From Desulfomicrobium escambiense DSM 10707 (lineage in GTDB: Bacteria > Desulfobacterota > Desulfovibrionia > Desulfovibrionales > Desulfomicrobiaceae), in contig NZ_AUAR01000008.1 in assembly GCF_000428825.1 (NCBI RefSeq), positions 62,001 to 126,000 on the forward strand: 64,000 bases of DNA, given 5' to 3'. Below are positions 1 through 64,000 of this stretch, one piece after another. The notes under the pieces are model-generated. The model had not been told where the DNA came from, made no database searches, and worked only from the letters and a program-made list of their open reading frames with translations. A program made the position numbers and the translations under genes. Each line of letters opens with the position of its first letter. Position 1 is the stretch's first letter.

Positions 1-1028
1 AGGCCGCTGACCACGGCTTCGCCCAGGCCGTAGCTGGCGTCGATGGACACGAGGTCCTTGCGGGAGGTGCCGCGGCAGCCCGTGGACGTGTCGGCCGAGA
101 AGGCTGTGCCCGAGATGACCGGGTTGATCATGCGCATGATGCACACGGACAGGGACGTGTTCTCGATGGCCCATTCCTGCTTGGCCTTGATGGCGATGGA
201 GTCGTCACCGGTCTGCTCGGCCTTGGCCACGGCGTCGAGGATGGCCTCACGGCGGTAGGTCATGGAGCGCAGGTTGTAGGCCGAGGCGCAGTCCCAGTGA
301 TAGGCCTGGACCACGTAATTCTCGCCCACGATATTGAGGTAGGTGTCCTGCAGGCCGGCGAAGGCCTTCTTGCGGCTGTCCTCGCCGGCGGCCGAGGAAC
401 GCACGGCCACGGGCTCGTTCTCCAGGCCCGCTTCCTTGCAGATGTCGAGGTAGGCGCCACGCACGGCGTCGGCCACGTCCTTGGGCAGATCCACGGACAG
501 GATGGCGACCTGCACGAGGACCGAGCGCTTGCGCAGCTGGTCGATGCCCTCGGGGGAAACGGCGAAGCCTTCGACGACGTTGTTGATGAAGGTGCGCAGG
601 CGGATGAGGGTGCCTTCCTGCTTCTTGGCGGCTTCCTTCACGTCGAGGGCGATCTTGCGGACGAACTTCTGGAGGAACTCGGAGTCCTTGTTGATCTCGG
701 CGTCGCTCCAGTCAGTGGTATCGTAGGCCCTGTCCACGGTGCTGCGAACCAGGGCGGCGTTGACCTTGGTCTCGTCGAGGAGCTTATGGAAGGCGATGGA
801 GGAAACGGCCCTGAACTGCGGGGCGCGGATACCTTCGATGGTGCTGATGATGGCGGTGTTGTAGTTCTTGCCGCCGACCAGAAGCTCCGCCTCCTCGCCA
901 ATGGTCACGATGTCCTTGCCGGTCAGGATGAGCTGCTTCTGAATCAGCTCCAACTGCTCCGCGGTCGGCGTGCCAGTATCCGACGCATCGGCTTTCTTCT
1001 TGGAACCCTTCTTCTCGCTCTCAGCCAT
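1..1028 (-). CDS. ppsA: Phosphoenolpyruvate synthase / PEP-pyruvate binding protein, N-terminal part (cut by window edge)
   Basis: The reading frame opens with ATG at 1028, preceded by a good AAGGAGG site, and runs off the left edge, so about 342 residues are seen. After a Lys-rich start (MAESEKKGSKKK) comes the PPDK_N ATP-grasp region: VGGKNYNT near residue 52, AVRSSAAGEDS near 210 and FAGLQDTYLN shortly after. These are the nucleotide-binding signatures of PEP synthase and pyruvate phosphate dikinase, which interconvert pyruvate and PEP. It lies next to pyruvate carboxylase and biotin ligase, the same order as in Desulfovibrio genomes, which fits a role at the pyruvate/PEP/oxaloacetate node. 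The missing C-terminal swivelling-His and PEP-binding domains prevent telling full PpsA from a shorter PEP/pyruvate-binding paralogue. Confidence 0.85.
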   Translation of the reverse strand, partial: MAESEKKGSKKKADASDTGTPTAEQLELIQKQLILTGKDIVTIGEEAELLVGGKNYNTAIISTIEGIRAPQFRAVSSIAFHKLLDETKVNAALVRSTVDRAYDTTDWSDAEINKDSEFLQKFVRKIALDVKEAAKKQEGTLIRLRTFINNVVEGFAVSPEGIDQLRKRSVLVQVAILSVDLPKDVADAVRGAYLDICKEAGLENEPVAVRSSAAGEDSRKKAFAGLQDTYLNIVGENYVVQAYHWDCASAYNLRSMTYRREAILDAVAKAEQTGDDSIAIKAKQEWAIENTSLSVCIMRMINPVISGTAFSADTSTGCRGTSRKDLVSIDASYGLGEAVVSG

Positions 1029-1166
1029 CTTCGCCTCCTTCGTGCGCGATTCGATCACATTCAAGCCCGCAAAAAACTGGGCATGGGGTACAGCCGACAT
1101 GACGGCTCGTCAACAACGCCGACCCCTCATGACACGAAAAAATGATATACAAAAGTTCTTGACAGC

Positions 1167-1191
1167 AAAAGGACAGGCCCGAAGGCCTGTC
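1167..1191 (-). terminator. Rho-independent terminator of pyc
   Basis: On the minus strand, directly after the pyc stop codon, an 8-bp perfect stem GACAGGCC/GGCCTGTC with a TTCG tetraloop is followed by CTTTTGC. It separates the pyc transcript from ppsA, which therefore probably has its own promoter in 1030-1165; I see no strong -35/-10 pair there. Confidence 0.75.
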
Positions 1192-4100
1192 TTACACCTT
1201 TTGTCCACACCCCGGACAGAACTTGAAGTCGTCCCTGGTGACCGGCGCGGAGCAGGTCGGGCACTTGCGGGGGGCGGGCACGAGCTTGACCAGCAGTTCC
1301 CCTTCCTTGACCGGGACCATTTTCTTGTCCTCCTGGTAGTCGGCGAACTTGAGCACCCGCTCGACCATGCCGTCCACCGGCGCGAGCACGGACTTCTCCT
1401 GCTTCATGATGGAGATGTTGAAGAGTTCCTCGCCCTTTTTGACCATGTCGCCGGGCTTGACGTGCACCACCCAGAGGTCGCCGCTGGACGGCGAACCCAC
1501 CTGGTACGGGTCGCGCGGGTCGACCATCTCCAGACCCGTCTCGGCCTGCCCCACCGCCTCGGCCACCTTGACCTGCTGGCTGAAGGATTCCGAGTCGAGA
1601 GTGTAGGAGACCAGGCTCATGCCGTGATCATCGGGCCTGGAGACGTGCTGCATGGCCATGACGTGGTGCTTGCCGCTGGAGTCCTTGAACATGAACTCCT
1701 CGCCGGCGCGGACGCCTTCGAACCAGACATTGAGGGGCACCCGGTTGCAGTCCCCGTAGCGGGCCACGAACTTGATGGTGTTCAGGGCGTCGCCGGGCTG
1801 GCTCAGGTACATGAGCAGTTCCTCTTCCGTTGGCATGCGGCCGATGTGCTCGGCCAGGCTCTGCTGCTCCTTGGCAACATCGACATCCAGCAGGGTGGAC
1901 AGCGGGGAGCATTCGGTGCGCCGCTCGATGGCTTCCTGCCAATCGGAGCCGAAGGCCGATTCGTAGACCCAGTCCGGCGGGAAGCCCAGGGGCAGGCGGC
2001 CGAACTTGCCCAGGAGCAGGTCGCGGAAGGCGTCGTTGGCGTCCTGGTAGATCTTCAGGCGCTCGGCCCGGATATCCTCGGGCAGGCTCTCCTCGGGCAT
2101 GGTCACGACCTGGTCCAGGACGGACAGGAGCTTGCGCAGCCCTCTGCGTCCGCCGCGCTTGTAGGCGCCGGTCACGGCCAGGAAGGCCGTGTTCCAGGTG
2201 ATCTGCGAACCCGGCGTCACGTCGTGGTAGCGCACGATCTTGCGGATGCCGGCCAGGAACTTGAGCATGTATGGCAGCAGGTGGATGTAGCCCTGCTTCA
2301 TGGCCCCTTCCTGCGAGGACGACGTCGCGCCGCCGGGCATGCCGTGCTCGATGACGTCGTAGTCGATGCCCTGGAAGTGCGGGGCCGTATAGCGGTCGTA
2401 GTAGGGCATGATCTGCTTGAGCACGAAGCCCGTGGTGCGGATCATTTCCTTGTTCAGGTTGGTCTTGAGGCCCAGTTCCTCGATGTAGGCCGCTGTGGAC
2501 AGCACCTCGCCCTGGCCGTACCAGCGCACGGACGCGCCGATGGCCGTGTCCACGATGTGCGCCCCGGCCTTGGCCGCCGCCGCCACCGCCGGCACGAACA
2601 GACCGTCGGTGTAGTGGCGATGGTAGTGGACGAGCAGGTCGGGGTAGGCCTTGCGGATGGCCGTGACCAGTTCGGTCATGAATATGGGCGGGCACACGCC
2701 GGCCATGTCCTTGAGGCCCAGGATGAACTTCTTCTCCACCTGCTTCTTGGAGCAGCCCAGAACCTGGGCGTTCATGTCGATGATCTCCTGCACCACGCCC
2801 AGGTAGTGCGGCACGTCGAAGCCCTTGGCCCAGGACAGGGAGATGGCAGGTTCCCAGATATTGGCCTTGGAATTGAGCGCCACTTCGGCGAAGGGCCGCA
2901 TGTTCTCGATGTGATTGAGGAAATCGAAGCAGCGCACCACGTCGTAGTGCTCGCAGATCATCTCGCCCGTGCGGCGCATGATGTTACGCGGCACCGGCTT
3001 GTAGCCCAGCACGTTGGTCGAGCGGATGAGGAGCTGCTTCAGGGTCTTGGGCGCGAACTCGTTCCACTCGCGGGCTTCGGAGAAGGGGTAGGTCATGTTC
3101 GCGAGCATGGCCACGTGGAAGTGCGCCCCGCCGCCGTTCTCCAGGGAGAAGAACCCGCAGTTGTCGAGGTAGGGCCCGATGATGCGGTCCTCGGCCAGGC
3201 GGAAGCGGTTGCCCGAGTTGGACTGGGTGATGTCGCGCGTCGTCGTGTCCGTGAAGTGCACATGGTCGGAATCGCGGATGTACGAGAGGATGGCGTCGCG
3301 GTCGCCGCGCGGGTACGGATACTCATAGTATTCGGGCTCGATGGCCGGCAGGGACGGCTTGAAGGGGTCCATGCGCTTGCCCTCGCGCGTGCGGTACTCG
3401 CCGAGCTTGACGTGCGGGTTGTACCCGTGGGCCGAAATCTCCGCCACCAGGCGCGACAGGCGCACGGCCTCGGACTCCTTGTCCAGGTAGACCATGAGCT
3501 CGGGCGCGCTGGCCACGAACTTGGTGTCGTAGTCGCCGCTGCGGAAGCGCGGGTGGGCGATGATCTGGCGGTGGAACGGGATGGTCGTCTTGATGCCGCC
3601 GATGATGTATTCGCCCAGGGCCCGCTCCATGATGCCCAGGACCTTGTTCCACTGCGGGCCGTAGGCGATCAGGAGGGACGCGGCCGAGTCATACTGGGCC
3701 GGGAACTCGTAGCCGCCGCACACGCAGGAGTCCACGCGCACGCCGGGTCCGCCCGGCGACATGTAGCGCGTGATGCGGCCCGCATTGGGCGAAAAATTGT
3801 TCTGCGGGTCCTCGCAGTTCACGCGAACCTGGATGGCGTGGCTTTTCGGGGTGCAGTTCTCGTCGGTCAGGCGCAGCTCGGCCCCGAAGGCCACGGCGAT
3901 CTGTTCCTCGACCAGGTCGATGCCGTAGCGGCACTCGGTGATGCCGTGCTCGACCTGCAGGCGGGTGTTGACCTCGATGAGGTAGGCCTCGCCCTTGGCG
4001 TCCACCAGGAACTCCACCGTGCACAGGGAGTGGTAGCCCACGGCCTGCACCAGCTGGCGCGAGTAGGCCTTGAGCTGGTCGCGCAGTTCCTGGGTCATGC

Positions 4101-4881
4101 CCGTCCACGGGGAAGGCGTGATCTCGACGAGCTTCTGGTGGTTGCGCTGCACCGTGCAATCGCGCTCGTCGAAGGCAAAGACGTTGCCGTACTTGTCGGC
4201 AATGACCTGGATCTCGATGTGGCGCACGGAGGTCAGCAACCGCTCGACATAGAGGCGCGGGTTGCCGAAGGACGCCTGGGCCAGGGTCGAGGCCTTGACG
4301 AAGGCGTCGGCCAGCTGGTCCTCGCTGAAGACTTCGTAGATGCCGCGTCCACCGCCGCCGCCCTCGGCCTTGAGCATGACCGGCAGCCCGATCTCCCCGG
4401 CGACCTTCTTGGCCTCCTCCACGGACACGGCCCCTTCGGAGCCCGGCACGACCGGGATGCCCAGCTTCTGGGCCAGGGTGCGGACCTGCACCTTGTTGCC
4501 CAGCAGACGCATGGCCTCGGACGTGGGTCCGATGAAGAGGACACCCGCCTCGGCGCACTTGGAGGGGAAGGAGTCGTCCTCGGAGGCAAAGCCCCAGCCG
4601 GGGTGGATGGCCGCGACGCCGCGCGCCTTGGCCATGGCGATGATCTTGTCGATGTCCAGATAGGCCCTCGGGTTCTCCCCGAGATGCAGAAGCTCCTGGG
4701 CGCCGGCGGTGAAGGGCGCGGTCTTGTCCACGTCCGTGGCCGTGATCATGGGTACGGCCTGGAACACTTCCTTGATGGAGCGGACGATGCGCCGGGCCGG
4801 AATGCCGCGGTTGGCCACAAGGATCTTCTTGCCCCGGATCTCCCGGGCAATCGCTTCAAAACTGCGGGGATGCAAAGACAT
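1192..4881 (-). CDS. pyc: Pyruvate carboxylase, single-chain, with C-terminal zinc ribbon
   Basis: A 1229-residue biotin enzyme that carboxylates pyruvate to oxaloacetate in the cytoplasm. The biotin carboxylase part fills roughly residues 1-480 (AEGGGGGRGI ATP-grasp loop, EVNTRLQVEHGITE). The carboxyltransferase region follows, though it is divergent. A biotinyl domain near 1130-1200 carries the acceptor lysine in SIMKQEKS, where most families have AMKM. The last 25 residues form a CPTC...CPGC zinc-ribbon tail not usual for pyruvate carboxylases. I chose ATG 4881 (MSLHPRSF) because CGGAG sits 7 bases upstream; an ATG six codons earlier lacks a site. birA ends 36 bp upstream, so ligase and substrate are probably co-transcribed. 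Confidence 0.93.
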   Translation of the reverse strand: MSLHPRSFEAIAREIRGKKILVANRGIPARRIVRSIKEVFQAVPMITATDVDKTAPFTAGAQELLHLGENPRAYLDIDKIIAMAKARGVAAIHPGWGFASEDDSFPSKCAEAGVLFIGPTSEAMRLLGNKVQVRTLAQKLGIPVVPGSEGAVSVEEAKKVAGEIGLPVMLKAEGGGGGRGIYEVFSEDQLADAFVKASTLAQASFGNPRLYVERLLTSVRHIEIQVIADKYGNVFAFDERDCTVQRNHQKLVEITPSPWTGMTQELRDQLKAYSRQLVQAVGYHSLCTVEFLVDAKGEAYLIEVNTRLQVEHGITECRYGIDLVEEQIAVAFGAELRLTDENCTPKSHAIQVRVNCEDPQNNFSPNAGRITRYMSPGGPGVRVDSCVCGGYEFPAQYDSAASLLIAYGPQWNKVLGIMERALGEYIIGGIKTTIPFHRQIIAHPRFRSGDYDTKFVASAPELMVYLDKESEAVRLSRLVAEISAHGYNPHVKLGEYRTREGKRMDPFKPSLPAIEPEYYEYPYPRGDRDAILSYIRDSDHVHFTDTTTRDITQSNSGNRFRLAEDRIIGPYLDNCGFFSLENGGGAHFHVAMLANMTYPFSEAREWNEFAPKTLKQLLIRSTNVLGYKPVPRNIMRRTGEMICEHYDVVRCFDFLNHIENMRPFAEVALNSKANIWEPAISLSWAKGFDVPHYLGVVQEIIDMNAQVLGCSKKQVEKKFILGLKDMAGVCPPIFMTELVTAIRKAYPDLLVHYHRHYTDGLFVPAVAAAAKAGAHIVDTAIGASVRWYGQGEVLSTAAYIEELGLKTNLNKEMIRTTGFVLKQIMPYYDRYTAPHFQGIDYDVIEHGMPGGATSSSQEGAMKQGYIHLLPYMLKFLAGIRKIVRYHDVTPGSQITWNTAFLAVTGAYKRGGRRGLRKLLSVLDQVVTMPEESLPEDIRAERLKIYQDANDAFRDLLLGKFGRLPLGFPPDWVYESAFGSDWQEAIERRTECSPLSTLLDVDVAKEQQSLAEHIGRMPTEEELLMYLSQPGDALNTIKFVARYGDCNRVPLNVWFEGVRAGEEFMFKDSSGKHHVMAMQHVSRPDDHGMSLVSYTLDSESFSQQVKVAEAVGQAETGLEMVDPRDPYQVGSPSSGDLWVVHVKPGDMVKKGEELFNISIMKQEKSVLAPVDGMVERVLKFADYQEDKKMVPVKEGELLVKLVPAPRKCPTCSAPVTRDDFKFCPGCGQKV

Positions 4882-4917
4882 ATCTTTCTCCGTGCACATG
4901 GAATTTGCTTTTTTTGA

Positions 4918-5748
4918 TCACTCCTGCGGCCGCAGCGAACCCGAATGCAACGTCCGCCGCCCTTCCTGCGAGTCGAGGACAATGCCCCCATCCGGGCTCA
5001 CTCCCGTGAACACGCCGCGAACCGATGATCGATTGTCGGACACGTGCACCACGGCCCCGAGATAGGCCAGAACCCTCTCAACTGACTGGGAAAACTCCAG
5101 AGGAGTCGAATCAGAAAGTTCACGACTGTACCGAACCCGTCCAAAATTCACAAGACGTAACCACAGCCCAAAAATGGACATCCCTGCCGTCAGGCTCCCC
5201 AGGACGGCGGCCTCGCAGGCCCGGTCGCGCCGCATGGCCCCGTCGTCCGGGCACGTGGCGAGATTGAGGCCGATGCCGGCCAGGAGCACGTCCCCCCGCT
5301 CCTCGATGAGGATGCCGCCGACCTTGCGGCCGTGCAGCAGAATATCGTTCGGCCATTTGAGCCGCACGGGCACCCCGAGTTCGGCCAGGCCCAGACACAG
5401 GACCCAGCCCGTGAGGACGGAAACCATGTTCTGCCACGGCTCCGGGGAGGCGGGCAGGCGCCAGGCCGCGAAGAGGTTGCCCGGCTCCGAGACCCAGTTG
5501 CGGCGCAGCTGGCCGCGGCCCGACCACTGGCGCGAGGCCAGGACCGAGTCCCAGACGTCCAGTTCGCCGCGGCGGGCCAGATGCATGGCCACGTCGAGCA
5601 CGGATGAGCACGGCCCGCAGAGCCAGAATCGTTCGTCCGGCGGCGACGAAGAGATCTCACCCTCACTGAGGAGTTGGGGCGCATCAGGATGCCGTGCGGA
5701 AAACGCTTCCGTCACGCAGGGAATCTCGGGGGACCAGAGGATGGGCAT
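4918..5748 (-). CDS. birA: Biotin--[acetyl-CoA-carboxylase] ligase, monofunctional type
   Basis: A 276-residue protein that adenylates biotin and transfers it to the lysine of biotin carriers. The ligase core shows LKWPNDILLHGRKVGGILIE, the class signature, and a C-terminal SH3-like domain. There is no N-terminal helix-turn-helix, so it should not act as a biotin repressor. It is 15 bp downstream of cheR and 36 bp upstream of pyc, its likely substrate. No convincing Shine-Dalgarno precedes ATG 5748, so translation may be coupled to cheR or start slightly further in. Confidence 0.87.
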   Translation of the reverse strand: MPILWSPEIPCVTEAFSARHPDAPQLLSEGEISSSPPDERFWLCGPCSSVLDVAMHLARRGELDVWDSVLASRQWSGRGQLRRNWVSEPGNLFAAWRLPASPEPWQNMVSVLTGWVLCLGLAELGVPVRLKWPNDILLHGRKVGGILIEERGDVLLAGIGLNLATCPDDGAMRRDRACEAAVLGSLTAGMSIFGLWLRLVNFGRVRYSRELSDSTPLEFSQSVERVLAYLGAVVHVSDNRSSVRGVFTGVSPDGGIVLDSQEGRRTLHSGSLRPQE

Positions 5749-5763
5749 GGACGCGCAGGAATC

Positions 5764-7023
5764 CTAGGACGAGGCCTTCTGCTTTTTCTGCATGAGCAGA
5801 CGTTTGAGGTCGGACTTGTCCCCAGCCCGGTAGACCTGGACGGGCTGGGTGCGGACCGGCGCGCGGCGCGGGGCGGCCGGGGCGGATTCCGCCAGGGTCC
5901 CGGTTTCGGGTTCCTGGAACGTCTCCGCGGTCATGGCCGCGGGGGCGACCGCCACATGCGCCGCGGGCGCAGGCGGACGCAGCGGTTCTGGGCGCGGGGC
6001 CATGGCCGGCGTCGGGGGAGTCGGCGCGGGCCGCGGGGCCACGGGGGCCGCCACTGTCGCGGCCCTGGGCGGTCCCATGGGACGGGCCGGAACCGCGGGA
6101 GGCGCAGGAGGAGTCGTGGGAACCGGACGCGGAACGAAGGTCGGGGATGGCGGCTGGGCGCCCGCGACGAACCTGCCCGCCGGGGCTCCGGCCGGCTGGT
6201 AGAAGATGGCGCGCATGTAGCGTCTCGCCTCGAAAGCCTCGGTCACTCCCGTCAGGGACTCCGTAGATCCGATGACGAGGGAGCCGTCGGGCTCCAGCAC
6301 CCCGGCGATCTTCTCGAAGACCAGCTTCTTGTCCATGGGCGTGAAATAGATGGCCACGTTGCGGCAGAAGACCACGTCGAAGCGGCCAAGGCCCGTGAAG
6401 GGCTTCATCAGGTTGAACTTCTTGAACACGGCCATGGCCCGGATCTCGTCCTTGATCTTCCAGCCGTCGCCCATGAGGGTGAAATAGCGGTTCAGGGTCT
6501 GGGCCGGGAGGCCGCGCTCGATCTCGAACTTGTTGTACTTGCCGTAGCTGGCGCGGGTCACGGCCTCGTCGGAGATGTCCGTGCCGAGGATGGAGATCTG
6601 GAAGTTGTTCAGGTTGCCCAGGGCCTCGCGCAGAGCGATGGCGATGCTGTAGACCTCCTGCCCGGTGGAGCAGGCCGCGCTCCAGATGCGGATGGGCACG
6701 GGGCGGCCGGGGTTGGCCTTGGAGCGGACGTCGATGAGGTCGGGCAGGATCTTGTGTTTGAACAGCTCGAAGGGCGAAGCGTCGCGAAAGAAAAGGGTCT
6801 CGTTGGTCGTAATGGCGTTGACGACCTCCTTCTCCATGTTCCCGCTGCGGTCGGACTTCACCTTGTTGTAGAGGTCCATGAAGGAGGCGCAGGCGTACTG
6901 CTGCATCATGGACTTGAGCCGCGTCTCGATCAGGTATGTCTTGGTCGAGTCCAGGGCCACGCCGCAGATGGAGTGGATGTACTTGGACAACAGGCCGAAT
7001 TCTTCTGCGGTGATGGAACTCAT
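5764..7023 (-). CDS. cheR: CheR chemoreceptor glutamate methyltransferase with Pro/Ala-rich tail
   Basis: A SAM-dependent methyltransferase that methylates glutamates on chemoreceptors. The all-helical N-terminal CheR domain is followed by the SAM-binding fold: RIWSAACSTGQE (motif I), ILGTDISDEA, and DVVFCRNVAIYF. From about residue 285 there is a long low-complexity Pro/Ala/Arg extension ending in a basic segment (KRLLMQKKQK), not part of the catalytic fold. I prefer ATG 7023 (MSSITAEEF) over the GTG at 7047 because it matches the family N-terminus; the ribosome site is weak, which suggests coupling to cheB, whose stop is 28 bp upstream. Confidence 0.9.
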   Translation of the reverse strand: MSSITAEEFGLLSKYIHSICGVALDSTKTYLIETRLKSMMQQYACASFMDLYNKVKSDRSGNMEKEVVNAITTNETLFFRDASPFELFKHKILPDLIDVRSKANPGRPVPIRIWSAACSTGQEVYSIAIALREALGNLNNFQISILGTDISDEAVTRASYGKYNKFEIERGLPAQTLNRYFTLMGDGWKIKDEIRAMAVFKKFNLMKPFTGLGRFDVVFCRNVAIYFTPMDKKLVFEKIAGVLEPDGSLVIGSTESLTGVTEAFEARRYMRAIFYQPAGAPAGRFVAGAQPPSPTFVPRPVPTTPPAPPAVPARPMGPPRAATVAAPVAPRPAPTPPTPAMAPRPEPLRPPAPAAHVAVAPAAMTAETFQEPETGTLAESAPAAPRRAPVRTQPVQVYRAGDKSDLKRLLMQKKQKASS

Positions 7024-7051
7024 GTTGCCGCCATGGTTGAAATGCACGCTT

Positions 7052-8131
7052 CTAGCGCACGGTGCGCACGATCTCGGAGGCGATGGACTGCAGGGGGGCG
7101 ACCACGTCCACGACCCCGGCTTCCGCCGCCATCTTGGGCATGCCGTAGACCACGCATGACTCCTCGTCCTGGCCGATGGTCACGGCGCCGAAGCTCTTCA
7201 GCACCCGAAGGCCAAGCGTCCCGTCGCCGCCCATGCCGGTCATGATCACACCCGTGGACAGGGCTCCGTACTCGCGGGCCACGGAGCGGAACATGTAGTC
7301 CACGGCCGGCTTGCAGTTGTTCTCGGGCGGGTCGTCGGTGATCTGGATGACCTTGGTCCCGCCCTGCCCCGCCGCCACGCGCATGTGCTTCCCGCCCGGG
7401 GCGATGTAGATCACGTCGGGGCGGACGGTCTCGTTGTGCTCGGCCTCCCGCACCTCGTACTGGCACTTGGCGTCCAGGCTCTCGGCCAGGGACTTGGTGA
7501 AGACCGGCGGCATGTGCTGGACGACGAAGATGGGCACGCCGAGCCTTGGCAGCTGCGGCAGCATCTTGGTCAGGGCGTTGGGGCCGCCTGTGGAGATGCC
7601 GATGGCCACGGCCTTGGACTTGCCCGTGCGCCTGGACGGCGCGGCCGTGGTCACGACGGGCTTCGGCGCGGCGGGCGACGCGGCGCCCGAGGGCCGGACC
7701 GTCTGCTTGAGCAGGAGCTTCAGTTCCAGTCGTTTGGCGAAGGCCTTGATGCGCGGCAGCAGTGCTCCTTTGAGCAGTTGCACGTTGGCCTGCATGGCCT
7801 CGGCGTCGGGCTTGGGGATGAAATCGAAGGCGCCCAGCTCCAGGGCCTTCATGGTGATGTCGCTGCCCCGCTTGGTCCAGGACGAGAGCATGATCGCGCC
7901 CACGTCCGGGTGGCTCTTCTGGATCTCCTGCAGGGTCTCCAGGCCGTCCATGACCGGCATCTCCACGTCGAGGGTGATGAGGTCTGGCTTGAGGGACGCA
8001 ATGCGGGTCAGAGCGATCCGACCGTTGTTGGCCGTGCCCACAACCTCGACTCCCGGCATCTCGGCCAGGATGTCCCCCACCACCTTGCGGTACATGATCG
8101 TGTCATCGACGACCAGAACACGAAGCTTCAT
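7052..8131 (-). CDS. cheB: CheB receptor methylesterase/deamidase response regulator
   Basis: A 359-residue two-domain protein. The receiver domain (1-120) has the acidic pair DD at 9-10 and phospho-acceptor Asp55 in LITLDVEMP. A Pro/Ala linker near 155-170 leads to the C-terminal esterase with the catalytic triad motifs GISTGGPNAL (Ser), FVVQHMPP (His) and GMGGDG (Asp). It removes methyl groups from chemoreceptors when phosphorylated by CheA and opposes CheR next door. Confidence 0.95.
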   Translation of the reverse strand: MKLRVLVVDDTIMYRKVVGDILAEMPGVEVVGTANNGRIALTRIASLKPDLITLDVEMPVMDGLETLQEIQKSHPDVGAIMLSSWTKRGSDITMKALELGAFDFIPKPDAEAMQANVQLLKGALLPRIKAFAKRLELKLLLKQTVRPSGAASPAAPKPVVTTAAPSRRTGKSKAVAIGISTGGPNALTKMLPQLPRLGVPIFVVQHMPPVFTKSLAESLDAKCQYEVREAEHNETVRPDVIYIAPGGKHMRVAAGQGGTKVIQITDDPPENNCKPAVDYMFRSVAREYGALSTGVIMTGMGGDGTLGLRVLKSFGAVTIGQDEESCVVYGMPKMAAEAGVVDVVAPLQSIASEIVRTVR

Positions 8132-8149
8132 CCATACTCCTTAAAGATG

Positions 8150-8602
8150 TCAGCCCTGATCGTCGGCCAGCACTTCCCCGACATCCAAGACCGCCACGAG
8201 GTCCCTGGCCGTCTTGAGCACGCCCTGGAAGTAGCGGCCCTTGAGCCCCTTGATGTTCGAGGGGGTCGGCTCCACATGCTCCCACTTGTCGGTGACCACG
8301 TCGGTGATGCGGTCCACCAGCAGGCCGATGTTCTCGTCGCGGGAATTGACGATGATGATGCGGCTGGTTTCGGTCATCTTCGACGGCGCCAGGCCCAGCT
8401 TGCGGCCGAGGTCGATGATGGTCACGATGCGGCCGCGCAAGTTCATGATCCCGAGCACATAGGACGGCGCCTGGGGCACCTTGGTCATCTCCATCTGCCG
8501 GTTCATTTCCTGGATGAGATTGATGTCGATCCCGCACAGGGCCGAGCCCACGTAGAAGCAGGACAGCTGCAGGGGACCCGTCTTTTCGGCCTGCTGTTTC
8601 AT
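8150..8602 (-). CDS. cheW: CheW-type coupling protein
   Basis: A 150-residue single CheW domain: FYVGSALCGIDINLIQEM at the start, then VLGIMNLRGRIVTIIDLGRK and IGLLVDRITDVV, all characteristic. It links the receptor tip to CheA. Together with the two CheW-like modules in the CheA of this operon, the array here has three CheW-type surfaces. It sits between the receptor gene (22 bp) and cheB (19 bp); the GGAG site before ATG 8602 is good. Confidence 0.93.
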   Translation of the reverse strand: MKQQAEKTGPLQLSCFYVGSALCGIDINLIQEMNRQMEMTKVPQAPSYVLGIMNLRGRIVTIIDLGRKLGLAPSKMTETSRIIIVNSRDENIGLLVDRITDVVTDKWEHVEPTPSNIKGLKGRYFQGVLKTARDLVAVLDVGEVLADDQG

Positions 8603-8623
8603 GCGATTCTCCTTTGGAACGCC

Positions 8624-10699
8624 CTAAGCGTTCAGGGTGAAGCGGGACACAAGGTTATGCAGTTTCGCCGCCGTGGCGGACAGGCCCGTGGCGCTTTTCC
8701 TGACCTGCTCGCTTGAGGCCAGAAGGTCGTCGGCCTGGCCGGAAACGTCGGAGATGTCCGTGGCGATCTCTCCGGCCACGACGGAACTCTGGGACACGTT
8801 GGCGTTGACCTCGGCGATGCCCTGTGAGGCCTGCCCGACATTGGCCGCGATCTCGCGGGTCGTGGAACTCTGCTCCTCCACCGCCGCCGCGATGGTGGCC
8901 ACGATATGGTCGACGTCTGCGATGACTGCGGAAATGCCGTCGATCTCCGTGACCGTGTTATCCGTGGCGTCCTGGATGGCCAGAATCCTTTCCCGGATCT
9001 CCTCCGTGGCCTGGGCCGTCTGCTGCGCCAGTTCCTTGATCTCGTTGGCGACCACGGCGAAGCCCCGGCCGGCCTCGCCCGCCCTGGCCGCCTCGATGGT
9101 CGCGTTGAGGGCCAGAAGATTTGTCTGGGACGAAATGGCCGTGATGGTTTCGGTGACCTTGCCGATCTCGCGGGCCGCGGATCCCAGGTCCTGCACCTTG
9201 GCCGAGGCCTGGCCCGCGCGGGCCACGGCCTGGTCGGTGATGCTCTTGGCCTTGGCCGAGTTGGAGGCGATCTCGCCGATGGTCGCGCTCATCTCCTCCG
9301 CGGCGGCCGCCACGGTGTTGACGTTGGTCGCGGCCTGCCCCATGGCCGCGGCCACGGAGTTCTGGTTGACGCTCATCTCCTCGGCCGCCGCAGCCACCTG
9401 CTGGGCGCGCTGCACCGTGTGCGTGGCCCCGCCCGCCATCTGGTCGGATACGCCGGACAGGGAGGACGACGCCATGGACAGGGACGTGACCTCATGGGAC
9501 ACCTCCCCCAGCATGGCCCGCAGACGCTGAACCATCTCGTTCAGGGCCTCCGCCAGGACGCCGATCTCGTCCTTCTGCCTGACGTCCATGGTCCGGGTCA
9601 GGTCGCCATCGGCCATGGCCTGGGCCAGGGCCACGCCCTTGAACAGGGGGCCGGTGATGGCCCGGGTCAGAATGACGCCGATACCCAGGCCAAGGGCCGC
9701 GCCGACGCAGACCATCAGCAGGGAAAGCAACTTGACCGCGTCGGCATTCGCCTCGGCCGAAGTCACGTGCGAGCCAGCGCTGGTTTTCGCGCGGGACATC
9801 AGCTCGTCGAGGTGTTTCTGCACGCCGTCGCGGGCCTGAACCTCCTCTTCCTCGAAAAGCCTCTCCATCTCATGGAAGTTGCTCTGAGCCCGAGCCGAAA
9901 CGTTCAGCAATTCGGAAAAGGCGGCAAAAAGCTCCTGGGCGCTCGGAATGGTCCGGCTGTCGTATTCCCTCCTGGCTTCGAGGAGATCGCCGTACGAGGC
10001 GTACTCCTTGATCTGCGCCACGGATTTGTGCAGTTCGTCATGCACCGGCTTGAGCCGGTCGATGAGCCCCGACACGTCCTTGTTCCGGGTTGAGAACGTC
10101 TGCAGCCAGCGCCCCAGGGGGCAGGCGTCCCCACTCTCACCGCCCTCGAACGCCTTGCCGTAGAGGACCAGGGCCGCAACCTTGTTCATCAGTTCGTGGT
10201 GCCAGGCGGTCAGGGTCTGCACGTCCGCAACCAGGGCGTCCGGCCTGACCACGTCCTTGTCCACCAACTCCGAGGAAATTGCGAGTATTTTGCCCGTGGC
10301 GGCGCTCCAGGCGTCCAGGGCCTTTTCCAGGTCAGCTATGGTCCCGCGGATTTCGTCAGCCTTCTGGATCTCCGCCCCGAGGTCGGGAATGTCCTTGAGC
10401 TTCGCCAGCGAGGCGCGCACTTCGCCCTGGCGCGCGGCAATCCGGCCTGCGGCGTCCTGCCGCTCACCGGGCGTCATGACCTGGCCAAGCATCAGGTTCA
10501 TATTGCTGCGAATGCGTTGCTGCAGGTTCTCGATCTCGAGGACGGTCTGCACTGCCGCCATCTCCTCGTCGGCGAGCAGCTTCAGGTCGGATTCAAGGGC
10601 ATTGAGGGCCACCCTGTCCTGGAAACCCACGACAAGGGTGATGATTGTCGTGATGACGAACCCTCCGATCAGCTTGTAGCTCAGCTTGATGTTCTTCAA
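8624..10699 (-). CDS. Methyl-accepting chemotaxis protein with a CZB-like zinc-binding segment in the sensory region
   Basis: A 691-residue receptor. One membrane segment lies near residues 10-28 and a second near 325-350, enclosing an extracytoplasmic region of about 300 residues. Inside it, residues about 155-215 match the chemoreceptor zinc-binding (CZB) pattern: WHHELMNKV, then CPLGRWLQ, then [13 protein letters not shown] follows the second segment. The signalling hairpin is canonical ([20 protein letters not shown]), with Ala-rich coiled-coil arms. The C-terminus lacks an NWETF-like CheR/CheB tether. As the only receptor in the operon it is probably the dedicated input for the adjacent CheA. 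Confidence 0.92.
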
Positions 10700-10738
10700 A
10701 TCGAAACTCCGGTCCGTATGCGCAATGGGAATTCGTTA

Positions 10739-13700
10739 TCAGGAAGCGTACCGTTTCAGCCATTCGTAGATTGTCTGCAGGAGCCGCTCCTTGTCGAGCT
10801 TGACCTGGTAGTCGTCGATGCCCACGGCCTTGCCCCGGGCCACGTCCTCGTCGCCGGCCAGGGAGGTCAGGGCGATGATGGGCGTGAGCGAGAAGCGCTT
10901 GTCCTGGCGGATGGTCTGGGCCAGGGTGAAGCCGTCCATGTTGGGCATCTCGATGTCCGTCACGACCAGGTCGTACTTCTGCGGTTCGGCGTCGAGCATG
11001 CTCCAGGCCACCAGCCCGTCCTCGGCCGTGTCCACGGTGTAGCCGTCGTCCTCGATGAACTTGCGGACCTGGTTGCGGAAGAAGTCCGAATCCTCGACCA
11101 GGAGCAGGTGCGGCACGCCCACCTCCCCGGCGTCGTCGGCCACCTCGATGCTGCCGCGCACGGCGAACCAATCTGGCTGGACCGACTGGATCAGTTCGTA
11201 GATGTCGACGATGAGCGTCGTGTTCTCGCCGATGACGGCGGAACCGCTGATGCCGGACTGCTTCAGGGTGAAGGTGTCGACGGTCACCTCGGTCTCGATG
11301 GCGTCCACAGGCGGCTTGGCCAGGAGACCGATCTCGTGGCCGGCCATGAGGAAGACGATGACGATGAGTTCGCCCGTCAGGTCGAGGTGCTGGACCGTGG
11401 TGGCCTGGTCCAGGGAGAAGACGGGCAGCGTGCCGCCGCGGTACTTGATGACCCTGCGGCCTCCGACCTCCTCGATCTCGCCGGCGTCGATGAGTTCGAC
11501 GCGGGCCACGAGATCGAGCGGCACGGCGCAGTACTCCTCGGGCGTGTTGCGGAAGACGAAGAGGGACAGCTTGTCCTGGGTCTTGACCGTCTCGGCTTCC
11601 TTGGCGGCCAGGGCGCCGCGCTCGCGCACGCCCGTCAGGCTCAGGTCGCCCAGGCGGCCCAGGCCCGCCACGTCGAGGATGAGGGCCACATGGCCGTCGC
11701 CCATGATGGTCGCGCCGGCGTAGCCCTGACATTCCTTGAAATGCCGCCCCAGCGGCTTGACCACGATCTCCACGGAGTCGTGGAGCTGGTCCACCACCAG
11801 GCCGTAACGGAACTGCCCGGCCGAGACCACGACCAGATTCACGTCGGCCATGGTGCAACCCGATTCCTGCATCTGGCTGGCGTTCTTCCCGCCGCGCAGG
11901 AGTTCGCCGACCATGGACGAGGTGGTGCAGGCCGAACCGTCGAGCCCGAGCACGTTGGAAAGATAGAGCATCGGGATGAGTTCGCCGCGCAGGAGCAGGA
12001 CCTCGGCGTCGCCGACCATCTCGATCCGCTCCGTGATCTGGTCCACGGGGATGCGCAGCAGCTCGTCCACGTTGACCTGCGGGATGGCGTAGCGTTCCTG
12101 GCCCACCGAAACCAGCAGGCTCGGGATGATGGCCAGGGTCAGGGGCAGCTTGATGCGGATGGTCGTGCCCTTGCCGCGGGCCGTCTCGATGTCCACCTGG
12201 CCGCCGAGCTGGTCGAGGTTGGACTTGACCACGTCCATGCCCACGCCTCGGCCCGACACGTCCGTGACCTGCTCGGCCGTGGACAGGCCCGGCAGGAATA
12301 TGAGGTTGGCCTTGTCCTTGTCGGACATGGACTTGGCCTGGTCGGGCGAGATGAGCCCGCGCGAGAGGGCCTTTTCCACGATCTTGTCCGTGTTCAGGCC
12401 CCGGCCGTCGTCGACGATCTCGATGATGACCTGCCCGGCCTCGTGATAGGCCTTGAGGACGATGGTGCCCATGGCCGGCTTGCCGGCCAGTACGCGCTCG
12501 TCCGGCGGCTCGATGCCATGGTCCGCTGAGTTTCGCACCAAGTGGGTCAGGGGGTCGCCCAGGCCCTCGATGATGGTCTTGTCCAGCTCGACGTCGTTGC
12601 CTTCGAGCTGCAGGTCGATCTCCTTGCCCAGGTTGCGGGCCAGGTCGCGGACCACGCGCGGAAACTTGTTGAAGATGTTGCCCACGGTCTGCATGCGGGT
12701 CAGCATGATGGTTTCCTGCAGCTCGGACGTGACCAGGTCGATACGCTGCCCGGCCACCTCGATCTGGTGCAGGGCGGCCGAGGAGATGGCCTGCATGAGC
12801 TGGTTGCGGCTCAAGACCAGCTCGCCGGCCAGGTTCATGAGGTCCTCCAGGAGGCTCACGTGCACGCGCAGGGTGTCGGGCTGGGTGATGGCTGATTTGG
12901 AGGCCTTGGCGTCGCCCTTGCGGTCATCCTCGGGAGCGGGGCGCGGCTCCGGTTTCGGCTCCGGTTTCGGCTCGGGTTTCGGCTCGGGCTTCGGCTCCGG
13001 CGGCGACGCCGGGCCGGCCTTCGGTGCCGGCGGCGCTTCGGCGGCGCCTGCTCCGCCCAGGGCTTCGGCCAGGTTCACGCCGTTGAAGATTTCCGAAACC
13101 AGGGAGTCGGTCCTGTCCTCTTCAGGCGCCGCCGGAGTCGACTCCAGCAACTCCCTGGCGAAATCGGCCTCGGGCGCCGGGACCGAAGACGGCTCGAACT
13201 TCAGGGGCAGGATGAACTCGCTGGCGAGGTCCAGCAGGGCCGGCATGATGTCGTCCTCGATGATGGAGCCGAAGAGGACGAAAAGCGGAATGCGGTTGGA
13301 GAAGCCGTCGTCCTCCAGGGTCCCGACGGCCTCGAAGTCGACCTTCAGGTCCAGCACGACGCCCGTGGAGTCCATGCACTTGAGGATATCGAAAATGGTC
13401 TTTTCCTTGCGCTGCACGTCATGGATGAGGTCGAACTCCAGCAGGTAGAGATTCTTCCCGCCCTTGCGGTTCTGCAGCAGGTCGAACTCCGGAACCTCGA
13501 AGACGACCCTGCCGCGGCCGTCCTTGATCTCCACCCGGCGGTCGACGGAGGCCTTCTCATGGCCCTTGAGGTTGGCCGAGGTGGCCGCCGTCAGGGCCGC
13601 GATATGGTCGTCGATGTAGGCGTCCTCGCTCTCGGCCACGTTGACGATCATGTCCCGGAGCTTGTCGAAGGCCAGCAGGACTATATTGACCACTTCCGGG

Positions 13701-13954
13701 TCGGGCACGAGTTCGCGGTTGCGCACCATGTCCAGCACGTTCTCGATCTTGTGGCCCAGGTCCTTGATCTTGACCAGCCCCAGAAATCCGGCCCCACCCT
13801 TGATGGAGTGCGCTGCGCGGAAGACTTTATTGACCAGTTCGACATCGATGTCGGCCCCGGACTGCTCGATGGCCAAGAGATCGTTCTCGATGTCCCCGAG
13901 ATGCTCGGTGGCTTCTTCCACGTACATTTGTAGAGTTTCGTCATCCATCATCAT
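10739..13954 (-). CDS. cheA: Hybrid chemotaxis histidine kinase CheA-CheW-CheW-REC
   Basis: A 1071-residue fusion. The Hpt domain has phospho-acceptor His49 in FRAAHSIKGGAGF. Residues about 120-250 form a P2-like region, then a PEPKPEPKP linker near 320-345. Dimerisation and HATPase domains follow (HLVRNSADHGIE, EIVDDGRGL, GRGVGMDVV). Two successive CheW-like domains lie at roughly 620-760 and 800-930. A C-terminal receiver ends the protein, with VTDIEMPNMDG as the phosphorylation site. No separate cheY is present, so the built-in receiver may be a phosphate sink or the output. Three ATG codons are adjacent at the start; GGAG lies 9 bases before the first. Confidence 0.94.
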   Translation of the reverse strand: MMMDDETLQMYVEEATEHLGDIENDLLAIEQSGADIDVELVNKVFRAAHSIKGGAGFLGLVKIKDLGHKIENVLDMVRNRELVPDPEVVNIVLLAFDKLRDMIVNVAESEDAYIDDHIAALTAATSANLKGHEKASVDRRVEIKDGRGRVVFEVPEFDLLQNRKGGKNLYLLEFDLIHDVQRKEKTIFDILKCMDSTGVVLDLKVDFEAVGTLEDDGFSNRIPLFVLFGSIIEDDIMPALLDLASEFILPLKFEPSSVPAPEADFARELLESTPAAPEEDRTDSLVSEIFNGVNLAEALGGAGAAEAPPAPKAGPASPPEPKPEPKPEPKPEPKPEPRPAPEDDRKGDAKASKSAITQPDTLRVHVSLLEDLMNLAGELVLSRNQLMQAISSAALHQIEVAGQRIDLVTSELQETIMLTRMQTVGNIFNKFPRVVRDLARNLGKEIDLQLEGNDVELDKTIIEGLGDPLTHLVRNSADHGIEPPDERVLAGKPAMGTIVLKAYHEAGQVIIEIVDDGRGLNTDKIVEKALSRGLISPDQAKSMSDKDKANLIFLPGLSTAEQVTDVSGRGVGMDVVKSNLDQLGGQVDIETARGKGTTIRIKLPLTLAIIPSLLVSVGQERYAIPQVNVDELLRIPVDQITERIEMVGDAEVLLLRGELIPMLYLSNVLGLDGSACTTSSMVGELLRGGKNASQMQESGCTMADVNLVVVSAGQFRYGLVVDQLHDSVEIVVKPLGRHFKECQGYAGATIMGDGHVALILDVAGLGRLGDLSLTGVRERGALAAKEAETVKTQDKLSLFVFRNTPEEYCAVPLDLVARVELIDAGEIEEVGGRRVIKYRGGTLPVFSLDQATTVQHLDLTGELIVIVFLMAGHEIGLLAKPPVDAIETEVTVDTFTLKQSGISGSAVIGENTTLIVDIYELIQSVQPDWFAVRGSIEVADDAGEVGVPHLLLVEDSDFFRNQVRKFIEDDGYTVDTAEDGLVAWSMLDAEPQKYDLVVTDIEMPNMDGFTLAQTIRQDKRFSLTPIIALTSLAGDEDVARGKAVGIDDYQVKLDKERLLQTIYEWLKRYAS
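12945..12998. repeat. 12-bp tandem repeat encoding PEPK units in cheA
   Basis: About four and a half near-identical 12-bp units (GGTTTCGGCTCC on the plus strand) code for the repeating Pro-Glu-Pro-Lys linker of the kinase. Such repeats can change copy number by slippage; a change of whole units keeps the frame. Confidence 0.8.
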
Positions 13955-14113
13955 CGTGCGAACTCCGTGTAGATTTCATGTTGGGGCTTCCGCCGCGGCA
14001 ACCTTCATGCATCCATGCAGACGTCCCAGGCGTCGTCCGCCCGAAGAACCCATCCGAAACAAACCCTCCGCCCCCTGCGGCCTGAACGCCGGGAGAGGAA
14101 GCGGAACCGTCGG

Positions 14114-14416
14114 CTACGCGCCGAGATTGAGATGCTGGTCAAGGCGCATGGACTTGAACAGCTTCACGATATTTTCTGAAGCCCCGCTGATGACGAGCCG
14201 GCCGCCCTTCTTCTTCATGGAATTGTGCGTGGCGATGACCACGCCGATGCCGATGGAATCCATCATGGTCGTGCCGGACAGGTCCAGCCGGAGAACCTGG
14301 GGGGACTCGTCGAGCACGGTGCTCAGTTCGTGCTTGAAATCCGGCACCATCGTGGACACGAGGTCCCGGTCCGGGATGATCGTCACGGTGCTTCCTTCAC
14401 GGGTAATTGTGGACAT
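14114..14416 (-). CDS. STAS-domain protein (anti-sigma-factor-antagonist family)
   Basis: A 100-residue single STAS domain: VSTMVPDFKHELSTVL, then RLDLSGTTMMDSIGIGVV with the usual phosphorylatable Ser in DSIG, then LVISGASENIVKLF. STAS proteins bind HPK-type serine kinases or act as switch partners. It is the first gene of the chemosensory operon, about 160 bp before cheA. I chose ATG 14416, which has AGGAG 7 bases upstream; the frame stays open for 40 codons further but without a start context. No cognate serine kinase is visible in the window. Confidence 0.85.
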   Translation of the reverse strand: MSTITREGSTVTIIPDRDLVSTMVPDFKHELSTVLDESPQVLRLDLSGTTMMDSIGIGVVIATHNSMKKKGGRLVISGASENIVKLFKSMRLDQHLNLGA

Positions 14417-14477
14417 GGCCTCTCCTGATGAAAAAATCCGAGTTTTCTGTGTCCTACACGCAGCCGCCGAGGATATC

Positions 14478-14505
14478 AATTTACACGAGCGGCATATTTT
14501 TGCAA
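14478..14505 (-). promoter_or_regulatory. Possible sigma-70 promoter of the chemosensory operon
   Basis: On the minus strand TTGCAA (14500-14505) and TAAATT (14478-14483) are 16 bp apart, about 60 bp upstream of the STAS start and after the terminator of the preceding gene. The match is moderate and there is no support beyond position. Confidence 0.35.
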
Positions 14506-14672
14506 CAAAATGCGAGTGTTGCGCTAGAGATGCCACATCCGGCGAACAACAGGGCCGGCTGGAATGCGTACGTGGCTGTCAGACAATACCACCCTACACT
14601 CTTTATTGTCCGGAAATAAAGCAAAATCTTGTTTGCACCTTTCGGCCGCGGAGCAGGCGTCTTCCCCCATCG

Positions 14673-14713
14673 AAAAAAAACGGGCGATCCCGTCATGCCG
14701 TCGGAAACGCCCG
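14673..14713 (-). terminator. Rho-independent terminator after the flavoprotein gene
   Basis: Read on the minus strand, CGGGCG...CGCCCG encloses GC-rich sequence and is followed directly by eight T residues. It lies 35 bp after the stop of the flavoprotein gene and closes the typA-flavoprotein transcript. Confidence 0.75.
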
Positions 14714-14747
14714 TCATCGCCATTTTCAGCCCGTACCACCGGGAGCG

Positions 14748-16130
14748 CTACTTCCCGGCCAGGATGCTCTTGGCGGGGATGAGCCCCGTGGCCGCCGCCG
14801 AAACGATGTTCCCGGCCACGCCCGGCCCGTCACCGGCCACGTAGAGCCCAGCGATGGCCGTTTCCAGGTTCTCGGCGCAGTCGACCTGGGTGGCGAAGAA
14901 CTTGATCTCCGGGGCGTAGAGAAGGGTCTCGTCGTTGGCCACGCCTGGCACCACGAGGTTGAGCTTCTCCAGACCCTCGACCAGGTTGGTCAGGATGCGC
15001 TCGGGCAGGGCCATGGCGATGTCGCCGCAGACCACCTTTTTGAGCGTCGGCTCGATGTAGCTGTTGCGGATGCGGTTCCAGGTGGAGCGCCGGCCGCGCT
15101 TCAGGTCGCCGAAGCGCTGCAGGATGGGCTTGCCGCCGCCGATGAGGGTCGCCAGGCGGCCGATGGACTCGCCGTAGGCCTGGTTGTCCGTTACCGGTTC
15201 GTTCAGGACCACCTTGGACAGGAAGGCGAAGTTGGTGTTCTCGCTCTTCTTGTCCATGTAGGCGTGGCCGTTGACGCAGACGAAGTCCTGGTAGTTCTCC
15301 TGGGCGATGAACCCGCCGTAGTTGGTGCAGAAGGTGCGGGTCAGGTCGTCGTACTTGGAGGTGCGGATGAAGAAGGTCGGGTCGTAGATGATGGAGCACA
15401 GGTCCTGCATGATCTCGTTGTGGACCTCGACGCGCACGCCGACCTCGATGCCGCGCTGGGTCACGGCCAGGCCGTGGCGCTGCACGAGCTGTCCGACCCA
15501 CTCGGCGCCCACCCGGCCCGGGGCCAGGATGACGTTTTCGGCGCGGTGCTCGCCCTTGTCCGTGACCACCCCGCGCACGCGGCCGTCCTCGACCAGGATG
15601 TCGCGGACCTCCTCCCTGGTGCGCACGGTCACGCCCTTGGACTGGATGTACTCGACCATGCCGGTGATGTGGCCGGGCAGGTTGTCGCTGCCGAGGTGCT
15701 TCTGCTTGATGACCAGCAGGTCGATGCCGAACTTGCGGGCCTCCTTGCGGATGGACCTGGCCTCCTCGATGTTGGTCGGGTAGACCTTGCCGTCCATGCC
15801 GAAGCGGTTGAAGATGGCTTCGGTCTCCTCAATGAGCGCCGTGGCCTTGCCCACGCTCATGAACTGGGTCAGGTCGGTCTTGCCGAGCTTATGGATGAAA
15901 TTGAGCTTGCCGTCGGAAAAGAGCCCCGCCCCACCCATGCCCGAAAGGATGTTGCAGGGCTTGCAGTGGATGCAGTCCTGCTCGCCCACCAAGGGGCAGT
16001 TGCGCTTCAGGGACGCCTTCCCCTTCTCGATGAGGAGCACGTCCAGGCCTGAATGCTCGGCCAGGTGGTAGGCGGCGAACAGGCCGGCGGGGCCGCCGCC
16101 GACGATGATGACGTCATGGACTTTGTTCAT
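14748..16130 (-). CDS. FAD-dependent dehydrogenase of the COG2509 type
   Basis: A 460-residue cytoplasmic flavoprotein. It begins with a dinucleotide-binding fold IIVGGGPAGLFAAYHLAE and ends with GLYVAGDGPGVAGNIVSAAA, the second FAD contact. A short Cys motif CIHCKPCNILSG near residue 56 could hold a metal or redox disulfide. The family is widespread in anaerobes but its substrate is not established. The start is 2 bp after the typA stop, so the two genes are probably translated together. I cannot assign a reaction. Confidence 0.8.
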   Translation of the reverse strand: MNKVHDVIIVGGGPAGLFAAYHLAEHSGLDVLLIEKGKASLKRNCPLVGEQDCIHCKPCNILSGMGGAGLFSDGKLNFIHKLGKTDLTQFMSVGKATALIEETEAIFNRFGMDGKVYPTNIEEARSIRKEARKFGIDLLVIKQKHLGSDNLPGHITGMVEYIQSKGVTVRTREEVRDILVEDGRVRGVVTDKGEHRAENVILAPGRVGAEWVGQLVQRHGLAVTQRGIEVGVRVEVHNEIMQDLCSIIYDPTFFIRTSKYDDLTRTFCTNYGGFIAQENYQDFVCVNGHAYMDKKSENTNFAFLSKVVLNEPVTDNQAYGESIGRLATLIGGGKPILQRFGDLKRGRRSTWNRIRNSYIEPTLKKVVCGDIAMALPERILTNLVEGLEKLNLVVPGVANDETLLYAPEIKFFATQVDCAENLETAIAGLYVAGDGPGVAGNIVSAAATGLIPAKSILAGK

Positions 16131-16132
16131 GG

Positions 16133-17974
16133 CTATTTCCCGTCGACCTTCTTCTTTTTCACGGACATGGAGTGCCGTTTCTGGGCCGAGAGCTCGACCT
16201 TGCGCAGGCGGATGTTCTGGGGCGTGACCTCGACCATCTCGTCGTCGCGGATGAAGTTCAAAGCCTTCTCCAGGGTCATGGGCAGCACCGGCGTGAGGAT
16301 GATGGCCTCGTCCTTGCCCGAAGCGCGGAGGTTGGTCAGCTTCTTCTCCTTGCAGGGGTTGACGTCGATGTCGTTGTCCCTGTTGTGCTCGCCGACGATC
16401 ATGCCTTCGTAGACCGCGTCGTTGGGCTGGACGAACATGCGGCCGCGCGGCTCGAGGTTGAAGATGGCGTAGGGCACGGCCTGGCCCTGGCGGTCCGAGA
16501 CGATGGAGCCCGAGAAGCGGGTCGGGAAGTCCCCGCGGTACTCACCGTAGCCGTCGAAGAGGGAGTTCATGATGCCCGTGCCCTTGGTGTCGGTCAGGAA
16601 CTCGTCGCGGTAGCCGATCAGCGCGCGGGAAGGCACGGAGAACTCCATGCGCACGCGGCCGCTGCCGTTGTTGACCAGGTTCAGGAGCTTGCCACGGCGG
16701 ATGGACAGCTTCTCCGTGACTACACCCATGAAGGCCTCGTCGCAGTCCACGTAGACGTGCTCCAGGGGCTCCAGAAGCTTGCCGCCGTCCTTCTTGTAGA
16801 TGACCTCGGGCCGGCCCACGCCCAGCTCGAAGCCCTCGCGGCGCATGGTCTCGATGATGATGGCCAGCTGGAACTCGCCGCGGCCCTTGACGATCATGGA
16901 GTCCTTGTCCTCGCTCTCCTCGACCTGGATGGCCACGTTGGTCAGGGCCTCCTTCTCCAGGCGGTCCTTGATCTTGCGGGACTGCACGATCTTGCCCTCG
17001 CGGCCGGCGAAGGGCGAGGTATTGATGGTGAAGCGCATGGACACCGTGGGCTCGTCCACGTCGATGCGCTTCAGGCGCACGGGGGAGTCCTTGAGGCAGA
17101 TGGTGTCGCCGATGGATACCTTGTCCAGACCCGCAAGGACCACGATGTCACCCATCGCCACGGACTTCTGTTCGGCCAGCTGCAAGCCTTCGTAGGCCTG
17201 AACCTTGGAAGGCCGGAAGGCGGTCTGGTTCGCTTCGGTCATGCACAGGAGGTCCGTCTTCTCCTCCAGGGTGCCGGCCTTGATCTTGCCGATGACCAGT
17301 CGGCCCAGGTAGTCGGAGTAGCCCAGATCGGAGACGAGCATCTGGAAGGGCGCTGCCGGATCGAAGCTGGGCCCGGGGATGCGTTCCAGGATCAGGTCGA
17401 AGAGGCACTGCAGGTTCTCGCCGCGCTCCTCCAGAACCGGGGAAGCCACTCCGTCGCGGCCGATGGCGTAGACCACCGGAAATTCGAGCTGGTCCTCGTC
17501 GGCGCCGAGGTCGATGAACAGGTCGTAGACCTCGTCCAGCACTTCCTGGGGCCGGGCGTCGGCGCGGTCGATCTTGTTGACCGCGACGATGATCGGCAGG
17601 CTGGCGTCCAGGGCCTTCTTCAGCACGAAGCGGGTCTGGGGCAGCGGCCCCTCGGAGGCGTCCACCAGCAGGACCGCGCCATCGACCATGGACAGGGCCC
17701 GCTCCACTTCCCCGCCGAAATCGGCGTGGCCGGGAGTGTCGACGATGTTGATCTTCACGTCCTTCCAGCGCACGGAGCAGTTCTTGGCGGCGATGGTGAT
17801 GCCGCGCTCGCGTTCGAGGTCCATGGAGTCCATGACGCGATCGTCAACGGACTGGTTGTCCCGGAACACTCCGGACTGGCGGAACATGGCGTCCACCAGG
17901 GTGGTCTTGCCATGGTCGACGTGGGCGATGATGGCGATGTTTCTGATGCGGTCGTTCTTCTGCGTATTGGGCAT
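16133..17974 (-). CDS. typA: Ribosome-associated GTPase TypA/BipA
   Basis: A 613-residue translational GTPase. The G domain has the P-loop AHVDHGKTT (G1), RGITIAAKN (G2), DTPGHADFGGEVE (G3) and VNKIDR (G4). EF-G-like domains and the BipA-specific C-terminus follow (RGRMFVQPNDAVYEGMIVGE). It assists ribosome assembly and stress adaptation. I chose ATG 17974 (MPNTQKND), with AGAGGAAAGAGA just upstream; 24 codons of open frame before it lack a start context. A terminator lies upstream at 17996-18021, so it has its own promoter or relies on read-through. Confidence 0.95.
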   Translation of the reverse strand: MPNTQKNDRIRNIAIIAHVDHGKTTLVDAMFRQSGVFRDNQSVDDRVMDSMDLERERGITIAAKNCSVRWKDVKINIVDTPGHADFGGEVERALSMVDGAVLLVDASEGPLPQTRFVLKKALDASLPIIVAVNKIDRADARPQEVLDEVYDLFIDLGADEDQLEFPVVYAIGRDGVASPVLEERGENLQCLFDLILERIPGPSFDPAAPFQMLVSDLGYSDYLGRLVIGKIKAGTLEEKTDLLCMTEANQTAFRPSKVQAYEGLQLAEQKSVAMGDIVVLAGLDKVSIGDTICLKDSPVRLKRIDVDEPTVSMRFTINTSPFAGREGKIVQSRKIKDRLEKEALTNVAIQVEESEDKDSMIVKGRGEFQLAIIIETMRREGFELGVGRPEVIYKKDGGKLLEPLEHVYVDCDEAFMGVVTEKLSIRRGKLLNLVNNGSGRVRMEFSVPSRALIGYRDEFLTDTKGTGIMNSLFDGYGEYRGDFPTRFSGSIVSDRQGQAVPYAIFNLEPRGRMFVQPNDAVYEGMIVGEHNRDNDIDVNPCKEKKLTNLRASGKDEAIILTPVLPMTLEKALNFIRDDEMVEVTPQNIRLRKVELSAQKRHSMSVKKKKVDGK

Positions 17975-17995
17975 TCTCTTTCCTCTTGGGGACAT

Positions 17996-18021
17996 AAAAA
18001 ACGGCTCCCTGAGCGAAGCCG
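17996..18021 (-). terminator. Rho-independent terminator after the zinc-finger gene
   Basis: On the minus strand CGGCTTC...GGGAGCCG forms a 7-bp stem followed by six T residues, in the gap between the zinc-finger gene and typA. Confidence 0.65.
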
Positions 18022-18168
18022 ATGCTGCGCCATGCACACGACGCACGACACTATTTTTCCACTACGCGCAGTTTTCGTGCGCCGTCAAGATGGGAAAACG
18101 GGCAAGGGCGGGTTCGGCCGGACCGACTGGCGGCCGGGGGAGCCGGGCTGCGGAAACTCCGCGAAGAC

Positions 18169-18666
18169 CTACGAAAGCTTGCCGCAACGCAGGTTGCGCA
18201 CGGCATCCTTGAACATGACCTCGATGGTGTTTGGCTTCATCAACTTCTGCACGTAGCCGGACCCGAAGACGGGATGGTCGATGACGTCGCCGGTGCGGAA
18301 GGTGCGGTCCATGCTGTAGGCCAGGGGCGAGGGGCACGACCCCACCAGCTTCTCCCACTGTTCGGCCTGGGCCTGGGCCTGCCGGCTTGCCGCAGCGCTG
18401 GTCTTGCGCGGGCTCGCGGCCTTGGGCGCAGCCGCCTGGGGGGTTTCCTTGACGATCCCCGTGGCGGCGCTCCGCACCCGCGACGCGGCGGGAGCCTTGG
18501 CCTCGGCCTTGGGGGAGGTGTAGGAATGGCGGGCGCGGCAAACCTTGCACTCGACCTTGGCGATCTTGTCGCCCAGCATGGCCACCACGTGGTGGTCAGT
18601 GACGGTCTTGCATTTCTTGCAGAGTGATTCGACGGAACTCCCGGCCTGTATCTGATTCTCGCTCAT
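18169..18666 (-). CDS. Small zinc-finger protein of unknown function with C-terminal SH3-like segment
   Basis: 165 residues. The N-terminal 45 residues carry two Cys pairs, CKKC and CKVC, 24 residues apart, most likely a zinc ribbon. An Ala/Lys-rich spacer (about 48-105) follows. The C-terminal 45 residues (FRTGDVIDHPVFGSGYVQKL) resemble CarD/SH3-type beta-barrels that bind RNA polymerase or nucleic acid. I chose ATG 18666 with AAGGA upstream. Function is unknown; a nucleic-acid or transcription role is inference from the two end modules. The leader contains a terminator-like hairpin (18693-18723). Confidence 0.7.
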   Translation of the reverse strand: MSENQIQAGSSVESLCKKCKTVTDHHVVAMLGDKIAKVECKVCRARHSYTSPKAEAKAPAASRVRSAATGIVKETPQAAAPKAASPRKTSAAASRQAQAQAEQWEKLVGSCPSPLAYSMDRTFRTGDVIDHPVFGSGYVQKLMKPNTIEVMFKDAVRNLRCGKLS

Positions 18667-18692
18667 GACATATCCTTTGAGATGCGGTGTGG

Positions 18693-18723
18693 AAAAAAAA
18701 GCCACAAGGCATGACCTTGTGGC
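18693..18723 (-). terminator. Minus-strand terminator or attenuator in the leader of the zinc-finger gene
   Basis: A perfect 9-bp stem GCCACAAGG/CCTTGTGGC with a 5-base loop, followed on the minus strand by eight T residues. No minus-strand gene lies upstream within 1 kb; the plus-strand side has no T run. It sits 27 bp before the ATG of the zinc-finger gene, so it could attenuate that gene or end a short untranslated RNA. Confidence 0.7.
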
Positions 18724-18806
18724 GAAAGCATGTACGAGGACCCTACCCCCTTCCCTTCCGGGAGGCAACGCCTGAGTTCAACCTTCCTCCCGAGGGCTTC
18801 CGGACG

Positions 18807-18835
18807 TTGACAGAGGGACCGTCCGCACGCATGAT
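18807..18835 (+). promoter_or_regulatory. Sigma-70 promoter of ribB
   Basis: TTGACA (18807-18812), 17 bp, then CATGAT (18830-18835). A start site near 18842 would place the RNA 5' end right at the FMN aptamer. Confidence 0.7.
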
Positions 18836-18837
18836 GC

Positions 18838-18983
18838 GCGCTTCTCAGGGCGGGGTGGAAGTCCCCACCGGCGGTGTCCCGCGTGCGCGCGGGGAGCCCG
18901 CGAGCGCTCCCGGAGGTCCGGGAGGTCAGCAGATCCGGTGAGAAGCCGGAGCCGACGGTTACAGTCCGGATGAAAGAGAAAGA
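18838..18983 (+). promoter_or_regulatory. FMN riboswitch (RFN element)
   Basis: The conserved RFN blocks appear in order: CTTCTCAGGGCGGGGTG, then CCCCACCGGCGGT, then GGGAGCCCGCGAGCG, then GATCCGGTGAGAAGCCGG, then AGCCGACGGTTACAGTCC and GGATGAAAGAGAAAG. The variable stem is long and GC-rich. FMN binding represses downstream riboflavin genes, and ribB follows directly. Confidence 0.95.
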
Positions 18984-18986
18984 TGG

Positions 18987-19015
18987 CCGCCGTCCGCGTG
19001 CGCGGGCGGTTCTTT
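18987..19015 (+). terminator. Likely expression-platform terminator of the FMN riboswitch
   Basis: CCGCC...CGCG/CGCG...GGCGG forms an interrupted GC stem just after the aptamer, followed by TTCTTT. This would allow FMN-dependent transcription termination before ribB. The T run is short, so translational control is not excluded. Confidence 0.5.
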
Positions 19016-19058
19016 CCGGCCGCGCCCTGGTTCACGCCCAATTTCCAAGGAGAGCAAC

Positions 19059-19715
19059 GTGAATCAGACCTCCCCCACTATCGACGGCACCCCCTCCCGC
19101 GACCGCGTGGCGCGGGCCCTCCAGGCCCTGCGCGCAGGCCGGGGTGTGCTGGTCACGGACAACGAGAACCGCGAAAACGAGGGCGACCTCATCTTCGCGG
19201 CCGAGTCCCTGACCACCTCCCAGATGGCCATGCTCATCCGCGAGTGCAGCGGCATCGTCTGCCTCTGCCTGCCCGACGAAAAGGTCCGGGCCCTGGATCT
19301 GCCCCCCATGGTCGGCGACAACTCCAGCCGGTACCAGACGGCCTTCACTGTCTCCATCGAAGCCGCCGAGGGCGTGACCACGGGCGTGTCCGCCGCCGAC
19401 CGCGTGCGCACGGTCCAGGCCGCCATCGCCGACGATGCCCGGCCGGGCGACCTGAACCGCCCAGGCCACATCTTCCCACTGCGGGCCAGACCGGGCGGAG
19501 TGCTGGAGCGCGAGGGACACACCGAAGCCACGGTGGACCTCATGCGCCTGGCGGGCCTCAAGCCCTTCGGCGTGCTGTGCGAACTGACCAACGAGGACGG
19601 GACCATGGCCCGCATGCCCCAGATCCGGGAGTTCGGGCGGCGTCACGACCTGCCGGTGGTGACCATCGACGATCTCAAGGAATACATCCAGGACGCGGCC
19701 CGGGCCGCCGTCTGA
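19059..19715 (+). CDS. ribB: 3,4-dihydroxy-2-butanone 4-phosphate synthase
   Basis: A 218-residue enzyme that converts ribulose 5-phosphate to DHBP and formate for riboflavin synthesis. The acidic active-site loop [15 protein letters not shown] lies near residues 37-51, and [22 protein letters not shown] carries further catalytic residues in two adjoining stretches. There is no fused GTP cyclohydrolase II domain, so RibA must be elsewhere. The start is GTG at 19059 with AAGGAG 7 bases upstream. Expression is under the FMN riboswitch. Confidence 0.96.
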
Positions 19716-19721
19716 CCCAAC

Positions 19722-19753
19722 CGCCGCGGAGCCCTCGTCGGCGCTCCGCGGCG
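19722..19753. repeat. Strong hairpin between ribB and ybaK
   Basis: An 11-bp perfect stem CGCCGCGGAGC/GCTCCGCGGCG with a 10-base loop lies 7 bp after the ribB stop. There is no T run on either side, so it may be an RNA-stabilising structure rather than an intrinsic terminator. Confidence 0.6.
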
Positions 19754-19802
19754 CTCATGACCGGCCTGGACTTTTGACCGGCCGCTCTGTACGCGAACTG
19801 CC

Positions 19803-20267
19803 ATGACTCCCGCCATCAACGCCGCCAAGAAAGCGAAAATCGCCTTCACCGTCCACGAGTACGCGCACGACCCGGCCTGCGCCTCCTACGGCCTGGAAGC
19901 CGCGGAAAAGCTGAACATCGATCCCGCGCGGGTCTTCAAGACCCTGGTCGCGGACCTCGGCGGCGAACTCGTCGTGGCAATCATCCCCGTGGAAGCCATG
20001 CTCGGCCTCAAGAACCTGGCCAAGGCCGCCGGGTCCAAGAAGGCGGCCATGGCCGACAAGGCCCTGGTCGAGCGGACCACGGGCTACGTCCTGGGCGGCG
20101 TCAGCCCCCTGGGCCAGAAGAAGCGCCTGCGCACCTTCATCGACGCCTCGGCCCAATCCCTCCCGACCATGCACGTCAGCGCCGGTCGCCGCGGCCTGGA
20201 GATCGAGCTCGCCCCGGCCGACCTAACGCGGCTGACCGGCGGGACCTTCGCCGACCTGCGCCAATAA
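19803..20267 (+). CDS. ybaK: Cys-tRNA(Pro)/Cys-tRNA deacylase YbaK/EbsC family
   Basis: 154 residues, full family length. Typical elements are the early HEYAHDP, VFKTLVADLGGE with the catalytic lysine region, GSKKAAMADKALVER and TGYVLGGVSPLGQKKRLRT. The protein hydrolyses mischarged Cys-tRNA(Pro) in trans. It is 87 bp after ribB, possibly in the same transcript through the intervening hairpin. The ATG at 19803 has no strong ribosome site. Confidence 0.9.
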   Translation: MTPAINAAKKAKIAFTVHEYAHDPACASYGLEAAEKLNIDPARVFKTLVADLGGELVVAIIPVEAMLGLKNLAKAAGSKKAAMADKALVERTTGYVLGGVSPLGQKKRLRTFIDASAQSLPTMHVSAGRRGLEIELAPADLTRLTGGTFADLRQ

Positions 20268-20564
20268 CCCCAACGGCGTTCAGCCTTCGGCGCCGTACCA
20301 CGCACCAATTTGCGCGAAACCGCGCCGTCTCGCACCGCCATGGACCAGCCGCGGCCCGCATTACGCCGATCAGGCCTGATCGGCCGAACCGCCACACCCA
20401 TACGGACTCCACCATCATCATGTCCGACAGAGCCACGCCATGCACGATGCGGCATGACGAAACGACGCGAATTGTCTGACACGCATTTCCCTTGACTTTT
20501 TTCCTCCACCAATGCTTAAGCAACCAAATCATACTCATAAACACGCACGACTTCCCAGGACGCG
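20268..20564. other. Intergenic region upstream of the NERD-domain gene
   Basis: No gene is supported. It holds a 20-bp perfect palindrome at 20365-20384 and a possible TTGACT-type -35 box near 20493, followed by an A/T-rich stretch before the next gene. Confidence 0.5.
20365..20384. promoter_or_regulatory. 20-bp perfect palindrome
   Basis: GCCGATCAGG followed by its exact reverse complement CCTGATCGGC, with no spacer. It lies about 180 bp before the NERD-domain gene. It has the form of a dimeric regulator operator, but no regulator gene is adjacent. Confidence 0.5.
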
Positions 20565-22163
20565 ATGGCATACATCTACGGTAGCCATGGACGAGACGGC
20601 ATCGCCCCTCCCTGTGCAGGGCGCACGGATATCCTTCTGCGCATCGCTCTGCCCCTGCTTTTCCTTTTCGCCCTCGCGTCGGCGGGCTTGCATGCCTTTC
20701 TGCATGGCGGCTACGTCATCACGGCGCTCTTCGCTATTTTCTTCGTTTTCCTGCTGCTTCGCTTCGAAGAACTCGGCCTGACGCTGGCCCTGCGTCTCTC
20801 GGGAGCCGACGCCGCGGCCCGCGCCAACGGCATTGTGGCCAGGACGCTGCGCCTCCTGCCCGAAGGGTACCATGTCTTCCACGGCCTGGAGTTCGACGGC
20901 GTGCGCATCGACCACGCCGTTGTCGGCCCGGGCGGCTTCTTCCTCATCGCGGTCCAATCGAACATCGGCAGGATCACGGAGGCCCGCGAAGCGCTGCGGC
21001 TGAACGGATGGCCGTTCCTGGGGGACCTCATCGGCAGAAGCTGGCGCCAATCCCGCGCGCTGCTGCGCCGTCTGGACCTGGAGAATTCCGGTGCCGTGCA
21101 GGTCTGCCCCGTGCTGTGCTTCAGCCGGGGAAGCGTCGAGACGGGACGTCTCGTGCGCGGCGTGATGGTCGCCCAGGCCTCGACCCTCGTGCGCATGATC
21201 CTCGAACACGAAAGCCCGCTGTCGAGCGAAAAGGTCCTGCAGCTGACCGACAAGCTCGCGCCCCTCGTGCGCGACGGGACGACGGAACCCGAGGCCACGC
21301 ACCGCGACGCGCTCGACGGCATGGACGACGGACTCTCCGGCGCCACGGCCCAGCGACCGACCTGCAGCAAATGCCGGCATACGCCGAGCGACCTGGAAGC
21401 CCACCTGTTCCCCAACGAATGCCCACGATGCGGCCGCCTTTACGCTCACGGACACGCAGAGGAACCGACCGCCCTCGCGTCGCCCCGCACGTCCGCCGCG
21501 GCCGTGGCGGCCACCTGCCTGATCATCGCCGCCGGCTCCGCCCTGCTGGCCTATCAGGCCGGCCTGTTCGACCAGGATAGTCCCGTCACCATCCAGGCCG
21601 CGGAGGACGCGGACAACACCTCACAGCAGGCCGCAGAGGTCTCCCTGGCCCCTGCCGCGCCGACCGCGACTCCTCCCCAGACGACACGGCCATCGTCAGC
21701 GACGCAGGTCGCAGAAAAAGCCGCCGGCCCCGCCGAAGCTCACGTCCTGGAACCGGAAAACCAGACCCCGGACGCATCCGACAGTGTACAGAGCGTCAAC
21801 GCCGATGACCGGGAATCCCACGCATCGCCATCGCCATCCGAACCCGTCCGCGAATCCGCCGCCATCGCCCCGGTCGGCGACGTGAACGCCACAGCCGGGA
21901 CGCAAACCCAGCCCGCGCCCGCCGAACCAAAGAACCTCACCCCAGCCGAAGGAATTCTGACCATCGTCACCGCCAGGCCCACGACCCTGGTGCTGACCAA
22001 CGACCAGACCTCAAAGCGTTTCGGCCCCTACGAAACCAGACCCAGCAAGGCCCTCGACATCGTCCTGCCCAAAGGCTGCTACTCCGTGGTCCTCGTGGAC
22101 AGCGGACGGCGCAGGCAGACCACCGTGAGCTTCCTCGGCGACACGGGCCGGCTCGAATTCTAG
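20565..22163 (+). CDS. Membrane NERD-domain protein with zinc ribbon and PEGA-like C-terminus
   Basis: 532 residues. Two membrane segments lie at about 24-46 and 50-68. A nuclease-related domain (NERD) follows (about 85-210): NGIVARTLRLLPEGYHVFHG, then IDHAVVGPGGFFLIAVQS. Then come a four-Cys ribbon (CSKCRH...CPRCGRLY, about 264-292), a third membrane segment (about 303-325) and a long Ala/Pro/Glu linker. The C-terminal 75 residues (GILTIVTARPTTLVLTNDQ) resemble PEGA surface domains. NERD proteins are suspected nucleases or DNA-processing factors, but the catalytic status here is uncertain. The combination is uncommon. No ribosome site is obvious at ATG 20565. Confidence 0.75.
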   Translation: MAYIYGSHGRDGIAPPCAGRTDILLRIALPLLFLFALASAGLHAFLHGGYVITALFAIFFVFLLLRFEELGLTLALRLSGADAAARANGIVARTLRLLPEGYHVFHGLEFDGVRIDHAVVGPGGFFLIAVQSNIGRITEAREALRLNGWPFLGDLIGRSWRQSRALLRRLDLENSGAVQVCPVLCFSRGSVETGRLVRGVMVAQASTLVRMILEHESPLSSEKVLQLTDKLAPLVRDGTTEPEATHRDALDGMDDGLSGATAQRPTCSKCRHTPSDLEAHLFPNECPRCGRLYAHGHAEEPTALASPRTSAAAVAATCLIIAAGSALLAYQAGLFDQDSPVTIQAAEDADNTSQQAAEVSLAPAAPTATPPQTTRPSSATQVAEKAAGPAEAHVLEPENQTPDASDSVQSVNADDRESHASPSPSEPVRESAAIAPVGDVNATAGTQTQPAPAEPKNLTPAEGILTIVTARPTTLVLTNDQTSKRFGPYETRPSKALDIVLPKGCYSVVLVDSGRRRQTTVSFLGDTGRLEF

Positions 22164-22358
22164 CAGGGCCGCATCGCCGCGACCTTGTCCAGAGACGCCG
22201 GGGCCTCACTCTGCGCACGTTTCCATGTGCGGCGGTTCAGCCACCATGTCGAAGTACCCCGAAGTTCATGCACAACCGAATGGGGGCACTATTTCCCGTT
22301 CATGAGCACCCTCGGGCCCGCATTCCAGCCAGACAAGACGACCGCGCACCCCGTTTCA

Positions 22359-22387
22359 TTGACAGGAAGAAAGGCGGTCCTTACTTC
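22359..22387 (+). promoter_or_regulatory. Probable promoter of the toxin-antitoxin pair
   Basis: TTGACA (22359-22364), 17 bp, TACTTC (22382-22387), about 40 bp before the antitoxin start. The -35 box is perfect and the -10 box is weak. Confidence 0.5.
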
Positions 22388-22428
22388 ATGACCTGAAAGG
22401 ACAGTATGGATTCATCCACGGAGGTCGA

Positions 22429-22659
22429 ATGCTAGCCATCGCAAAAATAACGTCCAAGGGGCAAACCACGATTCCCCAGGCTGTTCGAGACGCTCTCGGC
22501 GTCCGCCCGGGAGACGCCATCGTGTGGGAGGTGAACCGAGACGGTGTGGCCAGGGTCCGCAAGGTCGCACCCCTCGACGAGGAGTACCTGAGCGCTGTGG
22601 AGGCCGGACTTTCCGAATGGAACTGCGCCGAAGACGAGGAGGCGTACCGTGATCTGTGA
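22429..22659 (+). CDS. AbrB/MazE-like antitoxin
   Basis: 76 residues. The N-terminal swapped-hairpin DNA-binding domain is evident in AKITSKGQTTIPQAVRDALG followed by VRPGDAIVWE. The acidic C-terminal tail (DEEYLSAVEAGLSEW) would wrap the toxin. Its last 11 bp overlap the toxin gene. It should neutralise the toxin and, with it, repress its own promoter. Confidence 0.88.
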   Translation: MLAIAKITSKGQTTIPQAVRDALGVRPGDAIVWEVNRDGVARVRKVAPLDEEYLSAVEAGLSEWNCAEDEEAYRDL

Positions 22660-23005
22660 GCGATTCGACGTGGTTCGCGTCCCTTTCCCCTTCACGGACC
22701 GGATGGCCGTCAAGAACAGGCCCGCCCTGGTGCTTTCGGACACGGATGTGTTCAACGCGCCAAGCGGACACGCCGTCATGGCCATGATCACCTCGCTGGC
22801 CAATGCCCCATGGCCATGCGACTGCCCCATCCTGGATCTTGAATCCGCCGGCCTGCCCGCCCCGTCAAAAGTGCGCCTCAAGCTCTTCACTCTGGATCTT
22901 CGGCTCGTGCGCGGGACCCTGGGCCGATTGTCGGGCCGGGATGAATCCGCGGTGCTGGCCATGCTCACTGCCGCCTTGGCGTGCCCTGAGCCGCCAAAAA
23001 AATAG
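22649..23005 (+). CDS. MazF/PemK-like mRNA interferase toxin
   Basis: 118 residues of the CcdB/PemK fold: RFDVVRVPFPFTDRMAVKNR with RPALVLSD is the family N-terminus, and SKVRLKLFTLDLRLVRGTLG the central strands. Such toxins cleave mRNA at short sequences. ATG 22649 lies inside the antitoxin frame, with GAGGAGG upstream. The stop codon overlaps the T run of an opposing terminator. Confidence 0.87.
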   Translation: MICERFDVVRVPFPFTDRMAVKNRPALVLSDTDVFNAPSGHAVMAMITSLANAPWPCDCPILDLESAGLPAPSKVRLKLFTLDLRLVRGTLGRLSGRDESAVLAMLTAALACPEPPKK

Positions 23006-23032
23006 GGCCCCCGGACTTTCGCCCAAGGGCCC
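22996..23032 (-). terminator. Terminator of the hdr-flx operon
   Basis: Read on the minus strand, two GGGCCC arms with an inner GGGC/GTCC helix are followed by TATTTTTTT. It lies about 20 bp after the ferritin-like gene and meets the end of the toxin gene head on. Confidence 0.7.
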
Positions 23033-23052
23033 CGCAAGGAGGAGAAAGCCGC

Positions 23053-23529
23053 TTATTTGCGCAGCATGCCGGCCAGGAGGCGCAGGTGGGAGCGCTCCTC
23101 GTCGATGCAGGCCTTGATGTATTTCTTTTCCCCTTCGGGCACGAATTCCTGCATCTCCACGAAGAAGAGGATGGTGTCCTTTTCGAAGCCCATGGCCGTC
23201 TCGATGGCCTCTTCGGCCGTGCCCATGAACTGCTTCAGATGGTCCACGTCGCCCAGGCGAAAGAGCGTGTGGGAGTCGAGCAGGAACTTCAGGTAGTCCA
23301 CATACTCGTCCTCCTCGGCCCAGGCCGGGAGTTCCACCTCGCCCACGCGCTCGTAGAGCTTGGCGAAGATCTCGCGGTGCTTGGTCTCTTCCCCCGCAAG
23401 GAAGCTGAACAGGTCCTTGAGTTTGGGTTCCGTCGTGGTCTCGACCAGGCGGTTGTAGAAGACCTCGCCCCTGGTCTCGACTTCCTGAGCGGCCAGGAGG
23501 ATGTCGGTAGCCTTGAATATTCCAGCCAT
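23053..23529 (-). CDS. Ferritin-like (rubrerythrin-type) diiron protein without rubredoxin domain
   Basis: A 158-residue four-helix-bundle protein. The diiron ligand motifs EETKHREIF and DEERSHLRLL are the paired ExxH signatures; Glu-rich helices at the N-terminus supply the rest. There is no CxxC rubredoxin module. It could reduce peroxide or handle iron under oxygen stress. The start at 23529 has a perfect AGGAGG. It is the last gene of the hdr-flx operon, 8 bp after flxA, which suggests it receives electrons from, or protects, that complex (inference). Confidence 0.85.
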   Translation of the reverse strand: MAGIFKATDILLAAQEVETRGEVFYNRLVETTTEPKLKDLFSFLAGEETKHREIFAKLYERVGEVELPAWAEEDEYVDYLKFLLDSHTLFRLGDVDHLKQFMGTAEEAIETAMGFEKDTILFFVEMQEFVPEGEKKYIKACIDEERSHLRLLAGMLRK

Positions 23530-23537
23530 AAAACCTC

Positions 23538-24368
23538 CTAGAGTTCCGAAGGCAGCTCTTTGAGCTGGGCATAGGTGAAGACGGGTCCGTCGATGCAGAC
23601 GTACTTCGTGCCGATGTTGCAGCGCCCGCAGATGCCCACGCCGCACTTCATGCGCTTCTCGAGCGTGGTGATGATGTTCTGGTCCTCGAAGCCCAGTTTC
23701 TTGAGGGCCTGCAGGGTGAACTTGATCATGATGGGCGGTCCGCAGGTGATGGCCACGGTGTTCTTGGGCTTGGGGTTGATCTCGAGCAGCACGTTCGGGA
23801 TGAGGCCCACCTTGTGCTCCCAGCCTTCGGACGGGTTGTCGATGGTCAGGACGGTGTTGACGTCCTTGCGGCTCGTCCACTCGGGCAGTTCGGCCTTGTA
23901 GGTCAGGTCGGCCGGGCTGCGCGCGCCGTAGAGAAGCGTGATGTCTTTGTAATCCTTGCGGTTGTCGAGCATGTAGGTGAACAGGGTCCGCAAAGGGGCC
24001 ATGCCGATGCCGCCGCCCACGAAGACGATGTTCTTGCCCTTCAGGTCTTCGAGGGGGAAGGAGTTGCCCAAGGGGGCGCGCACGCCGATCTGGTCGCCGG
24101 GCTGCAGCTGGTGCAGGCGGGTTGTCACCTCGCCGACGCGCATGACGCTGAACTGCAGGTAGTCCTTGCGGGTCGGGGAGGAGTTGATGACGAAGGTCGA
24201 CTCGCCCACGCCGAAGACCGAGAGCTGCCCCACCTGGCCGGGCCGGAAGGTGAAGTCCTTCATGCGCTGCTCGTTGTTGAGCACGATGCGGAAGGTCTTG
24301 ATGTTGTGCGTCTCCTGGATCACCTCGACGATGGTGGCCATGTCCGGGAGATAGGGATTGGCGTTCAT
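23538..24368 (-). CDS. flxA: FlxA, NAD(P)H-oxidising FAD/[2Fe-2S] subunit
   Basis: 276 residues of the ferredoxin-NADP reductase fold. FAD binding: FRPGQVGQLSVFG; NAD binding: VFVGGGIGMAPLRTLF and AITCGPPIM. The C-terminal CGVGICGRC plus a further Cys binds a [2Fe-2S] cluster as in PyrK. It feeds electrons from NADH into the Hdr complex, or the reverse. The ATG overlaps the flxB stop (ATGA), so translation is coupled. Confidence 0.9.
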   Translation of the reverse strand: MNANPYLPDMATIVEVIQETHNIKTFRIVLNNEQRMKDFTFRPGQVGQLSVFGVGESTFVINSSPTRKDYLQFSVMRVGEVTTRLHQLQPGDQIGVRAPLGNSFPLEDLKGKNIVFVGGGIGMAPLRTLFTYMLDNRKDYKDITLLYGARSPADLTYKAELPEWTSRKDVNTVLTIDNPSEGWEHKVGLIPNVLLEINPKPKNTVAITCGPPIMIKFTLQALKKLGFEDQNIITTLEKRMKCGVGICGRCNIGTKYVCIDGPVFTYAQLKELPSEL

Positions 24369-25393
24369 TCGGCGTACTCCTGTGCGGCGTTGACGATCTG
24401 CCGGATATCGACTCCGGCGGGGCACTGCTTGATGCACCGGCCGCACCCGCAGCAGGCGATGACGCCCTTGTGCAGGTCCGGATAGTAGCTGAACTTGTGC
24501 CCGACGCGGTTCTTCAGACGATGAGCCTTGGTCGAGCGCGGGTTGTGGCCGCTGCCCTCCAGGGTGAAGGTGTGGGACATGCAGTTGTCCCAGGTGCGGA
24601 TGCGCTGGCTGGAGAGGCCCAGGTCGTCGTCCGTGATGTTGAAGCAATAGCAGGTCGGGCACATGTAGGTGCAGGCCCCGCAGGAGATGCACTTGGCCGA
24701 CTGGGCCAGCCAGAAGTCCATGTCGTCGAAACGCGCCAGGAGCTTGGCCGGGGCCGACGCATAGTCGTGGGCCTCGCCCATCAACTCGCGCGCCTTGGCG
24801 TTCTTGGCGTCGGCCTCCTTGCCCTTGTCGCCGGCGTCGGTGAACAGGGCCATCTTCATGATCTCCTCGCCCTCCGGCGTGACGGAGCGGGCCACGTAGC
24901 CCTCGCCCACCAGGGTCAGGAGCACGTCTGAGCCGCTCGGGTCGGCCGGGCCGCTGCCCACGCTGTGGCAGAAGCAGGTCGTCTCGGGCCGGTCGCAGGC
25001 CAGGGAGATGAAGACCGTGTTTTGGCGACGCTGCAGGTAGTACGGGTCCTTGATCTTGTCGGTCTCGTAGACCGGGTCAAAGATCAGCTTGCCGCGCGCC
25101 CCGCAGGGACGGCAGCCGATGACCACGTTCTTGCCCTCGGGCAGGGTCTCAATGATTTCCGGTTTTTTCTCGGGGATTTCGCGCTTGACCACCAGCAGGG
25201 TCTCGGTCTGCGGGAAGGTCGCGGCCTTTGGGGACACGGCGGCCATGCGGGAATGCAGGTCCATGACCATGCCCGGCTGGAAGCGGCGGAAGGTCACGGT
25301 GCCGCAGTCCGCCACGGGCGCCAGCACGCGGCAGGTGGCGGCCAGTTCCCCGGCCAGGCGGTTCAGGTTTTCCTTGGTGATGAATTTTTCCAT
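24365..25393 (-). CDS. flxB: FlxB, 4Fe-4S dicluster electron-transfer subunit
   Basis: 342 residues. The C-terminal half has two [4Fe-4S] motifs: CISCGACTYMCPTC and CCGCGRCIKQCPAG. Further Cys residues (GCRPCGARG, CFCH) could hold more clusters. The N-terminal region matches hydrogenase/sulfur-reductase beta-type subunits. It passes electrons between FlxA and FlxC/D. Start and flxC stop overlap by one base (TAATG). Confidence 0.87.
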   Translation of the reverse strand: MEKFITKENLNRLAGELAATCRVLAPVADCGTVTFRRFQPGMVMDLHSRMAAVSPKAATFPQTETLLVVKREIPEKKPEIIETLPEGKNVVIGCRPCGARGKLIFDPVYETDKIKDPYYLQRRQNTVFISLACDRPETTCFCHSVGSGPADPSGSDVLLTLVGEGYVARSVTPEGEEIMKMALFTDAGDKGKEADAKNAKARELMGEAHDYASAPAKLLARFDDMDFWLAQSAKCISCGACTYMCPTCYCFNITDDDLGLSSQRIRTWDNCMSHTFTLEGSGHNPRSTKAHRLKNRVGHKFSYYPDLHKGVIACCGCGRCIKQCPAGVDIRQIVNAAQEYAE

Positions 25394-26349
25394 TACCAGC
25401 CTCGCTCGTTGATGCGCTCTTCCTCGACCTTGAAGGTCAGGAGCGGCGGTGTCTGATCAAGGGCCTTGCCGGCCTCGTGCTGGAACACGTCCTTGACCTG
25501 CTTGTTCATGTAGCGCCGCAGGAGCATGAGCGGGATGTCCACGGGACAGGCCCGCTCGCATTCGCCGCACTCGGTGCAGCGCCCGGCCAGATGGGACACG
25601 TGGATCATCTGGAACATCATGTTCTCGGACGGCAGGTTCTCCTGGCTGACCCACAGGGGATCGCGGCTGGTCGCGATGCAGTAGTCGCGGCAGACGCACA
25701 TGGGGCAGGCGTTGCGGCAGGCGTAGCAGCGGATGCAGCGGCCCATGGTCTCCTGCCAGAAGGCGAACTTCTCGGCGTCGGACTTGGCCTCGAACTCTTC
25801 CTGGCACTTCAGGCTCGCGGCCGGGGCCGGGGTGTGGGGCTTGCCGACCAGGACGTCGGAGACGATGGCGTCGGGGGCGTCGCAGACCGCGCACTTGTCG
25901 GCGCGGATGTCGGCCAGCTTCAGGGTGGCCGACTGGCCCGCCACCGTGATCTTGAGAGCGTCGTCGCCGACCTCCACGGATTCGACGAAGCCCGGGTCCG
26001 CCGGCAGGGCCGCGCGGATCTTGCGCTGGCTGATCACGCCGTCGCAGCACAGGCCGAAGATGACGACGTCTTCGCGGTTGATGAGCGTTTCGTTCATGAG
26101 CTCGATGACGCTCTTGCTGTCGCAGCCCTTGACCACGACGCCGACCTTCTTGCCCTTGAAGCCCGTCAGGTAGGTGGCCAGGTTGTGCACGGCCAGGGGG
26201 CCTATGATGAGCCGGTCCAGATCGGCTTCGGAGCGGATGAAGAGCGGCGTGGCGTGGAGCGAGTCGTAGCCCTGCTCCCAGCCGATGACGCACTCGAGCT
26301 CGCCGAGCTGGCTCTTGATGGCTGTCTTGAGATCATCCAATTGGGACAT
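25393..26349 (-). CDS. flxC: FlxC, iron-sulfur subunit related to FrhB-type proteins
   Basis: 318 residues. The first half resembles the flavin/F420-type FrhB fold (GKKVGVVVKGCDSKSVIELM, VVIFGLCCDG). The second half has CIRCYACRNACPMC and CTECGECERACPVD, two ferredoxin-like clusters. ATG 26349 has an AGGAGG site. It is taken as the third Flx subunit from operon position. Confidence 0.85.
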   Translation of the reverse strand: MSQLDDLKTAIKSQLGELECVIGWEQGYDSLHATPLFIRSEADLDRLIIGPLAVHNLATYLTGFKGKKVGVVVKGCDSKSVIELMNETLINREDVVIFGLCCDGVISQRKIRAALPADPGFVESVEVGDDALKITVAGQSATLKLADIRADKCAVCDAPDAIVSDVLVGKPHTPAPAASLKCQEEFEAKSDAEKFAFWQETMGRCIRCYACRNACPMCVCRDYCIATSRDPLWVSQENLPSENMMFQMIHVSHLAGRCTECGECERACPVDIPLMLLRRYMNKQVKDVFQHEAGKALDQTPPLLTFKVEEERINERGW

Positions 26350-26357
26350 GTGTCCTC

Positions 26358-26861
26358 CTATGCTTGAATCGAACCGTGACAGGGGCATCCCTGCCCCTGG
26401 CTGGCCTTCACGGCCAGAGCGTTCCAGTCCACGTCGCTTTTCGGGTTGAAGCTCGGCGCGGGGCCGAGTTCGTGAATGCGGCGGGTGAACTCCGTGACCA
26501 CGTGCTGCCAGCGCTGCCCTTCCGAAGCCGAGACCCAGGTGTACTCGAAGCGGCGCTCGTCGATGCCCGTGATGGGCAGGAAGCGCTTGAGCATCTCCAG
26601 GCGGCGCCGGGCGTAGAAGTTGCCCTCGGCGTAGTGGCAGTCGCGCGGGTGGCAGCCCGAGACCAGCACGCCGTCGGCCCCGTTCATGAGGGCGCGGACG
26701 ATGAAGAGCGGGTCGATGCGGCCCGAACAGGGGACGCGGATGATGCGCAGGTCCGTGGGCTGCGTGAACCGCCCCACTCCCGCCGTGTCCGCGCCGCCGT
26801 AGGAGCACCAGTTACACAGGAAGCCTACTATTCGAAGTTCGCGAACATCTTGGGCGGGCAT
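26358..26861 (-). CDS. flxD: FlxD, MvhD-like [2Fe-2S] subunit
   Basis: 167 residues with the MvhD/HdrD-delta pattern: LCNWCSYGGAD, then VPCSGRIDPLFIVRA, then VSGCHPRDCHYAEGN. The five Cys bind a [2Fe-2S] cluster that docks on HdrA. The start at 26861 lies 34 bp inside the hdrA end in another frame, with GGAGGT 8 bases upstream. It is the link between the Flx module and HdrA. Confidence 0.9.
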   Translation of the reverse strand: MPAQDVRELRIVGFLCNWCSYGGADTAGVGRFTQPTDLRIIRVPCSGRIDPLFIVRALMNGADGVLVSGCHPRDCHYAEGNFYARRRLEMLKRFLPITGIDERRFEYTWVSASEGQRWQHVVTEFTRRIHELGPAPSFNPKSDVDWNALAVKASQGQGCPCHGSIQA

Positions 26862-28810
26862 AAGGCATTCACCTCCGCGAGGATCTGGTTATCTGTGAAG
26901 TGTTCGAGCTGGATGGCGCCCTGCGGGCAGGTCACCGTACAGATGCCGCAGCCCTGGCAGACCGTGTCGATGACCTCGGCCTTGGGGTTGCCGAAGCGGT
27001 CCTGGACTGCCTTGATGGCGCCGAAGGGGCAGGTCTGGATGCACTTGCCGCAGCCCACGCAGCGGGCCGGGTTGACGCGCGAGACCGCCGGGTCGGACTC
27101 CAGCATGGCCTTGGACAGGAGGCCCAGGACCTTGGATGCGGCGGCGCTGCCCTGTCCAACCGAGGCCGGGATGTCCTTGGGACCCTGGCACGCGCCGGCC
27201 AGAAACACGCCGGCCGTATTGGTCTCGACAGGCTTCAATTTGGGGTGGCTCTCGACGAAGAAGCCGTACTGGTCCGGGGCCACGCGCAGCTTTTCGCCCA
27301 GCTGCACCGCGCCCTTGGCGGACTCGGCGCCCACGGCCAGGACCACCAGGTCGGCCGGGACCTCGACCTGCGTGCCGGCCAGGGTATCGGCGCCGCGCAC
27401 GACGAGCTTGTCGCCCTTGGGATAGATCATGGCCACGCGACCGCGCACGTACTGCGCCCCGTACTCTTCCATGGCCCGGCGGACGAACTCGTCGTACAGC
27501 TTACCGGGGGAACGGATGTCCATGTAGAAGACGTAAGACTGGGAGTCCGGGATGTGGTCCTTGGTCAGGATGGCCTGCTTGGCCGTGTACATGCAGCAGA
27601 AGCCCGAGCAGTACGGACGGTTCACGGACTTGTCGCGCGAACCCACGCACTGGATGAAGACCACGTTCTTGGGCTCCTTGCCGTCCGAGGGGCGCTTGAT
27701 GTGCCCGCCCGTGGGGCCCGAGGCCGAAAGCAGACGCTCGTACTGCAGGGACGTGATGACGTCCTTGTAGCGGCCCTCGCCGTACTGCGGGTACTTGTGC
27801 CAGTCGAAGAGGTCGTAGCCCGTGGCCACGACGATGGCGCCCACGTCGACGTTGACCAGTTCGTCCTTCTGCTCGAAGTCGATGCACTTGACCGGGCAGA
27901 CCTTGGCGCACAGCCCGCACTTGCCCTTGGTCAGCATCAGGCAGGAAGCGGCGTTGATGGCCGCTTTCTTGGGGATGGCCTGGGGGAACGGGATGTTGAT
28001 GGACGGGGCGTTGCAGAGATTCTCGTTGAAGGGGTCCGGCATCTTGCGGCTGGGGCACTTCTCGACGCACAGCCCGCAGCCGGTGCACCTGGCCCAATCG
28101 ACGTAGGTGGCCTTCTTGCGGACGGTGACCTGGAAATTGCCGACGTAGCCGCCGACGCTCTCCACCTCAGCGCAGGTGTAGAGAGTAATGTTGGGATGCT
28201 GGGCGATGTCGACCATCTTGGGGCCGAGCACGCACGAGGAGCAGTCGACCGTGGGAAAGGTCTTGTCCAGCTTGGCCATCTTGCCGCCGATGCTCTGCTC
28301 GCGCTCGACCAGGATGACCTCCTGGCCGCCGTCTGCGCAGTCCAGGGCCGCCTGGATGCCGGCCACGCCGCCGCCGATGACCAGCACGCGCTTGGTCGTC
28401 TCGAAGCGCTTGGCCATGAGCGGCCGGTTGCGGCGCAGCTTCTCCACGGCCATGCGCACCAGTTCGGACGCCTTGCCGGTATTGAGGTCCTTGGTCTTGC
28501 CGATCCAGGAGACGTGCTCGCGGATGTTGGCCATCTCGAACATGTAGCGGTTCAGACCGGCGCGCTCCACGGCACGGCGGAAGGTCTGCTCGTGCATGCG
28601 CGGGGTGCAGGAGGCCACGACCACGCCGTCGAGGTTCTTGTCCTTGACCGCCTGGATGATGGCGTCCTGGCCCGGTTCGGAGCAGGCGTACATCGTGTCC
28701 GTGGAAAACACCACGTCGGGGTAGGTCAGGGCGGTGGCCGCCACGGAGGGACAGTCCACGGTGCCGGCTATGTTGCTGCCGCAATGGCAGATGAAAACAC
28801 CAATTCGCAT
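26828..28810 (-). CDS. hdrA: HdrA, flavin-bifurcating heterodisulfide reductase subunit
   Basis: 660 residues. The N-terminus has VFICHCGSNI. The FAD domain follows with VLVIGGGVAGIQAALDCADG and VDCSSCVLGPKMVDI, the last being the HdrA-specific Cys motif. Four ferredoxin-type clusters are seen: CTGCGLCVEKCP, CGLCAKVCPVKC, CVGCGKCIQTCP and CQGCGICTVTCP. HdrA splits electron pairs between a high- and a low-potential acceptor. ATG 28810 has a GGAGG site. It is the centre of the HdrABC-FlxABCD complex in the cytoplasm. Confidence 0.93.
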   Translation of the reverse strand: MRIGVFICHCGSNIAGTVDCPSVAATALTYPDVVFSTDTMYACSEPGQDAIIQAVKDKNLDGVVVASCTPRMHEQTFRRAVERAGLNRYMFEMANIREHVSWIGKTKDLNTGKASELVRMAVEKLRRNRPLMAKRFETTKRVLVIGGGVAGIQAALDCADGGQEVILVEREQSIGGKMAKLDKTFPTVDCSSCVLGPKMVDIAQHPNITLYTCAEVESVGGYVGNFQVTVRKKATYVDWARCTGCGLCVEKCPSRKMPDPFNENLCNAPSINIPFPQAIPKKAAINAASCLMLTKGKCGLCAKVCPVKCIDFEQKDELVNVDVGAIVVATGYDLFDWHKYPQYGEGRYKDVITSLQYERLLSASGPTGGHIKRPSDGKEPKNVVFIQCVGSRDKSVNRPYCSGFCCMYTAKQAILTKDHIPDSQSYVFYMDIRSPGKLYDEFVRRAMEEYGAQYVRGRVAMIYPKGDKLVVRGADTLAGTQVEVPADLVVLAVGAESAKGAVQLGEKLRVAPDQYGFFVESHPKLKPVETNTAGVFLAGACQGPKDIPASVGQGSAAASKVLGLLSKAMLESDPAVSRVNPARCVGCGKCIQTCPFGAIKAVQDRFGNPKAEVIDTVCQGCGICTVTCPQGAIQLEHFTDNQILAEVNALCPPKMFANFE

Positions 28811-28820
28811 CGCGCCCTCC

Positions 28821-29705
28821 CTACATGGCCTGCTGCGGTTGTTTGATCCTGCCCAGGGCAAGCCTCGGATCCACACAGAGCTTCTCGAAGCCGAGCTCGG
28901 CGCGGTCGATCCCCAGGGCGTAGCCAAGGAGCTGGGTGTAGTAGAAAACCGGAATCCGGAAATTCTCGCGCAGGGCGTCGTTGATCTGCCCCTGCCGCAG
29001 GTCCAGGTTCATCTGGCACAGCGGGCAGGCGGTCACGATGGCGTCGGCGCCGACGTCACGCGCGGCGTCCAGGAGCTTGCCGGACAGCCTGTGCACGATG
29101 TCCCCGCGGGGAATGCCGTACGAAGCGCCGCAGCACTCGACCTTCAGGGGGAACGGCACCACCTCGGCGCCCAGGAGCGCCATGAGGTTGTCCATGGCCA
29201 TGGGGTTTTCGTGGTGGTCGAACTTCATGACCTCGGGCGGACGGTTCATGATGCAGCCATAGTAGCAGGCGATCTTGATGCCCGAGAGGGGCTTGACGAC
29301 CTTGCCCTTGATCAGGTCGGGGTCGACGTTCTCGGCCAGGACCTGCAGCACAGACTGGGTGTCCACGGCGTTCCTGCACGGCACGTCCAGCAGGGCGTTG
29401 ACCTTGTCCTTGAACTCCGGGTCGTCCATCTTGTGGGACGCGGTGCGCAGGTTGGTCAGGCAGCTGGGGCAGGGTGTGGTGGCCTTGGTCATGCCCATGG
29501 ACTCGACCTGGGCCAGGTTGCGGGCCGACAGGGCGGCGGAGAGAACGTGATTGACGGTGTGGGCCGGCGTGGAGCCGCAGCAGCTCCAATCCGGGATGTC
29601 CACCAGCTCCACGTCCAGGGCCTTGCACACGGCGCGGGTGGACGTGTCGTATTCCAGGGACGTCCCCTGCCCGGAGCATCCCGGATAATACGCGATTTTA
29701 AGCAT
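28821..29705 (-). CDS. hdrB: HdrB, CCG-domain catalytic subunit
   Basis: 294 residues with two CCG domains. The first uses YYPGCSGQG, DWSCCGSTPAH and TPCPSCLTN; the second CYYGCIMN, VECCGASYG and ACPLCQMN. They bind two non-cubane [4Fe-4S] clusters that reduce a disulfide, in sulfate reducers thought to be DsrC or a small thiol. The start overlaps the hdrC end by 8 bp. Confidence 0.93.
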   Translation of the reverse strand: MLKIAYYPGCSGQGTSLEYDTSTRAVCKALDVELVDIPDWSCCGSTPAHTVNHVLSAALSARNLAQVESMGMTKATTPCPSCLTNLRTASHKMDDPEFKDKVNALLDVPCRNAVDTQSVLQVLAENVDPDLIKGKVVKPLSGIKIACYYGCIMNRPPEVMKFDHHENPMAMDNLMALLGAEVVPFPLKVECCGASYGIPRGDIVHRLSGKLLDAARDVGADAIVTACPLCQMNLDLRQGQINDALRENFRIPVFYYTQLLGYALGIDRAELGFEKLCVDPRLALGRIKQPQQAM

Positions 29706-30264
29706 TTTTGCCTCCTTTGCGGAACCGCTCGAAAATGCGCGCCACCTGCTCGCGGCCCTGGATCGGGTGCGGCTTGAACGGCAGCTTGCCGCGCATGAGC
29801 ACCTGCGGGGCGAGGTCGACATCGGTGAAGACGCGGCCCGAGCGGGTCATGTACGAAGCCATGAGACCCAGTTCGTAGGCACGCCCATGGCGTTCCACGG
29901 ATTCGAGGAAGGAATCGGCGAAGACCTTCACGGAACGCTCCGTGGCGTAGCCCTCCTCGCGCGCCATGTGCCGACAGACGTCCATGATCAGCGCCACGTC
30001 GATCTTGTTCGGACAGCGCGTGGTGCAGGACTGGCACGAGCCGCACAGCCAGATGGACCGGCATTTCAGGACTGCTTCCTTCTGCCCGGTCTGGACCAGA
30101 CGCATGATCTGGCTGACCGAATAGTCGTAGGCGAAGGTGTACGGGCATCCGGCCGTACAGTTGCCGCACTGGTAGCAGGTCTTGACATTCTGGTGGCTGC
30201 GGGCTTCGACCTCGGCAGTGAAGCCCTGGTCGGCATCAGCGAGATTAAAGATTTGCATAGGCAT
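29698..30264 (-). CDS. hdrC: HdrC, iron-sulfur subunit
   Basis: About 188 residues. Two [4Fe-4S] motifs, CYQCGNCTAGCP and CGSCQSCTTRCP, carry electrons from HdrA to HdrB. Two possible starts are six bases apart (30264 and 30258); neither has a clear ribosome site. It is the first gene of the operon, with a 330-bp leader region upstream. Confidence 0.9.
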   Translation of the reverse strand: MPMQIFNLADADQGFTAEVEARSHQNVKTCYQCGNCTAGCPYTFAYDYSVSQIMRLVQTGQKEAVLKCRSIWLCGSCQSCTTRCPNKIDVALIMDVCRHMAREEGYATERSVKVFADSFLESVERHGRAYELGLMASYMTRSGRVFTDVDLAPQVLMRGKLPFKPHPIQGREQVARIFERFRKGGKNA

Positions 30265-30532
30265 ACCCAACTTTGCGGTAAGGAACGGCGAGCCGTCCGG
30301 TTGAGAGGAAACCCGTCCCGGGGAAGCAGTGTACCGGATGCACCTTTTTGACACACCGCCGACACGGACGGATGACCCAAAGTGATACACAGATTCCCCC
30401 TAACTCCCCAGTTTTCGGGACTTGGGATATCTTTTAAGCAGATTCAATGCCATAGTCCCCGGAACAGGCGCTTGTCCAGCCCCGGCCCTGTTCCGGACAG
30501 CGGCCGCGACAGCCGGCACTGGCGGTTTGAGG
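30265..30532. other. Upstream region of the hdr-flx operon
   Basis: No gene is supported. It contains a sigma-54-like element (30437-30452, minus) and the terminator of lpd at its right end. No further operator is obvious. Confidence 0.5.
30437..30452 (-). promoter_or_regulatory. Possible sigma-54 promoter of the hdr-flx operon
   Basis: The minus strand reads TGGCATTGAATCTGCT: GG and GC are exactly 10 bp apart as needed for a -24/-12 element, and TGGCA and TGC match. It would leave a leader of about 160 bases before hdrC. The TTGC box is imperfect. Confidence 0.35.
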
Positions 30533-30578
30533 GAAAAAATGCATTTCCGGGGGCATGCCCAAATCGGCATGCCCCCGG
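30533..30578 (-). terminator. Terminator of the sulfotransferase-lpd operon
   Basis: On the minus strand CCGGGGGCATGCC pairs perfectly with GGCATGCCCCCGG (13 bp, 6-base loop) and is followed by AAATGCATTTTTT. It lies just after lpd and separates this operon from hdrC. Confidence 0.85.
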
Positions 30579-30595
30579 ACGTGATGACGCGGGGC

Positions 30596-32008
30596 CTAGA
30601 GCAGGTGCGCCGTTTCGAAGATCCCTTCCGCCAAAGTGGGATGGGCGTGGATGGTCTTGGCCAGGTCCTTGGCCGTGGCTCCGAGCTGCAGGGCCAGGGT
30701 CGGTTCGGCGATGATGTCCGAAACGTGCGCGCCGGCCAGGTGCGCGCCCAGCAGCTTGCCGCTGTCGGCGTCGACGACGAGCTTGAACACGCCGGCCAGT
30801 TCGCCCATGGCCTGGGCCTTGCCCAGTTCGCGGAAGTTGCTCTGGGGGCAGGTCACGTTGAAGCCTTTCTCCCGCGCCTGGGCCTCGGTCAGACCCACCG
30901 TGGCCACTTCGGGCGAGGTGAAGACCGCCGCCGGAACCGCGGAGTAGTCCATGGCCTCGGACGCGCCCAGGCAGTTTTTCACCGCCACCATGCCCTCCAC
31001 CGCCGCCACGTGGGCCAGCATGATCCGCGCAGGACCGAGCACGTCACCCACGGCGTAGATGCCCGGAACGGAAGTTTCCAGCCGCGCGTCGGCCTTGATC
31101 CAGCCGCGCTGGTCCGTCTCCACCCCGGCCCCGGCCAGTCCCAGGCCCGCGGTGTTGGGCACCCGGCCCACGGCCACCAGGACCACGTCGGCCTCCAGCA
31201 CGCTCTCCTTCTGTGCGGACGCGGGAAGATCCTTGACGAAGGGGGAGGGCCCGAGGGTCACCTGTACGCCGGTTGCCGTCACTTCCGCCTTGGACGCCGT
31301 GCGGGCCAGCTCGCAGCCGATGCCGCGCTTCTTCATCTCGCGCTGGATGAGCTTGCTCAGGTCCGCGTCGATGGACGGGACGGGCAGGATGCGGTCCAGG
31401 CCTTCCACCACCGTGACCTTGGAGCCCAGGGCCTGGAAGATGAAGGCCAGCTCGCAGCCGATGACGCCGCCGCCGACCACGAGCATCCGGCTCGGGATGG
31501 TCTTAAGTTCCAGGGCGTCGTCGCTGGTGATGATGTGCGTGTGGTCCACGGGCAGGGTCGGCAGGTTGAGGGTGCTCGATCCCGTGGCGATGATGACCTT
31601 GTCCCCCGCCACTTCCTGCACGGCGCCGTCGGCGCCGTGCACGCGCACCAGGCCCGCGCTCACGACCTCGCCCCGGCCGCGCAGGAGCGTGACCTTGAGC
31701 TTGGCGCAGGTCTTTTCCAGACCGCCGCGCAGGATCTCCGAAACCTTGTTCTTGCGGGCCACGATGGCCGGCATGTCCGGCCGGGCCTCGCCGCCGCCGC
31801 TGATGCCGAACTCGGCCAGACGGTGGGCCGTCTCCAGGGCCTCGGCCGAGGCCTTGAGAGTCTTGGTCGGGATGCAGCCCCAGTTCAGGCAGGTCCCGCC
31901 CATGTGGGCCGCTTCGACAAGGGTGACCTGCGCCCCGGCCTTGGCCGCGGCGAATGCGGCCGTGTACCCGCCGGGGCCGCCGCCGATGATGGTGATGCGT
32001 TGCGACAT
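30596..32008 (-). CDS. lpd: Dihydrolipoyl dehydrogenase
   Basis: 470 residues of the disulfide oxidoreductase family. FAD binding GGGPGGYTAAFAAAKAG, redox disulfide in GGTCLNWGCIPTK, NAD domain VVGGGVIGCELAF and the C-terminal catalytic HAHPTLAEG are all present. It reoxidises dihydrolipoamide with NAD. It follows a lipoyl carrier gene by 115 bp, while no glycine decarboxylase or 2-oxoacid dehydrogenase genes are near, so its partner is likely the GcvH-like protein of this operon. GAGGAGG precedes ATG 32008. Confidence 0.95.
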   Translation of the reverse strand: MSQRITIIGGGPGGYTAAFAAAKAGAQVTLVEAAHMGGTCLNWGCIPTKTLKASAEALETAHRLAEFGISGGGEARPDMPAIVARKNKVSEILRGGLEKTCAKLKVTLLRGRGEVVSAGLVRVHGADGAVQEVAGDKVIIATGSSTLNLPTLPVDHTHIITSDDALELKTIPSRMLVVGGGVIGCELAFIFQALGSKVTVVEGLDRILPVPSIDADLSKLIQREMKKRGIGCELARTASKAEVTATGVQVTLGPSPFVKDLPASAQKESVLEADVVLVAVGRVPNTAGLGLAGAGVETDQRGWIKADARLETSVPGIYAVGDVLGPARIMLAHVAAVEGMVAVKNCLGASEAMDYSAVPAAVFTSPEVATVGLTEAQAREKGFNVTCPQSNFRELGKAQAMGELAGVFKLVVDADSGKLLGAHLAGAHVSDIIAEPTLALQLGATAKDLAKTIHAHPTLAEGIFETAHLL

Positions 32009-32123
32009 GGCAACCTCCTCGTGAGTGGATTGACTCCGGGCGACAGGGCGTCCCGGTTTGCAGAATCGTTCCCGGACCGGCCCGCAGAGTCGGCCCGGGA
32101 ACAGGGAGGGAAACAGAGAAAGA

Positions 32124-32510
32124 TCAGGCCGATACGAGCTGGGCGTACTGGGCGGCCGTGATGGTCGCCTCGGACGCGTCGTCGGCCGTGATGCGCACCA
32201 GCCAACCGGCGCCGTACGGGTCGGAGTTGACCAGCTCGGGCGTGTCGCTCAAGGCCGCGTTCACCTCCACCACGGTCCCCGAGAGGGGGATGATGGCCGG
32301 GGACACGACCTTGGCCGACTCGATCTCGGCACAGGACACGCCCTGGGCGAAATGCGCGCCCGCTTCGGGCAGGTCGATGAAGATGACCTCGCCCAACTGG
32401 TCCTGGGCGAAATCGGTGATGCCGATGACGAAGGAGCCGTCACCGGCCTCCTTGGCCCAAAGGTGTTCGGCGTGGTAACGGCGGTCGTCGGGATAGGTCA
32501 GTGCGGACAT
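32124..32510 (-). CDS. GcvH-like lipoyl carrier protein
   Basis: 128 residues with the hammerhead lipoyl fold: AEHLWAKEAGDG, IGITDFAQDQLGEVIFIDLP, and Lys67 in AEIESAKVVSPA as the lipoylation site. Sequence fits glycine cleavage H protein, but gcvP and gcvT are absent. The neighbours are lpd, a glutaredoxin fusion and a sulfotransferase-like gene, which points to a non-glycine role, perhaps like the lipoate-binding proteins of sHdr sulfur oxidation (inference by context). AAGGAGG precedes ATG 32510. Confidence 0.85.
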   Translation of the reverse strand: MSALTYPDDRRYHAEHLWAKEAGDGSFVIGITDFAQDQLGEVIFIDLPEAGAHFAQGVSCAEIESAKVVSPAIIPLSGTVVEVNAALSDTPELVNSDPYGAGWLVRITADDASEATITAAQYAQLVSA

Positions 32511-32535
32511 GTCGGTTCCTCCTTGGGTGGAAAGA

Positions 32536-33357
32536 TCAATGCGCCTCGGGCTTGCGGATCTCGGCCTTGACCAGAGACGCGCGCACCTTGGAGCGGTACG
32601 GCAGCAGGGCCTGATCTTCGAGCTTTTCCAGCCCCTGAACCTGCTGCGCCTCGATGAACACAGGCAGCATGCGGTCCCCGCAGGCCTCGAAGACCATCTT
32701 CGCGGCCTCGGCAACCTCGACCGGCGTGACGCGGGTCATGGCCCCGCCCTCTCCCGCGTAGGCGGACACGACAAGGCGGATCAGGTGATCCTTGTGCCCG
32801 CGGGTCAGGGCGATGCTTCGCTTCAGGTCTTCCTGGGCGATCTCGCCGCCGGCGATGGCCGGGTACAAAGCGGCAGGAGCGACCACGTCGAGGACCACGC
32901 GGCTGACGTGCCCTTCGTCCAGCACGCGCTGCAGCAGGTCGGCGCGGCGGCCGTCGGCATGCAGCTCCACGGTCAGGCCGCCCTTGGCCAGCAGGCGCAC
33001 CAGGGTCACGAAGTTGTCCTCCTGCCCGGCGGGACAGGCCGAAACGTTGAGGCCCGAAATCCAGCCGTGCAGCAACTCGCTGCGCGTCACGCAGGCTTCG
33101 AGGACCCGGCCCGACAGCAGGTAGGCCAGGATCTCGCCCGTGCCCTGTTTGATGACCGTGCCGTCGTCGAAAATGGGGAATTCCACGCCTTCGGGGTTGC
33201 GGTAGATGGCGGAACGGTTGGCGCGGTAGTAGGCGTTGAAGATGTCCTTGTCGGCCTTGAAATCGTAGGCCGTGTACTCCTGTCCGCGCTCGGCCAGGAA
33301 TTCCTTGACGATCTTGCAGCGCAGGCAGTCGGGGGCGGTGTAGAGGGTGATGCTCAT
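32536..33357 (-). CDS. Glutaredoxin domain fused to a NrdG/radical-SAM-like domain lacking the cluster motif
   Basis: 273 residues. Residues 1-80 are glutaredoxin-like: LYTAPDCLRCKIVKEFLAER has the CxxC pair, and EFPIFDDGTVIKQGTG the cis-Pro region. The remainder (about 95-260) reads like the barrel of anaerobic NTP-reductase activators (LVRLLAKGGLTVELHADG, VLDEGHVSRVVLDVVAP), yet no CxxxCxxC is found, so it should not bind the radical-SAM cluster. Function unknown; a thiol-redox partner of the lipoyl carrier is possible. ATG 33357; downstream gcvH-like gene is 25 bp away. Confidence 0.65.
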   Translation of the reverse strand: MSITLYTAPDCLRCKIVKEFLAERGQEYTAYDFKADKDIFNAYYRANRSAIYRNPEGVEFPIFDDGTVIKQGTGEILAYLLSGRVLEACVTRSELLHGWISGLNVSACPAGQEDNFVTLVRLLAKGGLTVELHADGRRADLLQRVLDEGHVSRVVLDVVAPAALYPAIAGGEIAQEDLKRSIALTRGHKDHLIRLVVSAYAGEGGAMTRVTPVEVAEAAKMVFEACGDRMLPVFIEAQQVQGLEKLEDQALLPYRSKVRASLVKAEIRKPEAH

Positions 33358-33411
33358 GGTCTTTTCTCCGAAAGAGGCGCGGGAGAGGGCGACCCCTCCC
33401 CCGCTGCCGGG

Positions 33412-34860
33412 TTATTTGTCATCGTCGTCGACGGAGGCCACGCACAGGGCGTTGCTGCCGCCGTAGGGCACGCAGCCGTCGACGGTCACTTCCTTGGCAC
33501 GGTCGCCCAGGGCTGCCGCGCCGGGAACGCGGAAGGAGAACACGTCCAGGGGCCTTATGGGCGTCTCGACGGGCTTCTTGACCTGCGGAACCCACTCGTA
33601 GGGCACGCGGTAGGCGCGGTACGTCATGTTCATGGGAACGTGCTTGCCCTTGTAGGGCGAGATGAATTCCCACACGATCTCGTGGTCAGGGGTGACCTCG
33701 AAGACGCGACCGTCGGAGCCCTCGGTGATCAGGGTGTTGCCGTTGGGCAGGCGCTGCATGCCGCTGATGAAGGGGCTGTAGAAGCGGTTGCTGTCCATGG
33801 GGAAGAGGAAGCCGGCTTCGCTGGGCGTGTACTGCCAGACGATCTTCATGGCCACGGGGTCGATCTCGAGTACCCGGGAGTAGTCGCGCAGGGCGGCCTT
33901 CACGCCCGTGGGGGCGCCGGGATTGGGCACGTCGTAGCCGCCCCATCCGCCGTTGTCGAAGATGAGGATGTTGCCGGCGCCGGGCAGCCCGGCCGGAATC
34001 ATGTGGCAGTGGTGCTGGCCGATGATCCAGCCGATGGCCTTGAGCTCTGGCGTGGAGTCGTAGTCGGGGCCCAGCTTCCAGACGACCTTGCCGCTCTTCT
34101 TGTCGATGATGAAGGTGATGTTGGCTTCGCGGCCGTCGACGATGATGTTGTCCGGGTGGAAGCGCTGGTCGCCGGCGTCGTACCACTTGTTGGGCCCCAG
34201 GACGGACATGGAGTTGATGTGCATCCAGTCGCCCATGCCCTCGGGCTTGGTCGGGCGGTAGTTGGGATTGCGGGACAGGGTGTTCTTGGGGCCTTCGCGG
34301 AAGCCGAACTCCTCGAAATGCTCGTGGCAGTTCCATTCCCAGACGATCTCGCCTTCCCAGTTCACTTCAAGGATCAGGTCGTCCAGGAGCAGCTTGTCGG
34401 AAATGGCCGAATTGCGGGCGTTGCGGTGGGCCAGGACCAGGGTGTTGCCCGAGTCGGTCTTGGGTTCCATGCCCGGGGCGTAGTAGCCGACGGGGTTGCC
34501 CTCGCGCTGGAAATCGTGATGGTAGCGCGCCATCCAGCGGCCTTCATAGCCCGGGTCCTCGATGAACTCGTTCTGGTCGAATTTCCAGACGACCTTGCCT
34601 TCCCAGTCGATCTGGACCACGTCGACGCCGTCCTGGACGCTGAACTTGCCGTCGCGACGGCCGCGGCTGGACATCAGGTAGCCGCCGGGGAAGATCTTGT
34701 TGGGCATGCCGAGCACGCCCTTCCAGACGTTGTGTTCACGGCCGTTCATGTCCATGAGCACGGCGCCCACTTCCTGGGCCTGAAAAATGGTGAGACCGTT
34801 CCAGCATTTTTCGGGATCGTAAACCGTGACGCCGGTGGGATAGATGGTTGGGTGACCCAT
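33412..34860 (-). CDS. Arylsulfotransferase-family protein, cytoplasmic type
   Basis: 482 residues with the repeated blade pattern of the arylsulfotransferase beta-propeller: DVVQIDWEGKVVWKFDQNEF, LILEVNWEGEIVWEWNCHEH and ITEGSDGRVFEVTPDHEIVW, each ending in a V-W motif. Histidine-rich loops (ARYHHDFQ, GQHHCHMIPAG) could be catalytic. Family members move sulfate between phenolic compounds by a His intermediate; most are periplasmic, but no signal peptide is seen here. First gene of the operon with the Grx fusion, lipoyl carrier and lpd. ATG 34860 has GAAGGAG upstream. The true substrate is not shown by sequence. Confidence 0.72.
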   Translation of the reverse strand: MGHPTIYPTGVTVYDPEKCWNGLTIFQAQEVGAVLMDMNGREHNVWKGVLGMPNKIFPGGYLMSSRGRRDGKFSVQDGVDVVQIDWEGKVVWKFDQNEFIEDPGYEGRWMARYHHDFQREGNPVGYYAPGMEPKTDSGNTLVLAHRNARNSAISDKLLLDDLILEVNWEGEIVWEWNCHEHFEEFGFREGPKNTLSRNPNYRPTKPEGMGDWMHINSMSVLGPNKWYDAGDQRFHPDNIIVDGREANITFIIDKKSGKVVWKLGPDYDSTPELKAIGWIIGQHHCHMIPAGLPGAGNILIFDNGGWGGYDVPNPGAPTGVKAALRDYSRVLEIDPVAMKIVWQYTPSEAGFLFPMDSNRFYSPFISGMQRLPNGNTLITEGSDGRVFEVTPDHEIVWEFISPYKGKHVPMNMTYRAYRVPYEWVPQVKKPVETPIRPLDVFSFRVPGAAALGDRAKEVTVDGCVPYGGSNALCVASVDDDDK

Positions 34861-34965
34861 GATGTACTCCTTCTTTGTTTTATGGGGATCATGCCGGCAA
34901 GCCCCGGCAGCCTCCTTGATCTAGCTTGCATAGGAAACGTTCTTCCACGAAACGCAAGCCTGTGC

Positions 34966-34981
34966 TGTTGCCTTTCTTACA
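34966..34981. promoter_or_regulatory. Crp-type site A upstream of the sulfotransferase operon
   Basis: TGTTG-CCTTTC-TTACA, a TGT-N10-ACA element of Crp/Fnr geometry, about 106 bp before the sulfotransferase ATG. It shares 13 of 16 positions with the two other sites (B and C), and the homology to site B extends to GCTGTTGC and TTACARTCC around it. Confidence 0.65.
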
Positions 34982-35072
34982 GTCCCGCAGAAAATTTTTG
35001 CTTTTCTTGGATAAAAAAAACTCAAGATTCTAGAAAGCTACAGCCTATTTCATTCTTTGGCGGTAAAAATTA

Positions 35073-35969
35073 TCAAAACATTTTGATCAGCTTGAATTCC
35101 GCCCGCCAGTCCTCGGTCAGGCTCATCTTCTCATATTCCCTGTAGGCCGCACCGAGAAGTGCGCCGCCGAAGGTCACGCCGTATTCAGGCAACTTCAGGT
35201 TGAACTTGGGACCGGCGTAGAGGGTCTTGGCATCGTTTTCGAGGTCTTCCCCGTCGGCCTCGTCGGCCTGCGTCCATTCGTAATATCCTTCAAGGCCCAG
35301 ATCGAGACGCGTATTCAAGGCGTAGGCGTAATGGCCGTTGACGCGCAACCGATCGCCCTTGGTGACGTCCTTGTAGCCTTCCGTGTAGATGAGGTAGCTC
35401 ATGTCGGTCTCAAGGCGGTGGGAGCCGATCATCCAGGTCGCGCCCAGCCCGACCAGGCCGCCCCAGGCTCCGGTGCCTATGTTGTTGGACCCGACCTCGC
35501 CCGTGGGGACGAGAACGCCCAGATCCCAGGCCAGGTTCAGGGGAGCGCCCTTCTTCTGCGACGCGAACTGATTGTGCAGGATGGCGGTGGTGTCCCCCAG
35601 GCCGCCGGACCAGGCGTCGTTGCGTCCTTCCGTCTCAATGGTATTGAGCATGAAAGGCGTGGCCGTGCGCACGTCCCAGCCCTCGGCGATGCCGTAGCGA
35701 GTCTTGAAGACGATGTTGTGGCTGAACACTTCCCGGTCCAGTCCGTCCTCCTCGGACGTGTGCAGGTACCACTGATCCTTGTGGGCATAGCGGTAGTTCG
35801 CCACGGCAGAGAACTTGCCTACGGGAAAACCCAGGCCGCCCGCGCCATGATTCACGCCCACCGGGCCGGCAGGAACCGGAGCGGAGGCGTTTTGCGCGGC
35901 GGTACTCGAAACGGAGGGCAGGATGAAGCAACAGGCCAGTAACAGAATCGACAGAACTTTCTGACGCAT
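35073..35969 (-). CDS. Outer-membrane channel of the phenol-degradation MetA family
   Basis: 298 residues. The first 26 are a signal peptide (KVLSILLLACCFILPSVSS). The rest is a series of amphipathic beta strands with aromatic girdle residues, as in the MetA-pathway family of outer-membrane barrels (VFKTRYGIAEGWDVRTATPF, LNTRLDLGLEGYYEW), ending in Phe. Such barrels import hydrophobic or aromatic compounds. I chose ATG 35969 with GGGAGA 5 bases upstream. It stands alone, with a Crp-type site 120 bp upstream. The 210-bp gap to the sulfotransferase gene holds only site A. Confidence 0.75.
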   Translation of the reverse strand: MRQKVLSILLLACCFILPSVSSTAAQNASAPVPAGPVGVNHGAGGLGFPVGKFSAVANYRYAHKDQWYLHTSEEDGLDREVFSHNIVFKTRYGIAEGWDVRTATPFMLNTIETEGRNDAWSGGLGDTTAILHNQFASQKKGAPLNLAWDLGVLVPTGEVGSNNIGTGAWGGLVGLGATWMIGSHRLETDMSYLIYTEGYKDVTKGDRLRVNGHYAYALNTRLDLGLEGYYEWTQADEADGEDLENDAKTLYAGPKFNLKLPEYGVTFGGALLGAAYREYEKMSLTEDWRAEFKLIKMF

Positions 35970-36008
35970 GTGAATCTCCCTAGGATGTCCCGGTTGAAGA
36001 AAACGCAA

Positions 36009-36342
36009 TCGCGACAGAGGGCGCGACCGCGAACCGCTTGTGAAACCAAGAACGACCTAAGGGAATTCCCCCGGCAAACGCTGTTGCTTTTGTTACAATC
36101 CGTGCAAACTCGTCATGAGTTCAGACCAATGGATGATTCGGGGAGAGAAGCCCGCGGGGAAATATCAAGGCCGGAAAGCGCCGTGATCCGCAAGATCGGT
36201 GGCGAGGGATTCGATTGCCGGCCGGTTCGCGGCGTGCGACGCCCGAAACTGCGGACAGATATGGACGTTCGATCCATACCTAATCCTAGCCTGCAGAGCG
36301 GAAAAGTCGCGGGGAGGGGTGAAAAACCGCGCCGGGATCGAC
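36009..36342. other. Intergenic region between the channel gene and the Crp-family gene
   Basis: No gene is supported. It holds Crp-type site B (36082-36097) and otherwise GC-rich sequence without a clear terminator for the regulator. Confidence 0.5.
36082..36097. promoter_or_regulatory. Crp-type site B upstream of the channel gene
   Basis: TGTTG-CTTTTG-TTACA, about 113 bp before the channel ATG. It and site A match in 19 of 22 positions over GCTGTTGCYTTTSTTACARTCC. Confidence 0.65.
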
Positions 36343-37047
36343 CTATTCGTTCTGGCGCACCAGTTCATCGAACCGTTTCCTGTCCAAAACGTAGACCTCG
36401 TTGCGCGAATACGGACCCAGGACACCGGACTTCTCCAGTTCGCGAAGGGATTTGTTCAGCGTGACCCGGTGCACGCCCAAGAGGTTGGCCAGGTCCTGCT
36501 GGTTGAGGCCGGGCGAAACGACCAGGGGGCCTTTCGCCGGGGCGTCGGCCGGCTGGCGCAGGTGCAGATACTTGCAGATGCGGGACGGCAGGTCGTCGAG
36601 GCTCAGACTGACAGCCTGATTGCTCAACACCCGGACCTTGAGGGCGAGGGACCGGAACAGGGCCAGCATGAGGTCGGGATGGGCGGGCAGAATCTGAGAC
36701 AGGACGCACTGCCGGGCAAAGGCGTAAACCGTGCAGTCCTCGGCGGCGACCATGGCGCTGCGGGCCGGGAGCTCGTCGAAAAACGGGGTTTCGCCGAACA
36801 GGGAGTCAGGGCCTATGGCCCAGATGATCTTTTCCCGGCCGTCCATTGTTGTCCGCAACAGCCAGATCTCTCCCCGTTCCAAATAATAAAGGGAACCGGC
36901 GTCAGACCCGTGGGGAGAGACGTGGGTTCCCTTGGCGAATTTCATCCTCCGCCCCTGGGACAGGACCTTGCGCCAGCATTCCGCCACGGATGGGATGCGG
37001 GAAAACTCCAGTTCATTGAGTCCGCCATCGATTTTTTCCGCTGTCAT
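36343..37047 (-). CDS. Crp/Fnr-family transcription regulator
   Basis: 234 residues. The cyclic-nucleotide-binding-type barrel occupies about 45-145 (YYLERGEIWLLRTTMDGREK, LFGETPFFDELPARSAMVAA); there is no Cys cluster motif of Fnr. The long dimer helix leads to a winged helix (about 185-225): LNQQDLANLLGVHRVTLNKS. The recognition helix keeps the Arg that in E. coli Crp precedes Glu181, but has Val in the Glu position. The effector is unknown. I chose ATG 37047, with GAGGAGT upstream. It is divergent from the transporter and next to the channel gene, and probably binds sites A-C. Confidence 0.88.
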   Translation of the reverse strand: MTAEKIDGGLNELEFSRIPSVAECWRKVLSQGRRMKFAKGTHVSPHGSDAGSLYYLERGEIWLLRTTMDGREKIIWAIGPDSLFGETPFFDELPARSAMVAAEDCTVYAFARQCVLSQILPAHPDLMLALFRSLALKVRVLSNQAVSLSLDDLPSRICKYLHLRQPADAPAKGPLVVSPGLNQQDLANLLGVHRVTLNKSLRELEKSGVLGPYSRNEVYVLDRKRFDELVRQNE

Positions 37048-37167
37048 CGGCCACTCCTCGGGCTCACGTGCGCAGGATTGCGGCTTGTCGCGGGAAGATT
37101 CCCGACCGCGCCCGGATTCCGAATGCGGAACGTGCACGCGCCATCCCTGGCCTGGTCGTGAAAAAAA

Positions 37168-37185
37168 TGACAATATTCGATGTCA
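37168..37185. promoter_or_regulatory. 18-bp inverted repeat in the regulator-transporter gap
   Basis: TGACA-ATATTCGA-TGTCA, a perfect 5-bp inverted repeat with 8-bp spacer, 12 bp from Crp-type site C. It may be a second operator, possibly for autoregulation. Confidence 0.4.
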
Positions 37186-37196
37186 ACCTTGAAAAA

Positions 37197-37239
37197 TGTG
37201 GCGTTTGTTACAGCACGGTTGCTGCCGCCCCCGTATTCT
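37197..37239 (+). promoter_or_regulatory. Crp-type site C with class II promoter of the DASS transporter
   Basis: TGTGG-CGTTTG-TTACA at 37197-37212; a TATTCT -10 box at 37234-37239 would set the start near 37246, placing the site centre at -41.5, the class II activator position. The transporter ATG follows at 37271. Confidence 0.65.
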
Positions 37240-37270
37240 CCATATAACATTTTTCCAAAGGAGAGTTCCC

Positions 37271-38674
37271 ATGGCCGCAACACAGTCTATGTTCGAAAAA
37301 GGTACCCTGGTCAAATGGGCCTTGAGCTTCGCCGTTCCTCTCGCCGTCTTCGCGGCCATGCCCGTGGACGGCACCGTCGTGACCAAACCCATGGCCATGT
37401 TCCTGGCCATCACCGCCTGGGCGGTCACGGTCTGGGCCACGGACATCATCAACGAAATCGCCGTGGGCCTGGCCCTGCCCGTGCTGTATGTTGTCTTCTG
37501 CGGCGTGAAGCAGCAGGCCGTGTACACGCCGTGGCTGTCCGAAGTGCCCATCATTGTCATCGGCGGTTTCGCCCTGGGCAAGATTCTGCAGGACACGGGC
37601 CTTGGCAAACGCATCGGGCTGACCTGCGTGCGGGCCATGGGCGGCAGCTTTGTCGGCGCCCTCTGGGGCCTGACCCTGGCGGTCTTCATCGTCGCCCCCC
37701 TGGTCCCGGCCGTGACGGGCAAGGCGGCCATTTTCTGCGCCATCGCCATCAGCCTGTGCGAAGCCCTGGATTTCAAGGAGAAGAGCCGCGAGGCAACGGC
37801 GGTCCTCATGGCGGCCTGTCTGGCCGTCATGTCCACGAAGATCTGCTACCTGACCGGCGGGGCCGACACGGTCCTGGGCATGGGCCTGGTGGAAAAGGTC
37901 ACGAACACCAAGACCACATGGATGGAATACGCCTACCACAACTTCCTGCCCGGCACGCTGTACACGATCATGTCCCTGTTGCTGGTCACCTTCCTGCTGC
38001 CGTCCAAGGTGGACCGCAAAACCCTGCAACCGGTCCTGGAAGCCAAATTCAAGGAAATGGGCCCCGTCACGCGGGAACAGAAGACCGCCTCCATCCTCAT
38101 GCTCCTGACCCTGGTCCTGCTGGCCACGGACAAGCTGCACGGCGTGGCGGCGGGCTTGGTGCTCATCCTGATCACCTTTGCGGCCTTTCTGCCGGGCATC
38201 AATCTTCTGAACGGGGCCCGGTTCGGAAAAATCAATTTCGCCCCGCTGTTCTTCATCATGGGCTGCATGACCATCGGCAGCGCCGGCGGAGCCCTCAAGG
38301 TCACCGAATGGGTCGCCAACATGCTGCTCCCGTATTTTCACGACATGAGCAGTTCCTCCGCCAGCGCCACGGCCTACGTTTTCGGGGCGGCGGTCAATTT
38401 CCTTCTCACCCCGCTGGCCGCCATCACGACCATGACCTCGCCCCTGGCCGAACTCGGCCTCAAGTTGGGAATGGACCCCCGTATGCTCTACTACTCCTTC
38501 GCTTACGGACTGGACAATATCATCTTCCCTTACGAGTACGCGGTGCCCCTGTATTTCTTCAGCACGGGCTACATCCTTTTCACGGACTTCATCAAAGTCA
38601 TGGCCGTGCGCATGGTCCTTGCGGGCTTGTTCGTCGCCTTCATCGCCATCCCGTTCTGGAAATTCGTTCTCTAG
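37271..38674 (+). CDS. DASS-family sodium:anion symporter
   Basis: 467 residues, about 11-12 hydrophobic segments. The family repeats are seen in FLAITAWAVTVWATDIINEI, IIVIGGFALGKILQDTGLGK, and the C-terminal half FFIMGCMTIGSAGGALK with AVNFLLTPLAAITTMTSPLA. DASS/SLC13 carriers move dicarboxylates, sulfate or related anions with sodium across the inner membrane. AAAGGAG precedes ATG 37271. Divergent from the Crp-family regulator. The paired outer-membrane channel suggests import of an organic anion rather than plain sulfate (inference). Confidence 0.88.
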   Translation: MAATQSMFEKGTLVKWALSFAVPLAVFAAMPVDGTVVTKPMAMFLAITAWAVTVWATDIINEIAVGLALPVLYVVFCGVKQQAVYTPWLSEVPIIVIGGFALGKILQDTGLGKRIGLTCVRAMGGSFVGALWGLTLAVFIVAPLVPAVTGKAAIFCAIAISLCEALDFKEKSREATAVLMAACLAVMSTKICYLTGGADTVLGMGLVEKVTNTKTTWMEYAYHNFLPGTLYTIMSLLLVTFLLPSKVDRKTLQPVLEAKFKEMGPVTREQKTASILMLLTLVLLATDKLHGVAAGLVLILITFAAFLPGINLLNGARFGKINFAPLFFIMGCMTIGSAGGALKVTEWVANMLLPYFHDMSSSSASATAYVFGAAVNFLLTPLAAITTMTSPLAELGLKLGMDPRMLYYSFAYGLDNIIFPYEYAVPLYFFSTGYILFTDFIKVMAVRMVLAGLFVAFIAIPFWKFVL

Positions 38675-38692
38675 CTGCACACGCCCCCTCCC

Positions 38693-38724
38693 CTGCCCGG
38701 GCCCTGACCATGGCGCCCGGGCAG
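38693..38724 (+). terminator. Hairpin after the DASS transporter
   Basis: CTGCCCGGGC pairs perfectly with GCCCGGGCAG (10 bp, 12-base loop) about 18 bp after the stop; CTTCCCC follows. The T run is poor, so termination may be inefficient. Confidence 0.5.
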
Positions 38725-38980
38725 CTTCCCCCCGGTCCTGCACGCTCTTCGAACTGCCCGGCTGACTGCGCCCAAGCGCTTGATCCCCTCATAGGGACCA
38801 GGGTCAGCAACCTTACGGACAAAGATTACCTTGAATAACGGCTCGAATACGTACATATTTGGAATACGAAGACGTTCGTGCCGCGCTTTTTCCGCTGCCC
38901 TTCTGGCTCGTTCGGACGCATCGTCCAGGGCATTCGGACCGGCTCCCGATCGCCAAACCTCCAGCGCCTGAGGAGAAAAC

Positions 38981-39310
38981 ATGACCGGCAACAATCGACG
39001 CTGGGAGCGCCAGCCCGTCGAGGTGCAATGCCTCATCAGCTATGCCGACGGCATCCCGAACCCGGCCCGGGCCAGCATCGTCAACCTGAGCCCAGGCGGG
39101 TTGATGCTCGCCGCGGAGCAGAATTTCATCGCCAACGAGCGCGTGTCCATCACCCTTGAGGACGGCAATGACTCCCTGCTCTTCGAATTCGCCGAGACCA
39201 TGCGGGGCACCGTTCGCTGGAGCCAGGCGACGGCCGGGCGCGGCCGCTACCATGTGGGCGTCGCCCTGGAGGCGGAGCTGCCGACACGAATTGTGCTGAC
39301 TGAACAATAA
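38981..39310 (+). CDS. PilZ-domain protein 1
   Basis: 109 residues, a stand-alone PilZ c-di-GMP receptor. The N-terminal NRRWERQP supplies the RxxxR-type arginines and VNLSPGGL the D/NxSxxG motif. RGTVRW is the later strand. GAGGAG precedes the ATG. It and the next gene are paralogues, 100 bp apart. The target is unknown. Confidence 0.82.
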   Translation: MTGNNRRWERQPVEVQCLISYADGIPNPARASIVNLSPGGLMLAAEQNFIANERVSITLEDGNDSLLFEFAETMRGTVRWSQATAGRGRYHVGVALEAELPTRIVLTEQ

Positions 39311-39410
39311 ACAAGCCGTATTCTGCTTGTCTTGTATCCCCTTGTCTTCTAATGGTACGGGGAGATACTGATTTTTCGTCACTCGTACATTCATAATCCC
39401 AGGACCACCA

Positions 39411-39758
39411 ATGCCAGACGAGACGCCCCGGAACAGAAAATGGGAACGGTACGGATGCCTGCTCCCATGCCGCGTCATCCCCGAGAAGGAAGCCGACATG
39501 TTCATCTCGGCCCGCATCATCAACATCGGTCGAGGCGGGGTGCTCATTGAAGCCGACTACGACTTCCCCACCGGCGCCAGAGTCATCATCGCCACAGGTG
39601 CGGAATCGGAAGCGGACCGCTTCGGGGGCCTCGAGGAGGTGCATGGCACGGTGCGCTGGGGACAGCTCGACAAGGTATCCCTGATGGGCCTCTTCTACAT
39701 TGGCATCGAGTTCGACGATCTCCTGCCCCTCAAGCAGGCCGCCACGCAGAAGTCCTGA
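39411..39758 (+). CDS. PilZ-domain protein 2
   Basis: 115 residues, the same architecture: RNRKWERYG, then INIGRGGVLIEAD with G replacing the Ser of the usual NxSxxG, and HGTVRWGQL. The changed motif may alter c-di-GMP affinity. No strong ribosome site before ATG 39411. Confidence 0.8.
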   Translation: MPDETPRNRKWERYGCLLPCRVIPEKEADMFISARIINIGRGGVLIEADYDFPTGARVIIATGAESEADRFGGLEEVHGTVRWGQLDKVSLMGLFYIGIEFDDLLPLKQAATQKS

Positions 39759-40121
39759 TTTATGTGAGCCCTGCTGCAGAAACCGGAATCGTTCATTCCG
39801 GACCGAAGTCGCCATAACCAAGCCATCTGATCAAGAAAAAAGGGGCCATCAGGGTTGCGCGTCCATGGGATTGTCAGTCGCGACAGTCAACTCTGGACGT
39901 GCTCAACCAGAATGGATCATTGTGGAAGCCCGTCATCGCGAGGCGTCTTCGCCGTGGTGATCCATGCCTCGTCCGCCTTTGTCGACCGAATATCTGGATT
40001 GCTTCGTCGAAGACTCCTCGCAATGACGATGACGGGGCACTTGTGGCGATGCGCTCGGTTCAACATTCAACGACGTGAGTGGGCATCCAATGACAGCCTG
40101 GATGCTCTGACCGGATGAGCC
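39759..40121. other. Intergenic region with hairpin and palindromic element
   Basis: No gene is supported. It contains a short hairpin CCGGAAT/ATTCCGG at 39783-39801 and the MITE-like palindrome at 39931-40028. Confidence 0.5.
39931..40028. repeat. MITE-like palindromic element
   Basis: Two 34-bp inverted arms about 90 percent complementary (left starts CGTCATCGCGAGGCGTCTTC, right ends CCTCGCAATGACG) flank a 30-bp centre. The arm core GTCATTGCGAGG...GAAGCAATCC is a dispersed intergenic repeat type known from many bacteria. Confidence 0.7.
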
Positions 40122-40157
40122 AAAAAAAGGGATTTTGTCGCCAAAATCCCTTTTCGT
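40122..40157 (-). terminator. Terminator of the carboxypeptidase gene (possibly bidirectional)
   Basis: A 13-bp perfect stem AAAAGGGATTTTG/CAAAATCCCTTTT with a 4-base loop; the minus strand continues with further T residues (7 in total). Confidence 0.85.
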
Positions 40158-40189
40158 CTTTCGGGGCTCAGATCCCCCTGTCGCCCGGT

Positions 40190-41599
40190 TCAGGCTTTGG
40201 GCTTTTTGGACGGGCCTGAAGCCCGGTTGCCGAGGCCGTTCTCACGTTCCACCCGCTTGAACCCGAAATCGAGCAGTTTGGCGGTCTCACGCTGACGCAC
40301 GGCGGAATTCTGCGCGCCGAGCACGACGGCCAGCAGGCGGGTGTTGCCGCGCTTGGCCGTGGCGGTGATGTTGTAACCCGCCTCGCAGACGAAGCCGGTC
40401 TTCAACCCGTCCGCCCCTTTGTACGTCTTCAGGAGCGAATTGGCGTTGCGGTGGGTCGACCCGTGGAAGGTGTGGGTGGTCATGGAGTGAATCTGCAGCG
40501 ACTCGGGGAAGCTGCGCAGATAGTTCATGGAAAGTTTGGCGATGTCCCTGGCCGTGGAGAGCTGTGCCCTGTCGGGCAGGCCGCTGGGGTTCCTGAAACG
40601 GCTGCTGGTCATGCCGATCTTTCTGGCCTTTTCGTTCATCTGCGCCACGAACTTCGACGGGTCGCCGCCGCCCATGTACTCGGCCACGGCCACGCAGGCG
40701 TTGTTGGCCGAGACCACGCTGATGCCCTTGATGAGTTCGCTCAGGGGGACCTTCTCCCCGCGCTTGAGGCGCATGCGCGAGCCGCCCGTCTGGACAGCCG
40801 CCGTACTGACGGGGATGGGCGTGGAGGCCGAGATGCGGCCCTGGGCAATGGCTTCGCGAATCAGATAGAGCGTCAGCAGCTTGGTGATGGAGGCGGGCTG
40901 AATGGTCTTGTCCGCATTGTGTTCGTAGTAGACTTGGCCCGTGGTCATGTTGATGAGGATGGCAGACTTGACGTTGAGAAAGAGATCCTTGGCCGACGCC
41001 GTTCCGTCATCACCGGCCGGGGGCCGGACCCTGATCCCGGCGTCCGGTTCGACGGCCGCCACGGCCGGCGCATCCTGGGCGTCAGGCATGACGGCCTCGA
41101 CCGTGGAAACTTCGTCCGCAGGCGCTTCGGTCACGGGAGCCTCGACAGTCTGCGGCATTGCGGGAGACGGCGCGGAAACGGACCGACGCACAACGTTCTT
41201 GGAACTCTTCTTGGCTGGGGTAGCGGTCTTGACGGCTGCGGACTTGGTCTTCGCAGCCGACGGGGCCTTGGTCTTCTGCACGGTCTTGGCGGACCCTGAC
41301 TTCTTCGAGGACGCCGCGGCCTTGGTCTTCTTCACCGACTTGGCGGGCTGGGCCTTCACTTTCTTGGCTGCCGGAGCCGGAACCGAAGCGACATTCGCCG
41401 GGGCCTTTGCCGGAGCCTGGACCTGCTCGGTCTTGGCGGACGGACTGGCGGGCTTGGATTCGGGCCGCGGAGCGATGGAGGCCCTATAGACATGCGAGCC
41501 GGAGGGCGCAGTGGCGACCGCGATGGGCCCGGCCTGGCTGGCGGAAACTGCAACGACAAGAAGAAAACACAGAAAATTCAGAAAAGCTCGTTTCTTCAT
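40190..41599 (-). CDS. D-alanyl-D-alanine carboxypeptidase (peptidase S11) with long Lys/Ala-rich N-terminal region
   Basis: 469 residues. A signal peptide (FLNFLCFLLVVAVSASQAG) is followed by about 170 residues rich in Ala, Lys, Pro and Val, likely a flexible wall-spanning or peptidoglycan-binding stretch. The DacA-type domain has PASITKLLT (SxxK), VVSANNACV (SxN) and GLKTGFVCEAG (KTG). It trims pentapeptides in peptidoglycan. The C-terminal PBP5 membrane anchor domain is missing; a basic tail (GPSKKPKA) ends the protein. I chose ATG 41599 (MKKRAF) with AAGG upstream; ATG 41608 is possible. Confidence 0.88.
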   Translation of the reverse strand: MKKRAFLNFLCFLLVVAVSASQAGPIAVATAPSGSHVYRASIAPRPESKPASPSAKTEQVQAPAKAPANVASVPAPAAKKVKAQPAKSVKKTKAAASSKKSGSAKTVQKTKAPSAAKTKSAAVKTATPAKKSSKNVVRRSVSAPSPAMPQTVEAPVTEAPADEVSTVEAVMPDAQDAPAVAAVEPDAGIRVRPPAGDDGTASAKDLFLNVKSAILINMTTGQVYYEHNADKTIQPASITKLLTLYLIREAIAQGRISASTPIPVSTAAVQTGGSRMRLKRGEKVPLSELIKGISVVSANNACVAVAEYMGGGDPSKFVAQMNEKARKIGMTSSRFRNPSGLPDRAQLSTARDIAKLSMNYLRSFPESLQIHSMTTHTFHGSTHRNANSLLKTYKGADGLKTGFVCEAGYNITATAKRGNTRLLAVVLGAQNSAVRQRETAKLLDFGFKRVERENGLGNRASGPSKKPKA

Positions 41600-41994
41600 G
41601 GGCCTTGCCATACGGTTGATGCAGACACAGGTCAAGGAAGAATGCGGTCAAAAAAACAGACTTTAATCTGCAAATTCAACACACTAGATCTTCACATCGT
41701 CGCCATGGCGGCAACAAGCCGCCCTGCAGACGCTCATGTCTTACAGCAAAACACCATGCATTTCAACCTGAAGCGGCAAAAAAACACTCGCAATGCGAGA
41801 GGATACAAGGGCTTTCCGCACGCTGTTGCCGTGGCGCCCATCTGTAGGACACACCCAACAATCTCCACCACGGGCGAGAACGAAAATCCGAACGATCCGC
41901 ATCCACATCGGCACTGCGTGTGCGCGCAGAAAGGCGAAAACGGCGACAAGCCGCCCTGTCGCCGTTTCGGGACATGAACTCCCGCCGAAGCGGA
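41600..41994. other. Intergenic region between nifB and the carboxypeptidase
   Basis: No gene is supported. The nifB terminator is at 41935-41969; the right-hand promoter for the carboxypeptidase is not clear. Confidence 0.5.
41935..41969 (-). terminator. Likely terminator of nifB
   Basis: On the minus strand ACGGCGACA pairs with TGTCGCCGT around an 8-base loop, with CGAAA/TTTTCG flanks. The stem is strong but the T run short. Confidence 0.6.
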
Positions 41995-43251
41995 TCATCC
42001 GCAGCCCGTTCCCATCCCTGCGCAGCCGGCCTTGTGGTGGCGGGTTCTGTAGCGGGTGATGTCCCCGCCCTGGAAATGCTCTGCAACAATCCCGGCAATG
42101 AGCCCGTTGCATTCCAGAACAGAAATCCCGTGTTCGCCCAGGACCTGCTTGGGCTGCTTGCCCGCCGCTTCGACCAGGACGAGGGAACAGTCGTGCATGA
42201 TTTCCGCCAGCCTGTGCCAGCGGTCCGGTCCGCAGCCAACCTCCGGCGCGGCCCGCTCCTCGATCATGCGCGCGCCCTTGCCCTGAGGCGCCCAAATCTG
42301 GAAGGACGGCGCCTCGCCCAGATGCATGTTGACGAGCATGCCTTCACGGGTGGCCACGGCCACATAGGGTTTGGCGTTCTTCTTACCGCCACAGGCCAGA
42401 GCGTTCAGGGTCGGGATGAGCTCGCTGGAGCGGTCCGAGCACAAGAGGCCCACGGCGTCGGCCCGGCAGCGACGGCAATGGGTCATCTGGGGGATCATTT
42501 GGCCGTTTTTCGCCCGCAGTTCGTGAACCAGTTCCTTCGAGGGCTCCTCCATGTCCGCAAACGGTGTATCGCCCGTGGGGTGCAGGGGGATGAGATTCTG
42601 GATGTCGGCCCCGAGCTCCGCCGCCACCCTGGCCACTTCGGCCAGATGCCCGTCGTTCACGCCGGGGATGATGATGCTGTTGACCTTGACGGTCACGCCT
42701 TTGGCCTTGAGCAGGCGGATGGATTCGAGCTGCCGCTCCAGGAGCAGTCGGGCCCCTTCCACACCCCGGTACACGACCTTGCCGACGCGCACCCAGGAAT
42801 AGATCTTCGCCCCGATCTCGGGGTCCACGGCGTTCATGGTCACGGTGACATGGGTCACGCCAAGCTCTACAAGCCTGTCCACATGCTCGGGCAGGGCCAA
42901 GCCGTTGGACGACAGGCAGTAGAGCATACCGGGGTATTTGGCGTTTATGCGCTCGATGGTGGCGATGGTCTTCTGGGCCTCGGCCATGGGATCGCCGGGC
43001 CCGGCGATGCCGACCACGGTGATGCGCGGCTCCTTCTTCAGCACCTCGTCCAGGTACTCCACGGCCCTGTCCGGCGGCAGCACGGCGCTGGTCACGCCGG
43101 GACGGGACTCGTTCACGCAGTCGTACTTGCGGTTGCAGTAGTTGCACTGGATGTTGCAGCCAGGCGCCACGGGCAGGTGCACACGGCCGCAGGAACCGGA
43201 GGAACTCTTATTGAAACAGGGATGCTTGGATCTGTCTTTGGCTTCGGACAT
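41995..43251 (-). CDS. nifB: NifB, radical-SAM FeMo-cofactor precursor synthase with NifX-like C-terminus
   Basis: 418 residues. The radical-SAM site is CNIQCNYC in APGCNIQCNYCNRKYDC; ESRPGVTS, VGIAGPGDP and LCSDRSSELIPTL are NifB signatures. After about residue 300 a NifX/NafY-type cofactor-binding domain follows (VAVATREGMLVNMHLGEAP). It makes the 8Fe-9S-C NifB-co from [4Fe-4S] clusters and SAM. GGGAGG precedes ATG 43251. A palindromic repeat separates it from nifN. Confidence 0.96.
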   Translation of the reverse strand: MSEAKDRSKHPCFNKSSSGSCGRVHLPVAPGCNIQCNYCNRKYDCVNESRPGVTSAVLPPDRAVEYLDEVLKKEPRITVVGIAGPGDPMAEAQKTIATIERINAKYPGMLYCLSSNGLALPEHVDRLVELGVTHVTVTMNAVDPEIGAKIYSWVRVGKVVYRGVEGARLLLERQLESIRLLKAKGVTVKVNSIIIPGVNDGHLAEVARVAAELGADIQNLIPLHPTGDTPFADMEEPSKELVHELRAKNGQMIPQMTHCRRCRADAVGLLCSDRSSELIPTLNALACGGKKNAKPYVAVATREGMLVNMHLGEAPSFQIWAPQGKGARMIEERAAPEVGCGPDRWHRLAEIMHDCSLVLVEAAGKQPKQVLGEHGISVLECNGLIAGIVAEHFQGGDITRYRTRHHKAGCAGMGTGCG

Positions 43252-43304
43252 GGTGTCCTCCCTTGTATGTTGGCGCGTCTGAGACGCTTATGAAATCCGG
43301 AGAT

Positions 43305-43453
43305 GGATTCCCGCCTTCGCGGGAATGACATCGGGGTGAAGCGCAATGTTCGCGCATTGATCGGGAATCCGCCAAGGAACCAGGCCCAGCCTGCCGCATC
43401 TTCCACGCGTCATTCCCGCGAAGGCGGGCTTGTGCCCGCCAGGGTAAATCCAT
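43305..43453. repeat. Inverted-repeat element between nifN and nifB
   Basis: GGATTCCCGCCTTCGCGGGA plus ATGAC (43305-43329) is inverted at 43409-43428 (GTCATTCCCGCGAAGGCGGG). The core CATTCCCGCGAAGGCGGGAA is a dispersed intergenic repeat seen in many proteobacteria. The 150-bp insert widens a spacing that is otherwise close in this operon. Confidence 0.65.
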
Positions 43454-43485
43454 GCTTTTCAACCCCGGCACTTCAAAAAATCCGC

Positions 43486-44838
43486 CTACAAATACCCATA
43501 CCCCACCGGACATTCGTCCTGACTCTTCTCCAGGACCGCGTTGACCAGCCTGTCGTAGAGCGCCAGCGCCCCTTCGTAGCCGACGTGCAGGATGCGCTGG
43601 CCGCCGAAGCGGTCGTGGATGGGGAAGCCCACGCGGATGAGCGGGATGTTCTTCGCCCGGGCCAGCTTGTAGCCCTTGCTGTGGCCCACCAGCAGGTCGG
43701 GGTTCAACTCGGCGGCCTCGTCCTCGATGTCCTTGAAGTCCGCGTCGTCGCGGATGACCGGCATGGTCTGGCAGACCTCGGCCAACGCGTTCGTCACGGC
43801 GGCCTTGAACCGGTCGCTTTTGGCGCCCGTGGCCACCAGGACCGGCTGCACGCCGATCTCGCCCAGGAAGGAGCACAGGGCGACGACGAAGTCCTCCTCG
43901 CCGTAGACCACCGCCCGCTTCCCGAAAATGTACTTGTGCCCGTCAACCATGGCGTCGAGCAGGCGGCCGCGGTCGAAGGCGTCCTTGGCCGGCATGTCGC
44001 AGGACGCGAACTCGGCCAACACGTCCATGAACTGGTCCGTCGCCCGCAGGCCGATGGGCATGGCGGTCCGCCGCGCCGGCACGCCGAACTTGCGCTCCAG
44101 CACCCCGGCGGCGGACTCGGGCAGGCCGCCCGACATGCCGAACTCCACCGTCCCGGCAGCGCCGCCCATGGCCCGTATCTCGGCCACGGGGGTGCCACCG
44201 TCGGGCAGGGAGTGGTAGTCGTCCCAGATCACGCCATCCATGGTCTCGGACAGGTCGGGCAGCATGGTGAAGCGCACGCACGCCCGCTCGCCCAGGGCTT
44301 TGAGGAAGCGGTAGTCGGCCGGCGAGAGGAAGCCGGGCAGCAGGTTCACCCCGCCATGGGCCCTGCCCTTGTCCTTGACCACCTGATCGGCCAGGGAGCG
44401 CACGGCGGCGTGCCAGCCCTCCATGTGCGTGCCCGAGTAGCTCGGTGTGGACACGTGGACCAGTTCGGGCAGGGACAGGTCGGAGAACTCCTCGCGGAAC
44501 TCGTTCAGGTAGCGCCCCACGTCGTCGCCGATGGTCTCGGTCAGGCAGGTCGTGGCCACGCCGACCAGGGACACGTCGTACTTGCGCATGACGTTCAAAA
44601 TGCCCTTCTTCAGGTTCGGCCCGCCGCCGTAGACCGCGCTCTTCTCGCCCAGGGCCGAGGAGGCGATGTCCACGGGTTCGCGGTAGTGGCTGATGATGTA
44701 GCGGCGCATGTAGGTCGCGCAGCCCTGGGAGCCGTGCAGGAAGGGGACGGCGTTCTCGATGCCCTTGAAGACCAGGGCCGCGCCCATGGGCGTGCACATC
44801 TTGCAGGCGTTGGTGGTGGATACGTAGTTCTCAGCCAT
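43486..44838 (-). CDS. nifN: NifN, FeMo-cofactor scaffold subunit
   Basis: 450 residues of the nitrogenase component 1 family: TNACKMCTPMGAALVFKG, then FLHGSQGCATYMRRY, then VGVATTCLTETIGDD. It pairs with NifE to mature NifB-co into FeMo-co. The start overlaps the nifE stop by 8 bp. Confidence 0.95.
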   Translation of the reverse strand: MAENYVSTTNACKMCTPMGAALVFKGIENAVPFLHGSQGCATYMRRYIISHYREPVDIASSALGEKSAVYGGGPNLKKGILNVMRKYDVSLVGVATTCLTETIGDDVGRYLNEFREEFSDLSLPELVHVSTPSYSGTHMEGWHAAVRSLADQVVKDKGRAHGGVNLLPGFLSPADYRFLKALGERACVRFTMLPDLSETMDGVIWDDYHSLPDGGTPVAEIRAMGGAAGTVEFGMSGGLPESAAGVLERKFGVPARRTAMPIGLRATDQFMDVLAEFASCDMPAKDAFDRGRLLDAMVDGHKYIFGKRAVVYGEEDFVVALCSFLGEIGVQPVLVATGAKSDRFKAAVTNALAEVCQTMPVIRDDADFKDIEDEAAELNPDLLVGHSKGYKLARAKNIPLIRVGFPIHDRFGGQRILHVGYEGALALYDRLVNAVLEKSQDECPVGYGYL

Positions 44839-46219
44839 TGACGGCCTCCTTGGCGGCGCAGGCCGCGCGGGCGGGGGATCGGCGGGGCATGAACCTCCAG
44901 ACCGGGCTCATGACCGAGGCGTGGATCTCCCTGGCGAAATTGTACATGCCGACGAACCCTTCCAGGGCGATCTTGCGCTCGTGGTTGTGGTCGCAGAAGC
45001 CCACGCCCAGCTTGTAGGCGATGGGGCGCTCCTTGACGCCGCCGACAAAGACGTCGACGTCCTTCTCCTTGATGAACTGGGCCAGCTCCAGGGGGTTGGC
45101 GTCATCGACGATGATGGTGCCGGGGTCGGAAATCTCGGCCAGTTCCTTGTAGTCCTCCTCGGTTCCCGTCTGGGAGCCCACGACCACGACCCGCATCCCC
45201 AGGTGCCGGAAGGCCTTGATCAGCGAAAAGGCCTTGAAGGACCCGCCGACGTACATGGCGACCTTCTTGCCTTCCAGGTCCGTTCTGAGCTCGGCCAGCT
45301 TGGGCATGAGATCCGAAAGCTCCGCGCGGACGAGTTCCACGGTCCTGGACTTGATGGACGGGTCATGCCCGGCGAAAAAGTCGGCCACCTTGTACAGGGA
45401 TTCGGCCATGTCCTCCACGCCGAGGTAGGATACCCGGTGGAAGGGCGTGCCGTATTTTTCCTGCATCATCTTGGCGAGTTCCATGGTCGCCCCGGAGCAC
45501 TGCACGAGATTCAGCGCCGCGCCGTGGCAGCGCCGGATGTCGTCCACGCGGCCGTCGCCCGTGACGTTGGCCACGACTTCCACGCCCATCTTGCGGAAAT
45601 ATTCGCGCACGATCCATGTCTCGCCCGCCAGGTTGAAGTCGCCCAGGATGTTCACGCTCATGGGGGAGATGCCCGCCGTGTCGCCCGTGCCGACCAGCCG
45701 GAACATGGCCTTGCAGGCCGCGGTGTAACCTTCGCGCTTGTTGCCCTTGAAGCCCTCGCTCATGACCGGCAGGACCGGGATGCCCGTGTCGGCCGAGACG
45801 CGGCGGCAGACGGCCTCCATGTCGTCGCCGATGAGGCCGACGATGCAGGTCGAGTAGACGAAGGCCGCCTTGGGGCTGTGCAGTTGGATCAGTTCGCGAA
45901 GGCTTGCTTCGAGCTTCTTCTCGCCGCCGAAAATGACGTCCATCTCCTGCAGGTCCGTGGAGAAGCTCAGGCGGTGCAGCTGCGGGCCGGAGGAGATGGC
46001 GCCGCGGATGTCCCAGGTGTAGGTGGCGCAGCCGATGGGGCCGTGCACGAGGTGCAGGGCGTCGGCTATGGGATAGAGCACCACCCGCGAACCGCAGAAC
46101 ACGCAGGCCCGCTGGCTGACCGCGCCGGCAAGGCTCGGGCGGTTGCAGGCCATGGCGAAGGGCTCTTCGCCGATGCGGTGGACCTGGCTTTTTCGTTCAT
46201 CGAGTATGGTCTGGTTCAT
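44831..46219 (-). CDS. nifE: NifE, FeMo-cofactor scaffold subunit
   Basis: 462 residues: QRACVFCGSRVVLYPIADAL, HGPIGCATYTWDIRGA, STDLQEMDVIFGGEKKLEAS and VYSTCIVGLIGDDMEAVC. It forms the NifEN scaffold. ATG 46219 has AAGGAG upstream; the frame stays open 28 codons earlier without a start context. Its first 23 bp overlap the end of the GNAT gene. Confidence 0.95.
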   Translation of the reverse strand: MNQTILDERKSQVHRIGEEPFAMACNRPSLAGAVSQRACVFCGSRVVLYPIADALHLVHGPIGCATYTWDIRGAISSGPQLHRLSFSTDLQEMDVIFGGEKKLEASLRELIQLHSPKAAFVYSTCIVGLIGDDMEAVCRRVSADTGIPVLPVMSEGFKGNKREGYTAACKAMFRLVGTGDTAGISPMSVNILGDFNLAGETWIVREYFRKMGVEVVANVTGDGRVDDIRRCHGAALNLVQCSGATMELAKMMQEKYGTPFHRVSYLGVEDMAESLYKVADFFAGHDPSIKSRTVELVRAELSDLMPKLAELRTDLEGKKVAMYVGGSFKAFSLIKAFRHLGMRVVVVGSQTGTEEDYKELAEISDPGTIIVDDANPLELAQFIKEKDVDVFVGGVKERPIAYKLGVGFCDHNHERKIALEGFVGMYNFAREIHASVMSPVWRFMPRRSPARAACAAKEAVNG

Positions 46220-46691
46220 GGAGTGCTCCTTGGTGTGCGGCCGTCGATCGGTGCGTGATGCGCAGGCAGACGAGCTGCGTGCCGCAAAAACCGTGTTTGC
46301 CATAAAATTCAGTTGCTTTTGTGTTATTTTTGTCAGCCAGAAGCTGCACGCGGGTCATCCCCTGTTCCCCGGCCCAGGCCAGGGCGGCGTGGAGCAACCG
46401 GGAACCGATGCCCCGACCCCGACGCTCTTCGGCAACCACCAGATCCTCCATGAGACCCACCGTACCGCCCTCGGCCGTGGAGATCACAGTCTGGATGGAA
46501 ACCATGCCCACCACCGCTCCATCCTCATCGGCGACCAGAAGGCAGGCTCCCGCACGAAGGAGAAGCGACAGCCCGCGCATCTGCGCCTGCTCGTCGGCCG
46601 CGAAGTCGGCTTCAATGGCAAAGAGATGCCCGAGCAGGCCGGTCATGGCCGCAATGTCTTCAGCCTGGGCGTGTCGGATGGTGATGGGCAT
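46197..46691 (-). CDS. GNAT-family N-acetyltransferase inside the nif operon
   Basis: 164 residues. The acetyl-CoA motif RRGRGIGSRLLHAAL and VGMVSIQTVISTAEGG with LMEDLVVAEE are typical. Substrate unknown. It sits between the ferredoxin and nifE and overlaps nifE, so it is co-transcribed with the cofactor genes. ATG 46691; no strong ribosome site. Confidence 0.82.
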   Translation of the reverse strand: MPITIRHAQAEDIAAMTGLLGHLFAIEADFAADEQAQMRGLSLLLRAGACLLVADEDGAVVGMVSIQTVISTAEGGTVGLMEDLVVAEERRGRGIGSRLLHAALAWAGEQGMTRVQLLADKNNTKATEFYGKHGFCGTQLVCLRITHRSTAAHQGALHEPDHTR

Positions 46692-46714
46692 GAGCGTCTC
46701 CGCACGGGCAAAGG

Positions 46715-47017
46715 TTACGCGATCAGGTATTCGGGACAGGCCTCGCCCGCCTCGATGCCGTCCAGGATGGCGTCGATGGCTTCCTCGCTGCTGACGCCGC
46801 CGAACCACCAGTTGTCGGGCTGGACGACCATGATCGGCCCCTTCTCGCACAGCTTCATGCAGCCCGTGGCCGTGATCAGGATATCCAGCCCCCGGGCCAG
46901 GATCTCCTCCTCCAGGTACTGCAGGAAGCCGTCGGTCTGCTTGAAGCACACGCCCTTGGGGTCGCCGCCGACGCGAAAGCTCTGACACACCAGAATCTGT
47001 CTCTCAGGAATGGCCAT
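46715..47017 (-). CDS. [2Fe-2S] ferredoxin of the thioredoxin-like fold
   Basis: 100 residues: VCQSFRVGGDP...GVCF...TATGCMKLCEKGPIMVV, with four Cys in the pattern of thioredoxin-like 2Fe-2S ferredoxins, as found in Clostridium pasteurianum and often near nif genes. It may feed electrons to FeMo-co assembly or nitrogenase. ATG 47017 has GGAGAG 5 bases upstream. Confidence 0.87.
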   Translation of the reverse strand: MAIPERQILVCQSFRVGGDPKGVCFKQTDGFLQYLEEEILARGLDILITATGCMKLCEKGPIMVVQPDNWWFGGVSSEEAIDAILDGIEAGEACPEYLIA

Positions 47018-47044
47018 TTCTCTCTCCAATATATTGAAATGTTT

Positions 47045-47386
47045 TTACTCTATTCCGCCGTAGAGCTGCCGCACGAGGCTCTGCACGTAGCCTTCGGCCT
47101 CGATGACCGTCAGCCCTCGCGCTGCCAGGAGTTCCAGCGGCTTGCGCCCCACCCCCGCCACCAGCAGGTACGTGCAGTCCGAAAGGATCTCGGCCACGCC
47201 CTCCCAGCGGGCGTCGCCGGAGCCGGGCTGGGGTGCGGGGCGTGTGCCGATCAGGCCGACCACGCCATCGTCGCTGCCGTAGATCCGGAATTCCCGGGCA
47301 TGTCCGAGGTGGGTGTCCACGATGGAGCCCGAGCTGCTGGCGACGGCCACCATCGGACGTTTTCCTTGAGGGGGTGCGCAGGTCAT
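47045..47386 (-). CDS. nifX: NifX-type FeMo-cofactor binding protein
   Basis: 113 residues of the dinitrogenase Fe-Mo cofactor family: MVAVASSSGSIVDTHLGHAR, then ILSDCTYLLVAGVGRKPLEL and GLTVIEAEG. It is similar to the C-terminal domain of NifB. It likely carries NifB-co or FeMo-co between NifB, NifEN and NifDK. ATG 47386 with AAGGAG. The exact subfamily (NifX or NafY-like) cannot be fixed from sequence alone. Confidence 0.8.
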   Translation of the reverse strand: MTCAPPQGKRPMVAVASSSGSIVDTHLGHAREFRIYGSDDGVVGLIGTRPAPQPGSGDARWEGVAEILSDCTYLLVAGVGRKPLELLAARGLTVIEAEGYVQSLVRQLYGGIE

Positions 47387-47431
47387 GGTCGGCTCCTTGG
47401 GTGGCGGCGGGAAAGCCCCGCCGCCAGGCAA

Positions 47432-48808
47432 TCAGTAGACGAGTTCGAACTTCTCTTCGGTTTCGTCGCGGTCCGTACGGGTCAGGATCAGGTCCAGGAT
47501 CCTGGTCAGCATGTGCAGCCCGCCCTTGTACCCGACCGTCGGGAAGTACTGGTGGCCGACGCGGTCGAGGATGGGGAAGCCGAAGCGCAGGAAGGGGATG
47601 TCCTCGTCGCGGGCGATGTACTTGCAGTAGGTGTTGCCGATCAGCAGATCCACGGGCTCATTCTTGATCCACTGATGCAGCAGGAACATGTCCCCGCCGG
47701 CCTTGACGTTGGCCTTGTATCCGGCCTCGGCCGTGATCTCGTCGATGCGCTTCTCGAACTTGGACCCCGGCGTGCCGGTGACGATGTGCATGGGCTTCAT
47801 GTCCAGGGAAACCAGGAATTCGGTCAGGGCGATAACCTGATCGGGGTCGCCGACCAGAGCCACCTTCTTGCCGTAGAAGTACTGGTGCATGTCGGAGATG
47901 AGGTCCACGAGCTGGCCGCGCTCGAAGGCGACCGACTCGGGCACGCTCACACCGCCGACCTTGCGCAGGGTGTCGATGAAGCGGTCCGTGGCCTTGAGCC
48001 CGAAAGGCATGTCCAGGACCGAGCACGGCACCTTGCACTGCGTGTCGAGCCAGCGCGCGGCGTCGGCCGAGCACCACTCGCCCAGGGCCAGGGTGCCGAT
48101 AGCGTCGCCCGCGGCCACGAGGTCGGAGATGGGGGTGCCGCCTTCGGGGAACATCTTGTACTCGCCCGTCAGCGCGCCGTTCAGGACGCCGGAGGTATCG
48201 GGGAAGAGGATGATGTCCAGGCCCATGAGGGCGGCCAGGCGCTTGACCTCTTCCATGTCCGAGGGCTCGACCCAGCCGGGGATGATGTTCACGCGGCCGT
48301 TCTTCTTGCCCGTGGCGACGGCGAAGCCCTTGGCCATGCCCTTGACCATGTTGGAGAAGCCCGTGACGTGGGAGCCGACGTAGCTCGGGGTGTTGGCGTA
48401 GATGACGTGCTTGCCGGCCGGGACCTTGCCGGCCTTCTTGGCCTTGTCGGTCATCTGCGGCAGGTCGTCGCCGATGGTCTCGGACAGGCAGGTGGTGTGC
48501 ACGGCGATGACGTCGGGCTCGTAGACCGTGAAGATGTTCTCGATGGCGGTCTGCAGGTTGGCGCCGCCGCCGAAGACCGAGGCGCCCTCGGTGAAGGAGC
48601 TGGTAGCCGCCGAGACGGGCTCCTTGTAATGCCGGGTCAGGGCGCTGCGGTGGTAGGCGCAGCAGCCCTGGGAGCCGTGGGAGTGCGGCAGGCAGCCGTG
48701 GATGCCGAGCGCCGCGTACATGGCCCCGATGGGCTGGCAGGTCTTGGCCGGGTTGATGGTCAAGGCGCTGCGGTCCTTTATTTCGGTGGGGGTGTGTCGA
48801 AGTAGCAT
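47432..48808 (-). CDS. nifK: NifK, nitrogenase MoFe protein beta chain
   Basis: 458 residues, the short form found in sulfate reducers and clostridia. P-cluster Cys lie in NPAKTCQPIGAM, HGSQGCCAYHR and VHTTCLSETIGDD. It forms the alpha2-beta2 MoFe protein with NifD. It lacks the long N-terminal extension of Azotobacter NifK. ATG 48808. Confidence 0.97.
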   Translation of the reverse strand: MLLRHTPTEIKDRSALTINPAKTCQPIGAMYAALGIHGCLPHSHGSQGCCAYHRSALTRHYKEPVSAATSSFTEGASVFGGGANLQTAIENIFTVYEPDVIAVHTTCLSETIGDDLPQMTDKAKKAGKVPAGKHVIYANTPSYVGSHVTGFSNMVKGMAKGFAVATGKKNGRVNIIPGWVEPSDMEEVKRLAALMGLDIILFPDTSGVLNGALTGEYKMFPEGGTPISDLVAAGDAIGTLALGEWCSADAARWLDTQCKVPCSVLDMPFGLKATDRFIDTLRKVGGVSVPESVAFERGQLVDLISDMHQYFYGKKVALVGDPDQVIALTEFLVSLDMKPMHIVTGTPGSKFEKRIDEITAEAGYKANVKAGGDMFLLHQWIKNEPVDLLIGNTYCKYIARDEDIPFLRFGFPILDRVGHQYFPTVGYKGGLHMLTRILDLILTRTDRDETEEKFELVY

Positions 48809-48835
48809 ATCATTTCCTCATTATTCCGGTTTCAG

Positions 48836-48936
48836 ATCAAAGATCCTCTCAAGGAGGCGCGGAGGATGCGACGCAGGCGTACTCTTACGGTACGTCGAGG
48901 AGCAGCCGACAAAGCCGACGCAGAGAGGGCTTTGAT
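48836..48936. repeat. Inverted-repeat hairpin between nifD and nifK
   Basis: ATCAAAGATCCTCTC at 48836-48850 is inverted at 48923-48936 (GAGAGGGCTTTGAT), with an inner palindrome CGTACTCTTACGGTACG. It fills the 140-bp gap. It may set relative D/K levels or be another dispersed element. Confidence 0.6.
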
Positions 48937-48948
48937 ATGGAATCGGGC

Positions 48949-50589
48949 TTATTCCCAGACGTAGGTGGCTGAAAGTTCCGGGTTTTCCTGCCAGGGCGCC
49001 TTCATGTAGCCCCAGACCCTGCTGTTCACGAGGCGGTCGATCTCCTTGTAGAAGTTCACCGCGCCCTGGAAGCCCGCATAGGGCCCGCCGGAATCGTAGC
49101 TGTGCAGCTGCTTCATGGGCACGCCCAGCTTCTGGATGGAGAACTTCTCCTTGATGCCCGCGCAGAAGATGTCGGGCCTTACGATTTCGACCAGCTTTTC
49201 GGCCTCGTACTGGTTCAGGTCGTCGACGATGAGGGTCTGGTGCTCCATGTCAGGGATCAGGCCGTCGTAATGCTTGAACTTGAACCCGGCCGCTTCCAGC
49301 TTGGCCATCTCCTCGGAGCTCTTGCGCGGGGCGTAGCGCTTCTCGTCGGCCTCGACGTGGATTTCCTCGATGTTGCGGCTGTCGGCGTCGACCTTCAGGT
49401 CCGGGATGACCTGACGGCCTTCGTAGTCGTCGCGGTGGGCGAACTCGTAGCCGGCGGCCAGGGTCTTCATGCCCATCTCGGCGAAGAGGTCCTGATAGTG
49501 GTGGGCGCGGGAGCCGCCGACGAAGAGCATGGCCTTCTTGCCTTCGGTGCGCGGGCGGACGTCGGCGATGACCTCCTCGACGGCGGGCATCTCCTCGGCG
49601 ATGACCTCCTCAACGCGCGCGGTCAGTTCGGGGTCGGCAAAGTATTCCGCAATCTTGCGCAGTGACTTGGCCGTGGACTTGGCGCCGATGAAGTTGACCT
49701 TGATCCACGGGATGCCGAACTTGGTCTCGAGCATGTCGGCCACGTAGTTGATGGAGCGGTGGCACATGACGGCGGACAGGTCGGCCTTGTGGGCCGAGGC
49801 GAACTGGTCGTAGGTCGAGTTGCCGGAGAAGGTGGCGATGTTGGTGATGCCGCACTTCTTCAGGATGCGGTCGATCTCGAACCCGTCGCCGCCGATGTTG
49901 TATTCGCCCAGGAGGTTGATCTTGAACTTGCCGGGCTTCTCGGCGTCGTTCTCGCCCACGACCTCGCTGAAGATCTTGTTGTTGGCGATGTGGTGGCCGG
50001 CGGACTGGCTGACGCCCTTGTAGCCTTCGCAGCTGAAGGCGAAGACGTTGCAGTCCCCGAACTTGGCCTTCATCTTGCGGGCCACGGCGTGGATGTCGTC
50101 GCCGATGAGGCCCACGGGACAGGTCGCGAAAACCGCGATGGCCTTGGGGTGGAAGAGGTCGTAGGCTTCCTGGATGGCCGCCTCCAGCTTCTTCTCGCCG
50201 CCGAAGATGATGTCCTGGTCCTGCATGTCCGTGGAAAAGCAGTAGGGCATGAAGTTCTCGTCGCCCTCGCCCGACGCGTCGGTCTGGTTGCGGCGGGTCA
50301 GCCAGGAGTAGAAGCCGCAGCCGATGGGGCCGTGGGTGATGTTGACGATGTCGCGGGTGGGCCCGAGGATGACGCCCTTGCAGCCGGCGTAGGTGCAGCC
50401 GCGCATGGTGATGATGCCGGGGATGGTGCGCACGTTGGCCGATATTTCAGGCGTCTCGTTGCCGAGAGCCTCGTTGACGAGGATCTGGGAGGCGCGCTTC
50501 CTGGCCACCTTGGGCGGATACTTGGCGAGCATTTCCGCCTTCACGTCCGTCGGCGTCCAGTTGACGAGCTTTTTCGCAGTCGATGCCAT
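48949..50589 (-). CDS. nifD: NifD, nitrogenase MoFe protein alpha chain
   Basis: 546 residues. P-cluster Cys: MRGCTYAGCKG, HGPIGCGFYSW and FATCPVGLIGDD. FeMo-co ligands: Cys in LSAVMCHRSINY and His in QLHSYDSGGPYAGF. About 50 residues near 400-450 (rich in Glu/Lys, DLKVDADSRNIEEIHVEA) are extra compared with Azotobacter NifD, as in methanogen and clostridial enzymes. AAGGAG precedes ATG 50589. Confidence 0.97.
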   Translation of the reverse strand: MASTAKKLVNWTPTDVKAEMLAKYPPKVARKRASQILVNEALGNETPEISANVRTIPGIITMRGCTYAGCKGVILGPTRDIVNITHGPIGCGFYSWLTRRNQTDASGEGDENFMPYCFSTDMQDQDIIFGGEKKLEAAIQEAYDLFHPKAIAVFATCPVGLIGDDIHAVARKMKAKFGDCNVFAFSCEGYKGVSQSAGHHIANNKIFSEVVGENDAEKPGKFKINLLGEYNIGGDGFEIDRILKKCGITNIATFSGNSTYDQFASAHKADLSAVMCHRSINYVADMLETKFGIPWIKVNFIGAKSTAKSLRKIAEYFADPELTARVEEVIAEEMPAVEEVIADVRPRTEGKKAMLFVGGSRAHHYQDLFAEMGMKTLAAGYEFAHRDDYEGRQVIPDLKVDADSRNIEEIHVEADEKRYAPRKSSEEMAKLEAAGFKFKHYDGLIPDMEHQTLIVDDLNQYEAEKLVEIVRPDIFCAGIKEKFSIQKLGVPMKQLHSYDSGGPYAGFQGAVNFYKEIDRLVNSRVWGYMKAPWQENPELSATYVWE

Positions 50590-50630
50590 GGTGTTCTCCT
50601 TATCTGTCCCGATTTCATTCGAAATCGGGT

Positions 50631-51005
50631 CTATTCGATGGACTTGGCGCCCTTTTCTCCGGTTCTGACCCGCACCGCGTCGATCATGGGCAGGACGAAG
50701 ATCTTGCCGTCGCCGGGCTGGCCGGTCTTGTTGGTGTCGGTGATGACCCTGACCACCTCGGGCACCAGGTCGTCGGTGACCACCACGGTCAGCATGCGCT
50801 TGGGGTAGAGCTTGCCCTTTTCGCCGAGCACGGCCACGGCCTCCTCGATCCCCTTCTTGGCCCCCTCAAGGGGCTTCAGGTCCACCAAGCCCTTGCCGCG
50901 GCCGTAGGCCTCGTGGGCGAAGAAGGCGACCACGCCCGCGTCCTGCAGGGCCTTCTTGGTCTTGTTCATCATGTTCATGCGGATGACCGCGATCACTTCT
51001 TTCAT
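50631..51005 (-). CDS. nifI2: NifI2, PII-like nitrogenase regulator
   Basis: 124 residues: MKEVIAVIRMNMMNKTKKAL, YGRGKGLVDL in the T loop and GQPGDGKIFVLPM. With NifI1 it binds NifDK and switches off activity when 2-oxoglutarate is low. The NifI2-type T loop lacks the uridylylated Tyr of GlnB at the usual place. Two bp after nifI1. Confidence 0.93.
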   Translation of the reverse strand: MKEVIAVIRMNMMNKTKKALQDAGVVAFFAHEAYGRGKGLVDLKPLEGAKKGIEEAVAVLGEKGKLYPKRMLTVVVTDDLVPEVVRVITDTNKTGQPGDGKIFVLPMIDAVRVRTGEKGAKSIE

Positions 51006-51007
51006 GG

Positions 51008-51349
51008 CTAGGCTCCTGTCGGGGCGCTGTCGCAGATGCCGGAGCTGATGGTGTAGACGTCGCCCACTTCGCTGACGAAGATCTTGCCGTCGCCGAAGGC
51101 GCCCTTGGCGCCGCTGCGGGCGGCCTTCATGATCACGCTGATGACGAAGTCCTTGTCCTCGGCCTTGACCACGCTCATGAGCATGGTCTTGGGGATCTCG
51201 TCGTAGGTCACTTCGCCGATCTTGATGCCGCGCTGCTTGCCGCGACCGGCCACGGAATACTTGGTCACCGCCGGGAAACCCGCATCCATGAGGGCGGCGA
51301 GGACGTCGTCGGACTTTTCGGGGCGTACGATTGCTCTGACCATGATCAT
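51008..51349 (-). CDS. nifI1: NifI1, PII-like nitrogenase regulator
   Basis: 113 residues: MVRAIVRPEKSDDVLAALMD, TKYSVAGRGKQRGIKIG and AFGDGKIFVSEV. I chose ATG 51349, GGAGA 9 bases upstream; ATG 51343 is possible. The gene lies 65 bp after nifH, the standard nifH-I1-I2-D-K order of anaerobes that use NifI instead of ADP-ribosylation. Confidence 0.93.
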   Translation of the reverse strand: MIMVRAIVRPEKSDDVLAALMDAGFPAVTKYSVAGRGKQRGIKIGEVTYDEIPKTMLMSVVKAEDKDFVISVIMKAARSGAKGAFGDGKIFVSEVGDVYTISSGICDSAPTGA

Positions 51350-51414
51350 ATGCTTTCTCTCCATAAAAATTATTAATTTCGGACAGTTGGATTCATCTTC
51401 AGCGTGCCGACGAC

Positions 51415-52392
<978 letters not shown>

Positions 52393-52515
52393 ACTTCGAT
52401 CTACACTGCCTACAAAGACAAAAGTGTAGCCGCGGACACTTCCGTCCGTTGCGACGCAGGTGCCTGTGACATGATGTCGTTCAATGTTTCCGACATGTTG
52501 TGCTTGATCCACGAT

Positions 52516-52531
52516 TGGCATCGACCGTGCA
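52516..52531 (+). promoter_or_regulatory. Sigma-54 promoter of nifV
   Basis: TGGCATCGACCGTGCA: GG and GC are 10 bp apart, TGGCA and TGCA match. It would start RNA about 17 bases before the nifV ATG. Confidence 0.65.
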
Positions 52532-52558
52532 CAGGGAGAGGCAAACACGGGAGGTAGC

Positions 52559-53680
52559 ATGCTGATCGACACGACACTGAGGGAAGGGGCGCAAATGTTC
52601 GGGAACTATGTCCCGCAATCCGTGCGCATAGAGATGGCCAGCCGCATCGCGGCCATGGGCGTGGAGGAAATCGAGGTGGGCTGGGTCGGCCAGGAAGGAC
52701 TGGGACAGCTGGTGGGAGCCCTGCGCGCCCAGGGCGTGACCGCGGACCTGAGCGTCTGGTCCCCGTGCCGCCCCGTGGACGTCTACCGGGCCGCAGGACT
52801 GGGCATAGACACCATCAACATCGGCCTGCCCGTCTCGGACCTGCATATCGCCGAGCGCCTGCGCACGGACCGCGAAGGACTGACGCGAATGCTCCGGGAG
52901 ACCGTGGGCCTGGCCCACTCCTGCGGCATCCGGCGCATCAGCGTCGGTCTGGAGGACGTGACCCGCGCGGACCAGGACTTCGCCCTGGCCATGGCCCGCA
53001 CGGCCAAGGGACTGGGCGCGGCGCGCATCCGCCTGGCCGACACCCTGGGCGTCATGACGCCCCTGCGCATCGCCGAGCTGGTGCGCTTCTTCGTCGGCGG
53101 CGTGGACATGGAAATCGCCATCCACTGCCACAACGACTTCGGCATGGCCACGGCCAACGCCGTCACGGCCCTGGAGTCCGGAGCCCACTGGGCGGATGTT
53201 TCGGTGCTGGGTATCGGCGAGCGCTCGGGCATCTCGGCCCTGGAGGAGGTGGCGGCCCACCTGCGCCTCGTGCAGCGCTACGAGATCTACGACATGAACG
53301 CCGTGCGCGGCCTGTGCGACCTGGTGGCCGAACACGCGCGCATCCCCGTGGCCCGCAACCGCCCCGTGGCCGGGAAGGACATCTTCGCGGCCGAGTCGGG
53401 GCTGCACGTGGACGGCATTTTAAAGAACCCGGACATCTTCGAGCCTTACGACCCCAGCCACACGGGCGCCAACCGCGTCCTGGACCTGGGAGCCAAGGCC
53501 GGGCGCGGGGCCGTCGGGACCATGCTCCGGCAGATGGGCCTCAATAAGCCCTTGCATTCCATCGGCGGCCTGGTGAACGCCATCCGCGAGAAGGCCGGAC
53601 ACGCAGGACGCCCCCTGCGGGCCGAGGAACTGCGGGCCCTGGCCGCGAGCCGGGAATGCCTGGACAGCGGGAGTTGCTGA
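52559..53680 (+). CDS. nifV: NifV, homocitrate synthase
   Basis: 373 residues of the LeuA/HMGL family: IDTTLREGAQMFGNYV (metal site), RLADTLGVMTPLRI, and IAIHCHNDFGMATANAV with the HxH metal ligands. It condenses acetyl-CoA and 2-oxoglutarate to homocitrate, the organic ligand of FeMo-co. GGGAGG precedes ATG 52559. Divergent from nifH and under its own sigma-54 element, which supports NifV over LeuA or citramalate synthase. Confidence 0.9.
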   Translation: MLIDTTLREGAQMFGNYVPQSVRIEMASRIAAMGVEEIEVGWVGQEGLGQLVGALRAQGVTADLSVWSPCRPVDVYRAAGLGIDTINIGLPVSDLHIAERLRTDREGLTRMLRETVGLAHSCGIRRISVGLEDVTRADQDFALAMARTAKGLGAARIRLADTLGVMTPLRIAELVRFFVGGVDMEIAIHCHNDFGMATANAVTALESGAHWADVSVLGIGERSGISALEEVAAHLRLVQRYEIYDMNAVRGLCDLVAEHARIPVARNRPVAGKDIFAAESGLHVDGILKNPDIFEPYDPSHTGANRVLDLGAKAGRGAVGTMLRQMGLNKPLHSIGGLVNAIREKAGHAGRPLRAEELRALAASRECLDSGSC

Positions 53681-53718
53681 CGCGGTTCCGGCGAAGAATC
53701 CAAACAGACCTCCAAGGC

Positions 53719-53748
53719 TTGACCTGAAACCGTATCTTGGGCCATGAT
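53719..53748 (+). promoter_or_regulatory. Probable promoter of the PA2779 operon
   Basis: TTGACC (53719-53724), 18 bp, CATGAT (53743-53748), about 45 bp before the first gene. Confidence 0.45.
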
Positions 53749-53794
53749 TTTGCGCATTGCTTGTCCAGACCCAATCTTTTCAGGAGGCTGCATC

Positions 53795-54193
53795 ATGGTC
53801 CATCACAAATGGTATTTCGACCCCCGGCTCTGCTGGGCGGTTCTGTTCTCCTACTTCTTCCTCGCCCTGATCCCCACCGACGCGGCGGCCTTCCTGGCTC
53901 AGAGCCGACTATCCACGGGTCAGTCCATTGAGCAGCGGACGGCCGACATCGCGTCCATCAAGACCGCCCTGGAGCAGAAGGTCGTGGCCCAGCGCCTGGC
54001 CGACTACGGCCTGACCCCCGAAGAGGTGGGAGCCAAGCTCGGGTCCCTGAGCGACGACCAGCTCCACCAGCTGGCCAGCCTCTCGGACGACGTGGGCGGC
54101 GGCGTGATCGGAGTGGTCATCGGCGTGCTGCTGATCGTCCTTCTGGTGGTGCTCATCCTCAAGATCAGCGACAGACGCATTGTCGTCCAATAA
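53795..54193 (+). CDS. PA2779-family small membrane protein
   Basis: 132 residues. An N-terminal hydrophobic segment (WAVLFSYFFLALIPTDAAA) may be a signal or anchor; a helical middle (GLTPEEVGAKLGSLSDDQLH) follows, and a C-terminal glycine-rich membrane helix (VIGVVIGVLLIVLLVVLILK). AGGAGG precedes ATG 53795. In Pseudomonas PA2779 sits next to PA2778, as here. Function unknown. Confidence 0.8.
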   Translation: MVHHKWYFDPRLCWAVLFSYFFLALIPTDAAAFLAQSRLSTGQSIEQRTADIASIKTALEQKVVAQRLADYGLTPEEVGAKLGSLSDDQLHQLASLSDDVGGGVIGVVIGVLLIVLLVVLILKISDRRIVVQ

Positions 54194-54725
54194 CCTTTGC
54201 CGGGCCACGTATCTGGCCCTGCTTCTGCTCTGCGCGGGATGCGGGCTCGGCTCCGCATTCCGCGCAGCCTCGTTCGCGGCACCGGAAGCCGTGCGCCTCG
54301 ACGTGCCGTTCGTGCAGCAGACCGGCAGGACGGACTGCGGCCCGGCGGCCCTGGCTTCGGTCCTGGCCTTCCGCGGACGGCACATCCCCCTGGACGAAGT
54401 CACGAGGCGCGTCCACACCCCGGCCATGCAGCGCACCCTGCTGCCCGACATGGAGAACTACGCGCGCTCCCTGGGCTTCTCGACGCGCTCGGGCAGCGGC
54501 GACACGGCCGTCCTGCGGGAGGCCGTGAACGCCGGCTCCCCGGTCATCGTCCTGGCGAACATGGGCGGCCCCTTTTTCAGCCAGGGCCACTACCTCGTGG
54601 TCTACGGCCACGACGAGAGGGGTTTCCTGCTGCACGCCGGGACACGGGGCAGCCTCTACGTCCGCGACGACGAACTGTTGCAGGGCTGGAACCGCATGAA
54701 CAGACTGTACCTCGTGGTGGAGTGA
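54180..54725 (+). CDS. PA2778-type C39-like cysteine peptidase lipoprotein
   Basis: 181 residues. The N-terminus ends in a lipobox (LALLLLCAGCG). The papain-like C39 domain has the catalytic Cys in GRTDCGPAALASV and His in QGHYLVVYGHDERG. It begins at TTG 54180 and overlaps the previous gene by 14 bp, so it is translationally coupled. In Pseudomonas the TPR part is fused; here it is a separate gene. Substrate unknown. Confidence 0.78.
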   Translation: MSSNNLCRATYLALLLLCAGCGLGSAFRAASFAAPEAVRLDVPFVQQTGRTDCGPAALASVLAFRGRHIPLDEVTRRVHTPAMQRTLLPDMENYARSLGFSTRSGSGDTAVLREAVNAGSPVIVLANMGGPFFSQGHYLVVYGHDERGFLLHAGTRGSLYVRDDELLQGWNRMNRLYLVVE

Positions 54726-54728
54726 CCC

Positions 54729-55313
54729 GTGAACATCGCCGTGCGCGCCATCCTTTTCCTGACCCTGCTCCTGGCCGGCTGCGCGACGCCCAGAATCGTC
54801 GTGCTCTCGGACCCCCTCGACGCCAGGGAACGCAACGACCTCGGCGCGTCCTACGAATCGGCCGGGGAACTGGACCTGGCCCTGCAGGCCTACGCCGAAG
54901 CCGCCGACAAGGACCCCTCCTGGGACCAGCCGCTCATCAACCTCGGCAACGTCCACGCGGCCCGGGGCCAGTGGCCCGAGGCCGAGGGAGCCTACCGCAA
55001 GGCCCTCCGGCGCAACAACGCCAACCCCGAGGCCATGAACAACCTGGCCTACAGCCTGGCGCGACAACGCCGAACGGCCGAGGCCCTGGAATGGTCCGGC
55101 ACGGCCCTGGCCCTGGACTCCGGCAACCCCCTCTTCATGAGCACACGGGCCCTGGCCCTGCTGCAAAGCGGACGGCGCGACGAAGCCGTCGCCCTTCTCG
55201 ACCAGGCCCTGTCCGCCCTGCCCTCGGGCGACCCGCTGCGGCAGGAAGCCGCCGCCCTGCGGGATCGCGCCCTGCGGGCTGCCCCCGGTCAGAACGTCGA
55301 CATGTGGCCCTGA
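54729..55313 (+). CDS. TPR-repeat lipoprotein
   Basis: 194 residues. A lipobox (LTLLLAGCATP) is followed by at least three TPR units (LGASYESAGELDLALQAYAE, LGNVHAARGQWPEAEGAYRK, LAYSLARQRRTAEALEWSGT). GTG start 54729, 3 bp after the peptidase stop. It likely scaffolds the peptidase in the periplasm. Confidence 0.82.
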   Translation: MNIAVRAILFLTLLLAGCATPRIVVLSDPLDARERNDLGASYESAGELDLALQAYAEAADKDPSWDQPLINLGNVHAARGQWPEAEGAYRKALRRNNANPEAMNNLAYSLARQRRTAEALEWSGTALALDSGNPLFMSTRALALLQSGRRDEAVALLDQALSALPSGDPLRQEAAALRDRALRAAPGQNVDMWP

Positions 55314-55428
55314 ATCGATGTATCCTCCCCGAAGATTCCACACGGCAGCCTGACGCCCCCTTTCCCCGGGGCGCAGCCGCCGAGCACGGCCGTCACCGCC
55401 TTCAAACATCTACACAGAGCGTACACCC

Positions 55429-55608
55429 ATGCGCCAGAACCTCCCCGCCCCCTTTTACGACATCCTCGGCGCGCGCGTCCTCAGGCTTCAGGACCGGCTC
55501 GCCGACCTGGCCGAGAACGACCCGCGGCGCGAGGTGCTCATCGCCATCCTGACGGAACTCGATGAACTCAAGCGCGACCTCGTCGATGCCGGCTTCGGCG
55601 ACGACTGA
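55429..55608 (+). CDS. Small 59-residue helical protein
   Basis: Reads MRQNLPAPFYDILGARVLRL and then mostly charged heptads (RLADLAENDPRREVLIAI, LDELKRDLVDAGFGDD). Third codon positions are almost all G or C, as in neighbouring genes, which supports coding. The ribosome site is weak. It is 115 bp after the TPR gene. No known family recognised. Confidence 0.5.
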   Translation: MRQNLPAPFYDILGARVLRLQDRLADLAENDPRREVLIAILTELDELKRDLVDAGFGDD

Positions 55609-55713
55609 GCGCAACCCGAGCGCGGCGTCCGGAACGTCCTTTCAGCTACCCCTCCACCACCAACGGCAGCGGCAGAAGCCAGCCCGGCCGAACAGAACGA
55701 CAACCGCCAAAGT

Positions 55714-55723
55714 TGTCTAGACC
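55714..55723. promoter_or_regulatory. Candidate PhnF operator upstream of the phnC remnant
   Basis: TTGTCTAGACC contains GTCTAGAC, matching the GTNTANAC core bound by HutC-subfamily GntR proteins. The same TTGTCTAGA appears in front of phnG/phnF at 61492-61500. Confidence 0.45.
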
Positions 55724-55803
55724 ACTCGCTCCGGAATTGTCTTTTTCCCAACACAATCCCATCACAGACGTTTCCTAGTGAAGACAAAACGCGAAGAAAC
55801 GCC

Positions 55804-55953
55804 ATGATACAGATCAAGCAGCTGACCAAGACCTTCAGGAACACCAAAGGCCTCGACAACGTGAACGCGGAGATCGGAAGCGGCGAAATGGTCGCCCTCA
55901 TCGGCTCTTCCGGCTCGGGCAAGTCGACCCTCATGCGCCACATCTCGGGCCGG
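55804..55953 (+). pseudogene. phnC: phnC remnant (phosphonate ABC transporter ATPase, 5' end only)
   Basis: The first 49 codons are a normal PhnC start: IQIKQLTKTFRNTKGLDNV and ALIGSSGSGKSTLMRHISG with the Walker A motif. The gene then breaks off and runs into phnM-like sequence in another frame. Walker B and the signature motif are lost. The rest of the phnCDE transporter is absent. Confidence 0.8.
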
Positions 55954-56371
55954 ATGTGCTGCGACCCGGGGACTTCGAAGGCGACTATCTCCTGCCCGGC
56001 CTGGTCGAAATCCACACCGACAACATCGAAAACACTTCCTGCCCCGCTCCGGCGTGCGTTGGCCCACAAGCCTCACCGCCATCATGGCCCACGACGCGCA
56101 CATGGCCGCCGCCGGCGTGACCACGGTCCTCGACGCCGTCAGCGCCGGCGAGTTCAGCGCCAAGCGCATGCGCCGCGAAATCTTCGCCGCCACGCTGGAA
56201 GCCCTCGCGCAGGCCCTGGCCACCGTCACTGCCAACCCGGCCCGCGCCCTGGGCCTGTTCGACCGCGGCGAACTCGTCCATGGCAAACGCGCCGACCTCT
56301 TGCGCGTGCGCATGGTGGACGACGTGCCCGTGGTTGTCGCAGTATGGCGTCAAGGGCGGAAGGTGATGTGA
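55954..56371 (+). pseudogene. phnM: phnM remnant, rearranged second copy
   Basis: In shifted frames, GDFEGDYLLPGLVEIHTDNI is the conserved PhnM amidohydrolase entry; then AIMAHDAHMAAAGVTTVLDA, a large internal deletion after FAATLEAL, and the C-terminus TVTANPARALGLFDRGELVH to the natural stop. At least one frameshift and one deletion are needed to explain it. It is clearly diverged from the copy at 59068-60091. Confidence 0.8.
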
Positions 56372-56395
56372 CGGGGGATTGGGATGGAGAGGAGG

Positions 56396-56434
56396 AATGC
56401 CTCCGGGGTGCAGGGGGCACGCCCCCTGCACCCC
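56396..56434. repeat. Perfect 14-bp hairpin shared with the other phnM copy
   Basis: GGGGTGCAGGGGGC and GCCCCCTGCACCCC with 2 bases between, just before the DUF1045 gene. The 19-mer GCCTCCGGGGTGCAGGGGG also lies inverted at 59031-59049, in both cases soon after a phnM end. Confidence 0.7.
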
Positions 56435-56450
56435 GATCATAGGGGGGACG

Positions 56451-57182
56451 ATGCGGCGTGATACGGGTGAGGTGAGCGTGTTCGATGCGCGGTATGGCGT
56501 GTATTTTGCGCCGGGTGCGGGGTCTGGGCTGGAGCGCGTCTGCGCTTCGGTTCTCGGGCGTTGCGCCCGGACGGGAAAGGAGTTGGCGCAGCCCGTGCTT
56601 CCGGGCGTGGAGCCGCGGCGAAGCCGTCAGTTCGGCCAACCGCCGCGGCTCCACGGCCTCCATGGCACCCTCAAGCCACCCATCTTCCTGGCCGAAGGAA
56701 TGACGGAGGCCGGTCTGCTGGACGCCGTGGCCCTGCTGGCCACGGGCAGGCCCGCCTTCGAGCTTCCGCGCCTACGCCTGGAAAGCCTCGGTTCCTTCCT
56801 GGCCCTGACTCCCTCGGCCCCCTGCCCTGAACTGGACGCCCTGGCCCGGGCCTGCGTCACGGAACTGGACCCCTTCCGGCGTCCGCCTTCGGCAGAGGAA
56901 CTGGCCCGCCGCCGCGCCGGGGGACTGACAGCCGGCCAGGACCGGCTGCTGGAACGCTGGGGCTACCCCCATGTGCTGGAGGAGTTCAGGTTCCACCTGA
57001 CCCTGACGGACAAAATCCACGATCCCGATGAACGGCGCACGGTCCAATCAGGGTTGGGGGCCCTGCTCGAAACCGTCGTTCAAAGCCCTGTCCACGTGGA
57101 TGAAATCAACGTCTTCAGACAGCCGGCCCCGAATGCCCCGTTCGCGATGCTGGCCGCCCTGCCCCTCGCGCCGCGACCCTAA
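56451..57182 (+). CDS. DUF1045-family 2H phosphoesterase of phosphonate operons
   Basis: 243 residues. The two HxTL motifs of the 2H superfamily are GLHGTLKPPIFL and RFHLTLTDKIHD. The start VFDARYGVYFAPGAGSGLER fits the Phn-operon DUF1045 family. It is thought to hydrolyse a cyclic phosphate intermediate after C-P cleavage. AGGGGGG precedes ATG 56451. The frame is intact although the C-P lyase genes around it are broken. Confidence 0.85.
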   Translation: MRRDTGEVSVFDARYGVYFAPGAGSGLERVCASVLGRCARTGKELAQPVLPGVEPRRSRQFGQPPRLHGLHGTLKPPIFLAEGMTEAGLLDAVALLATGRPAFELPRLRLESLGSFLALTPSAPCPELDALARACVTELDPFRRPPSAEELARRRAGGLTAGQDRLLERWGYPHVLEEFRFHLTLTDKIHDPDERRTVQSGLGALLETVVQSPVHVDEINVFRQPAPNAPFAMLAALPLAPRP

Positions 57183-57221
57183 TCTTCCATATTCCTGCAG
57201 ACCGCCCGCCGGATTTCGACC

Positions 57222-57249
57222 AAAAAAAAGCCCGTCAGGGACGGGCTTT
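57222..57249 (-). terminator. Terminator of the RRM gene
   Basis: The minus strand reads AAAGCCCGTC, a 3-base loop, GACGGGCTTT and further T residues. It lies about 20 bp after the RRM stop and also faces the DUF1045 end. Confidence 0.85.
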
Positions 57250-57270
57250 CAGAGTGCTTTTTGCAGAGGC

Positions 57271-57534
57271 TTAGTAGCGGCTGCGGCTCTCGCGGGGCTG
57301 AGCTTCGTTGACCTTCAGGTTGCGTCCCTGAAAATCGGTGCCGTTCAGAGCCTGGATGGCCTTGCGAGCGCCGTCTTCGTCCATTTCGACGAAACCGAAA
57401 CCGCGCGAACGGCCGGTATCACGATCTTCGATCACGTTCGCGGAAGTGACCTGACCATACTGGGAAAACATGGCGTTAAGATCGGAATTGGAGGTCGACC
57501 AGGACAGATTACCAACATAGATGTTCTTAGACAA
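57271..57534 (-). CDS. RRM-family RNA-binding protein
   Basis: 87 residues: one RRM with RNP2 KNIYVGNLSW and RNP1 RSRGFGFVEM, and a short basic tail (PRESRSRY). Such proteins are common in cyanobacteria and deltaproteobacteria and often cold-induced. The start is TTG 57534 (MSKNIYVG), with GGAG 8 bases upstream; an upstream in-frame extension lies in AT-rich leader and is not family-like. Confidence 0.9.
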   Translation of the reverse strand: MSKNIYVGNLSWSTSNSDLNAMFSQYGQVTSANVIEDRDTGRSRGFGFVEMDEDGARKAIQALNGTDFQGRNLKVNEAQPRESRSRY

Positions 57535-57833
57535 AAGAATAACTCCAGAGAAAAAAAAGGAATAAAATGCTTCAATTTCGATGAAAACAGATATCATCAA
57601 AAATTCAGATTCATCTTTCAAGTCACAAAGAATGAAAACACGAAATCCTGCGAAGCCAGAGACAAATATGGGTGTGAATAGACATTGTCAATAAATAATA
57701 TGAATTTATTTTTGCGATAATCTTATATTTATATTCAATCATCTTTATTTTATCATTTAAATGAATATAAATTCCTCGTAAAAAATTTCCGAATCATCAT
57801 TACGTAGACACCGTCCCCTTTCACGAGTCGTTT
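57535..57833. other. AT-rich leader and spacer
   Basis: About 300 bp of A/T-rich sequence in an otherwise GC-rich region, with the RRM promoter and a leader of about 120 bases. No gene is supported. Confidence 0.6.
57663..57691 (-). promoter_or_regulatory. Promoter of the RRM gene
   Basis: The minus strand has TTGACA (57686-57691), 17 bp and TATTTG (57663-57668), with A/T-rich UP-like sequence upstream. The leader to the TTG start is about 120 bases, a length usual for cold-regulated mRNAs. Confidence 0.6.
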
Positions 57834-58442
57834 TCATCCGTGTTTCTCCACGAACGCTTCAGCGCTCATCTCCCGAAAGTCCCGCATCGCCGCCGCCAGC
57901 CTGGCGTGTTCCCAATCCCACCAGGCCAAGACGAGGAGGTTTTCCCGCAACTCGGTCGGGAAGCGGTATTTGATGACCCTGGCCGGGACGCCGGCGACAA
58001 TGGCGTAGTCCGGGACGTCCTTGGTGACCACGGCTCCCGAGGCGACCACCGCGCCCGTGCCTTCGGTCACGCCGGGCATGACGAGGGCGCCGTGGCCGAT
58101 CCAGACGTCGTGGCCGAGGGTGACGGGATGTTCCCTGCGCCAGGCGAAGAAGGCGTCGTCGTCGGGCCCCAGGCCGAACGTGGCGCTTCTGTAGGTGAAG
58201 TGGTGCTGGGTGGCGCGCCGGGTCGGGTGGTTGCTCGGGTTCAGGCGGGCGTGGTTGGCAACGGAGCAGAATTTGCCGACGGCCGTGTACATGGCGTGGC
58301 AGCGGTCGCAGAAGTATGAGTAGTCCCCGATGGTCGAGGAGATGATCTCGGTCTGCTCGCCGAACTCGGTCCAGGCGCCGAGGCTGCTGTCGGTGACCAC
58401 CGCCGAGGGGTGGATGGTCGGTTCCGGTGAAAGCACTGTCAT
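57834..58442 (-). CDS. Phosphonate-associated hexapeptide-repeat acetyltransferase
   Basis: 202 residues with left-handed beta-helix repeats ([40 protein letters not shown]) and the xenobiotic-acetyltransferase loop [16 protein letters not shown]. It belongs to the Phn-operon transferase family; probably acetylates an aminoalkylphosphonate or detoxifies an intermediate. The start overlaps the phnN stop (ATGA). Confidence 0.85.
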
Positions 58443-58999
58443 TCCCTTCTGTCGTCAAGTGTTTCAAGGATGAGGTCGGCCAGGGCCCGGCCGCGCTCCG
58501 CCAGCGGGCCGGAGTTGTCGAAGCGCACGAGTCCCGGGACTTCCGGGACGATCATCCGGGCCCGGTCGAGGCGGCGCTCCATCTCCGTCCCATCCTCGCG
58601 CCCCCTGCCTCCGAGGCGCCGGCGCAACTCGTCCTCGGGCACGCTGACGAGCACGGGCAGCAGGTCCGGGTACGCCCGCAACGCCGCAGGCAGCGCTTCG
58701 CGAGAACCGTTGAGCACAACCGTCAGCCCCCTCCCCAGCCAGAGATCGATTTCCCGTCCGACACCGTAGGCGAAGCCGTGGCTTTCCCAGGAAAGGGCGA
58801 AGAGCCCCCTGGCCAGCCGCAGCCCGAACTCCGCCCGCGACAGGGCCACATGGTTCTCACCGCCCGCGTCGGCGGGCCGGGAGATGTAGCGGTGGGCGAA
58901 GCCCACTGGCGCACCGGCCGGCAACAACATGCGCGCCGCGGACATGAGGCTGTCCTTGCCGGCCCCCGAGGGGCCCATGATGTAGATCAGACGAGCCAT
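58439..58999 (-). CDS. phnN: Ribose 1,5-bisphosphate phosphokinase PhnN
   Basis: 186 residues: P-loop [37 protein letters not shown] and [13 protein letters not shown]. It makes PRPP from ribose 1,5-bisphosphate in phosphonate breakdown. GGAGG precedes ATG 58999. Intact, although the upstream genes are broken. Confidence 0.92.
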
Positions 59000-59067
59000 G
59001 GATAACCTCCGTGACACAGGAAACGCTTCGCCCCCCTGCACCCCGGAGGCCTCTCTTCTCTCCCCCT

Positions 59068-60091
59068 CTAATACACCCTCACCCCATCCCGCCAGACCCG
59101 GCGCACGACCGGCAGGTCGCGGTCGACGTGGACGCGGACGAGGTCGGCCTTGAGTCCGGGCTCGATGCGTCCGCGGTCGGACAGGCCCAGGGCGCGGACG
59201 GGGTTGGCGGTGACGAGGGCCACGGCGTCCCAGAGGGGCAGGGAGACGTCGGCGTGCAGGATCCAGGCGGCGTGCAGGAGGCTCGCGGGCACGTAGTCCG
59301 AGGACAGACCGCCCAGGAACCCGGCGGCGGCGACCTCGCGCACGGAGACGTTGCCTGAGTGGGAGCCGCCACGCACGACGTTGGGCGAGCCCATGAGGGT
59401 CAGCAGGCCGAGTTCGCAGGCGCGGCGGGCGGCGTCCATGGTGGTCGGGAACTCGCTGATGGCCATTCCCTGGGAATGGGCCCAGACCACGTGGTCGGAG
59501 GTGGCGTCGTCGTGGCTGGCGGCGGGCACGCCGCGTTCACGGCACCTGGCCAGGATGTCCGCGGCGTGGGGTCCGGCGAAACGGGCCTGGGCATCACGCA
59601 TGCGGACCATTTCGGTTTCGAACTCCTCGTCGGTCCACTGCCGGTCCTTGCTGTAGTAGGTGCGGTAGGCGCCGAGATCTGCGAACTGCCGCTGCCCGGG
59701 GGTGTGGTCCATGAGGGAGACGAGGTGGACTTCGTCCATGTCGAGGAAGGGCTCGAAGAGCCGCGGCAGATCGGGGTCGGAGATTTCGCAGCGCACGTGC
59801 CGGAGGTGGTCGGCGCGCAGGTGCCCGGCGGGCCGCAGGTCGCGCAGGGCGTCGAGGGCCAGGGTCAGCATGGTCCGGCGGTCGCTCTTTTCGTAGTACT
59901 GGCCGCAGGACAGGGCGTCGTGGACGGTGGTGATGCCGGCGGCCACGAGCTGTGCGTCGTGGGCCAGCAGGGCCGCGCGGGCCGAGGGCCAGAGGGCGCC
60001 GGGGCGCGGCAGGAGCTGCTTTTCGAGGTTGTCGGTGTGCAGTTCGACGAGGCCGGGGACGATGAAGTCCCCTTCCATGTCCAGGGTGCCT
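59068..60091 (-). pseudogene. phnM: phnM, 5'-truncated by a deletion
   Basis: The frame holds the PhnM amidohydrolase from DMEGDFIVPGLVELHTDNLE to the C-terminus GRIEPGLKADLVRVHVDRDL (about 336 residues), including HTDN, SHDDATSDH and SHSGNVS. The first 45-50 codons of PhnM (about 380 residues in the family) are missing, replaced by phnI sequence in another frame. Internal ATG 60078 has no ribosome site. It might still make a truncated protein, but I call it a remnant. Confidence 0.8.
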
Positions 60092-60413
60092 GGGCGGAGA
60101 TGCGCCGGCGCATGTGCATGCCGGAGGTGTCCACGGGTTGGCTGTGGCCGAAGCGCGGCAAGGTCGTGCGGTAGGCGCGCAGGAGGAAGGCGGCCTCCAC
60201 GAGGTCGCCGCGGGCCTGCTTGACGGCCAGGGCGACGCAGTCCTCGTCGTAGAGGGACCCTTCGCTCATGGCCCTGTCCACGGACAGGGAGAGCTGTTCG
60301 CGGATCTGGTCCAGGTACAGTTCTGGCACGGCCGGGTCGCCCCGCCGCTCTCGGGCCAGCAGCGAGTGGGCTTCGGCGATGGCCTTTTCTCCGCCTTTGA
60401 CGGCAACGTACAT
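60092..60413 (-). pseudogene. phnI: phnI, N-terminal fragment joined to phnM
   Basis: The first 105 codons are a clear PhnI: MYVAVKGGEKAIAEAHSLLA, LDQIREQLSLSVDRAMSEGS and FLLRAYRTTLPRFGHSQPVD. After MRRRISA the match stops and the frame reads out of phase through phnM. The rest of phnI, and phnJ, phnK and phnL, are missing. PhnJ is the radical-SAM C-P lyase itself, so the pathway is broken here. Confidence 0.88.
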
Positions 60414-60415
60414 GA

Positions 60416-61018
60416 TCAACCCTCCATGGTGACGGTGCGAGGCAGGCCGACGACGGCTTCGGGTCCGACGAGGATCACGTCCACGCCGCAGGGGAAAAGT
60501 CCGGCGTTGGCCCGCCATTGCTCGGCGAAACCCTCGGGCAGCCAGTGCAGGGGCAGTTCGCCGCGGCCGTCGATGCCGGGACCCTTAATGTTAGGCTCCC
60601 GTGGGACGGAGCCGGCATGGCCGAGGTTTGCAGACCAGAGCAGCACCGTGGACGAGCGTTCCGGGAATTCGGACGTCCCGGGCGCGAAGGCGCGGAGCGC
60701 GGGCATGTCCTTCGGTTCCAGGACCACGGCGAAAGCGGCCTCATGCGGTGCGGACGCCTGCGGGCTGCCGCAATGGAAACGCACGAAGCGAAGCGCCTCG
60801 GGTCTGGCGGCCGTAGGGTCGAGTCAGATAGGCGTATCCATGTCTCACAGGGTCAGGACCAGTGTGGCCATGGTCCCGGACCATCCCTGCGGCCCTTGGG
60901 CCGCGACCGGCATGGAGACTGTCCGGCCGGGGTTGGCCATGGCCTGCAGCACAGCGCGGAAGGTGCTCTGGCTTTCGAAGACGGGCCGGGAGAAACCGGC
61001 GGGGATAGGCTGCAGCAT
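60416..61018 (-). pseudogene. phnH: phnH with two in-frame stop codons
   Basis: PhnH sequence is continuous in one frame: ESQSTFRAVLQAMANPGRTV, then two TGA codons at 60845-60847 and 60824-60826 around DMDTPI, then LDPTAARPEALRFVRFHCGS to PRTVTMEG. In relatives the second stop position is likely Trp (TPIWL). The start overlaps the phnG stop (ATGA), the ancestral operon layout. Confidence 0.85.
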
Positions 61019-61466
61019 CAGTCCTCCCCTCGCACGAGCGTGAAGAAATCGACCTTGCTGGGCCACACCTCGCCGGTCCGGCGGGCCAGATGCTCGCTGC
61101 GGTCGCGCAGCAGCGGTTCGATCAGGGTGACGCCGATCTCTTCCGAACGGTGAGGAATCTGCATGAGCGCGTCGAACAGCGCCGCCAGCTTGGCGTGTTC
61201 AGGCCTGATCCCAGCGATCCAGGCATGGCCCATGATGCCGCCGGTCAGGCCGACGGTGCACCGCGTGACCGTCATCTCTCCGAGATTGAAGCGCCGACCT
61301 GTGTTGCCCGCCCTGGCCCGGACCATGACCAGACCCGTCTCGGGCCCACGGATGACGCGGTATTCGGGCGCTGAGGCCAGCCCTTCCCAGGCTTCCCGCA
61401 GCCTGGTTCCGTCGGACAGGGCAGGGCGCCCATCCACTGCCTGCGTCGCGATTCGGTTGTTGACAT
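61018..61466 (-). pseudogene. phnG: phnG with a frameshift near the start
   Basis: ATG 61466 with GGAG upstream opens the usual PhnG start MSTTESRRRQWMGAL; the following family sequence (SDGTRLREAWEGLASAPEYR, ETGLVMVRARAGNTG, NLGEMTVTRCTVGL, KVDFFTLVRGED) lies in the next frame. A one-base indel near 61420-61430 explains this. A sequencing error cannot be excluded, but the neighbouring genes are also broken. Confidence 0.8.
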
Positions 61467-61492
61467 GAAAGAAACTCCACAATAGGAAAATT

Positions 61493-61509
61493 TGTCTAGA
61501 TGTCTATGT
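61493..61509. promoter_or_regulatory. Candidate PhnF operator in the phnG-phnF gap
   Basis: TGTCTAGATGTCTATGT: two GTCTA half-elements 8 bp apart; the left TTGTCTAGA is identical to the site at 55713-55721. Confidence 0.45.
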
Positions 61510-61513
61510 ATTT

Positions 61514-61542
61514 TTGACAAGCACTTTATGGCATCGGATTGT
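61514..61542 (+). promoter_or_regulatory. Probable promoter of phnF
   Basis: TTGACA (61514-61519), 17 bp, GATTGT (61537-61542), 27 bp before the ATG. The operator lies next to the -35 box, fitting autorepression. Confidence 0.45.
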
Positions 61543-61568
61543 GACAGCTTACATTCGGGGAGGCGGCG

Positions 61569-62291
61569 ATGGAGTTACAGCGCAGAAGCGGCGTAGCCTT
61601 GTGGAGGCAGATTCAGGACTGGCTGGAATACCGGATCAAGGAAGGAGAACTGAAGCCCGGAAGCAGGCTTCCCACTGAGCAGGAGCTGGCCGCGCAGTTC
61701 GGGGTCAACCGCCACACGGTGCGCAGGGCCCTGTCCCTGCTCACCGAAAAGGACCTCGTGCGCACGGAACAGGGTAGCGGGAGCTTCGTGCGCGAACAGC
61801 TCATCGACTACGCCGTGGGGACGCGCACGCGCTTCCACGAGAACCTCTTGCGGCAGGAGCGCAAGCCGCGCGGCGAGCTCATCTCGTCCAGCGTCATCCC
61901 GGCCACGACCGTGGTGGCGCGGGCCCTGGAGCTGGAAAAGGGTGATCCGGTCCTGGTTCTCGAAACCCTCGGCGAAGCCGACGGAGTGCGCATCTGCCTG
62001 GCCAGCGCGCACTTTCCGCAGTCCCGCTTCCCCGGCCTCGACGACCTGTACCGCCAGACGGGCTCGGTCACGCAGGCCCTGCGCCACTTCGGCGTCAAGG
62101 ACTACCGCCGCAGGCGGACGCAGATCTCCGGGCGGCTGCCCACGGCCCGAGAGGCCCGCATTCTGGCCCAGCCCCGGACCCGCCCCATCCTGGTCACGGA
62201 GAGCGTCAACGTCGACACCCGCGACTGGCCCATCGAATACTGCGAATCCCGCTTCTGCGCCGACCGGGTGCAGTTCGTCATCGAGACCTGA
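61569..62291 (+). CDS. phnF: PhnF, GntR/HutC-family regulator
   Basis: 240 residues. The winged helix has WLEYRIKEGELKPGSRLPTE and LAAQFGVNRHTVRRALSLLT; the UTRA domain follows (ALELEKGDPVLVLETLGEAD, RPILVTESVNVDT). Divergent from phnG, the usual place of PhnF. It looks intact, so it may still repress the remnants and perhaps genes elsewhere. ATG 61569. Confidence 0.92.
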   Translation: MELQRRSGVALWRQIQDWLEYRIKEGELKPGSRLPTEQELAAQFGVNRHTVRRALSLLTEKDLVRTEQGSGSFVREQLIDYAVGTRTRFHENLLRQERKPRGELISSSVIPATTVVARALELEKGDPVLVLETLGEADGVRICLASAHFPQSRFPGLDDLYRQTGSVTQALRHFGVKDYRRRRTQISGRLPTAREARILAQPRTRPILVTESVNVDTRDWPIEYCESRFCADRVQFVIET

Positions 62292-62648
62292 TAGCACTGG
62301 CACGGGTCATGTCATAACCGACAGAATGCAGTGCGGTCGCTCCGTGAAGCATGGAGCGTCGCAACCCCAGCCTTACGGCCGCTTCGATACTTGAGGCTCG
62401 CCAACACCAATCCAAGATACTCAATGAACACTGTCACCAGCTGAATACACATCAAGACTGACTACAAAATGGTACACACCGATGAGCGCATTGAGACTCA
62501 TTATTTATGTTGTATGACAACATAAATAATGCATTACCCTTGCACGCAGCCATTTCATATCGTATAAGCATTTGAAAAGCGTTCGGATCGCGTTACGGAA
62601 TTACAACGCAATCAAATTGCATCCAACCGGAATAACGAGAGAAATGGC
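62292..62648. other. Intergenic region with AT-rich palindrome
   Basis: No gene is supported. Besides the palindrome at 62499-62531 nothing stands out; base composition turns AT-rich from 62400 on. Confidence 0.5.
62499..62531. promoter_or_regulatory. 33-bp perfect inverted repeat
   Basis: CATTATTTATGTTGT and its exact complement ACAACATAAATAATG are separated by ATG. It lies 118 bp before the lipoprotein gene. No T run follows; it could be an operator or a cruciform. Confidence 0.6.
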
Positions 62649-63518
62649 ATGAAACGCCTCTTATTCGTCGGCCTCTGCATCCTGGCCGCGGGGTGCGCCA
62701 CAACGGCTCCGCAGCGTGACGCGACCGAGGCCTTCGGTCTGGCGACGGAACGCATCGGCCGCTTGGGCGAAGACGAGTTCACCGCGGTCCGCTCCGGCAT
62801 CATCCGGCTGAACACGCACCAGGCCATTCTCGACGGCAGGGTGAAATCCACGGATCTGCAGTATGACGGCCCCGCAACGGCCGCGGCCACGGCCGAGCGC
62901 ATCTCGGCCTGCAAGACCCTGCGCATGTATGGCGACCTGCTCATGAGGCTGGCTTCCGACGATCGGTCCCAATTCGTCCGCAGATCCGCCATCACCTTCG
63001 CCGACAGCGCCGCCGAAACCATGGGGGCGAGCCTGAACCCACGCCAACAGGCGGCCATCGACGGCATCATCGACGGGCTTACCCGCATCTGGACCGAAAG
63101 GCGCAAGGAAAATTCCATTCGCGAGGTCGTCCTGGCCTTCGAGAACGTGGTCAACACCCTGGCCGACCGCATCCTGGCCGACTTCATCCTCGACGGCCGG
63201 CCCACGAGCTTTTTGGCTGTCTACGAAGCCGAGGCGCGCCAGCTCCAGAGCATGGCCGATTCCATGCTCGACACGGGCAGATTTGCGGACATGGGGGAGC
63301 GCAGGCGGATCGTCCTCGCTGCCTACATGGCAAGAAACATCAGAATCAGGGCTGTGGAGATCGGCCTGCGCATGCAGACCGCCATCGAGACCCTGAAGAA
63401 AGCCAACGCCGAGATCGTCTCCGGCGTGCGGAACAACACCTGCAATGCCGAGCGGATCAACGAGTACGGGCGGCTCATCCAACAACTCGGCAACCTGAAG
63501 CAGGTCCTGCCGCGATAG
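62649..63518 (+). CDS. Lipoprotein of unknown function
   Basis: 289 residues. The signal peptide ends in a lipobox (LFVGLCILAAGCATT). The mature part is predicted mostly helical (TAAATAERISACKTLRMYGD, ENVVNTLADRILADFILDG, MQTAIETLKKANAEIVSG), with no family I recognise. ATG 62649 with a GAGAG site. Transcribed alone, ended by a bidirectional terminator. Confidence 0.75.
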   Translation: MKRLLFVGLCILAAGCATTAPQRDATEAFGLATERIGRLGEDEFTAVRSGIIRLNTHQAILDGRVKSTDLQYDGPATAAATAERISACKTLRMYGDLLMRLASDDRSQFVRRSAITFADSAAETMGASLNPRQQAAIDGIIDGLTRIWTERRKENSIREVVLAFENVVNTLADRILADFILDGRPTSFLAVYEAEARQLQSMADSMLDTGRFADMGERRRIVLAAYMARNIRIRAVEIGLRMQTAIETLKKANAEIVSGVRNNTCNAERINEYGRLIQQLGNLKQVLPR

Positions 63519-63532
63519 CCGAAGGACGCCCC

Positions 63533-63576
63533 CATCAACGCAAAAACGCCCTTTTACGGGCGTTTTTGCATTGATG
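63533..63576. terminator. Bidirectional terminator
   Basis: CATCAACGCAAAAACGCCC pairs with GGGCGTTTTTGCATTGATG around TTTTAC with one mismatch; it serves the convergent lipoprotein and methyltransferase genes. Confidence 0.8.
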
Positions 63577-63598
63577 GGCAGAAAGGTCGAAATCCGGA

Positions 63599-64000
63599 TC
63601 AGGCACCGCCGCCAAAGGGAACGGGCACCAACAGGCTGACCCGTTCGCGGTAGACCTGGTACGCCTCGCCGAACTCGTCCTCCAGGGCCGTCTCCTCGGC
63701 GCCGACGGTGCTGAAGAAGGAATACGCCGCCAGGGCGATGCCCAGGATGCCGATGTTGGTGTTCAGGATCAGGCACAGCCCGGGCATGACGCCCAGCAGG
63801 TTGGCGGCCATGATGGGATTGCGGCTCACGGCGTAGAGGCCGGTCTCGACCAGCATGTAGCCCTCGCCCTTGCGCAGTTCGCGCAGGGCGAAAAAGAGCG
63901 CGGCCAGCCCAACCGCCATCCACAGCAGACCAATGACCGAACCGAGCTTGAACCACTGCGTGCGGATAATGAAGTTCTCCACCACGCAGCCGGCCACGAT
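63599..64000 (-). CDS. Isoprenylcysteine carboxyl methyltransferase-like membrane protein, C-terminal part (cut by window edge)
   Basis: At least 132 residues. Three membrane segments are visible; GLYAVSRNPIMAANLLG and EDEFGEAYQVYRERVSLLVP are the SAM-binding elements of the ICMT/PEMT family (the second replaces the usual EE...F..Y..Y). The start lies beyond 64000; a GTG at 63997 is unlikely to be the real one. Substrate unknown in bacteria. Confidence 0.75.
   Translation of the reverse strand: MVAGCVVENFIIRTQWFKLGSVIGLLWMAVGLAALFFALRELRKGEGYMLVETGLYAVSRNPIMAANLLGVMPGLCLILNTNIGILGIALAAYSFFSTVGAEETALEDEFGEAYQVYRERVSLLVPVPFGGGA

Follow-up and report, generated by a model that had tools for sequence, protein, structure and literature searches.

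To our knowledge, known sulfotransferases of the ASST type sulfate phenols and do not release sulfite. Sulfate reducers pay ATP for the activation of sulfate. The PAPS-independent ASSTs of E. coli (AssT, 3elq) and Streptomyces (Cpz4, 9kf4) have a beta-propeller fold with the catalytic set H252/H356/R374/H436. Ohr is reduced by a lipoylated protein together with Lpd (PMC4486171), and LbpA, a lipoyl protein resembling GcvH, serves in sulfur oxidation by the sHdr pathway (PMC6067878). Glutaredoxins, NrdH among them, split S-sulfocysteine reductively into cysteine and sulfite (PMC3528435).

Analysis of a Desulfomicrobium escambiense locus revealed four genes that share features with each of these systems. 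The ASST-like protein has the fold and catalytic set of the PAPS-independent ASSTs; unlike them, it is predicted to be cytoplasmic, carries two extra invariant cysteines, and is linked to a lipoyl carrier, Lpd, and an unannotated glutaredoxin/radical-SAM-like fusion, for which the name GrxN was coined in this analysis. GrxN has an NrdH-like CxxC domain, and release of sulfite from an S-sulfonate is proposed for it by likeness to S-sulfocysteine reduction (PMC3528435), but it adds a radical-SAM-like barrel that lacks a cluster motif, and it is linked to a single type of operon. The carrier and Lpd resemble the Ohr/OsmC peroxidase relay (PMC4486171) as well as the OsmC-Lpd-GcvH-LipB-LipA operons found in relatives, in that they would form a dedicated thiol relay, running from NADH through Lpd to the lipoyl group, that is separate from the 2-oxoacid and glycine complexes. 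The GcvH of those operons is of the same non-canonical type; the terminal partner in the module would be ASST plus GrxN, not OsmC. The carrier also resembles LbpA (PMC6067878) in being a lipoyl protein of GcvH type that occurs in a sulfur setting, but it lacks the two conserved cysteines, and its operon holds neither sHdr genes nor a dedicated ligase. Overall fold, lipoyl lysine, and a score above the NCBIfam GcvH cut-off are shared with the glycine cleavage H protein, whereas the Glu14 equivalent is missing, the carrier falls in a separate clade, and gcvP and gcvT are not nearby. Literature searches that combined sulfotransferases with lipoyl/GcvH proteins or with sulfate reducers yielded no description of this gene set.

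Gene layout and conservation of the gene set

The four genes follow one another in the same orientation on the minus strand between 34860 and 30596 of the window (the whole 64-kb stretch of DNA that was analysed), in the order ASST-like gene, GrxN, GcvH-like gene, and lpd, followed by a terminator. The earlier note had described the carrier and lpd as the last genes of a sulfotransferase operon without gcvP or gcvT; gene order and coordinates agreed with this, the families were confirmed with Pfam and NCBIfam, and neither gcvP nor gcvT turned up in the 64-kb window. The features of the locus are as follows.

33412..34860, minus strand: ASST-like beta-propeller protein (module-type ASST), predicted cytoplasmic; 482 aa; PF05935, 7.6e-24
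32536..33357, minus strand: GrxN, fusion of an NrdH/glutaredoxin-like domain and a radical-SAM-like barrel; 273 aa; family matches, AlphaFold2 model, fold matches
32124..32510, minus strand: relay-type GcvH-like lipoyl carrier, Lys67 in AEIESAK; 128 aa; PF01597 (GCV_H), 2.7e-37; tree and residue table
30596..32008, minus strand: lpd, dihydrolipoyl dehydrogenase; TIGR01350, 472.5 bits; redox residues kept
30546..30579, minus strand: terminator-like stem-loop closing the unit after lpd; 14-pair stem with 11 G-C, T-rich tail; RNA fold z -3.5
35073..36008, minus strand: outer-membrane channel-like protein with an uncertain start codon, a probable component of the uptake path; PF13557, 2.6e-14; adjoins the module in loci L033, L034, L035, and L051
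36343..37173, minus strand: Crp/Fnr-family regulator (start codon uncertain); a Crp gene lies within 6 kb of GrxN in 27/46 loci
37196..38674, plus strand: DASS-family anion symporter, divergent from the Crp/Fnr-family regulator, probable substrate importer; PF00939, 1.9e-29

The arrangement is not a product of chance, because it was seen again in dozens of related genomes. Core ASST was present in all 28 genomes with GrxN and in just 2 others among 150 relatives, whose kinship inflates the co-occurrence test, and module-type GcvH was present in 23 of the 28. Within 6 kb of GrxN, analysis of 46 loci revealed ASST in 41, a transporter (DASS, MFS, or TRAP) in 39, Lpd in 29, and GcvH in 28. ASST, GrxN, and an anion importer are the conserved partners, which GcvH and Lpd join in the majority of loci; GrxN, the second gene of the operon, which the earlier note left unnamed, is the most specific marker of the gene set. 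The sulfotransferase, a side detail of the operon in the earlier note, is instead the core partner. As a conserved gene set, the module is well supported. Two loci from distant Desulfobacterota (L131 and L135) have the order TRAP-ASST-GcvH-GrxN-Lpd, and the importer of one module branch resembles aromatic-acid symporters. The scan for GrxN covered genome contigs with close-relative patterns, and all loci found were of the Desulfovibrionales type; plasmid records gave no match.

Variants of the arrangement were also found. ASST was present but located away from the GrxN locus in genomes G006 and G012, and in G023 and G201 the ASST adjoining an intact GrxN was found only as its C-terminal part. 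GcvH was not beside GrxN in 18 of the 46 loci, some of which end at contig edges. Four genomes without GcvH near GrxN (G084, G097, G119, and G149) carry a relay-type GcvH elsewhere, and a fifth (G019, 77% complete) has one GcvH only, which is untyped.

The sulfotransferase-like protein and GrxN

The ASST-like protein scored 84.8 bits against PF05935 (Arylsulfotrans; curated cut-off, 24.2 bits), which assigns it to the family. Its predicted structure, a model of moderate confidence (mean pLDDT 71.9; tail below 50), aligned to Cpz4 9kf4 (Z 31.1) and E. coli ASST 3elq (Z 23.3) at an overall identity to solved ASSTs of ~22%. Residue mapping aligned H115, H214, R244, and H283 to H252, H356, R374, and H436 of E. 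coli ASST, and all four residues are invariant in 43 distinct core ASST homologues. By homology, the predicted active site is shown to be equivalent to that of E. coli ASST. Comparison with paralogs revealed two further residues, Cys178 and Cys473, that are invariant in 43/43 module-type ASSTs and absent in 12/12 paralogs. No hydrophobic N-terminal stretch that could serve as an export signal, as in the periplasmic E. coli type, was found in the protein; neighbouring outer-membrane proteins do have a signal-like N-terminal segment.

Superposition of the GrxN AlphaFold2 model (pLDDT 90.8) identified its thioredoxin-fold domain as glutaredoxin/NrdH-like, with a match to NrdH 1h75 (Z 10.8, rmsd 2.4, 73 aligned). 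The N-terminal CxxC corresponds to C11-L-R-C14, and both cysteines are invariant in the alignment of homologues. The barrel domain matched the PFL-activase domain 3can (Z 11.8); the CxxxCxxC cluster motif is absent from the sequence, so that GrxN shares the fold alone with radical SAM enzymes. UXX-star selenoproteins were considered as relatives and rejected, as their N-terminal similarity was weak and below the cut-off.

The lipoyl carrier and its dehydrogenase

Lys67 of the GcvH-like protein, the lipoyl site in the ES.K motif of canonical GcvH, is invariant. Leu17 replaces the canonical glutamate equivalent to Glu14 of pea H protein, the aminomethyl-lipoyl contact; Glu occurs at this position in 10/10 canonical and 0/38 relay-type GcvH proteins. 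The tree separated canonical from relay-type GcvH with moderate support (90/90). Module-type GcvH formed a clade of its own (22 rows; support 100/99) and was confined to genomes having ASST (23/23). Lpd scored 472.5 bits against the TIGR01350 cut-off of 408.8 bits, which identifies it as a dihydrolipoyl dehydrogenase. Its redox residues C40/C45 and H456/E461 are invariant across two divergent Lpd types, and in one family, in which Lpd is replaced by a distant Lpd-like protein (~35% identity), the redox cysteine pair and the His-Glu pair are retained. The earlier note had called for a search for a dedicated lipoate ligase, and none was found in the operon, nor were sLpl(AB), LipS1/S2, or shdr genes. 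The genome has one lplA, which is canonical (TIGR00545, 391 bits) and located ~15 kb before the first position of the window, whereas none of its genes reached the lipA cut-off; lipoate is therefore probably salvaged in this host. A true lipoyl synthase gene is located within the module of genome G023 (locus L051).

The view that the carrier is not an ordinary GcvH held, because another gcvH is present in the genome, the tree grouping the carrier with this gcvP-linked gene was rejected (p-AU 0.003), and the Glu14 equivalent is missing; the outcome that the earlier note had named as refuting therefore did not arise. The genome has separate gcvH-gcvPA-gcvPB (contig C9) and gcvT (contig C10) genes, and an ordinary glycine cleavage role was rejected on the strength of these genes, the residue table, and the tree. 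It is accordingly most improbable that gcvH and lpd are spare glycine cleavage copies in the operon by chance, even though the carrier passes the NCBIfam GcvH equivalog cut-off (130.9 versus 115.85). Scarcely more credible is an LbpA-like carrier that partners the adjacent HdrABC-Flx in sulfur metabolism. The HdrCBA-Flx genes do follow lpd on the same strand (HdrC start at 30390), as they do in L033 and L035. However, a terminator separates them from lpd, as the earlier note had stated, and HdrA is nearest to the HdrA2 model and not of the sHdr type, which also bears out that note. Its suggested tie to HdrABC-Flx or sHdr and affinity to LbpA did not hold up: Hdr genes adjoin the module in only 3/46 loci, all from Desulfomicrobium, and the LbpA signature of two cysteines, near the N and C termini, is absent, the sole cysteine of the carrier being C60, beside the lipoyl lysine. 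The LbpA/sHdr reading was rejected on these grounds. The carrier and Lpd might instead act in general thiol or peroxide defence, with ASST adjacency being secondary; the OsmC-Lpd-GcvH(-LipB-LipA) operons of relatives favor this, but the window has no OsmC or Ohr among its module genes, and the ASST-restricted clade of module-type GcvH makes it improbable. Of the lipoyl-based sulfur or redox relay that had been envisaged, the relay outside glycine cleavage was thus supported, and its link to Hdr/sHdr was not.

Proposed reductive desulfation and alternative functions

We judge the chances about even that these four genes make up the core of a conserved Desulfobacterota uptake-and-desulfation module that works reductively and supplies sulfite for DsrAB; DsrA is present in the host genome. 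We infer the following chemistry. A sulfate ester, probably aryl, would be imported, in this host by the DASS symporter, and the cytoplasmic ASST would take the sulfuryl group onto His283, like His436 of E. coli ASST. The sulfuryl acceptor may be a thiol instead of a phenol. Candidates for this role, in which an S-sulfonate would form, are two cysteines of ASST itself (Cys178 and, in the tail, Cys473), the dithiol of GrxN, and, by direct transfer, the dihydrolipoyl arm on the GcvH-like protein. An adjacent thiol of GrxN or of the lipoyl arm would then expel sulfite and end as a disulfide. The lipoyl arm would be re-reduced by Lpd with NADH, so that the GcvH-like protein and Lpd would constitute a dedicated NADH-to-dithiol relay, to which gene linkage and the conserved redox residues point. 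Overall, these steps would amount to R-OSO3- + NADH + H+ -> R-OH + sulfite + NAD+, and sulfite would pass to DsrAB, bypassing ATP-dependent sulfate activation. That this constitutes a new route into sulfidogenesis, with a cytoplasmic sulfotransferase, a lipoyl/glutaredoxin thiol acceptor, sulfite for DsrAB, NADH as reductant, and no ATP activation, is put forward a little more tentatively, at slightly below even chances.

The ASST might alternatively be an ordinary cytoplasmic sulfotransferase that exchanges sulfuryl groups between aryl sulfates taken up by the cell and other phenols or metabolites, with GrxN, GcvH, and Lpd just keeping its cysteines reduced. Its fold and catalytic residues fit this, and Cpz4, the nearest relative with a solved structure, comes from Streptomyces, where it acts as a sulfotransferase in antibiotic synthesis; yet a lipoyl carrier with Lpd, and sometimes a lipoyl synthase (L051), is heavy equipment for enzyme upkeep, and the uptake genes and the sulfite-reducing host point to catabolism. 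We regard this as unlikely, and give the same weight to a propeller protein that is not a sulfuryl transferase and acts on another imported anion (e.g., a sulfonate or an aromatic acid), the relay reducing a different intermediate. The low overall identity to solved ASSTs, the module-specific cysteines missing from the paralogs tested, and the broad anion specificity of the transporter families are consistent with the latter, whereas the invariance of all four E. coli ASST catalytic residues argues against it.

Judged from the genes, the conserved set suggests that such bacteria may draw sulfur from imported sulfate esters without the usual ATP cost. If reductive desulfation is correct, obtaining sulfite directly from sulfate esters would save the ATP spent on sulfate activation, protein-bound lipoic acid would have another job, and the unannotated GrxN family would gain a function. 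Named assemblies of Desulfovibrio, Mailhella, and Bilophila, several of them host-associated according to the record titles, carry the module, as do Desulfomicrobium and Solidesulfovibrio (among them the cultured S. alcoholivorans DSM 5433, locus L060), and aryl sulfates of host or plant origin could therefore be turned into hydrogen sulfide by this module.

Operon layout and genomic setting

Four consecutive minus-strand genes were located, in the layout described by the earlier note; GrxN is our name for an unannotated glutaredoxin/radical-SAM-like fusion.

34860-33412, minus strand: ASST-like gene (name supported by family searches)
33357-32536, minus strand: GrxN gene (273 aa; no prior name)
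32510-32124, minus strand: GcvH-like gene, Lys67 within AEIESAK (name supported by family searches)
32008-30596, minus strand: lpd (name supported by family searches)

Downstream of lpd, a stem-loop of 14 base pairs runs into a T-rich tail; HdrC starts beyond it, at 30390. As had been proposed, the carrier and lpd lack glycine cleavage partners nearby: neither gcvP nor gcvT was found within the window. The host genome (3.78 Mb, 100% complete) carries dsrA, gcvT on contig C10 and, adjoining gcvPA and gcvPB on contig C9, a second gcvH. Its one canonical LplA gene (C8:46018-46599, locus L133) adjoins E1-type dehydrogenase genes. Because this LplA is present and no lipA in the genome scored above the cut-off, the strain seems dependent on external lipoate.

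Conservation of the gene set

Co-occurrence was counted over the genomes of 150 relatives. GrxN was detected in 28 of them, all of which encode the core ASST (partial genes in G019 and G023), and two further genomes have the core ASST without GrxN (Fisher's test, 2e-28, a figure inflated by kinship). GrxN is thus a specific marker of the module, i.e., the conserved set of ASST, GrxN and importer, with GcvH and Lpd in most loci. In G006 and G012, ASST is retained although distant from the GrxN-GcvH-Lpd genes, which indicates that the tie between ASST and GrxN is not merely positional. Module-type GcvH occurs in 23 genomes, each with GrxN and ASST.

Within 6 kb of GrxN at 46 loci, ASST was found at 41, a transporter at 39, Lpd at 29, GcvH at 28 and a Crp-type regulator at 27. 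Hdr genes lie at 3 of the 46, all in Desulfomicrobium; the HdrABC-Flx operon, which the earlier note had connected with the carrier, does not belong to the module. Depending on the locus, the importer is a DASS, TRAP or MFS protein (the last resembling aromatic-acid symporters), whereas ASST and GrxN are constant. Among distant Desulfobacterota, the order is TRAP transporter-ASST-GcvH-GrxN-Lpd in L131 and L135 and ASST-Lpd-GrxN in L136, and GrxN and ASST accompany TRAP genes in L129 and L130. One family has, in place of the usual Lpd, a distantly related Lpd-like protein (~35% identity) in which the His-Glu pair and both redox cysteines are kept. Between GrxN and lpd in G023 lies a gene for a lipoyl synthase that scores above the lipA cut-off.

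GcvH is absent beside GrxN at 18 of the 46 loci, some truncated by contig ends; four genomes of this kind encode a relay-type (non-canonical) GcvH elsewhere (L083, L084, L086, L088), and the incomplete genome G019 has a single GcvH of any type. In G023 and G201, ASST was found only in part, perhaps through decay or misassembly. C-terminal core-ASST fragments lie next to intact GrxN at L051:7754-8464 and L132:10343-10579; these may be decayed remnants, genuinely short proteins or products of assembly error. No published description of the gene set was found in the searched literature, whose scope excludes most subscription journals.

Identity of the lipoyl carrier

In a tree of 48 H-type proteins, the 10 canonical rows (gcvP-linked and reference GcvHs) separated from the other 38, including the carrier, with support of 90/90, and the main module clade comprised 22 rows (100/99). 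Grouping of the module proteins with the host's own canonical GcvH was rejected (p-AU 0.003); a single origin for all 25 module rows was neither rejected nor shown (p 0.24). The position equivalent to pea H-protein Glu14, which contacts the aminomethyl-lipoyl group, is Glu in 10/10 canonical proteins and in 0/38 others, which have Leu, Thr, Ile or Val. The separate branch, the p-AU value and the missing Glu argue against an ordinary GcvH; nor does the genome lack another gcvH, as the earlier note's refuting case required, since a copy lies beside gcvPA and gcvPB. LbpA, characterized by two cysteines near the protein ends (PMC6067878), is ruled out, since the carrier has a single cysteine, Cys60, beside the lipoyl lysine. 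By these tests, the carrier is neither an ordinary GcvH nor LbpA.

Outside the module, relatives of the carrier are encoded in OsmC-Lpd-GcvH(-LipB-LipA) operons. In Desulfovibrionales, OsmC-Lpd-GcvH operons were observed at L073, L074, L075, L076, L079, L082 and L085, the one at L076:1949-5890 with additional LipB/LplA-type and LipA genes; their GcvHs also lack the canonical Glu, and the operons appear to be self-contained lipoyl redox relays. Lipoyl-dependent reduction of Ohr and OsmC has been reported from other bacteria (PMC4486171), and the matching GcvH/Lpd pairs offer a precedent for a putative dithiol reductant relay.

Sulfotransferase, GrxN and a possible desulfation route

The ASST model (mean pLDDT 71.9, pTM 0.81) shares its fold with Streptomyces Cpz4 (9kf4; Z 31.1, rmsd 2.9, 329 aligned) and, at lower Z, with E. 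coli ASST (3elq; Z 23.3); unrelated propellers score below both (Z ~17-20). When the two sequences were aligned by profile (E 6e-17), the four catalytic residues of E. coli ASST, H252/H356/R374/H436, fell on H115/H214/R244/H283, none of which varies among 43 distinct core ASSTs. In the E. coli enzyme the sulfuryl group is carried by H436, which is mutated to Asn in some solved entries. No export signal was found in ASST (N-terminal hydropathy peaks at 1.18, whereas outer-membrane proteins encoded at the loci reach 3.1 and 2.8). Cys178 and Cys473 are present in 43/43 core ASSTs and absent from 12/12 paralogs of the same or related genomes; Cys473 lies in the low-confidence C-terminal tail of the model, which is probably flexible. 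A second, distant ASST class (~28-35% identity) occurs near the module in several genomes (L044:12451-13764, L046:6069-7358, L060:13029-14099, L128:13351-14517); all copies lack both cysteines, and some have a signal-peptide-like start.

In the GrxN model (pLDDT 90.8), the N-terminal domain has an NrdH/glutaredoxin fold (1h75, Z 10.8) and carries a C-x-R-C motif that is invariant; the C-terminal domain is a barrel resembling that of a PFL-activating enzyme (3can, Z 11.8). The barrel lacks CxxxCxxC, and a radical SAM identity was therefore rejected.

Homology thus shows an ASST fold and active site, a glutaredoxin-like dithiol, a lipoyl-carrier fold with its Lys, an Lpd redox centre, uptake genes at the module and sulfite reductase in the host. 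From sequence, we give an even chance to reductive desulfation of a sulfate ester via the predicted lipoylated carrier, ASST, GrxN and Lpd. The sulfuryl group on His283 would pass to a thiol, not a phenol, and sulfite would be expelled from the S-sulfonate by GrxN or the lipoyl dithiol, modelled on the release of sulfite from S-sulfocysteine by glutaredoxins including NrdH (PMC3528435); Lpd with NADH would close the cycle. Plain sulfuryl exchange by the same genes is an unlikely reading, and action on another substrate class seems similarly improbable. Reductive desulfation, if it operates, would supply DsrAB with sulfite without ATP-dependent sulfate activation.

Nitrogen-fixation cofactor genes are located near the module (41995-46303, minus strand), encoding a NifB-like radical SAM/FeMo-co protein and two nitrogenase-component-1-type proteins, and a PemK/MazF-like toxin gene (PF02452, 7.8e-12) lies at 22649-23005 on the plus strand.
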